Below are positions 1 to 64,000 of a stretch of DNA of 64,000 nucleotides, piece by piece. The first letter of the stretch is position 1. Every line of letters starts with the position of its first letter. The position numbers and the translations under genes were made by a program. The notes under the pieces are model-generated. The model ran no database searches. It was not told the origin of the DNA and was given only the letters and a program-made list of their open reading frames with translations. Origin of the DNA: Rhynchonema sp. JSB1_4 (Eukaryota > Nematoda > Chromadorea > Monhysterida > Xyalidae); NCBI GenBank assembly GCA_030248065.1, contig JASAMV010002558.1, positions 62,001 to 126,000 on the forward strand, written 5' to 3'.

Positions 1-323
1 AAGAAATCGTCGCCGGAACTGAAGTGACCATTCCGGATTTTCGTGAGTTTTCGCGTTTGTGTTTGATGTTCAGTTGAAGAAAGTCAGTTTGGAGCTGAAT
101 GCAGTCAGCCGTTTGATTGTGATAGGATTGGGTCACGGCATGTTCGGTCGTCAAAACCAGTGCCACCTTGCAGTGATAAAACGTCACTGAGAGATTATTG
201 TGATCCATTGTCGATCATTGCACCGTTTTCACAGAGAGTCGCTATGTACATGTAGATGGTGGGTCTGCAACTGTGTGTTTTTTAGCAGAAATTGTGAAAA
301 AAACATGAAAATCTCAATTTCAG

Positions 324-19092
<18,769 letters not shown>

Positions 19093-20140
19093 TTGATTGA
19101 ATCTGCAGAATGCTGTAGTTGATTCTTCGTTATTTGATTTTCGAACCGGTTCTCTGATATTATATGCACATCGTGATGCTGTTTCAGTGTAAATTTATGT
19201 GTTTGGATGTTCCGTTTCAAATATGATTCCCGCTCGATTTCGGAAAAATTCAGTTTTTTGTTGTGCCGTCGGGACGAAGTTGATTGATTGTTGCGTCCCT
19301 GATCTGTCAAGGCCGTGCTCCATACTGCTGATGTTATTACTTTGCTGTTTCTCTGTCTCTGCGCTGGTCCCCGCCTTTGATACGAAAAGTGATACATTGC
19401 ATATTATTATTGATGTTTTTTTTATCTTTTTGATCGATTTTGATAATTTTCCGTTTTTGGCCACACAGTTTTTTCTCATTCGCGTTTGCTCGGCTTGGTT
19501 TTTGCGTTTTCTAATTTTGTTTTTCAGAGCAATCAAATAATGAAAGTTTCCTTGCTGTCTCATGTCATGTGTACTTACATTTTCAATTATATACACAATG
19601 CAACAAAGCGTGCTCGCTTCGAATCTCAGTTTTGTGATTCTGTTTTAACAATTTTTACTTCGTCTAAGCTCTTCTCAATTTACGTAGCCATTGTATCACT
19701 ACGCCGTCTACACAAACCTACATAGAGTTTCACAGCCAAAATTAATGACTTTAAACAATTGTATCGAATCCTGTTGTCCTTCCACGTATAGCGTGCGTGT
19801 AAAGTTCCTTTCCACCCGCAGGTTCAGTGGGCCGCTCTGCTTACATCTCAACGAGTGCTTGTTTATGCTTTCGAAAATCTTTTTTTATTTCTTACACTGT
19901 ATCTATGATCTGTTATTGTTTGTTTCTTGTTGTCTCTTCCTGTTCTCTTACTTTTCTGAATTCTGAATTAGCGTTCTGAATATTTTTCATTCTTTTATTT
20001 CAAAAAATCGTATTTTGATTAAAATTATCATGAGAACACACCTATTCACACAGAAACTGCTTACTACTGCCATATTATTATATACACATTCGATTTGTTG
20101 CCTACTTATGATTGGATGTTTGGTTTCATACAATAATAAA
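19093..20140 (+). other. Probable 3' UTR of the receptor gene
   Basis: AT-rich, non-coding sequence after the stop at 19092. The first clear AATAAA I see downstream is near 20134, which would give a 3' UTR of about 1 kb. Inference only, as no transcript evidence is available. Confidence 0.4.
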
Positions 20141-21716
20141 ACATGAACAAGATTCACTTCATCAAAAAGTTTTTTTCTCGTTATTTATGGAAACACAGAC
20201 AACCTCGGGGTAACTCAGCTGTCCGCACCATTGGTCCAAAAAACTAAACTTTACCCTTGTTGTTTATGCTGATAAAACAAAAGTACAATGTTTACAAGCA
20301 CATAAATAACCCTAAGCACTACGGCACACACAACTGAACAACTACACACCAGTATTACACCCATATGTTCTAAAAATATAATTTGCTCGGTGGTGCAAAG
20401 AGCTCTTATCTTTTGGTCCCAGAAATTAGCTGTTATCAAGCATAGTGCACAGATCGGGCAAAAATGTTATAGTCACATAATTCTCTCGGACGTCGTTACA
20501 CATTGTGTAAAGTCACGTAGTGGCACGTCAGCAAGCCTATAAATTCGGATATGGTTAAGACCCAAATTTTCGATTGGTTGGGATTCTGATAGATAGCGGA
20601 GGTTGCGTCCCGAGCCAAGGGCTCTTTTTTGCCAGCGTGTAAATCCCGACACTTTTTTGAAAAATGTCCCAAATAGATCCCCTGTGGATCGAAAGTGCGT
20701 CTCTGACATGGAAGCTTTCCGACTGTCATTGCCTTACCTGAAACATTTTCATCGTGACACTACTGCTGCAACAAGATTTAGAACAATTTTTAAGCATTTG
20801 CAAGTTTTGATGACGGAAGCAGTATAACTTTTTCACAAATTATTCGCCTGGGATTTATGGGTGTGAAGAAGTGGAAAGAGAGAAATTAAACCCTTATTCG
20901 GCTGTGGGGTATGCTTCGTGCTGAAAATCCGGTAGATGCTATGGCTCAGCTGCAGTATTTGTGTGCTCACCATGCGGTCCAACGCTCAGCGGGAGGTTTA
21001 TTTTTTGCCAAAAAGTTTCAATTTTCTGACTTCCGTCCGCTTTCATACAATTTCACTCGACCATGTTGTGCATAAGGTTCGGTTTAGCAGCCAACCAGCT
21101 GACAAACTGTGCTAGTGCAATCATGTGCCTGTTTTTTATTCCATTTTTATGACGACTTTAGGCCCGCTTGTCAATGCTAAAGGATCGAATATCATGAGCC
21201 AGGACTGCACTATTAGCAGACACGCACGTCAGTTTGGCTCTAATTAAAGCTGAAGTTCATCTATTATGTAAACGGTAGCAGCAATAACCGATCTCGATAA
21301 TATGAAAGCAACTTTGCAGCCACGCTGTGTGATGCCTGCACGCGAGCAGGTTAACCTGGATGGTTGGGTTTTCATTACGTGTACATACGTATGTACAGGC
21401 AATCCGCCAACTCATGGCACTCAACACACACAGGCTGCACGCTACATTGCGACCATCAATGAATACGTTTATTCTCTGCAGTCATCCGTTGAAACATCCC
21501 CAAATTTTTCAACAGTGCAGAAAAGTGTTATGGCAAGCAGCAAATAAAAATCGTACAAATTAAAAAGGAGTCATCAAAGTATGACACGCACCCAAAGTGT
21601 ACGCTTTGTTTAGAAAATGGCGTGTGCTGCTGCATGCGCTGTGTGTATAAAAAGTGCCATGAGCCGATGGATTGCCTATATGTATGTAGGTACGCAGGCC
21701 GGTATGCATCTTGCTG

Positions 21717-21893
21717 TCGTGATCGGGGTGCAAAATGAATTGGGCCATTTTTTGCGATTTTTTGTTTCTGTAATTTTGTCCGGTTAGAATTTGAGCTGTG
21801 AGAAGCTGCAACAATACACTGGACAAAATCACAGAAACAACGACGTCGCAAGGCACGGCCCAACCCATTTTGCACCCACGACCACACCCGACA
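21717..21893. mobile_element. Foldback MITE-like palindrome
   Basis: Two imperfect inverted arms of about 65-70 bp (21717-21781 and 21824-21893) surround a spacer of about 40 bp. The outer arm reads GGTGCAAAATG on the left and its complement CATTTTGCACC on the right. The inner arm carries GTTTCTGTAATTTTGTCC against GGACAAAATCACAGAAAC. No coding capacity; target duplication not resolved. Confidence 0.6.
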
Positions 21894-23003
21894 AAGCCCG
21901 GACCTGACCATGCCGCAGAGATACCGACCATAATGTTGCATCAAGCTTTTGTGATGATGTTGATGAGATGATAATGCATGCAGAAAAATATGGCTCCGAA
22001 ACTTTTTAAATTATTATGCTTCATTTCCCTTGTCTTGCCTTTCTCATTTTCTGAAGAACGTCGGTTTGTAGGGCATAGTCAGCAACGGTTTTAGTGCCCC
22101 TGTGCCAGAGTGCACTTTGTTTTTTTTTGTTTTGTCGACTGAATAGAGTTGGAGTCTGTCAAGTGATACAGATCCGACCCAGAGCTAACCAAGCCAGCAG
22201 CTCAATGAATAAAGTGGCGGCTGGTCAATAAAAAGCGACCTCGTTGCGACGTTAAATTTCCGGTGTGTATTGCATCAATGCTGCAGACGTTTCAGCTACG
22301 GACGAGGGTAGAAAAAACAAGTTTATTATTTATTTCAAAGCGTATTACGCTCACACACTTCGCAGCTACGTTTTCGAGAGGCCCAAGGTCTTTAAGTGCG
22401 CTTTTTTCACTTTCATACTTTGTCGCCAGATACTTCAAATCATTGTAAATGTACACAGTGCTATAATCGCTCAGAAATAAATTCTCACCTTGTTCAATTA
22501 ATCATCTCAGTTTTTCAAATATATTCACGTCGTTCTGCATGCCCGACCCGGGCGGAGAACGTTTCATACATGCCCATACATGTGTAAGCGGCAGGCGTGA
22601 GACCACGATGTGACTTTCATTATACTACTGCACATACATAAGACACATCCGAAGAACGAGCTCGCTGCGCTGCACCAAGTTGTGTTGTTTTTTCGCAAAT
22701 TCTTTTTACCGGAGCGCACGCGCACATTTTTCCCAATTGCATGCAAAGTTTGCGCTTCTTTTCGCTGTCACTTGCTGTTCACATTTATAATAGTTACATA
22801 GCTTGCCTACAGTAACTTGATACATACTATACAGTATACTGCTATCAGACTGGGTGATTTGGTTACCACCGTTTGGTTTGAAATTGAACAGTTTCGAGGA
22901 CCAAACCGAGCCAAGGCCCTGAATTGGGACACATCTGCTTGCATATCGAGTCTGCATGCTGCACCCATTTCCCGCATTCGCTGTAATACACGAATTATAA
23001 CCT

Positions 23004-24650
23004 CAGCGATTAGGCTGCGATTAGATAAATGCGGAATGCAGAAATTGGTGAGCAGATAAAGGCGGAATGGCAAATTTCTGCATTCCGCATTCCGCGTTTA
23101 TCTGCTCGCCTTTGCGGAATGGTGCCTGCTTGGGTGCGTGACGATGACAACTTCCAGCGTGCTGACCTCAAATGTTGCGTGTTAAAGGGGAAATTGCACA
23201 TTTCTAATCGCCCTTCAAGTTTTACAAGTGCTTGGACAGCAATGTGGGCATCACAAAAGTCAAATCACTTTGTTTAGGGCTCCACCAGATAGACCCGAAA
23301 CCCGAAACCCGAAACATAATTATTTTCTATGTCCATGTTTCGGGTTTCGGGTTTTGCAAAAAAAACCCGAAACCCGAAACACAAAGCATGATAATCGAAA
23401 ATGTTTCGGTCTTGCCACTTGTAGCTGACGTGCACAATTTATACAGTAAGTCGAAACATTTTCGATTGTCATTCTTCGTGTTTCGGGTTTCGGGTTTTTT
23501 TTCAAAACCCGAAACCCGAAACATGGACATAGAAAAAATTTATATTTCGTGTTTCGGGTTTCGGGTCTATCTGGTGGAGCCCATAGTGTTTCCTTTTTAT
23601 GCAAGTCAAAGGAAACAAGCTACCCCACGTTATAACTCAACTCCAGTTTGGGGTCGAGATTTCAGAAACCAATGAAAGAGATTAAGAATGTGTCCTTGTT
23701 GATCCAAGCACGACACTCAGCAGCAAACATGGTGAAATGTTTCATTGACATGCTGGCAGCACACACGCACAAAGCTCACAGCGAGCATGTGAAACATTGT
23801 TGTTGTTAGATTCCACAGGCAAACTTTGACACGTTTTTGCCAGCTGCTTAATTGAATCGAAATTGTAATCTCGACCTCAACTAGAAGTTCAGTTATAACA
23901 CGGGCCCGCGCGTTTCCTTGGACCAAGAAAAACAGGAAACACTATATAAGCTCTCAAACATGTACCGAGGAGATTCCGTTTTAGACAAGCCACTGGGAAC
24001 AAAATTCGGCGCGGACCGGCCGAATTTCTACCTGCGCATTCAGGCAAATTGCCTGATCAAAAAGCTCTCAAGGCGATGGAATGTTTCGCAGGATTTTTGA
24101 AACTCACTAACTATAGAATTTCGCTTTTCTTTTTATTTCGAAGTTCAACGAATTGTTCCAACGTGTCTGCTAAATGTTTCATGCTCTGCTTGTCACGCTG
24201 GAACAATTCGTCGAAATTCGAAATATAAAGAAAAGCGAAATTCTATAGTTAGTGAGTTTCAAGAATCATGCGAAACATTCTATCGCCTTGACAGCTTTTT
24301 GATCAGGCAGTTTGCCTGAATGCGCAGGTAGAAATTCGGCCGGTCCGCGCTGAATTTTCTTCCTGATTGTTCCCTTTAAACTGCTTCTCCTGGGTACACG
24401 TTTGATAGTTTGTACCAAGTGATTTGACTTTCATGATGCCCACACGACTGTCTAAACACCTGTGGAGTTTGAAAAGCGATTAGGAATGCGCAATTTGCCC
24501 TTTAACGCAAACAGCCACTGAGGTGTTTGACCAAATGCATAAATTTACTTGCAGAAATTCAAAATTCCGCAAAGGTGAGCAGATAAACGCGGAATGCGGA
24601 ATACAGAAATTTGCCATTCCGCATTTATCTGCTCGCAGCCTTATCTGTTC
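23004..24650. mobile_element. Large nested foldback element
   Basis: The left side (23004-23276) and right side (about 24405-24650) are inverted copies: GCGTTTATCTGCTCGCCTTT at about 23093 matches AAAGGTGAGCAGATAAACGC at about 24571, and AAAGTCAAATCACTT at about 23257 matches AAGTGATTTGACTTT at about 24418. The inner part continues as a second arm pair, about 23938-24165 and 24185-24420, sharing for example GCGGACCGGCCGAATTTC. The left arm looks interrupted by about 660 bp (23277-23937), of which 23277-23582 is itself a palindrome. No protein is encoded. Confidence 0.7.
23277..23582. mobile_element. 306-bp palindromic element with CCCGAAA repeats
   Basis: Ends are exact inverted repeats (GGGCTCCACCAGATAGACCC and its complement). 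Inside, runs of CCCGAAA on one side face TTTCGGG on the other. It lies inside the left arm of the larger foldback structure, so it probably inserted later. Confidence 0.7.
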
Positions 24651-25345
24651 TGGGCCAAATTTAGACAAAGTGCTTTTCAAGCTGAGATCGAAGATTCGCG
24701 GCTACACACATAAAAAGATGATTGATATTGATACTTTATGCCTTTTACTTTCCAGCAACAACACCAGCACTTTTTGCATGAATGTACACTTGGTGTTGCA
24801 GCACCTGTATCTCATCACAAAAGAATTTATAGTGCGCCACTCGCCCGGTCATAATGTCCGTAACAGTTCACGTCAGCTTGAATGTGAAAAGAGTGAAGTG
24901 CATTTGTTCCAGACATTCATGCCAGACCATTACTTATGAAACACATTTCTCTCCGCCCTTTTCCACTGTGCATAATCATGCCGCGTTAGGCTGTGGTGAT
25001 GCACAAAAATCTGCATGAACCTTGCTATCATATTGCTTTAACAGTCACGCATTTTTTACCTTTCTCATGCACCAAATTCATTGCAAGTGCACCGCAATTT
25101 CACTGACCAAAAATACATTGTTGCAGGCTGAAACCAGCAATTGGCAGCCACCCAGCACACGCAACTGAAGCGAGCGCTGGTTTGGTTTTGAATGTAATTT
25201 TACACTCGACCAGTCTCGGGCGCTACGATTACGATTACTGTCGCATTATATTCAGTTTGTACGAGCGTAAATTGTTAAAATATCGCAACAGTTCGATTAG
25301 AATTTTATTGCTCGCATGAAGTAGGAATTCATAACCGATACAAAA

Positions 25346-26410
25346 ATGCTGCGCTCAACTACTGCGAGAGTGAGTGATATTTATTTGCACCAAATCGATT
25401 AAATTCATAATTTTCTTAATGCCAGACCAAAATTTTAATGTTTTTTTATTTCCAGTTGCTCCGTGCGCTAACCAAGCCTCTCACAGCGGAGGCTACAGTT
25501 TGTGTGCAACATCAGCAAAAACGCGCCGTCAAATCTTACTGGGCACAAAGCAGACTGAATGAAGTCAACGGAAACAATACCCTCTCTACCGGTGGGTGCG
25601 AATAAAAAGTAATCGAAAATGTTTGTGTCTGCTAATACTTTTTAGTGACATTCTTGAAACAAAGCGAACAAAAATTATTGCAATCGCTCACCAGTCATCA
25701 AAACATCAACAAATACAGTCTTCACAGAGACACCTTTTTGATGAAAGCAATACAATATGACCGACAGTTCCCATGAGTACCAGTACTATTAGTTGATCTC
25801 GCTTTGAGTTCCTTGCAGTGCCCTGTCCCACGTAGCATCACAATAAAGAAGCCAGACTCTACAATGAAACATCACCCGTTTTTTGAATTGCAGAAGAGAT
25901 CAGTCCCGCGCAGACAGTGTTCACGCACGCAGCCGCCCAATCAGCGCAAGTGCGCGGTGCAGTCGACCTGAACAGCGAGGAAAGTCGAGCGCCAATTCAA
26001 AATCAGAAATTGATCGGCGGACATTATCGCGAACGGCAGTTTGTCGACTGCGAGCTCACCGACGGAGTGTTTGAGCTGTGCAAATTCACTCGCGTCAAAG
26101 TGAATGGCGGAAAGTTCCACTCTTGTGAAGTGCATCAGTCCGATTTCCTATCGGGCACTTTCGACTGTTGCACGTTGGAAGCATCCAGTTTTGTTGGCGG
26201 CGAGTTCTGGCGAAGCAGCTTGACCGCATGTACGAATCGGAACGGAAACTTCCGGCACTGCGTTAGGAAATGAATTGAAGAGGATGCACGCGGTTTTTGG
26301 AGGGTTTGGTGACTTTTATGACTTGAATTGTTGTGGGTTTGTTTTTTGCTCATTTCCAGTTCAACACGCACAATAATGTGGAACTGTACTTTTACATGTG
26401 CGGACTGTAA
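25346..26410 (+). CDS. Pentapeptide-repeat-like protein, probably mitochondrial
   Basis: Four exons: 25346-25369, 25456-25591, 25894-26261, 26360-26410; 192 codons, all phases consistent. The N-terminus (MLRSTTARLLRALTKPLTAE) is rich in Arg, Ser, Thr and Leu with no acid before the final Glu, which resembles a mitochondrial targeting peptide. From about residue 100 the chain falls into 15-residue units, each three pentapeptides, starting with an aromatic-containing pair and ending Gly or Gly-Gly: VFELCKFTRVKVNGG, KFHSCEVHQSDFLSG, TFDCCTLEASSFVGG, EFWRSSLTACTNRNG, NFRHC. This pattern predicts a beta-solenoid. I do not recognise a characterised orthologue and assign no function. The last exon is inferred from a good acceptor (TTTCCAG) and phase; reading through instead would end two codons later at TGA 26270-26272. 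Confidence 0.7.
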
Positions 26411-27237
26411 ACATTTCTAGAAAACTATTTTTGTTCAGTTTTAAGTCTGCTTTTGTGCGTCTGCATCATCTGACTTGCTATGACCGTGCAACACATACAT
26501 TTTATTCATTTTATTTGTGCTTTTTTCAGATTCACATTTTATTCATTTTATTTGTGCTTTTTCAGATTCTTCATTTTTTTCATACAGTATGTCAGGGTAA
26601 CACAGGTGCAGAATTTTTTGTACCATGACATTATTATATGAGTTGATTATCAAAGTTCAAATTTCTGTTGAATATTGAATTTGAATGTTTAGTCATTGTC
26701 GATAGCAATCAAAACTGCGTATAATAGGCGTTTTATCTGGACATTAATTGGCCTATTTTTCTTTTTATTTGTTTTCCCGGTTGTCATACTTACCCTTCAT
26801 ATTTTCTGCATTCATTTTCGTGGAGATATTTTTGGCTATACCTACTCTTGTACAGGTGGCCTTTCACTTACTGCCTTTTCGTGGGGTTGGAATAACCATT
26901 GTTTTCTTGCTGTATGAACATTTTACGAGGTATTCAATATAAAAATTGTAAGAATAAAATACAATGGGAAAGAGAATGTGGTGTGATAAAAAAGATATAT
27001 AGCACAAGATTTGCGCATAAAAATCACAGATAAATTGTTATGGCGGACCGTGATAAAAATACAAAATTAGTAAAAAAAATAAGTGAACATTAGTCTTGCT
27101 CATAGAGCACCAAGGGTTCGTTGGCAACTGTCACGGAATGTACGGTCATGTCCTGGCACTCCTGTGAGAAGGGAAGAGGAGCTTGGCTTGCATGGGCTGG
27201 CTTCGCCCTAATGCGTCACATATTTCAATTTTTTAGT
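26411..27237. other. Spacer between convergent genes
   Basis: The stops of the pentapeptide-like gene (plus) and the fucokinase gene (minus) face each other 827 bp apart. A direct duplication of about 35 bp (CATTTTATTCATTTTATTTG) lies at 26498-26568. AATAAA at 26953 could serve the plus-strand gene. No other gene seen. Confidence 0.55.
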
Positions 27238-30200
27238 TTACTTCAAACGTAAATCCGAAACCGTAATGTTCCCAACCTTAATATCGTTTGACCGCAGCAC
27301 GTCTTCCACATCCTTTCTGGTCTTGTTCTTGTTCAACAGAAGGTACAGATAGCCTCCACCACCTGTTCAAAGACGGATAAATTGTATTTTTGTGAACAAA
27401 AAGACAAAACCAACAAAATCAAAACACTTTTATCATCAATATCAAACTAACCAGCTCCGGCCAGCCACCCTACCATAATGATGTTCTGATCATATAAGAG
27501 GGTGAGCAATCGGTTCACGTAGACCGGATTCGAACCCGGCGCCATCTTGATCTTCTGCTGCCAGTAGTCGCGTGCACAATCCGCCATCGTCGATAGACAT
27601 TCTGCAACTGAGTGTATGGGGTGGACGAAAAGTTTCTCATATTACAATTTTGTTGTCAAGCGATTCACAGCGAATACACCTCTGTGGGGGTTAAGTGAGT
27701 GGCGCAACGACAGTCTACCACATCCAGTATCAAGTGCAATGGTCAAAATTGACGGTTCCCGATCGTGTCACTAAAAATAGGGTAGACCGCGAAGTGCAAA
27801 ACGAGAACGCTCAAACCCTCAATCTGTCCATCTATATTATGATGTTTCACAGCCTTGGCACACCGCTCCGCCGTTACCACCAGTGCTTGCACAGTGTGCA
27901 CCACGTGTGATTGACGACTGAACCATTGTCGCACGACTTCCTGAAGGAATAAAGTGAAATGTTGACTATTGGTTTGACCACCGGTGTCAAACTTGGTCTG
28001 GTCTTTTCTTATGCACGCCACGTTTTAATGAAAAATAGTACCTGCTATTGGTCGCACAATGACTTTATAAGAATTGTTCAAATTTTTTTCCTGAATCGCA
28101 AAGCGGGCAGGAACTTCTTCCCCAATACATGGGCGATGAAGAAATTTCAGACCTGCGGCAACGTGGTTGATCTGCTAAATTATTTTCAGCAAAATGTTAG
28201 AATCACAAAAGCACAGAGAAGAGTGATGAACGTGGAAATCAGGATTGATTTTGAGAACAAACACCAAAAACAATTCAGAAGTCTAAAACTTCAGCCGGCT
28301 ATTCACCTGCAGTAGATTCTTTGCCAGTCGCGTCTTGCCCGTGTAGACCAACAGCAAGCGGTCATTCAAGACTTGTTCCAATTCTTGGCTGCATGCCAAG
28401 TGTTCCACCGAAATCCGGGTGTCACGAAAACGACCGATTTTTAGTGCCGGTACCAGACCGCCGACCTGATCCTGCCAGCCACCACCCGTCGTTAGCAATT
28501 GCTCGACGTAAAGCACCTGAGAAGGATCTGAAGGCATTCGTTACCCGATGTACTTGTCCAGTAGAGTAGTTTTGCACAGTTGCGGTAACTGTGTACCTTT
28601 TGGTATTGGTACCTTTTCAAGTAAGTGTCTGTCGACAATCTTGCGCTTGCCCTTTCTGTAGTGAGCACATTTCCGGGCCTGGGACCTGGCTTCATTGCAG
28701 GAACCAGAATCTCAAATTTCTGTCATCTCACCGCAGACACGATATTTTCACTGTGATACATCATCTATACTACTAAAACAGGAAGACGTATGTATGTATG
28801 TCTGTGTGTCTGTGGCCCCCTCCCTCGGAAGGGCGGACGGGTCAATTTTCACGGGTAGCTTTGGGTATGCTAACGGGTCTTCGGGGGGGGGGGGCACGGC
28901 ACGGGCGCGGCGCTGTAGCCGGGCCGTAGGCACGGGTCCCGTCTAGTACCACCAAATGCAGATTGTAAGCAAAAATCAAGGTCCACCAACCCCGTGAATC
29001 AGACTATCCACATCAACGTCAATTCCCGCACAGCGATACACCACGGCAAGTAGACATCCCATCAAGATGCTGCTCGTGCCAAGACCTATGTTGCAAAAGT
29101 TTTGATGTCAAGTTTCAGGCATTTTGACAAAAGCGGCAAAATGCATTGGCTCACCAGACCCAGGTGGCAGATTCGACCAGGATTCGATTTCCAAACCACG
29201 AAATCCGTTGCCAAGCTTCGACTCCAGTTGATCGCCGATCGATCGTTCGCTATTCAAATCGATCAATTTCGTCGCGATCATTATGGCGCAAATTAGTGCC
29301 CCTGAAAACGTTAGTTAAGATAAAAAGGTTAATTTTCCTTGAAATCAATACTTTCTCACATACCGGGTGCTCCAGGATTCGAATAACACGTCATGTCTGA
29401 CAGTTGCGAAAATGTCAGCTCTTCATCAGTTCGACCCTCATTCTTGATCACAATTTTTAGACCGATGAAAGTGGACACTTTACGGCATTTCGCACCCATC
29501 GGACGCTGAAAACGGGACACACATTTTTTTATCAATGTTCAATTGACATGACATCGAGCTGGGCGTTCCCAGGCGGCTGATGGACAATTTTTACGCTGGG
29601 GGGCATCCGCAAATCTACAAAATATACCCAAAACTGAGGAAAGTCGCGTGACCAAGGCCGATCACTCTGCTTGGTCACCGAAGCCCTCGTTTGCAGGGGG
29701 TGTCGATGACAATAACCCGCAACAAAGTGTAAGCAGATTTTCACCTTTGCATCAATCAACACAGCCATATTGCACACAGCAGCATTCCCACATTCATACG
29801 TGATGGGTGGCGTATCTGACCAACCGCCAGCGATGTCAATACGACATGCGCAATCCGCACAATGCCATGGGGCTGAGTCGGACTTGGGTCGGGGCACGAG
29901 GCACATGTGCTGGAAAGGGGCGTCATGTGATTGACGCGAAAGGGTGAGGGTTCCGTTTCACCAACTGATGATGACCTGGTGCACCACCTGTCTGTGAGAG
30001 AGCAGGTTGAAACCGGCAATACTCGTCGCTCAGAGTTCTTATTATGGACAATTGTTTTTTGGGTTACGTGACCAGCTGGGGCACGGCTCGCGTCTGTGAA
30101 AACAGAGACACTCAAGAAACGGAGAACATAGGCAGATTGCTGATAAAATCATGTCCCCCGACGTGAAAGTAACTCGATTCCGTCAAGATTAGAAACGTAT

Positions 30201-33200
30201 GTACAGTACATCGGCCACTTTCGCCACTGTTTTCCGAATGAAACATTGCGCGGCGGCCTCGTAATGCCGAGCGGCGCGATTCAGACTCAACGGTGATGAC
30301 AACCAGCTGGTGCGAACATGAGCCAGTTCTTTAATGCCTTCCTCCGTGCGGTTGGCCTGGAAACCGAATGCCGTGAAGAAGGTTTGAGATACTGTGTACT
30401 TTGACCTGTGTCAAGCTTGGTGATGGGATCGATTAGGTGTACGTGGGCAGCTGATCTTTTGATCTTTTACTGATACGACCGCAGCAATCATCGAGCTGCA
30501 TGGACTGCGTAGATCATCAAGTTTGACACCGACCCTTGTAAAATAAGCGAATGCGGCTCACTTCCAACAGTTGACATGCTTTCGACCATTTGGGATGCTG
30601 AGCTGGACCGCTTCGTAGCCCGCCCTAAAAATGGGCAACTTTTTCAAATTACGTTCAAAAACAAATGAAAAACATAAAGGCCGACCAATTAATTTGGTAA
30701 ACTCCCTCCTCTGAGTGACAAAGAGCGGGACTGTGCATTTTTTATCCCCCGGCAGAATTAACGGCAGGGTGAAACTGCATATCGAGGACCATGCTACACG
30801 CAGAAGGGCTTCAGTATTGAAGAGGTTGTACTGCATGCACTCACTTTTCCCTCGCTCATCACAGCCAGCATATCAGCCAGACACGACAATGTCCTTGCGG
30901 TCACGCCACTGTCCCCACAAGTCAATGCAATGTGATCCAATGCTTGCAACATCACCAAATCAATGTCATCATGGTGCGCTGCCAACAACGCTGGTTGCAC
31001 ACTAGCGTGGCGTTGGTGCAATAGAATGTCACGCACGAAGCACGTGTAGAAGTTGAGGTGTGCATGTCTGAAGGCACCTGACACAGATGAAAATCTTGCG
31101 GGTGTAAATCCCGGGCTTCGTTTGATCACAAAACTTCGAACAACGATATGCAAAATAATGACGGTTTAGATTTCAAGCAGCGTTGACGTTTTCAGGTCAA
31201 ACGTCCAAGATCAAACTTGGTTTACTAACAGGACTTTGCTGTCGCGCTTGTTCAAATCCTCGGTGCGAGGGAAAGGCAAAACTACTTTATGAAAATCTTT
31301 CCAAAAAAATAATAATGTGTTTTCATTGCAACAGAACAAATGTCAATTACACATGCCTCTGTACAGTACCGGGTGCAATTCTAGGCTGAAAGTTGAAGTC
31401 GCGTGCACGCGCGTGCGAAACAGTGCAAAGTATAGGCAAAAGTCGAAGTAACTTCGCGTGCACGCGAAGTTTTGCGCGTGCGCTGCCTATGTTTTAGCAC
31501 TAAGAAGTCGCGTGCACGCGACTTTCAGCCTAGAACTGCACCCGGAACTGTACCTTTCGACGTCAAACGCGCTCGTAGCATCCGAATCCGAACTGACATT
31601 GACTTCATTTTCGAATAACTGTTTGTTCACCAATGGTGATTGCAAATCGAGCATTCGTGAAGCGATTATTTGCTGATATGTTTGACTCAAATGTTGGTCA
31701 TTGGCGAGGTAGTGGAATTGGCGGCAGTTTCGGAGCAACACTGAAAGCATAGCTGATGTCCGACTGTCGTCTAATCCTCTTATAGTGGAATGTTGGACAG
31801 GGACTGTGCGTTTTCGCCAACACGACTGGGCAGATGAAGCAATTACGACACATTTGACGTTGTAACCAGAAGATTTATGTCTGAAAAGGTTGCGTTTAAT
31901 GTGTGTGACAAAACTGACCGCATTTCGTTTTGAACCGACTCAAATTCGACCAAAGCGCTTCGCGCGCGCGTGGCATCAGATTCAACACATTCACTCGATT
32001 CTCTGTCTTATTCGAACCGCCATAGAGTCCGGCCCGTTCGCCCTGAACGAATGCGTCACGACTCACATCACGGCAGGTCGGCAGCAGAAAATCGAAGTAG
32101 AGCGACAGCTGAAGCGATCTTGGTGATTGGTTGCGCTTATTTTTTAGAAAAAATTGGCGCGCCCCTCCCCCCAACTCCACAGTGTTCGTAATAAACAGTC
32201 AATGGATCTGGTTCAAACTTGCCAAACCTTTTGAATTTGTGCAATGTGTTGATTTGGTTGCCCGTTTCGACCTGTTTCCACCCATTGGCTGTGCACCAGG
32301 TCAGCGGCAGTGCGACTGCACCAAATGGCCACGTGATACAAAGGATACACGCTATGACCCCGATATGGCTGGATGGTCGCCCATATGCGGTGAAATCATT
32401 GTGACGAAACATGCCGAATTTGGATCAACTCACTATAAACAGGGTGTAGACCGCACGAATAACCGACCTTCAATCCCAACGCTCCTGAATCTACACCCAA
32501 GTAGGTGCAACAACTGAGCGGGTAGACAGAATGCAATCGAAGTAGTGATTCGGCGACAGCGGATGAGAAATACATCAGTGAACAGACAAGGGGTACTGTG
32601 GATTCGGGTTGATCGGGGAGCGAGCATTGACCGAGTTGGGTTGCATCACCGCGGTAGAGTATGTCGTGCACGCCCTTCTGGAATGAATTGATGTTTGAGC
32701 AATGATTTCGGCTCAGCTGTTCAGTAGCGTTGACATGATGACACTTTTGAATGCCACAACACATTTCACATATTCAACTCGCACATGAGCGGCGTCACAG
32801 TGCCCAGTGATTCTAGATAGAAATTTTCGTGCCAATCAACCACCTCTAACGGCTGCACAGTGGTCCAAATTTTCGTATAGTTTACTTTTAAGCACTGATT
32901 TCCATCCTACCGATATGCATCACAATAACCGAGTACATCTTTGGCCGGCATTCTGCGACCGGATAGCACAAACCTGCGCATCAACTTTGAAGACTCCATG
33001 TTGTTGCGCAAATGTGATCGAAGCCGGCAGTCCATAAACAATGATGTCACTTGGCCCATCATCAGCTATGAAATCGGAATGGTCATCTTCCAGGGAAATG
33101 TACCAATCGCAACTGCAGACATAGACTCCGGATGCATTGTGAGCAGCAGCCAATTTGTTCGTCACCAGATTATAGTTGTGCAACAGCAGATTGATGGGCA

Positions 33201-33895
33201 GCAGACAACCCGTTTCGGTCACGTGACTGTCCCCGAGCGCCAGAAACGCCATGCCGCGAGGATCAGGTGGAAAATCGGAGCCCTGGAAAAAACGAAGCAC
33301 GTCTTTCTTTGGAAGCAGCCTTTGGTTGATTTTTTATATTTTTTTGTCACCACATCGGATTATTCATCGTTACCTATCGCTTCACGCATAGAGTCCACTA
33401 CAAAGAGGATAGACTGTACGCATCACCAGGATCATGAACATCGTTATGACTTTCAAACCGAATCACTCAACAAGGAGACCCCCAATTTTTCCTCACCATA
33501 TAGCAAATCAGCCATTTTTCGTCGGTGAATATATCGGGGTTGAGCACGGTGTGTCCGCGTTTCGCACACAAATGTTCAGCCACAAGCAACAACGCATTCA
33601 GCATTGCACCACCGCTGCCGAGATCCGGAGTTGGATCGGCGCAGACCAGGACCACGGCATTCGATGGAAACGCCCCCTTTCGTTGCAAACGATCCAGTTC
33701 TGCAATATTTGACGAGGAAGGCACACTGTAAGGAAGGTACTACACTGTAAATTCTTCAAAACAGGTGGTGCTTCGACAACGAAAACGACATGCATCAAAT
33801 ATTGGACCATTTTGAAACAGAATTCTACCTTTCTGCAGGATGTCGCATTTTTGTGTTTCATCGAAACGACACACGAATATGATGGCCGACCACAT
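27238..33895 (-). CDS. FCSK: L-fucose kinase
   Basis: Salvage enzyme phosphorylating L-fucose with ATP to fucose-1-phosphate, on the way to GDP-fucose; cytosolic in other animals. Seventeen exons on the minus strand: 33895-33829, 33699-33497, 33282-32974, 32677-32468, 32108-31936, 31880-31554, 31067-30845, 30624-30562, 30356-30210, 29909-29745, 29505-29364, 29301-29155, 29085-28991, 28515-28306, 27940-27817, 27601-27452, 27362-27238. Phase is continuous over 959 codons. The N-terminal pyrophosphorylase-like domain shows [12 protein letters not shown] and [10 protein letters not shown]. The C-terminal GHMP kinase domain shows [13 protein letters not shown], the ATP-binding [10 protein letters not shown] at about 29160-29065, [12 protein letters not shown], and a terminal [12 protein letters not shown]. 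It is shorter than the roughly 1080-residue vertebrate enzyme, mostly because the middle beta-helix-like stretch is compact. Start ATG 33895 begins the expected WSAIIFVC strand. Confidence 0.95.
28764..28946 (+). mobile_element. Miniature non-autonomous Helitron
   Basis: Starts TCTATACTACTAAAA directly after an A and ends CTAG directly before a T, as expected for Helitron insertion between A and T with 5' TC and 3' CTRR. The 3' end has a short hairpin, ACGGGTCCCGT, just upstream of CTAG. At 183 bp it encodes nothing and must depend on a helicase supplied in trans. It sits in a fucokinase intron and includes a G12 run and a GTAT microsatellite near the 5' end. Confidence 0.7.
29945..30115. repeat. 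Dispersed GTGCACCAGGTCATCG element
   Basis: Fucokinase intron copy in inverted orientation (GATGATGACCTGGTGCACC), followed by CTGTCTGTGAGAGAGCAGG. One of a family of roughly 80-200 bp intronic repeats; other copies near 13231-13330, 14860-15070, 17815-17900, 18280-18360, 32258-32340 and 58780-58850. Confidence 0.55.
30410..30536. mobile_element. Short inverted-repeat element of the TCAAACTTGATGATCGG family
   Basis: A fucokinase intron carries GTGTCAAGCTTGGTGATG near 30411 and the inverted ATCATCAAGTTTGACACC near 30511-30528, with no coding capacity between. Related single ends occur in introns elsewhere in the window. Confidence 0.5.
31365..31549. mobile_element. Foldback MITE at a fucokinase splice donor
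   Basis: 185-bp palindromic element with matching termini, AGTACCGGGTGCAATTCTAG on the left and the near-complement on the right, and internal CGCGTGCACGCG repeats. It is flanked by GTAC on both sides (31361-31364 and 31550-31553), a probable 4-bp target-site duplication. On the minus strand the right-hand GTAC is also the first four bases of the fucokinase intron after the exon ending at 31554. Confidence 0.75.
32258..32340. repeat. Dispersed GTGCACCAGGTCATCG element
   Basis: A copy in a fucokinase intron, reading GTTTCGACCTGTTTCCACCC, then TGTGCACCAGGTCAGCGGCA and AATGGCCACGTGA. It defines the fuller consensus of the family. Confidence 0.55.
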
Positions 33896-34320
33896 TGCTG
33901 TTGTTTGAAAATTGAGGCTTAGGTTCGCTGCTATGCTTTTGAGGAAAATAAAGCGCTGGTCAGATTTTTGATGAGGTGGCGGAGGGCGGCCAGACAGAGA
34001 GCGCAAATAGTGAACTGCTGATCGCTGGCTTGACAACAAAATCACCAGCAACAACAAGATAACGAGCTTCTGGTCTCCGACTGGGTGCGTGCCCAGACAT
34101 ATTGCCTTGATACCGCAGACACGGACTTGGTGCTGCCTGCCGGGTGTAGGTCATGTTTGCAGACTAGAAATGGAAGATAATCTCAACACTACAATTAGAA
34201 GATCACAATATCACACTATCACTCAAATATCACGTGGCACATACAATACACACACCAATAATAAAATCACAATTCGCAACACATTTACAGGCCAACACAT
34301 TCACGCTAATGCACAAATTC
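33896..34320. other. Upstream region of the fucokinase gene
   Basis: Contains the presumed minus-strand promoter and 5' UTR. No TATA-like box could be fixed with confidence and no other gene is seen. Confidence 0.4.
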
Positions 34321-35259
34321 ACTCCGTTATACTCTTGTATTCTACATTCATTCTGGTATTTGCTTCGGATAAACCTTAGTGGTTTTTTGACGGACGTCTG
34401 CGAGGTACGATCCTCGTGGCTCAGCGCGTGCCAAGCGCGTGCGGCCCAAGAAAGATGAAGGAAGAAAGAAAGTGAAGAGTAGGTGAAGGAAGTGAAGAAA
34501 TTGATGAAGCCGGAGCCGAAAGTAGCGAAGTTTTTGACCGGCAAACCTTTGCAGCCTGTCAAGTTGTGCCAGGTAAAGGACAAAAAGCAGATTGAGTCCC
34601 CCCAGAAGACGTCGGCTGAGGTACCTGAAGAACACGCTCCCATGTCCCCAATTCCGAATCCCACTCCTGACCCATGTGTCGTGTTGTTCGGCATTGCGTG
34701 TGAAGAGTCAGATGTCGGACACGACACCGACGTTGTTGCCGATGAAGTGTGAAGAGGAAGAGGTGCAATGGATTGTGTGGCCGTGCGGGGAGAAGACGAA
34801 GGGAAAGAAGGGGAAGAGAAAGAAGATGAAGGGAAAGAAAAAGGAAAAGTAAAGGAAAAGGCAAGGAACAACAGAAGAAGACACCAGAAACGGGACAGAC
34901 AAAAACGAACAAAAGTGTGCGACGTGGCGCCATGACCGCAACCAACCACGAACACAAACCGATGACGTTGCTATTCGAATGTGCCACGTCGAAAACGACC
35001 GATGTGAAGAAAGCAATAGTGGCGCGAGGTCGAGGTGTCAAGAAGAAGAGGGATAAAATCGTTAGAGCTCGGGTTTGGATGTATTTAGGCAACAGACAAT
35101 AGTGTGATTTGGTGAGCGTGATTTCCGCCAATTTCGTCTGTAGATCACCCTTATTTTCTTCAAATAGGCTCCCTTGGCGGGGGAGGAGTGTATTACTCCG
35201 TTATACTCTTGTATTCTACATTCATTCTGGTATTTGCTACGGATAAACCTTAGTGGTTT
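34321..35259. repeat. Segment bounded by 65-bp direct repeats
   Basis: The 65-bp sequences at 34321-34385 and 35195-35259 (beginning ACTCCGTTATACTCTTGTAT) differ at one position. The 0.8 kb between them is purine-rich on the plus strand and yields Lys/Glu-rich open frames (for example 34483-34752) broken by stops, with no family recognised. It could be a degraded mobile element with short terminal direct repeats or a local duplication. Confidence 0.5.
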
Positions 35260-35480
35260 AATTATAGTGGATATTTTGGAACGCGATTTTGGTCCCCAAT
35301 CTGACGTTAACCTCCTGATTGCAACCCTACATGGTGGAAATTCTTTATTGTGACAGAACATGTGTTACAGAGTGATTATCGCATATGAAATTGCCCCGTG
35401 GGATTGACCTATCGATTCTCTTCCAATTCGTTTTTCTATTTTTATACCGTTTTGAGCTAAAAATCTTATTCTGGACCTTT
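35260..35480. other. Unremarkable spacer
   Basis: About 220 bp of AT-rich DNA between the direct-repeat segment and the GC-rich repeat mosaic. Nothing recognised. Confidence 0.5.
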
Positions 35481-38400
35481 GGTTGGGTGACAGCACTGTA
35501 GTGGCTGGGGGGGGATGGGGGGGATTCCCCCTAGCTAAGGGCTATCTACCGTAAAAACCTAAATAGAAGGGGGCTCTATTAATTCACTGACCGACTGACC
35601 CCATTTTGGGGAGGCTCTATTACGGGGGGTGGGGGGCTCTATTCCGGCATTCCGGGGGGCCTCTATTAATTCACTGACCCGAACCTGAAAAATTGTTCCC
35701 AGAAATACCCCCAAAAACCCCTAAAAATGGGTTTGAAAGGATGTTTTTTCCGTGCCGGGAAGACTCATTACAAATAAAACGGATTAAACGGATTAACCGG
35801 ATTAAACGGATTTTCCCGCTCTGGGGGGAAGACTCATTACAAATAACCCGGATTAAACGGATTAAACGGATTTTCCGGATTAAACGGATTCTGGCGTGCT
35901 GGGGGGAAGACTCATTACGGATTGAAAAATAAAACGGATTAAACGGAATCCCTTGCTATTTCAGGCACAAGAGGTGGAGATGAAGGAATAGAAAAAGAAA
36001 TTTCACGCGGCCGTCTGCTGGCGACTGGCGAGGCGAGGCAACCGATTTTCATTGTGTGCTGCGGTCCTGTGCGTCTGCGTCAGTCGGGGAGGCGGTGGTC
36101 GGTCAACACAACATCAACAACAAGACCAACACATCGCGATCCAACAATTTGTGTCGACCACCAATGGATCAAAACGGTCGGTTACCAATCGGTCAGCTGA
36201 TGTACGGTAAGAACGTGCAAAAACCTAAATACCACCCCCGGAATAGAGTCCCCCAAAAAGGGTCAGTGAATTAATAGAGCCCCCCGGAGTAGAGCCTCCC
36301 CCCAAAGTAAAATCCCCCGCCCATACCCATACCAGTGTTGGAGGTGGGGGGGGTTTGGGGGGTAGCCCCCCCCAGTACAGTAGGTATCCCCCCTCGCCTT
36401 GTACAGTAGGTATCCTCCCCAATGTTTGGCATGGTACAGTAGGTATCCCCCCCGATTTTCACCCCGGTACCGTAGGTATCCCCCCCGATTTTGCCCCAAA
36501 AGTGCCAATTTTGACCAAAATGGCCAAAATTAGTGTAAAATCAGTGGTTTTTGCCTCAAATTACCCAAAATTCGCGCGCTACGCGCGCAAATACTGCGTT
36601 TTCACACGATTCCACACATAATAAACACATTAAAAATTTGCACCCCAAAACCTAACCCCCCCCCCCAACCCCCCCAAACACCCCCTAGGTACATAACCCC
36701 CCAGGCCATCGGCTCTGGTACAGTAGGTATTCCCCCTCTCCGAGCGCGGCACAGTAGGTATCCCCCCTCCAGAGTACCTCCAACACTGCCCCATACCAGT
36801 GTAGCTCCCGGGGGGAGGGGGAGGGGGTCCCTCCCTCGGGTACGCTATCTCCCCCTCAGGTGGTACGTCACTATCCCCCCCTATCTCCCCCAATTTTTTC
36901 CACAAAGGGGCAAAAAATAGGTCAAATTTTCCACCTCAAAAAGTGACTTTTTCTTGAATTTGGGCCTTCCCCCCTTCCCCCCTCGGGGGCAGTGTAGTTC
37001 CTGGTCCGGAGGGGGAGATAGCGGACCAGCGGACCCCCCGTTTTTTTCGGAGGGAGAGATAGTGTACCCCCGAGGGAGGAATGGGAGGGCGAAGACCCAA
37101 ATTCAGGAAAAAGTCACTGTTTGAGGTAGAAAATTTGACCGATTTTCAGCTCTTTTTGGAAAAAATTCTTCATAAAAAGGGGTATTTTGGTGACTTTTAA
37201 CAACATTGACCTAAAAATCACACATTTTCCGCCTAAAAATGCCCATTTTAGGCCTAGAAATGCCTATTTTGGGCAAAAATTGGGGAGATAGTGTACCCGG
37301 AGGGGGAGATAGGGGGATAGTGTACCACCTGAGGCGGAGATAGCGTACCCGAGGGCAGGTAGTACTTGGCCAGGGTGTTGACGATAGATAGATTGGGACC
37401 CGAAATATGTTGACGATAGATAGATGACCCAAGTCCGAAATCTGGGGGGGGGGTCGACCCAAACTTGTTGACGATAGATAGATGGTGGGGCGGGGGGTCG
37501 CCAAAAATCAAGGTATATTATAGTGTACTAAGTAGGTAATAATGTGTGAATATTACTGAAAATGTACAAAGATCTACTAAATCCGCGCGTAGCGCGCGAT
37601 TTGTTGCCTATCTGGGGTAAAAAATACCGATTTTGAGTCAAAAATGTCAATTTTGGGTTCGAAATGTGTTGACGATAGATACATTGTTCCCAGAATTTGT
37701 TGACGATAGATAGATTTGCCCATAAGTGTTGACGATAGATAGATGAAATCAAAAAGTATTGACGATAGATCGATGAATTTCGGGGGGGGCACCCCCTCCC
37801 CCAAGTACTACCCTGCCCGAAAGGGGGACCCCCTCCCCCCAGGAACTACACTGCTCGGGGTTACGCTATCTCCCCCTCCGAAAAAAACGGGTCCGCTATC
37901 TCCCCATCCGCACTAGGAACTACACTGCCCCTGTACGGTGGGAACTACACTGCCCCATACAGTAGTGTATTGAGGCGTAATAGTTGTGCACAGCAGCGCT
38001 GTGGCTTGGTTGTTGTGGGGGCAGTGCTGCGGCTGGGGGTGGCCCCCCGCGGTGAGGTACAGTATCTCCCCCAGTAGTCTGGTAGTACGATATCTCCCCC
38101 AATTTCTCCGAAATTTCACCCCGAAAGTATCCTTTTTAGTCCCAAATGACCAAAAATCGGGTCAAAATCGACCAAAACTGCAAAAACTTGCGCGCTTCGC
38201 GCGATTTATGCACGTTTTACCCTATCAAATGCAATTCTCGCGAAAGTACTGTGGTACAGTATCTCCCTCAAAAATTTCGTCCCCCTTCCCCCTCCAAAAT
38301 TGGATTCCCCCTTAAATTCTGGCCATAGCACTGGTCCCCGGTGGGCAGTGTAGTGGCAGGCAAATGGTTGCAAGGTACCCTTGGGGGAAGTGGATCCAGA

Positions 38401-39130
38401 TGGTTGCAAGGTACCCCCTAACCAGCCTCCGGAAGGTTGCAAGGTACCCCTGAGGTCCAAAAAGGGTGTTTTTTGCATGCATTATACTGCAAACTTGGCC
38501 GAAAAGTTGGTACTTTTCTGCATTTTGGCCGAAAATTTGCCTAAAATACCTATTATATGGAGGCTTGCGCGCGGAGCGCGCGATTTTTGGGGTTTTGAGG
38601 TCGAAAAACACCCATTTTTGCATATAAAAACATAAGATACACTAACCGCCGCGACCAAGGTACACTAGTACACTAGCCGCCCAAAAAAGGCATCTTTTAG
38701 GCCTAAAATGGGCATTTTTAGGCCTAAAATGGGGGATTTTCAGGTCGATGTTGTCAAAAGTCGCCAAAATACCTGTTTTATGGAGATTTTTTCTGAAAAG
38801 GGCCAGAAATCGGTCAAATTTTCGACCTCAAAGAGTGACCTTTTCCTGAATTTAGCCTCAGCGTACAGTACCTCCCCTCAGAAGTAGCCACAGCACTGGT
38901 TGGAGTGGGGGAGGGGAGGGGGTGGGGCTACCCCCAGTACAGTGGGTATAGCCCCTCGCCTGCTACAGTAGGTATTCCCCTCCCCAATTTTTATCCCGGT
39001 ACAGTAGGAACCCCCAATTTTGACCCAACAGTACCCACCCACAAGGGAAATTAGTGTGCTAGTGTACTTTGGTCGGGGAAATCAGTGTACTTTCGGGAGT
39101 CGCCCAGGAACTACGCTGGACCTAACATGT
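35481..39130. repeat. Mosaic of short GC-rich minisatellite-like repeats
   Basis: Non-coding patchwork of degenerate units: CTCTATTCCGGGGG with AATTCACTGACC (35570-35690, 36230-36300), GTACAGTAGGTATCCCCCC (36370-36770, 38940-39010), GGGGGAGATAGTGTACCCCC (37015-37350), GTTGACGATAGATAGAT (7 copies, 37376-37775), GGAACTACACTGCCC (37840-37960), GGTTGCAAGGTACCC (38365-38460) and GGGAAGACTCATTAC (35756-35920). CG-rich hairpins such as GCGCGCTACGCGCGC (36574), GCGCGTAGCGCGC (37586), GCGCGCTTCGCGCG (38190) and GCGCGCGGAGCGCGC (38567) lie among them. Any open frames here are repeat translations. Confidence 0.8.
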
Positions 39131-39211
39131 TTTTGGCCTTGGGCGCCGCTGGTAGTTAAAACAAAAGCTCAATTGAGTAACATTGAAACTAAGTTATGGT
39201 TCTTGTTACAG

Positions 39212-39404
39212 CGGTCGAGATCCTGGCCGGCATTCTCGGCCACAGCAAACTGGGCGAGGCCGAGATTGAGCGCGAGGAGCACGTGCTTCTGCGTGAAATG
39301 GAGGAAATCGAACAGAACCATCAGGAGGTCGTCTTTGATCATCTGCACCAGTCCGCCTCTCAGGCACCCCGCTCGCACGCACCATCCTCGGACCGGTCGA
39401 AAAT
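39212..39404 (+). pseudogene. PMPCB: Isolated exon of mitochondrial processing peptidase beta, frameshifted
   Basis: After a good acceptor (CTTGTTACAG) the frame reads [20 protein letters not shown], then [29 protein letters not shown], which follows the M16-family beta subunit around LGEAEIERE and QEVVFDHLH. At about 39357-39362 the frame must shift by one base to continue the family sequence as [14 protein letters not shown] before the donor GTAAAG. In the original frame it ends SDRSKM and TAA. No other exon of this peptidase is recognised in the window. It is either a captured or duplicated gene fragment, or one exon of a long gene with a sequencing error. Confidence 0.75.
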
Positions 39405-40060
39405 GTAAAGTTGGTGAACTTTGACTGTTTATGTAGATTACATTACATTACAACTAAATGCCAACTTTCGCTTTCAGACGTGGTGCACGACACGTTATGC
39501 AACCTTGACAAGTCAGGCAACAACAACAGTCTGACACGATTGTCAGCAACTTGTCACCGCCGTCGGACTGAGATCACGGCCGAAAAAGATAAAAATTGGT
39601 TTTTAATTTGTTAATTAATTAGAATTATATTAGTAAATAAATTTATTTAATTTTTGTAATGGTGGTATATCCATTCTGAGCAGTTTGCTAACAAAATAAG
39701 TTAGCACAATAGATTTTTTTCAACTGGCAAGTTAGCAAACTGTCGAGGTGGACCAATCACTGTTTTCGGATAAGACTACGAATATTTTTATGAATAATTT
39801 TCGTGTTGATATATTTATGTAAATATAAAGGTAGGTAAGAAAGGTAGGAATAATAATAAGAATAATAATTTGTGCTCGTATTTTGTTTGTGCGTTGTTTA
39901 TTGTGCAGAAAAATGGAATAAAGTTTGGTAAAATGCAACTATGTTTTATTAACTTTATTGTGTTAAATTTCGCTCATTATTGGGACTACATATTCTTCGG
40001 TGTGCAGACTGAGCTCAGTTACTAATAAATGCAAGTTCTGCATGGCAGCAAATCCACAAA
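39405..40060. other. 5' flank of the MULE-USP gene
   Basis: Contains a small inverted repeat, CAGTTTGCTAAC at about 39679 facing GTTAGCAAACTG at about 39731, and a non-coding variant of the 20-mer ACTGTTTCGGATAAGACTAC at about 39758-39779. Terminal inverted repeats of a MULE could not be fixed by eye. Confidence 0.45.
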
Positions 40061-43000
40061 ATGGGAAGAAAGCCACTAAACACCGTTCCGAAATTTTATC
40101 TGGCCAAGGAGTTTCGTACTGTAATTGACCGCGTTGTGCGTGGAGAAGTGCGCACTTTGCGCGAGGAATGGTCACGCTTGCCACAATCGCTGAGAATCAA
40201 CAAACACTACAAACGGCTGGGTGAAATAATCACGAAAATTAGAAATGGACAGTATGAATGGCCACCACAGGTTACTTAATTATTTATGCCTTGATTAATA
40301 CCTGGTGGTGACTTCGTGATGGTCACTATTATTCCGCTGATCAGGTTGAGGTTTCGGATGATGAGGCTGCTGATGACCAAACCACCGGTGCCGGTGTGGC
40401 GTCTCTTTCGTTTGCTTCTGAGACTCGTACCATGACCTCTACCGGTGCAACTGCCGATAATCAAGCATCAACCACTGTTTCGGATAAGACTACCACCTCG
40501 GACAGCAGTGCTGGGTATGTGCACATGATTCCTCACAGTGACACACAAACGCTAACAAACTGGTGCTTGTATGACTTACTTTTCGTGCACCTTCAGCGTG
40601 CTGCCTCCTGTTGCCTCCCCGACTCAGAGCGCGATCCCCACCAGTGCAACTGCCGGTAATCAAGCATCAACCACTGTTTCGGATAAGACTACCACTTCGG
40701 ACAGCAGTGCTGGGTATGTGCACATGATTCCTCACAGTGACACACAAACGCTAACAAACTGGTGCTTGTATGACTTACTTTTCGTGCACCTTCAGCGTGC
40801 TGCCTCCTGTTGCCTCCCCGACTCAGAGCGCGATCCCCACCAGTGCAACTGCCGGTAATCAAGCATCAACCACTGTTTCGGATAAGACTACCACTTCGGA
40901 CAGCAGTGCTGGGTATGTGCACGTGATTCCTCACAGTGACACACAAACGCTAACAAACTGGTGCTTGTATGACTTACTTTTCGTGCACCTTCAGCGTGCT
41001 GCCTCCTGTTGCCTCCCCGACTCAGAGCGCGATCCCCACCAGTGCAACTGCCGGTAATCAAGCATCAACCACTGTTTCGGATAAGACTACCACTTCGGAC
41101 AGCAGTGCTGGGTATGTGCACATGGTTCCTCACAGTGACACACAAACGCTAACAAACTGGTGCTTGTATGACTTACTTTTCGTGCACCTTCAGCGTGCTG
41201 CCTCCTGTTGCCTCCTGTACATGGATTGACTATGACTTCACACAAAGCAAAGTATCTCGTTTAACTTCTCAGCTCCACCGCTTTGAACGACACGCCCCAA
41301 CCCGCTGCTCAGGACGACGCTGATGTTTCAACTCAGTCAGAGAGCGACGACGACGGCCACCAGACGCCGACTCAAGTTGTTGGGTACGGCATACATTAGC
41401 CACAATCTCATGCCACCCGTGCGGTTACTGCAGGCTAACCTGGCATGATGTTTCAGATCGGTGATCGAAGGTCTGCTAACCCAACGCAAGAAGGAGCACG
41501 GAGTTGCCTACGAGTCCAACATTCCGGGCTTGTACTTCATCTACAATCTCCACGGCGAGCAACGTCCCGGCAAGCGACATCTGCAATGTCGATGTCAAAA
41601 AGCCACGCGTTCCGAGGTGCTTCTCGATGGTCAATGGGTGCTACAAAAAGCCAACAACAACCACCATCCAGCCAAGTGCAAAGTGCGCACCAAGCTGGAA
41701 ATCGCCCACGAACAACTCGAGTTTGAGCGATGCAGGATGGTGTCCGAAGCCCAATACAAACCGTTTCAATCAACCATAATGGTGAGGTGTTCCTTGTCGG
41801 TTGAACTCCTGTGTTCTTGCGGGGGACACAATGTCGATTTGACCAGCGTACATAAAGTAGGTAGCTCCTCAAGTGTCCAGCAAAAAATTTTACAATGATA
41901 ATTTAGCAAATGCTACACCCACCAGCAGATGAATGCAAATAAAAATGTCACATAAAAACAAAAAGACCTGTCCCAATGTGCGTAAGACCCAATGTCACTA
42001 TAAGAATGGCACATGTTTAACTATTTCAGTGCCTGACCAAAAAGCTACAAGAGTGCGCTGTCAAATTCGACGTGTCGGAGTATCAGCTTTACTCCAAATT
42101 CCTGCCGCACTTTTCTGCGAAGCGCAAAATGAACAACCATTGCACGAAGCGCAGCGGTGCCAAGGTTGACTTGAACGACCCGCCGGACGAGTTCAAGTTC
42201 TGTTTGGGATTCGATCGTTCAAAAAAAGAGAAGTGAGTATTTGATATTTTTTACTCCCTTATTATTAATCTGTCGAGAATTTAGGGTTTGTGTATGGTCA
42301 CGATCACGAACAAAACTGAAGCAGAAACGACATGTTTTTAAAGCAAAAAGCAGCCAATAAATCACAGGTACTTTCTTGGCCCGACTCGCGCTGACACCGA
42401 CGAACTGCTTTGTGCCGTGTACTCATCAGAAGAACAAGACATGAGGCGGGCAGCCGACACTGAGGAACTATTTATCGATTCTACGTTCGCCACTGCACCA
42501 AAAGGATACAAGCAGACTATGGGTGTAATGGCCAAAGTGAGTGACTTCAATGGTGCTATGTATATGTACGCGTAATTTAGCTTACACATGAGGATGGAAG
42601 CCAACATACAGTTTTTTACCTTTTCTAAAATCGTTTCAGATGGGCACTTCGACCACCTGCGTAATGCACTCGTACATGCGCAAAAAGAGTCTGCCGGTGT
42701 ACGAGCAAGTATTCGATACTTGGCTCAAGGGCATGAAACGTGCTGGGTTCGTGCCGAAATGGAAACGAATCATGATGGATTTTGAAGAAGCCCAGACACA
42801 AGCGTTCATCAAAAAAATGAAGGAAATTTTCCCTGATGTGCAGTTTGACGTGAGTATTATCCGCATACATTTGCGTATAACATGCGAAACTGTTTTCCAA
42901 AGTCATTCTTGTTGTCATGCCCATCACATTATGCATGATGCACATAGCAGCCGACTGGTTATCGGTCATTTAAGTCCGCAATCCACCGTAGAGTCATGTG

Positions 43001-46000
43001 TACCATACTGTGGTTGTATATTGTACCGATCTCGTCACGATTAGGCTATTGGCGAATCTTTAAACTCCAAAACATTCGTTTGTCCTTTCAGCTGTTGCAC
43101 TGCGTGTTTCACTATGCTCAGTGTATCATGCGTCGTCTGCGAAAGCACGGTCTGAAGCTGAAATACGACTCGAGCAAGGAGTTCCGTACGTGGTACAACA
43201 CCCTGTTGGCACTGCCGTTGCTACCAGCCGACGACGTGATGATGCTCTGGGATGCCGGGTTGTTTGGTCTGCCGCCGCGGCTCAGGCGGTTGCTGGGCAG
43301 CGATGCTGGCAAAGCAGACAAACTATTGAAGTCGCTCTACGTACGTATGCCTTGCTTTTTACACCTAGGCCGGTATACACTTCAGATTATAAGATTATAA
43401 TCAATTAAACAATTATAAAGTATGAGTTCTTGATTGTGACTTTATCTAATTGCAGAAGACGTTCCTGGCGCCTGGCTGTCGATTTAACATCAGGTATTGG
43501 TGCCATTTCAACAACCCGGGGTCACGAACGAATAATTCGATGGAGGGGCACTGGGGTGCTAATCGAAGGCACGTTTAATCTAGTCAGTCGACCGTTGTTT
43601 CGACTTGTTAACACATTAATCGATATCCCGTGATCTGATCCGATCAGATCGGACAGATCTCAAAACCGATGGATTCTCATATAGTCATTTTGGATGGATT
43701 CTCATATGTCATTGTGCGACCAATATCGACCGTATACGTAATCTGTGTGGCATCTTTTACTGAAAACTGCAAGGTTACTGAAAAAAAACTTTCCAGGCTG
43801 GGCGCGCCAACTGGCAATCCGACGACTGGTCGAGTGCTGGAATTCACGTGGAATCGTCACGCCATGGAACAACATGAAGCGTTGCATATGGAGAGGGGGC
43901 GAATGCGAGAGGTCGTGTGTGTGCAAGTTACCATTCGTTATTGTGATGTTAACGGGACGATAGGAACAGTATCAGTGCAACGAAAGGTGACACTGGGCCA
44001 ACCGTTGTTCTCTCAGGTCGAATATGCGTACATCACATTGCACAAAGAGCTTCTTGACGCACGCCGTGATTTTGTGAAGCGTGATGAGCTGCTAAAAGTG
44101 ACTTTTGAGCAAGACAGCTTGCTGCATTTGTGGCGATCGTGTGATGATCCGGGAGACGATCCACTGAAAGTTTGTTCAGTTTGAATCGGCTTTATCAGCT
44201 TACACCTGTCGACCGAGCTTTCTATCCACTTTCATCCAGCTGACGTGTACAGTGTTGCGAACATACCACCACATATAGTTTGCTCTGTCACCAATTACAT
44301 TGTGTTGCTCAGAAGCTGGCGTTGGAAACAAAGCGACGGCTGGTGCGTGACCACAGGCCATTCCCTGATGTTCCCTGGCAGGCGGATGGTCCCGACATTC
44401 GACAGCAGAAACTGGCTGCAATTCACCGCTGTATCAGAGAAACACTGGTCCTCAAATTTGCTCGACGCATGTCATTCGCTCAGGTATGTACTGTACATGG
44501 CTAATGTACTGTAATGTGTATGCACTGAGCCAACAGTGTCAGTTCCTGAGCATATAAACGTTTTTGTGCTGATAAAACATAATGGTGTTCTTTTTACGTG
44601 CAGGCAAAAGCCAAACGCGCCAAACAGTCAACCAGGAGCAACGATTTGGCGACCAAAGGCAGAAAACGGCCGGTGACACTCGCTGTCTCAGACGAGCAAC
44701 CAGTTATTCCACCCAAGCGAACGCGCGTGAATGTGACACAAAAACCGCCCAGCCCACGGCAAGAATCTAAGGGTACGTACTGTATGCATTCAGATTCAGG
44801 TGTTTCCATAAAAACCAGTTTTTGAGTCACAAAGTATCACCTTTTCGTGTTCGTGGCTGTTGCAGTTTTGACCAGCGTAAATACTGCTTATTAGGCACAG
44901 AAGGACAACTTTCACGCTGGTCAAAATCACAGCAGTAACTTCATGTTCCATCACGAGCTATCGAAGGTATCCAACTATATCCAAAGTAATGCAATGAAGA
45001 TGAGCAACATTTTTATCGTCTCTGGATCCGATCTTTCGACATTCAGGTATCCAGCGAGCAGTTGGTCAGCCCCCGACTCGACGAGCAATTTGGCTTGCAC
45101 AGGCAAGGAAGAAGGGCCGCAGGCTGCATTACGAACGCACACAACAGCGACCACCTACAGACAGTCTGCGAACAAGAAAAGGGTGTGTTTCAGTGGGGAA
45201 TATGAACTCTAAATGCTGTTATTCACTGTACTTCTCTGCGTGCAGGCATCAGAATCCCGACCTACGGTGCTTCGCCGCTGCTGGATCTCAACTTGTGGTG
45301 CAAAATCGGACATTTGGTGACGCAATCGCCCATTATTCTCCACCACCATTTCAGTTCGTCACCAGACCAGCTCGGTAGGTTCTTCAAAATTTTGATGCCA
45401 GTATCAAACTTGGTGATCGGGTCAAATACGAATTTGGTCAAATTGGGTCCCATTTAATAAAATTGTCATAAGCTGAAACTGAAATACAATGGAACTTACA
45501 GTTCCCTTTCTATTCAATACATTCAGATTCATAATTTTCAGCAATGACACAACGGCGCCGTGCCCCACTGTTTCGGATAAGACTACTGGTGTTGCGTGCT
45601 CGACCCCAAGCCCCACTGTTTCGGATAAGACTACTGATGTTGCGTACTCGACCCCAACCGTTGCCTCGGCTCCGTGCCCCACTGTTTCGGATAAGACTAC
45701 AGCCAAAGATTCGAATTCACCGACTGACGCTATTTCACAGTACGTCTCCGTCTCACTTTTTGCTTAATCACACATTGTAACATATAGGCATCGTGGAAAA
45801 TAGCAAGTTGTTGCCATTCTATAGTCACTGCATGTAACAAATTCTCACCGGTTTTAGTATTTTATGTGTGCACCAGGGATTATGTATGTAGGTACACATA
45901 ATAATGAAAAACACCTTGGATTTTCAGTGCACTGTACGGCTTGTACAAGCAACGCAACCAGAGTTCGCAAAGTGCGCTCAAGGTTCAAGCGTTGACCGAG

Positions 46001-47867
46001 CTAAGGAATGCCGTTAGTGCGTTCATGCTCGAAGATGACCAGGACCACGCAGACAAGGGTGTGATGCGGGTAAGTAATGCACCCAACAATGATTACCAAA
46101 TGAATACATAGCTATACGTATGTATACAGTATTATACGTAATTTAATGGGTAATTGCAAAATGGTTGATGTGCACTGCACCGACGAACAGCTCACGCCAT
46201 GCGATGGGATCGAAGTTAATTTGAAATAAACTTATATGCCTTGTATTGTATTGGCGTGTGACGAAAGGCTTGCGTTTGCGTGCGTACCCCTGTTTGCACT
46301 CCTCCAACGTACCAAACTTACTGTAATTAGCACAGTACGTATAATTCAGGACGCTGCCGAGTTTGTGACCATCATTCTCCGACAGTTACCCCGAGAAGGC
46401 TGCATGCTACTGGACATCCCAGACATCTACTCGTTTGATCAGCAGCACATGTTCTCCTGCCAAGATTGTCAGCGTTACCAACCAGTACAAGGTTATCTAA
46501 ATTTAGTGCTTTTCTTGATCCTGAAGTGTACGCATATATTGAACACAGAGTCCAGTCTCGCCAGAATCGGTGATAAATTATTACGATGCACACAGGAGGC
46601 TTCGATTTCCGCGGGGTGCTTGTCCGGAATCTTCAGGTGGTACAAAAGTAGCACATGGATATATGTATGTAAAGGCAAACTACACCAACACGAGCCCAAC
46701 TTCGAAGGTGGTGTGTGTTCAAAAACGAAAAGAAAGAGAAAATCATCATGCTCCACTTTGTATTCTTCACCGTGTAACAATTCCCAAATTAGCAGCCACG
46801 TATGAATGTTTCACCGTTCTGCCAGCTGCGAAATCGAGCTCATGTTGGTGTAGTTTGCCTTTACCTCTTGAATTGTTGCAGGGCTGATTGACACGGACAT
46901 GAACAGTGTTTGGGTGCGTGTCAGCCACCTGCCAGCGGATATCGACTCAATGCAGCAAGTGCTGGAGTGGTACGGCAAACCGCACGACAAACATCCAGAC
47001 CGAGTGGGCAGGGACTCGGATGGTGACGATCGGTCACATCAAGGTGTCAACGAAGTGCCTGACGCTGTGTGCGTGCACTGCAGTGGTACGCACATTTGGC
47101 CAGCAAAACGATTGCAGCTGTTGGGCAAGTGAGTAAGGCAGCGTACTGCAATGCTATCTGGTCCTTGACAGGTATACGCGATGCGCACCATGTCATCATG
47201 AACTTTATGCAAACATTGGGCACTCTTTAGTCAGTCCTGATTAAACATTGGGTGACAGCTGCAACGTTGTATCAGTCACGTCATAACGCAAACGCAGCAA
47301 TCGGGATCAGGTCTCAAGGAAAATAAATAAATGTTGTCCAAATTACAGGCTTTTGTTTGTGTGGCTCGACCGTCGGTTGAATGAGTTCGGCACACAACCT
47401 CACGGCGGTCTCGGACAGCTAAGCGACAAACCAATTCAACTCGAGCCGACCATCAAGCTCAACTCAATCACCAGTGTTCGGTACCCACCATACCGCACGG
47501 TGGGCGTATTGGTGAGAACTGGAGGTTAGTAAATTATCGGCCAGACACACAGGTATTATACCGTATGACCAATACGTTTGTGTTTTAGTATGTTTGCTGG
47601 GCCATATGTTCATATCGGAATCAAAAGCAGCAGTCAATGAATATGACAACACAAAACGAAGTATTCTGCAGGATAAGAGTCCAAAGAGCTGTTTTTTTTT
47701 CAGCGCACTTCATCACATTTGCTGAGGTGGAAGGCCGGTGGAAGAAATTTGATGACGAAAACGTGACCGAAACAAAGTTTGCTGAAGTGGCAGCTCAAAG
47801 TGCAACCAATGCTGTCATGGTGTTGTACGAAAACGTAACTGATGAGATCTTGTTTGCACCATTTTAG
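40061..47867 (+). CDS. MULE transposase fused to ubiquitin-specific protease
   Basis: Twenty-four exons: 40061-40270, 40345-40514, 40597-40713, 40796-40912, 40995-41111, 41273-41383, 41457-41781, 42030-42232, 42368-42536, 42640-42849, 43092-43340, 43456-43568, 43797-43911, 44017-44169, 44313-44483, 44604-44772, 45047-45182, 45246-45374, 45542-45739, 45928-46069, 46350-46491, 46882-47128, 47349-47524, 47704-47867. Phase is continuous for 1350 codons. Order: unrecognised N-terminus; Ser/Thr-rich repeat linker (about 71-280); FLYWCH-like zinc domain (about 295-355); MULE transposase with LFIDSTF (D494), MMDFE (D560), CVFH (C587/H590) and TNNSMEGHW (E696); basic linker; C19 protease with a Cys-box candidate NPDLRCFAAA (C960), a VSDKTT-repeat insert, DAAEFV, zinc-ribbon CQDC and CVHC, His-box GAHFITF (H1298) and FDDENV (D1314). 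Inferred role: transposition plus removal of ubiquitin. The exon 12 donor is GC. Two separate genes are possible, but no stop or start separates the halves. Confidence 0.85.
40396..41220 (+). repeat. 199-bp tandem repeat containing one exon and one intron
   Basis: Units repeat every 199 bp, each with a 117-bp exon (39 codons) and an 82-bp intron beginning GTATGTGCAC and ending CTTCAG. Three full exon copies start at 40597, 40796 and 40995; the preceding exon (to 40514) ends in the same sequence and a truncated fifth copy follows at 41194. Introns are phase 2, so adding a unit keeps the frame. The exon product is Ser/Thr/Pro-rich with the core TVSDKTT. The copies are almost identical, introns included. 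Confidence 0.95.
44858..44935. mobile_element. Tiny inverted-repeat element, TTTTGACCAGCGT ends
   Basis: In a MULE-USP intron, GCAGTTTTGACCAGCGTAAA faces TTTCACGCTGGTCAAAATCA over about 78 bp. A diverged relative may lie in a GMPS intron at about 61543-61596 (TCGACCAACGTAAAAGTTG facing CAACTTTTAGCTTGGTCGA). Confidence 0.45.
45566..45700 (+). repeat. Three coding copies of the VSDKTT repeat in the USP domain
   Basis: ACTGTTTCGGATAAGACTAC occurs at about 45567, 45615 and 45681 within one exon, giving TVSDKTT three times. The same 20-mer is in the linker exons 5 kb upstream, so repeat material has spread between two parts of the gene. Confidence 0.9.
46672..46861. mobile_element. TA-flanked MITE, copy 1
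   Basis: About 190 bp in a MULE-USP intron. Ends read AAAGGCAAACTACACCAACA and the inverted GTTGGTGTAGTTTGCCTTT, flanked by TA on both sides, which suits Tc1/mariner-type insertion. No coding capacity. It contains an internal CATCATGCTCCACTTTGTAT segment shared with other copies. Confidence 0.75.
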
Positions 47868-48300
47868 TTCGCTTCAATTTGTGTTTTTTCCCGGTGATTT
47901 ACTTGTCATTCCTGATTCCTTCATTGTGTGCATGCTCTTGTTTCTTGTGCAAAATCAGCTGTGCATTTTGTCCATTTTTGCTGGCAAAAAGATTATTGAA
48001 CGCATCGTAGATTGTTGAACGTAGCGATATCACGTTTGGGCTTTGTTTTTCCTGCTTGGTGTTGTTGGAGACAGAAAATGTTCGTCTGCAGCTGTCAGCA
48101 GTTGGCATACAAGTCAAATATGTTGTCCCCAAAACTGCGAACAATCACGCAACATTTTGCGTTCACTCGTTCGGACAAGGTCGGACAAACAACTGCAAAC
48201 AACACAAAAGACACACCAAACACAACCTAATCCTACGCACGCAACCCCACACACAAGCGCTTCACGCCACACCGGCCATACGCACGTTCCGCGTAATTCT
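47868..48300. other. 3' flank of the MULE-USP gene
   Basis: No gene recognised. Short open frames (for example 48056-48310) have no family resemblance. A right-hand terminal inverted repeat would be expected here if the gene lies in an intact MULE, but none was found by eye. Confidence 0.4.
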
Positions 48301-48660
48301 GTCAGCATAATGAGTCTTCCCCCCAGCTGCCCAACCCAGGAAGGCTCATTATATGCATGACACTGCACGCGTAATAAGCCTTCCTGGGATTGGGCCCTGG
48401 GGGGAAGGCTCATTATCAGTCCGTTTTATTTATAATGAGTCTTCCCCCCAGAGCATCTGCAGGGTATACTCATTACAATAGTAATGAGTCTTCCATCAAC
48501 CGTTTTTTCTCTGGTAATCGCATTTATTCGTGTCAGAGGTCGCAATCGGGCCGGCCCGACCTCGGGCCGGGCCGGGCCGGGCCGGGCCGGGCCGGGCCGG
48601 AGATTTGGAGGGTCGGGCCGGGCCGGGCCGGGCACCCCGGCCCGAAGCTTCTGAAGTGAC
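48301..48660. repeat. AATGAGTCTTCCCCCC repeats and a partial hAT-type MITE
   Basis: AATGAGTCTTCC occurs at about 48308, 48433 and 48482, with inverted GGAAGGCTCATTAT at about 48342 and 48404. From 48534, CAGAGGTCGCAATCGGGCC opens a run of GGGCC units matching one end of the MITE at 50855-51011; the other end is missing or diverged. Confidence 0.65.
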
Positions 48661-49019
48661 TTATTTTACTGAAAAAGTAGGGTGTTTTTTGTCCAAAATA
48701 CTAAAATTTCGGACGGATTCAGCAAGTAAGTGATCAGTATTGTCCAGTCGTGTGGCTACCCAGGCGTGCAATCAACCTACTGTACCACCAGAAAGGCCTG
48801 AAATCAACCGACCTACTCGACCGCCCGGCCGAGCTAGGGGGGAACAAAATTTTTTATGTCCAAGTTTAGATAAAAATGTACCCAAAAACCCCCAAAATTT
48901 TCCATTATTTGGAAAGAAAAATATGGATTTTAAACCAACTCGAGCCAACAAAAGCAACCCACCGTACCAGCCGGGGGGGCGGCGACCCCCCACCGGACCA
49001 GGAGGGCGCGTCATCCACC

Positions 49020-49122
49020 TGCCGAACCTAGGGGGGACCCCCCGCCCCCCCCCACACCCCTTCGCAGTGCGGGGGCGGGGGGGGGGGGGGGGCGCCGGGG
49101 CCCCCCCCCCCCCCCCCCCCCC

Positions 49123-49193
<71 letters not shown>

Positions 49194-49990
49194 CCCCGAC
49201 CCCTACCCCCAAAATTCCCCACCCCCAATCCAAAAATCCCCAACTCAAACCCTAAAAAACCCAAAAAAACAACACCTGCGCGCGCGCGAAATACGCCCCC
49301 ACACGAAAAAAACAAACACGCAAACAAATAAACCCGTGCCCCACCCCCCCCCCCCCCCCCCCCCCCCCCCACCCCCACCCACCCCCCCCCCCCCCCCCCC
49401 CCCGACCCCCCACCCCCCCCCCCCCCCACCCACCCCCCCCCCCCCCCCCCCCCCCCCCCCCACACCACCCCACACCACCCCCAACAGTCCCCGCCGCTCC
49501 TCCCCCAACTCGATACAACTCCATGAAAAACAAACAAACAAAAACAAAAAAAATTCTCAAAAAACCAAAAAAAAATAAGCCAAAAAACTGACACAAAAAG
49601 CCAGGCACGGGCGCCGCGGGGGGCCCGGCCGGGGGCGCGGGGACACGGGGCGGGAGGGGCGGGACGGCCGGGCGGGGGGGCGGGGGGCGGGGGGCGGGCG
49701 GGGCCGGAGCGGGGCGGGCCCGGCCAGGCCCGGCCCGGCCCCGCCCGGCCATACCCGCCCCTACGACAAGCGCAGATTCGTCACTAACCCACAAACAAAC
49801 GCGCAAAAACCAACAACAAACCAGCACACAAGCACCAAAACACAACAGAAAACCACAAACACACAACAGAACACAGACATAGAAATAGCCAGGGGGGCAA
49901 CGCGGCGCCCAGCCCCCCCACCCCCCCCCACCCCGCACCCCACGGCGACCCCAGAACGCACCGGCCGCGCCCAGCACCCACCCCTCACAC
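49020..49990. repeat. Poly-C tracts and A/C-only sequence
   Basis: Near-pure C runs of about 90-130 bases lie around 49100-49192 and 49340-49460, joined by sequence almost lacking T and G on the plus strand, then a G-rich stretch (49610-49740) and more A/C-rich DNA. Proline- or glycine-rich open frames here are translations of low complexity. Such tracts are difficult to sequence and may include assembly artefacts. Confidence 0.7.
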
Positions 49991-51400
49991 CCCCAAACCC
50001 CCGCTCACAGGCAATTTTATACCTTTTTAAGGCAAAAACCGGTGTTTTTCGACCTTATTTTCCCAAAAAACCCACCCTAATACCTATTTTTAGGCGATTT
50101 TCGGCGAAAATTTTGAAAAAGTACTGTTTTTACCTCAATTTTTGGCCAAAATTGTATCACAAAAACGATGTTTTTTCGCCTTTTTGGGTGACCAAAATCA
50201 TACCTCTCACGCTTCCGGTTCCGGTCCCAACCCCGCATCATACTTACCTCCCACACATGGGCCTGCCACTACACTGCTTTGGGAGGGGGGCTCTATTCCG
50301 GGGGGGCTCTATTAATTCACTGACCCCTTTTTTGGGGGGGCTCTATTCCGGGGGAAGGGGCTGTATTTTGGTTTTTACGGTATCTCGAGTCAAACCTTAG
50401 GAGGGATGGGGGAAAGGGTATCTATCTCGAGCCGACCCCAAAGGGTATCTCGAGTAAGTAGATTTATGCTTTTCAAAGGCAAAAATAGGTGTTTTTCGAC
50501 CTCAGAACCCCAAAAAATCACGCACTCCGCTCGCAAACACCCAAAAATGGTCATTTTAGGCCAATTTTCGGCAAAAATATCAAAAAGTACCCATTTTTAG
50601 GCCGATTTTGCAGTAAAATTGCATGCAAAAAACGGCCTTTTTTCGCCTTTTGACGGACCATAGGGGTATCTTGGGTAGCCTCTGGGGGCCCCCAAGGGTA
50701 CCTTGCAACCATCTGCCTGCCACTACACTATTAAGCATAACCCCATACAGGCTTCTATTTCAGGCTTAGGCTTAGGCTTGCGGTTAGGCTTAAGCACCAG
50801 CCTGAATCAAATAAAACACACAGCCACGACCCGATTCCCACCTCTCCTACACTGCAGAGGTCGCAATCGGGCCGGGCCGCGCCGCGATTTTGGGCTTTTG
50901 GTTCGGGCCGGGCCGGAGATTTGGGATTTCGGGCCCCGCCGGGGTGGGCCCGAGGCCCCGAGAGGTCGGGCCGAGCCGGGCCGGCCAAACTCGGCCCGAT
51001 TGCGACCTCTGCTACACTGGTTTAGTGGGTTGTATTTTTTGGGGCTCTATTTTAGGCAGGGAGATAGTGTACCCCCGAGGGGGGGAAGGGGGGGGGAAGA
51101 GCCAAATTCAGGAAAAAGTCACTTTTTGTGGAAAATTTGACCTATTTTTGCCCTTTTTGGAAAAAATTCTTCATAAAAAGGGTATTTTGGCGACTTTTGA
51201 GAACATTGACCTGAAAATCACACATTTTTGGCCTAAAGATGCCTATTTTAGGCCTAAAAATGCCTATTTTAGGCAAAAATTGGGGGAGATAGTGTACCTG
51301 GAGGGGGAGATAGGGGGATAGTGTACCACCTGAGGGGGAGATAGCGTACCCGAGGGGGGGACCCCCCTCCCCCCAGGAACTACACTGATTTTAGGGAATA
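49991..51400. repeat. Second block of the short-repeat mosaic
   Basis: Contains the same unit types as the 35.5-39.1 kb block: CTCTATTCCGGGGG and AATTCACTGACC (50280-50390), GGTACCTTGCAACC (50697), GGGGGAGATAGTGTACC (51055-51350), TGCCTATTTTAGGC (51240-51280) and GGAACTACACTG (51376). No gene. It encloses the hAT-type MITE below. Confidence 0.75.
50855..51011. mobile_element. hAT-type MITE with 8-bp target duplication
   Basis: 157 bp, with terminal inverted repeats CAGAGGTCGCAATCGGGCC and GGCCCGATTGCGACCTCTG (the right copy slightly different inside). It is flanked by CTACACTG at 50847-50854 and 51012-51019. CAG-type termini and an 8-bp duplication are typical of hAT elements. The interior is made of GGGCC units. 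Confidence 0.85.
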
Positions 51401-51540
51401 CGGTGGTTGTGTGTGTGATGTGATTTGTGTCTGTGTGTGTGTGTGATTATTATCTCATGATTTGATTAATTTGCAGGAATAAAAAGGTCAGGTCAAACGC
51501 ATCCAGTTTCATCCGCGTGCGAGCCAGAAGACCAACTGAA

Positions 51541-54500
51541 ATGGCGACGACGTCAGTGAACAAAGTTGAGGCATTTCTTCGGAACAAAAAGGAGTCCGCC
51601 AGCACAACAGAACAAGCAGCCAAGTGGAGGCGATTGGAAGAACAGTATTCCAAAAAGTCGGTCTGGTCCTGGCGTGAGGCATATAATTTTTCGTTCCTTA
51701 TAGTAAACGTAAATGGTAAATGTAAACGGTTATGGATTTTATCAGTGTACCGTAAGACCTAAAATACAGTGCTGTGGATGGGAAGGGGGTCCCCCAAAGG
51801 TACAATATCTCCCCCTCGCCAGTACGTACGGTATGTGGCCCCCGCGCTCAGGTACAGTATTTCCCCGTCCCCGTCTCTGGGACGGTATCTCCCCCAATTT
51901 TTCCAAAATTTCACCCCAAAAGGCCAAAAGTGTCCTTTTTGGTCCAAAATGGCTAAAAATCGCGCAAAATCTACCAGAAGTGCAAAAATTTGCGCGGTAC
52001 GTTTTAACTCACCAAAATTGAATTCCCACGAGACCAGTATGGTACAGTATCTCCCCCCAGCCCGCCCCAAACCGGATTTCCAACAGCGTCTTCACGTCAT
52101 GCTCATACATGTACCATCGCAGATCGTCGTATCCCAAAGCGATACTGCTGTATTTTATCAAAGTTGCGAAAGAATTGGTTCTTTATATTTTGTGAAAAAA
52201 ACGAAAAAAACGAAAGATTTCCACATGATAAATTTCCAATTCCAGTACATGATCAAATAACAGGTACAGGGTATTTGGACCCCAAAAACGGCTGTGAAAG
52301 TACACTGTAAAGACACAACGTGTCATTGAGACATAGAAACTGCTCAAAATATCCAAGTTACATTGATTCTGAACTCCAGATGGACGTAGGCATTAATGAA
52401 CCTCCAGAATGTTGAAAAATTGGATTCAAAAACGCTATTTTTGTCAAAAGTTGGACAAACCTTGTCCCGGTTTTTCATGGATCGAAATTTGTTTTCGGTT
52501 GAAAAAATGGCCCGGTTTTTTCGTTTTTTTTCATGAAAAATAGAAACCCATTCTGTTCCATTCATAAGTAACTACATATTTTATTTCAGATTATGGCATC
52601 CGTTGACGCAGACATTGCTCTCCTACGTGAATGATAAAGAATTCTGCAAGGATGTCGATTTATACGAGGTGAGTGAATGGCCTGTTTCTTTGTCCTTTCT
52701 TCATCACGCTTTCGTGTGGCTCGCAAGTTGTCAGGGACAAATTTGCAGAAGAAGGGTAAACGGTCCGCACAGCTCGTCCTTGTATTACTGTTGCACGCAG
52801 TCAGTGTATCATGTGGCCCTTTTCGAGCCGTCGAAATTTTCACACTATTTTCAGCTGTACCAGAAGTTCATCGACGACTTCAAACATCGCGTCAATCCGC
52901 TGGCGCTCGTTCAATTGTCGTTGCCGATCTCGAAGACCATTGCAGGCGTGTTGTGCTTGTGTGAATTGTGTTTTCATTTTTGCAATGTGTTATTTTTGTG
53001 CTGGTTTTTATATATGCAGTGTAATTTTCGTGTTGGCCGTTCCAGATCAACAGGCCGGCGAAACATTCCTTGGCGAGATCGAGCACGTCGTCAAATCGCA
53101 TCCGGAAAGCGTGATTCTGTGTCGGACGGGCGTTGTCGACCTGATGTTGGCCGATAAGGATGCCAAAAATCGATGTCCGCACATCGGAAAAGTGGCCGTG
53201 AGTCTATGTAGTGACCGAAAATCACACCTTGTGTGTGTGAATGCATGTTGTTACACTTTTGTATCCATTTTTAGGATAAGCTGAAGGAACTCGAATCGAT
53301 GATCGACGCGATCGAAGGCGTCAGCCCTGTTCATGGACCGTTCTATAAAGTTGGCTTGGTTCAGATACGGTTGTTTTCGTGATTCTAGCACGCTGAATTG
53401 CAAACAACTTGAGTTTTACGAAACCTTCATGGTTTTGCGGCATCTTTTTGAGCGAACGTTCAGGTGTCGGCCACATACCGTCGTGAGATCGGTGACCACA
53501 GTGGTTTCTATCGCGAAGCGCTACGGTATCTCGGTTGTGTCGAATTTGAGACTGGTTGGTGTGTTTATTTTTTTTTGAATATGTTTGCTCAGATAGGAAT
53601 TTAAAACTCACTTCTTTTTTGTTTCAGTGGAGGACAAGCAGATTTGGGCAGTGTGCCTTGCCGTCGCTGCGCTGCTCGCCACGGACGTGTATAATTTTGG
53701 TGAATTGGTTCGTATTCTCGCTTGTTCCGTTTGATGCTTCAATTCGATGCGTATCATTATAAGGGAAGGACTTGTTGAAATTAGTCAGGCAGTCGGCATC
53801 GCCGTCTTTCTCTGATGATTATCAAACATGTTGCCCTTTACATGGTGATTTAGTGAACGTTTTTTGCGCCGTTGAGAAATGTTTTCTTGTTACATTAACC
53901 GTCTTGCCGGATCAGGAACTACACTGCGATACACACGAGCAAACTACGCCAACCCGAGCTCGATTTCGCAGCTGGTATGCCCACAAAACGAATGGAAAAA
54001 GAAAATGCTCATGTACCACGTTGTATTCTACAACGTGTAACATTTGCCAAAGCAGCCACGTATGAATGTTTCACTAATCCGCCACCTCCGAAATCGGGCT
54101 CGTGTTGGCGCAGAGTTACTATACACGTTATGTACCGTACTATGTAGTGAGCACTGTTTCCGAAAATTGCAGTCTTGATCGTGTCAGTTCGCTGGAAAAG
54201 GGCATAGCCATTGTTCATCCGCTGTTTTTTCTAAAACTGATTTCTTCTCGAGGTTCTGCGTTACAGCGGTATTGTCAAGCATTGGTCAAGTTTTCGGCTT
54301 TCTTTATCTGAGTAACGGGAAGCAGTGCTGTGTTTGCAGCTGGCGCTGCCGATCATCGACGTTCTACGCCAAATGAAGGAAGAATGGCTAGTGCAAGTGT
54401 TGATGGCCGTGAATGAAGGCAATATGGAGAAATTCATGTCGTTGAAGAAACACTGGGAAAACAGTCCATATACGGATCTGAAGACGTCCAATCAAGTGAT

Positions 54501-55484
54501 TGTCGAGAAGACACGGCTGTTGTGCGTGATGGAGGTCGGGTAATTGGAGTGGTTCATGATTTAGAAAGTTTTTAATCGAATCTAGTTCGAATCGTGGAAA
54601 CGTATGAAAGACTGGGTGGTAATAACTGGGTGCTGCAAAGGCAGTAGCTTCTTTTTCTTGGTTTCTGGGGGGGGTGCCTGGCGATTGTGCGGCGAGCGAG
54701 GTTGCCCTAAAAATGTTTCGCGGTCTGCATAAAACTTGCTGAGTGACTGAGCAGTGAGCAATCTGGGTAGAACATTGAAAGCATGCAGAAGACTAAAACA
54801 TGACCACTGGTAGGTATTATCTTTTCAATTATGGTTTGTTGTCGTTATTGTTACAGATGGGTTTCGAACGCAACACATTGTCGGGCGATATCACGTTCGC
54901 GCAGATCGCAAAACGCGCGTGTATCAAAAAAAACGAGGTCGGTATGAAACTCGATTTTTGATAATTTCTACGTTTTGCTTTTCCAAATAATTTCAAACCA
55001 TTCTTCTTTGTCAGGTCGAGCCCCTGGTGATGAAAGCCTTATCTCTCGGTCTGATCAAGGGCTCATTGAATTACTGTAACAAGACCGTGTCGATTACGTG
55101 GGTGCAACCCAGAGTGCTCAGCAAACAACAGGTGCGTTTAGTTGGGTATCTGTCTACATGCCGTTGCTGCAATCCCTGGGGTGTAATGCTTTTCTCTTAT
55201 TCGGTTTGGGAGCTTCGCCTTATTTCGGTTTTTTTGTTTCGGTATTATTTACCTGCATGAATCGTTCTACGTATTATAACAAAATAGCGTTTCACATTGT
55301 TTCATACACCGTGGAACCAAAACATTTCTACGTTGAGCTCGTTCGATATTACTTGATCACATTTATAATGTTTCATTTTCAGATCAATTCGCTGGCAGAA
55401 GTGTTCGGCACGTGGGCACAAGCCGTCGGCACGCTGGCTGATGTGCTCGAAGTACAGGCTGATGCTCTGCTCGTCAAAACATGA
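51541..55484 (+). CDS. PSMD13: 26S proteasome non-ATPase subunit 13 (Rpn9)
   Basis: PCI-domain subunit of the proteasome 19S lid. Exons: 51541-51656, 52590-52668, 52855-52945, 53046-53197, 53275-53349, 53464-53554, 53628-53707, 54340-54534, 54857-54937, 55015-55131, 55383-55484; 392 codons against about 376 in vertebrates. Landmarks along the family are [79 protein letters not shown], then the winged-helix part [36 protein letters not shown]. The start ATG follows an in-frame stop, and a TTTGCAG at 51477 suggests a 5' UTR exon. The third exon appears to use a GC donor (GCAG|GCGTGT at 52946): this is the join that restores family length and phase. The first intron carries repeat mosaic at 51765-52070. 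Confidence 0.93.
51765..52070. repeat. Repeat mosaic inside PSMD13 intron 1
   Basis: ACAGTATCTCCCCC-type units alternate with AT-rich CCAAAATGG-type stretches, as at 38050-38290. No coding role. Confidence 0.65.
53934..54119. mobile_element. TA-type MITE, copy 2
   Basis: Lies in a PSMD13 intron. It has the same inverted ends (CAAACTACGCCAACCCGAGC facing GGGCTCGTGTTGGCGCAG) with eroded outermost bases and the same core including TACCACGTTGTATTCTACAA. Confidence 0.7.
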
Positions 55485-56755
55485 TCGGGTGCATTTGTTT
55501 CTGGAATGATGACGATTTTATGTGGCAATTTTAGTTTCTCTGATCGTTTGTTTTGTTATCGCTGTTTTTTGTTGTTCGTTGCTCCGTTTTGCGCAGTTAT
55601 TGCACGTTGCTTGAATTGGAGGTGTGCCAACAAGAAGATGCAAAAGTTTGCGGATCGAAAAGTCGAGCTGGCCTGAGAGTCGCTTTCTCCAATAACAACA
55701 CTACACATCTGGGCCACAATTGTTCCGAGTATTTATGCTGAATGTGATGCACAATATCCCATCCATTTCCCCATCTAAGTGATAAAAAGCTTCGTCTGTC
55801 GATCAAACAAGCGATTGATAATACTTTTCGTTGTCTCCGTGTCTCACTGACACGCCGTTCTATCAGCTTGAACGGAATATTTTTTACGACTTTTCCACCG
55901 TTTTTTTGTCAGTTTAGGGTCAAAGAACGCCAGATATCGTTGTACGGTCCTATTTTGAGGTTGATTTATGATTCGACAAGTCAACATTAATCAGCTGGCG
56001 GCAGGACAATGGTGAATAGCCCACTCACACCGCCGCTGTCTACTGATCGGAATTCGGTTAGGTTGTGTCTTTCGTTGTAGAGAGTAAAGTTTTGGTTATT
56101 GGTCGGTCCGGTCTGGTTTGCGAAAAACATTCTCACATGGCCAGTAAGGAAATCATTTTGAGTCCAGCCAGGTTGCCGCCGGTCTGGTTTGCACCTTGCA
56201 GTTTTCCTGCCATCAGACATTTCGCGACAGTATTTTAGACAAAAATCTATTAAGGTAAGGATGTTTGTGGCAAAGAAACGTTCGGCTATTGCGCTTGTTT
56301 TTCTCAATCTCGAATCAGCTTGAAGTAGGTAAAGTAAAACTACGCCAACACGAGCCCGATTTCGTAGCTGGCAAAATGGTGAAACATTCAGACATGGCTG
56401 CTGATTTGGGAAACGTAACACGTTGTGGAATACAACGTGGAGCATGATGATTTTCTCTTTCTTTGCGTTTTGCAAGTTCATCACCTCCGAAATCGGGCTC
56501 GTGTTGGCGTAGTTTGCCTTTATACTTCTTATTATTTTACGTTAAATTTTATGATGGTGCAAAAAATATTGAGGGACTGCTCGTTCTTGATATTGTGGAA
56601 ACCTATCCGTTCCGCGAAACATTTCGCGCCATTACCTTGCGCCACACAGTATTTGTCAGATATAGTGAAATTGATAAAATTACGCTAAAAGTAATCAAAA
56701 TTAAAAAGCGGAGATTTGTTTTCAGAGCCCTCACGCTTGTGCAACTGTCGAACTA
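55485..56755. other. PSMD13-GMPS spacer
   Basis: 1.27 kb between two genes on the same strand. It contains MITE copy 3 and, by position, the GMPS promoter. A TTTTCAG at 56719-56725 could be the acceptor of a GMPS 5' UTR exon. No further gene seen. Confidence 0.5.
56330..56524. mobile_element. TA-type MITE, copy 3
   Basis: In the PSMD13-GMPS spacer, with the core inverted relative to copies 1 and 4. Ends are AAACTACGCCAACACGAGCC and GTTGGCGTAGTTTGCCTTTA. Confidence 0.75.
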
Positions 56756-59700
56756 ATGGACTGCAGTGTTGGTGATGGCAATACGACAATGGCAACAATC
56801 GCATCGGATAGTGCGCTGACGAATAACAATATGGTTGTCAATGACAGGGTGGCCATTTTGGATGCGGGGGCACAATACGGAAAGGTGAGGTTTGGGATTT
56901 GTTTCGATTTGTGATTAAACTACTTGGTTTTTGTTTAAAAGTTGGGACTACCGTCAGCGTGGTTTTTTTGGTGGAGGGATCTACAAAAACCACTGTTACA
57001 ATGTGGGCGGGAAGTTGTATCGAATTCCGAACACCGCTTGGGCCGACCTTCCATCCCTCATCATTATCTTGTGAAACATCAGGTGATCGACCGTCGTGTG
57101 CGCGAGTTGAACGTTGAGTCGGTGCTGTTGCCTCTGGACACGCCGGCAGAGAAGATAAAGGCGTTGGCATTTCGGTGAAACTGGGTTTGGGCTGGCTTTT
57201 TTTGTCCTTCGTCGACGTTAAGCGGTGTTTTCGGTGTTGGCTTTTTTGAAGCGGTTTGTTATCTGTCTGTCTGGTATGACCGATCACCCTTCTGAGGAGT
57301 TTGCATGATTGACTTGAAACATCACCGACCAGTCGTTCTGATGGTTGAAAAGTGGGCAAAAACATCTGCTGGCATCAGGCTTTCGTTCGTTCTTCTCTCT
57401 TTGCTGAAGAAAGCTTTTGCTTGGTGCACGTACTGTACTGGACTGTGCGTTGGGTGGATAATAATCGGAGGCCTTCCCAAGCTCATAAAAATATAAAAAG
57501 TAGTATATATATAAAAAATAGACAAAAGTGCGCAAAATCAACGCTCCACTTGCACAAGTTGATGTTTCAGTGCAATAATCATTAGCGGCGGGCCGAGTTC
57601 CGTGAACGCTGTTGATTGCGTACCTTTCGACAATCGCATTTTTGCACTTGGTATTCCCGTCCTGGGCATTTGCTATGGTTTTCAGGTGCGTTGTAACAAT
57701 TCTTTTATGATTTGTGCTTTTTGAGTGGTTTAATTAATTTTATAGGTTAGGTAGGACCTGCACAGTGGGGCCTATTTCTATCAACCTTGGTGAATGATCC
57801 AATTGCGCTTTGCGATGTGACTATGAGTGAAAGTTTCAAGATTTCTTGCCAGCGGTAATAATTTGAAACTTCATGAAGTTGCCTTTTTAAGTTTTGAAAA
57901 ATCATTTTTGCTGCATATCCCATTGGTGACCAAGATTGAACCGATGTTTTCAAAGTCTGATATTTGACAATAGTCTTTCTGTTTCCAGTTAGTCCACAAA
58001 CATTTCGACGGCACAGTTGAGAAGCTGGTGAATCGCGAAGACGGAACGCACGTAATCAATGTGGACACAAGTTGTCGGTTGTTCAGGTATACAGTCCTGC
58101 CTCTTCCTTGGGAACTTTTCCAGGCAGTGTCGGACAGTTTGGACCAGAATTCGTCCACAACATAGGCAATACGTACGTAATACGTGTGGCAAACGTTGAT
58201 TTTTTTGCATCCATAGGTAGGTTCTCGGGTCGTAATGGGTACTAAAAATTCCGGATCGGTATCTGAATTCCTGGCAAAGTTCGGATTCTGGAATTTGAGA
58301 TTTTGTTAGGATTTAAATTTTTCAGGTTCATTTTATCCAATTGACGAATGCGACAATCAAGACCACCTTGTCTCTGCGCTACATAAGTGGTCTTCGTGAA
58401 ACATTTTCTCGCACCTGATAATCGATTGTTTGATTTGCAGCGGTCTTGAGCCCGAACAACAAGTGCTACTAACGCATGGCGACAGCATCCGCTCGGTGTG
58501 CGGCGGTGGGTTCAAAGTGGTCGCTAAATCCGGCCCGCTTATTGCTGGTTAGGTGCGGAAATTTTTATCCCTTTTAGTCTTTTTTAGGATTCCTAACCTT
58601 CTGATGCGCCATGCTTGGATCACCGCAGTTGTTCGAGTTCGAACTGATTACAACTGGTTCTGATTGAAGTTTTGGAAACTGACAGTTCAAATATCCACCA
58701 TCGAGGTTATCATGCGCGCGTTTGAGCTTCGGCGACAAACCAAAATCAAATGATGAGATGAACAGGGCCTTTTTGGTTGCCTGTTTGAACCTGTTCTCGT
58801 AAGCAAGCAGTTCACCAGGTTATCGGCGCTAACAGGGCAAATGGTCATTGCTCACCACTTTTTGACTGAGGGCACTGTTGTCACATCGTTCTGCCAATTT
58901 GCCCTCCCACCCATCCAGCCATTGCACACGAGGACCTGCGCATCTACGGCGTCCAGTTCCATCCCGAGGTCGATCTAACGCGAAACGGGCGTCAAATGCT
59001 GCACAATTTCCTCCTTGATGTGTCAGGCTGCAAGGCGACGTACACGGTCGAAAACAGGGAACTGCACATGATACAGGAGATCAGGGACAGTGTGCCGCCA
59101 GGCTACAAGACGCTGGTTGGTTGTGTATTATGTATTTATGTGATGGTTTGGATCAAACGTGGGGATCCTTCCTGTCTGCTCTTGGGTCACGTGACGTTCT
59201 TCATCAACGACAGATCGTCCAGCTTTTACCACTTTACGTCAACGTGGCACTAATGCAAGAGATTTTAAAATTTGCACTGCACCACTGACGAGTCTTTTTT
59301 CATGTTTGTTTTGTTTTTGTTCGGGTTTGAAACCATTCGGAGTTCAGGAACAAATTGTACGTTGACGGTTGTCACATTCATGGTTGACCCAAAACATTTT
59401 TCGCAGCATTGCATGGCATTGATAGGACCGTAAACCGTGGGCCCACCTAAAATAAACGCGCTCTACATCATGGCACACGCAGATTGACACTTATACATGC
59501 GTGCACACGCACAGGTGATGGTGTCAGGCGGCGTGGACTCGACCGTGTGCGCTGCACTGTTGCATCGCGCACTGTCAGCTGAGCAGGTAGTGGCCGTGCA
59601 CATTGACAACGGATTCATGCGAAAGGACGAAAGTGATCGGGTGATGCAGGCGCTCACCAAATTGGGATTGCGACCACACGGTCAGTTCTTGAGTGGTGGC

Positions 59701-62700
59701 AGGGGCAGAACAGGTGGTTTGAGAATGGAATTTGGAGCACGCGAAATGTTACGCACACAGCACTTTGTGCGAAACTGAGCGTGGTTACACAGCTGTGTAA
59801 AGGCAAACTACGCCAACACGAGCCCGATTTCGAAGCTGGTGTGTATTCAAAACTAATAGAAACAGAAAATCATCATGCTCCACTTTGTATTCTTCAACGT
59901 GTAACATTTCCCAAATCAGCAGCCACGTATGAATGTTTCACTACTCTGCCAGCTGCGAAATCGGGCTCGTGTTGGCGTAGTTTGCCTATAGACTGAGATT
60001 ACGGCAAGAATAGCTCCACTCCATTGCGTTTTTTCTCACTGTTTTTTGTTGTTGATTTATGTCTTGTTTGCAACGCCCTGGCCTGGATTAATGCCCGGCT
60101 ATGTGCCTTGGACAGGCCACGCGGTGCGTGAAGCGTGGAGCACAATATCTTCACCATAATAACAAGACACCTATAGCCTATCGCAAAAGCGAAAAAATGT
60201 TTCGTTTGAACCATGAATATACGTAAGAAACCTCGCCTCGTTAATTCGTTGACCAACATGCATGACGCGATGTGAAATTAGAAAAACGTTAATTTACTGA
60301 ACAAAGAACCGGTTCCATCTTCTTCACAACATTGCAGTGTACAAAGGCAAGATGGCGTTTCTGTCCAGTCACTCGTACTACCCGGACAGGGAGACGGGCA
60401 AGTCGATGGAAACACCGAAATTATGTCACGTCGCTGATCCGGAGCTAAAACGACTGATCATTGGCGAAACGTTCATGAAAGTTGGTGCTGCTGGTTTTTG
60501 TCGTGTTATTTTTGCGTTTTCTTTATTTCCATTCCACGCTATGAACCGCGCAAGGGCGGATCCAGTGGGGGCACAGGGGCCGTGCGCCCCCTCCTTTGGT
60601 CCACTTGGCCCCTGATAGCGGGCACTGTTTCGGAAGGAAAAGGGACCCCTAAATCGCAGGATTTTCACTCTGACACACTTCAAAAGTCCAAAAATCGCGC
60701 GCTTGGCGCACATTGTCACATTCTGCACGAAACTTAGTATAAAAAGCGCGAAATTCTAAACAAGTACTATATAAAAATGACTTTCCATTTGGCCCCTCCC
60801 TTGGCCAAAAGCTGGCTCCGCCACTGGAATCGCGTCAACCATTGATTGCGTGGAAAGTTTGCCGATTTTTGTTGGGATCGGGGTCTGTGGTAAAATTGTT
60901 CCAAGCCGGTTGACCGGTGTCAAACCGTTTTCTAAGCAGTAAACGAACAATCTTTGCGGTGGGCAAAATTGTAACAGAATGCGGTTGGAGCAGGCGCTTT
61001 GACAAGCTGACTCAGATGTGAGTCGTTGATACTGGCCCCATGTGATTTTTCAAGCTTTGGGCATGATAATCCCTGATGATAACAATCATGTGACGTTGGT
61101 GTCTTCTTCACGGCAGCGTTTACGAATGCGCCGCAATTTTCTGACCGATTCCTTTCTTCGTGTCTCGCCTAACGATCCTGCTTTCCAATTCAGGCAAAAG
61201 ACGAGATGTTGGCCGATCTGCGCCTTGACCAATCGAAGATCCTGTTGGCGCAGGGCACACTGCGACCGGATTTGATCGAAAGTGCATCCTCGCTGGCCTC
61301 GTCTCACGCCGATACGATTAAGACGCATCACAATGACACGCCCGGTGTGAGGCAGCTCAGGGCAAAGGTATATATTTGGGTTTCGATTTTTACAAACTCA
61401 GAAGACTTCGATTTGGGGGAATTTCGTTGGGTTGTTGATATGCACTGCTTTGCTGGTATCGGGGGTTGTTTGCTCAACGGACTGACCACTTGATTTTTGA
61501 CATGAGAATATTTCGTGATTTTTTGAGAGTTGCAATATCGACCAACGTAAAAGTTGATTGTTGGAAGTTCGTGGACAACTTTTAGCTTGGTCGAATCGAA
61601 TCTGCAATTAAAACAGATTATTCACTAAACACCCCTCAAGTATAAGATCATATTGCAAGACCAATTCAAGGCGCGGAGTCAGTCTCTCCAACCACAATGT
61701 ATCTCCAAAGTCCATGATGAGTGTGCCTGATATTTCAGGGCAAAGTGATCGAACCGTTGAAAGACTTCCACAAGGACGAAGTACGCCGACTGGGCAGAGC
61801 GTTGGATTTGCCTGCCGATATTGTCAACCGACATCCGTTCCCTGGTTAGCTTCTTTTGTGTTGATACATTATGAGCATTAGTGCCAATCGTATTAGTTAT
61901 ATCTCGTGGTTTTTTTATACATGACGTGATACTTGATGCAACGTGCAGCAAGGTTTTCGTGAAATTTTGCATCAAGAAGGCATAAGAACGCTTTTGTGCG
62001 AAGAACCAGAACCGTGGTAGCTGTGCACTCGTGTTCCACTATATACTCCTTCATACACATGCGCTCGGCACCAATATTCTAAATTTATAGATGATCGATC
62101 GGTATATGACACATTATCAACGCAGGTCCCGGCCTGGCCATCCGCATTCTATGCTGTTTCGACGCCTACAAACCTCCGGATTTCCGCACCTCCGCCACGC
62201 TGCTGTCGACAATGCTCAAATTTGGAATGGCTGAACAAGAGGTAAACGGTAGCTGATGTGATTTTTATTTCGCTATTGGAAGGAACTTTTTTGATCACCC
62301 TATAATTGCACGACAGGATGCGGCAGTTCACCACGTTCAGTCGAGTCTGGGGGGATTCGCACAGGATTTCGAACGTTTGCGTCACGTGACCAGCGAGCGT
62401 AGTCCGACCATACATGGCACATTGCTGCCGTTGAGGACTGTTGGTGTACAGGTACGTGCAATTCGGGAATATTAGTGCCGTGTGTATGAGCTGGTTGTGC
62501 TTTTGTACACGCGCTCAGCTTGCGCCAGCCAGATAATTTTTGTGTTCTGTAACATAAACGCAGCTGCGTTGTGATCGGAGTTTTTTAGATATTTTTTGGT
62601 GCAATTTGCCCAATAAAAACTTATTTGCACCTAAAGATTGGGAGTTTAGGTGCACCTAGAATTTTCACATTTTACACCTAAAATGTCTAAAATCTGTCGA

Positions 62701-64000
62701 TTTGCCCCTAAACTGCAAGTTGGACAAAATTTGCACTTGGAAAATTTTGAAAACAATCCTTGACTGTGATCTAATAATCTGTGTGTGTGGGAAATTAAAC
62801 AATGCGCGAAGGTTATACGCACGGCATCAACATTCTACATTTGGATGTCAGCAATGGTCATATTGCCCTGATATATCAGGGTGACAGTCGTTCGTACAGC
62901 TACGTGGCGGCGCTGAGCAGCGCGCAACAACCACCACCCTGGGCGACGTTGATGTTCTTGGCGCGCATCATTCCCAATGTCATTCGCACGGTCAATCGGT
63001 CAGTTTGGATGCGAAACGGTTGTTTCGTCCATTTTGTGTACCGTCTGCCCTGTTTATAGTCGCATGGCACAGTTGAGTGGTTGTGTAATGTACCGGATAT
63101 GGTACTGACTGACGGGTTTGCGTTGCTGGCTTCGTGCTGCGGGTAATGGTTTGAATTGATCAAGTTGTCTTTTGTCGGGCACGGCGCACGGCCGTAAGTG
63201 AAACCTCGGTGTGAATGTGCGAAGTTGTTCATAAAAGGTTGCCGCTGTGCGGTTCACGATAAGCATAACCAACCTATGATGTTTCAGTGTGGTGTATATA
63301 TTCGGCGAGCCAATCGCACATCCAACAATCGATGACGTCACACCCACACTGTTGTGTGAGCCCACAATCGAACAGGCACAAGAGGCTGATTATTGGGCGA
63401 CCAAGGTGCTGCATGAATCGGGAGAGGCACACAATGTGCAGCAGGTATGGCAATGAATCGATCACGCTTGTTTTGTGATCCCTCAAGTGGGCCACATTTG
63501 TAAAGGTCAGTCGCTCTGACGACAATTGGATGACCGTCTCGTGCAGCCGACAACTGACCACTTTGGCTACGCACCCACGACCAAGGCCTAGAATACCTCG
63601 AATGCACATAATCCATAAAAGTAACGCTTCCTGTTCTTGTCATGCAATGCAACATGTCATTGGTTGATTGTCAACTCCGTGTCTCAATGTTGGCTAGCTG
63701 CAAGCACAACGCAAACAGACACGGCGATGGGATCAAACCGATTACGATCATGTGGCATTGTCGAACTAAAGACGCCTCGATATTTGCTCTCAGCTCTTTC
63801 TTCCTTCAGCGTGACATTTTTGAAACCCATCTTCAAATCAGCAGGAGCAAACCTCGATTCATGAGGTCTGCTCCATTTCTGCTGATGTTTCAACAACCGT
63901 ATATGAACACAGATGCCGGTGGTGCTTGTGCCAGTCGACTTCGAGCGCGACTCTCCCTCCGCACCAAGTGTGCGTCGTAGCGTGTGTCTACGACCGTTTG
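56756..64000 (+). CDS. GMPS: GMP synthase (glutamine-hydrolysing), 3' partial
   Basis: Converts XMP, ATP and glutamine to GMP, the last step of de novo guanine nucleotide synthesis. Exons: 56756-56884, 57083-57174, 57571-57685, 57989-58086, 58441-58547, 58919-59115, 59515-59680, 60338-60480, 61194-61367, 61739-61844, 62126-62241, 62317-62451, 62880-62998, 63288-63444, 63913 to beyond 64000; about 647 codons in phase. The class I amidotransferase domain has [22 protein letters not shown], the nucleophile in GICYG (about 57670), THGDS and VQFHPEV. The ATP-pyrophosphatase domain has SGGVDST at 59524 and [13 protein letters not shown]. The dimerisation part has [20 protein letters not shown] and the start of the last exon, [13 protein letters not shown]. 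All catalytic motifs expected before the break are intact. The C-terminus lies outside the window. Confidence 0.95.
58780..58850. repeat. Dispersed GTGCACCAGGTCATCG element in a GMPS intron
   Basis: Diverged copy: GTTTGAACCTGTTCTCG, then TTCACCAGGTTATCGGCG and GGGCAAATGGTCATTG. Confidence 0.45.
59799..59989. mobile_element. TA-type MITE, copy 4
   Basis: In a GMPS intron. Ends are AAAGGCAAACTACGCCAACA and the inverted TGTTGGCGTAGTTTGCCTAT with TA flanks. It is very similar to copy 1, suggesting recent spread. Confidence 0.8.
60551..60826. mobile_element. hAT-type MITE in a GMPS intron
   Basis: 276 bp with short inverted ends CAAGGGCGGATCCAG and CTGGCTCCGCCACTG. Flanks are GAACCGCG (60543-60550) and GAATCGCG (60827-60834), an 8-bp target duplication with one mismatch. 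Non-coding; the interior contains CGCGCGCTTGGCGC. Confidence 0.75.

Follow-up and report, generated by a model that had tools for sequence, protein, structure and literature searches.

The window, the whole 64,000-nucleotide stretch of Rhynchonema sp. JSB1_4 DNA that was analysed, contains what its sequence identifies with high confidence as a divergent Mutator-like transposon (MULE) whose main gene encodes a transposase carrying a ubiquitin-specific protease (USP; peptidase C19) at its C-terminus. Both domains and their putative catalytic residues demonstrably share one in-phase gene, and the element that carries them has demonstrably been mobile. The gene lies at 40061..47867, where the earlier note had placed the system, but the element is larger and extends over 35751-48501 (Table 1).

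Table 1. Coordinates of the transposon, its fusion gene and associated features in the window.
Feature	Position	Strand	Remarks
Whole transposon, CGTGCCGGGAAGACTCATTAC...GTAATGAGTCTTCCATCAACC	35751..48501	+	12,751 bp; both ends common to C1877 and C2564
Left target-site duplication, GTTTTTTC	35743..35750	.	reduced to 7 bp, TTTTTTC, when the terminal G at the right end is assigned to the element
Right target-site duplication, GTTTTTTC	48502..48509	.	
Left end, subterminal motif GGAAGACTCATTAC	35751..35918	+	three exact copies
Right end	48307..48501	-	four inverted copies or close variants of GGAAGACTCATTAC
Possible small second gene, weak	36164..39508	+	36164-36206, 39212-39404, 39478-39508; 88 aa
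Motif TTTCGGATAAGACTAC	39764, 40478, 40677, 40876, 41075, 45571, 45619, 45685	all +	8 exact copies
199-bp tandem repeat	40441..41215	+	3.9 copies of a unit comprising an exon and an intron
Transposase-USP fusion gene	40061..47867	+	24 exons, 1351 aa
Exons 1-8	40061-40270, 40345-40514, 40597-40713, 40796-40912, 40995-41111, 41273-41383, 41457-41781, 42030-42232	+	
Exons 9-16	42368-42536, 42640-42849, 43092-43340, 43456-43568, 43797-43914, 44017-44169, 44313-44483, 44604-44772	+	
Exons 17-24	45047-45182, 45246-45374, 45542-45739, 45928-46069, 46350-46491, 46882-47128, 47349-47524, 47704-47867	+	
CxC..H..C cluster	41587..41679	+	C325, C327, H351, C355; invariant in three aligned transposases
MULE catalytic core	42368..43568	+	D494 (42477), D560 (42778), C587/H590 (43101-43112), E696 (43543)
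Basic linker between both enzymes	44604..45182	+	no Met from codon 847 to 1095
USP Cys box, GHQNPDLRCFAAAGSQLVVQ	45246..45374	+	N956 (45253), C961 (45268)
Remainder of USP	45928..47867	+	DAAEF (46350), CQDC (46458), CVHC (47070), H1299 (47706), D1314/D1315 (47751)

In our exon model, the 24 exons join in phase into 1351 codons without a stop, which agrees with the 24 in-phase exons and about 1350 open codons reported earlier. The introns comprise 22 of the GT-AG type and a single GC-AG intron after position 43568. A 25th exon (41194-41217), which would lengthen the protein to 1359 residues, lacks a proper donor, proved spurious in a spliced alignment and was dropped. The exon phases, the lack of an in-frame ATG in codons 847-1095 of the modelled exons and the matching layout of a distant copy that is also open lead us to infer that exons 1-24 form one transcript.

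The transposase half retains all of the MULE residues that had been assigned to it (D494, D560, C587/H590 and E696), each of which is invariant in three aligned transposases. The FLYWCH-like zinc domain proposed alongside them lacks profile support: although a CxC..H..C cluster is present, the Pfam scan of the window protein gives no FLYWCH match at E<=1. L001, an ordinary MULE from this genome, matches FLYWCH at 2.5e-9, and the N-terminal FLYWCH finger that characterizes the Phantom subclass is not found in the fusion protein. The profile check that the earlier note had proposed for the MULE domain is divided. Pfam MULE (PF10551) matches residues 492-592 at 5.3e-4 and 20.8 bits, below the cut-off of 27.6 (the scan was run on the 1359-residue version, where the match spans 500-600), and all three fusion proteins scanned remain under that cut-off (20.8, 20.3 and 22.5 bits). 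In hhalign, on the other hand, the transposase profile aligns over 313 columns with an ordinary MULE from elsewhere in the genome that passes the cut-off (97.9% probability, E 3.6e-13). Because of this match, the element is filed as a divergent MULE despite its PF10551 score, the cut-off being a curated score rather than a defining trait. Among solved structures, the transposase profile has no match at E<=1.

Peptidase C19, whose absence from residues 950-1350 had been named in advance as grounds for abandoning the assignment, is recognized in the second half of the protein. Pfam UCH (PF00443, cut-off 23.9 bits) matches residues 1059-1339 at 3.1e-5 and 24.2 bits (scored on the 1359-residue version as residues 1067-1347), and the excised USP part of the window protein alone reaches 27.8 bits. 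All three fusion proteins scanned exceed the cut-off (24.2, 63.9 and 76.8 bits; best 2.6e-21), and each of four USP domains has a UCH match at E<=0.1, the best being 2e-18. Across four aligned USPs, three of which are 25-29% identical to the window USP, the Cys-box Asn and Cys, DAxEF, two CxxC pairs, a His and a Trp do not vary, nor does D1315, while at position 1314 the four carry D, D, N and N. The residues proposed as the catalytic triad (C960, H1298 and D1314) are present, with the Cys and His numbered 961 and 1299 in our model, one higher than stated, and the proposed zinc ribbon CQDC/CVHC is located at residues 1146 and 1220. The window Cys box is divergent: the Pfam UCH match begins only at UCH position 46, and the box scores 3.2 bits against a profile built without the window. 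The Pfam scan of the window protein gives no match to C48 (Ulp1) at E<=1. On sequence grounds, the USP is predicted to be an active deubiquitinase.

The fusion is not confined to the window. Among the matches listed, 12 of the 17 contigs with a transposase match have a USP match downstream on the same strand, at a spacing of 108-1572 bp, and 28 of the 40 contigs with a USP match have no transposase match, the counts of 17 and 40 being built from match listings that are lower bounds. Most of both halves is retained in seven of the 12 (C1550, C139, C546, C408, C4323, C2797 and C2981) and stretches only in five (C2651, C1579, C4193, C73 and C2272). Regarding the other five transposase contigs, two have matches that stop 32 and 266-308 bp before the contig end, one represents the ordinary MULE family and two are single short matches. 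In C3909, C2034 and C3940, which are among the 28, no MULE profile match is found within 2.5-2.7 kb upstream of the USP. The distant copy C408, which is 33% identical, is open between the zinc cluster and the end of the USP (15 in-phase exons, 948 aa, no stop or frameshift) and shares with the window the intron phases ahead of the Cys box (2), DAxEF (0), the LLFV/YFLV strand (2) and the catalytic His (1).

Among the copies examined, the window holds the only full-length open member of its subfamily; C139 (two stops, four frameshifts) and C546 (three stops, ten frameshifts) are broken in the alignment. The dN/dS values against C139 and C546 are 0.05 and 0.10 for the MULE core and 0.20 and 0.12 for the USP catalytic parts, at dS values of 1.27-1.42 that are near saturation. 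Less telling USP values are obtained for C1074 (0.24), C2564 (0.35) and C1877 (∼0.6 on three changes). At the sequence level, distant subfamilies within this genome demonstrably carry the fusion as well, and there are signs of purifying selection.

Four contigs with a USP and no transposase match (C1877, C2564, C2258 and C1074) share parts of the element and look like deletion derivatives. C1877 and C2564 lie at other sites, are 97-99% identical to the window element and retain both of its ends with different flanks and a missing middle. MULE target-site duplications are 8-11 bp long. A perfect 7-bp direct repeat is present at the junctions of five of the six two-ended copies on hand (that of C2224 read by eye; C2564 has none), and each of the five has a G in front of the left-hand repeat, giving 8 bp if the last G of the element is counted in the duplication. 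The available part of PMC6446971 describes an 8-bp duplication for Spectre and terminal inverted repeats of 14-500 bp for MULEs. The tips of the window element differ from each other, with a 14-bp identical core near them and repeated subterminal motifs. An initial screen for the ends of the element turned up 498 and 366 first-look candidates, of which 40 per end were scored. Internally, TTTCGGATAAGACTAC occurs in eight exact copies in 39764..45700, against 0.01 expected. Of five other contigs screened for the small upstream gene (C139, C1074, C2564, C4323 and C2258), only C2564 has it complete, and C2258 has its first exon.

The favoured explanation as a whole, which combines the MULE-USP fusion with deubiquitination in cis, is rated at marginally better than an even chance. 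Through its tether to the transposase, the predicted deubiquitinase would act on the transposition complex in cis. The most likely action of the USP would be to strip ubiquitin from the transposase, and perhaps from partner proteins on the same DNA, and the transposase would thereby be spared degradation before it cuts and joins DNA. That such cis-protection is the main job of the USP is a tentative proposal, somewhat short of an even chance. Since distant copies keep the pairing, the element may exploit host protein-tagging chemistry for its own benefit. Counted against the favoured explanation are the USP contigs without a transposase match, the three contigs without a MULE match upstream, the PF10551 scores below the cut-off in all three fusion proteins, the divergent window Cys box, the broken state of C139 and C546, the less telling USP ratios with dS near saturation, and the protein database searches that returned nothing.

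A sizeable minority chance is given to a different role for the same fusion, in which the tethered USP chiefly acts on ubiquitinated proteins of chromatin or repair (for example, H2A/H2B) at the donor and target sites, and opens silenced chromatin or steers repair of the excision gap. When the USP profile is compared with solved structures, USP21, USP46 and USP12 rank highest, and a 476-residue 'ubiquitin carboxyl-terminal hydrolase 8', which we take to be yeast Ubp8, is found lower in the list. USP21, USP46, USP12 and Ubp8 act on histones. The enzyme would also reach chromatin through the basic linker and through a transposase bound to DNA, and a repair role for Ulp1/OTU domains is suggested in the available part of PMC2836005. 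However, the top structures are separated by only a few bits, and FAF-X, USP2, USP8 and USP15 match as well. The related proposal that the transposase carries its own chromatin editor, with the USP removing ubiquitin from histones or repair factors at the element ends and the target, has a small chance; if true, the element would control both target accessibility and repair of the gap left behind.

It is improbable that the two halves are adjacent genes of one element joined only on paper. MuDR does have two genes, mudrA and mudrB, the linker and an exon inside the USP are poorly conserved, and USP matches without a transposase match are common. Against this, the modelled exons have no in-frame ATG in codons 847-1095, the linker keeps its phase and can be aligned between the window, C4323 and C408, and the intron phases of the USP half are identical in C408. 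Recent capture of a host USP fragment as a passenger, in the manner of Pack-MULEs, is very improbable: MULEs tend to pick up host gene fragments (PMC6446971, available part), but the fusion occurs in subfamilies with highly divergent USPs and invariant catalytic residues, dN/dS is 0.12-0.20 between closer copies, and the USP query finds copies of the window subfamily or one-exon matches at 39-42%, with no recent source gene. Least probable of all is a domesticated host gene that is a transposon no more, as the sole open copy and the decay of C139 and C546 might suggest, given the junction repeats, the near-identical deletion derivatives at other sites and the numerous candidate ends.

In such a fusion, protease and transposase sit at a fixed 1:1 ratio on one and the same DNA, and a single Cys mutant would therefore give a direct test of whether transposition is limited by ubiquitin. 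That MULE and USP, a further pairing beside those already reported, have stayed together across deeply divergent copies in a single genome suggests that transposons benefit from the activity itself. The fusion has so far been seen in this one animal genome, in searches of poor reach. Protein database queries with the window protein, with C408 and C4323 and with the USP alignment returned nothing at E<=1e-3 among 7999, 8000 and 7167 candidates, respectively; their reach is judged poor because ordinary USPs were not returned either. A scan of viral contigs gave 120 pattern matches, none of which was confirmed.

The earlier note knew of no MULE with a USP, and none is found among the top-ranked literature matches; the words protease, peptidase and ubiquitin do not occur in the main text of a survey of 1631 MULEs (PMC6446971) or of an arthropod MULE paper (PMC13359780). 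Its proposal of a candidate undescribed system is supported for this pairing but is narrowed, because C19 has been joined to a DDE transposase before (PMC2836005) and transposon deubiquitinases of other classes are known (PMC9741609). The available parts of these two papers report ubiquitin- or SUMO-cleaving proteases with four or more kinds of transposon or transposase. Among the closest known systems is Trichomonas vaginalis XP_001314237.1, which like the window protein joins C19 to a DDE transposase in one protein (transposase_11 plus Peptidase C19); it belongs to another transposase family and is mentioned as a single protein, with copies and conservation unmentioned in the available part of PMC2836005. 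Mutator elements of hydra, lancelet and plants, described there too, likewise combine a Mutator transposon with a ubiquitin-family cysteine protease, but theirs is C48/Ulp1, whereas that of the window is C19/USP with CxxC pairs. Ginger1 resembles the window protein in carrying OTU or Ulp1 at the transposase C-terminus and differs in its Gypsy-integrase-like transposase and protease class (same source). Helitrons with VTD or OTU also bear deubiquitinases but are rolling-circle RepHel elements with another protease class (PMC9741609, available part). Tm1, a Phantom-subclass MULE of root-knot nematodes, shares with the window element an animal host and asymmetric ends, and the motif at its end (CGGTTAA, then GGA) is similar to the window right end CGGTTGATGGA (CGGTTAATGGA in C2224); it differs in its 496-residue transposase with FLYWCH, its mostly 9-bp duplications and the lack of any mention of a protease in the available part of PMC3169594. 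A function in transposition has been suggested for transposon Ulp1/OTU domains (PMC2836005, available part), and Helitron deubiquitinases may prevent proteasomal degradation of transposition proteins, as suggested in the available part of PMC9741609. The MULE-USP fusion is a further pairing within a theme, transposon plus deubiquitinase, that is itself already in print.

The 24 exons counted in the earlier note are matched by an independent exon model, which joins them across 23 introns of 63-390 bases, 22 with GT-AG splice sites and one (after position 43568) with GC-AG. Codons 847-1095 of the modelled exons contain no methionine, so that a ubiquitin-specific protease (USP) with its own start would be hard to produce from them. 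The source contig (C1550) belongs to a genome of 204 Mb in 5747 contigs, which are denoted here by C and a number. Other genes of the window mark the host as an animal: profile matches place fibronectin type III at 10.9-11.4 kb and protein-tyrosine phosphatase at 18.3-18.9 kb, two domains that we take, from the usual architecture of the family, to be parts of one LAR-type receptor phosphatase.

Features of the transposon, its surroundings and the comparison loci (window coordinates unless a locus is named)
Feature	Position	Size	Remark
Whole transposon	35751-48501	12,751 bp	ends common to copies with other flanks
Candidate second gene of the element	36164-39508	88 aa	of five other contigs compared, whole only in the derivative in C2564
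Transposase-USP fusion gene	40061-47867	24 exons, 1351 codons	stop-free in the exon model
Inverted repeat in the 390-base intron	46669-46864	arms of 43 nt	arms 86% complementary; similar stretches at 53939-54125 and in C2981 and C1877
Composite dispersed repeats, GGGGGAGATAGTGTACC-like	36250-39020; 50280-52060		in the element; right of the element; direct and inverted order; further copies in C1074, C2258, C2564
Near-pure C runs right of the element	49101-49197; 49339-49461	97; 123 bases
Ordinary FLYWCH-MULE	L001 919-2394 (C2915)	492 aa	open frame
Ordinary FLYWCH-MULE	L002 (C5047)

The transposase half carries its catalytic residues at D494, D560, C587/H590 and E696. The MULE profile (PF10551) matches a 1359-aa version of the protein model at 20.8 bits (E 5.3e-4), below the cut-off of 27.6. 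A transposase profile was built from the window copy and two distant copies (35-36% identical) and compared with the 492-aa MULE of the same genome, which exceeds the cut-offs for both MULE (1.9e-10) and FLYWCH (2.5e-9). The profile-profile match has a probability of 97.9% over 313 columns and ends 15 residues beyond the last acidic residue. Neither of the two ordinary loci contains a convincing USP match in its 3.2 kb.

The USP half is recognized by the UCH profile (PF00443) at 24.2 bits in the same 1359-aa version (cut-off 23.9) and at 27.8 bits when excised alone. The Cys box of the window copy (GHQNPDLRCFAAAGSQLVVQ) is divergent; the corresponding boxes are GFSNPDQRCYANSVIALL in C4323, GFLNFDNRCYVSGPTQLL in C408 and FMNADNRCYATTPTVLL in C2981. 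UCH aligns from its first position with C4323 (2.6e-21) and C408 (2.3e-17). A USP profile made from these three copies, with the window left out, finds the window protein at 1.1e-22 in a single-sequence search, and the Cys box supplies only 3.2 bits of that score. In a profile search, the nearest solved structures are USP21, USP46 and USP12, followed by FAF-X and others.

The arrangement recurs in the genome. Among the matches listed, 17 contigs match the transposase core, and in 12 of them a USP match follows on that strand at a distance of 108-1572 bp downstream. Most of both halves is present in seven of the 12; the matches in C2651, C1579, C4193, C73 and C2272 cover only stretches of the halves. 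Five of the 17 have no paired USP: two reach a contig end, one is of the ordinary MULE family and two are single short matches. C408, with ∼33% identity to the window protein, is open from the zinc cluster to the USP end over 15 exons (948 aa) without stops or frameshifts and shares its intron phases over the USP half with the window. The alignments contain one frameshift in C4323, one stop and one frameshift in C2797, and a damaged MULE tail in C2981. The closer relatives C139 and C546 (50-92% and 41-87% identity, depending on the stretch) span the fusion with broken reading frames. In C1074, the N-terminus and the USP are present and the MULE core is missing. Compared with C139, the window has a Nei-Gojobori ratio of 0.05 in the MULE core and 0.20 in the catalytic parts of the USP; compared with C546, the values are 0.10 and 0.12. 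USP ratios for C1074, C2564 and C1877 are 0.24, 0.35 and about 0.6 (three changes only). These ratios, with decay of the compared copies counted in, point to constraint on both halves for much of the divergence.

A transposase match is missing from 28 of the 40 contigs with a USP match among those listed (for example C3909, C1609, C2034, C3940, C1412, C4977 and C5152), and no MULE profile match occurs in the 2.5-2.7 kb upstream of the USP in C3909, C2034 and C3940. These last three may hold truncated copies, copies with diverged transposases, free-standing or domesticated USPs, or other elements. Four more of the 28 (C1877, C2564, C2258 and C1074) carry pieces of the window element. A recognizable transposase is clearly not always beside the USP, but the whole fusions stand.

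The limits of the element follow from the stretches that it shares with C1877, C2564, C2258 and C1074. C1877 retains 35747-36698 (97%) and 45411-48502 (99% identity), and C2564 retains 35753-39683 and 46911-48502 (some 98%); in both, the middle is gone and the flanks differ from those of the window. C2258 has the left end, with similarity ceasing at 48142, and C1074 shares the right end up to 48505 at lower identity. At a first look, the two ends gave 498 and 366 candidate sites, 40 of each being scored. Six two-ended copies were examined, and a perfect 7-bp direct repeat flanks five of them (the window copy, both in C1877, and those in C4192 and C2224, the last read by eye); the sixth, in C2564, has none at its junctions. 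The base before the left repeat is G in each of these five copies, and the element likewise ends in G, so an 8-bp duplication beginning with G fits equally. The subterminal motif GGAAGACTCATTAC or close variants occur three times at one end and four times at the other. The elements of C2224 and C4192 (∼0.7 kb) have both ends and, being too short for the fusion gene, must presumably be mobilized by a transposase encoded elsewhere.

Another repeat, TTTCGGATAAGACTAC, occurs eight times on the + strand (expected 0.01): once upstream of the gene (39764), four times in N-terminal exons (40478, 40677, 40876, 41075) and three times in an exon within the USP (45571, 45619, 45685). Its AAGACT core resembles the end motif of the element, and in C139 a different 15-mer is common to the same two places. 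The intronic inverted repeat is probably a nested MITE.

For the fusion element, domains, motifs, phase, mobility and constraint are established. With its CxxC pairs and triad kept, the USP is predicted to be active on ubiquitin and would work where the transposase is located; the simplest gain would be a transposase shielded from ubiquitin-dependent loss. That the USP instead targets histones or repair proteins is a serious rival, because its nearest solved relatives include histone deubiquitinases. Self-processing of a polyprotein by the USP is unlikely because Pfam gives the fusion protein no ubiquitin-like domain at E≤1. Shielding of the transposase has a parallel in the protective role suggested for Helitron deubiquitinases (PMC9741609); a part in transposition or repair is suggested for Ulp1 and OTU domains (PMC2836005).

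A search of open-access articles, considered mostly in its best-ranked results, found no MULE with a USP. The systems that it retrieved are Mutator elements with Ulp1 and Ginger1 transposons with OTU or Ulp1 (PMC2836005), Helitrons with VTD or OTU (PMC9741609) and, in a single sentence, a C19 domain joined to transposase_11 in T. vaginalis (PMC2836005).
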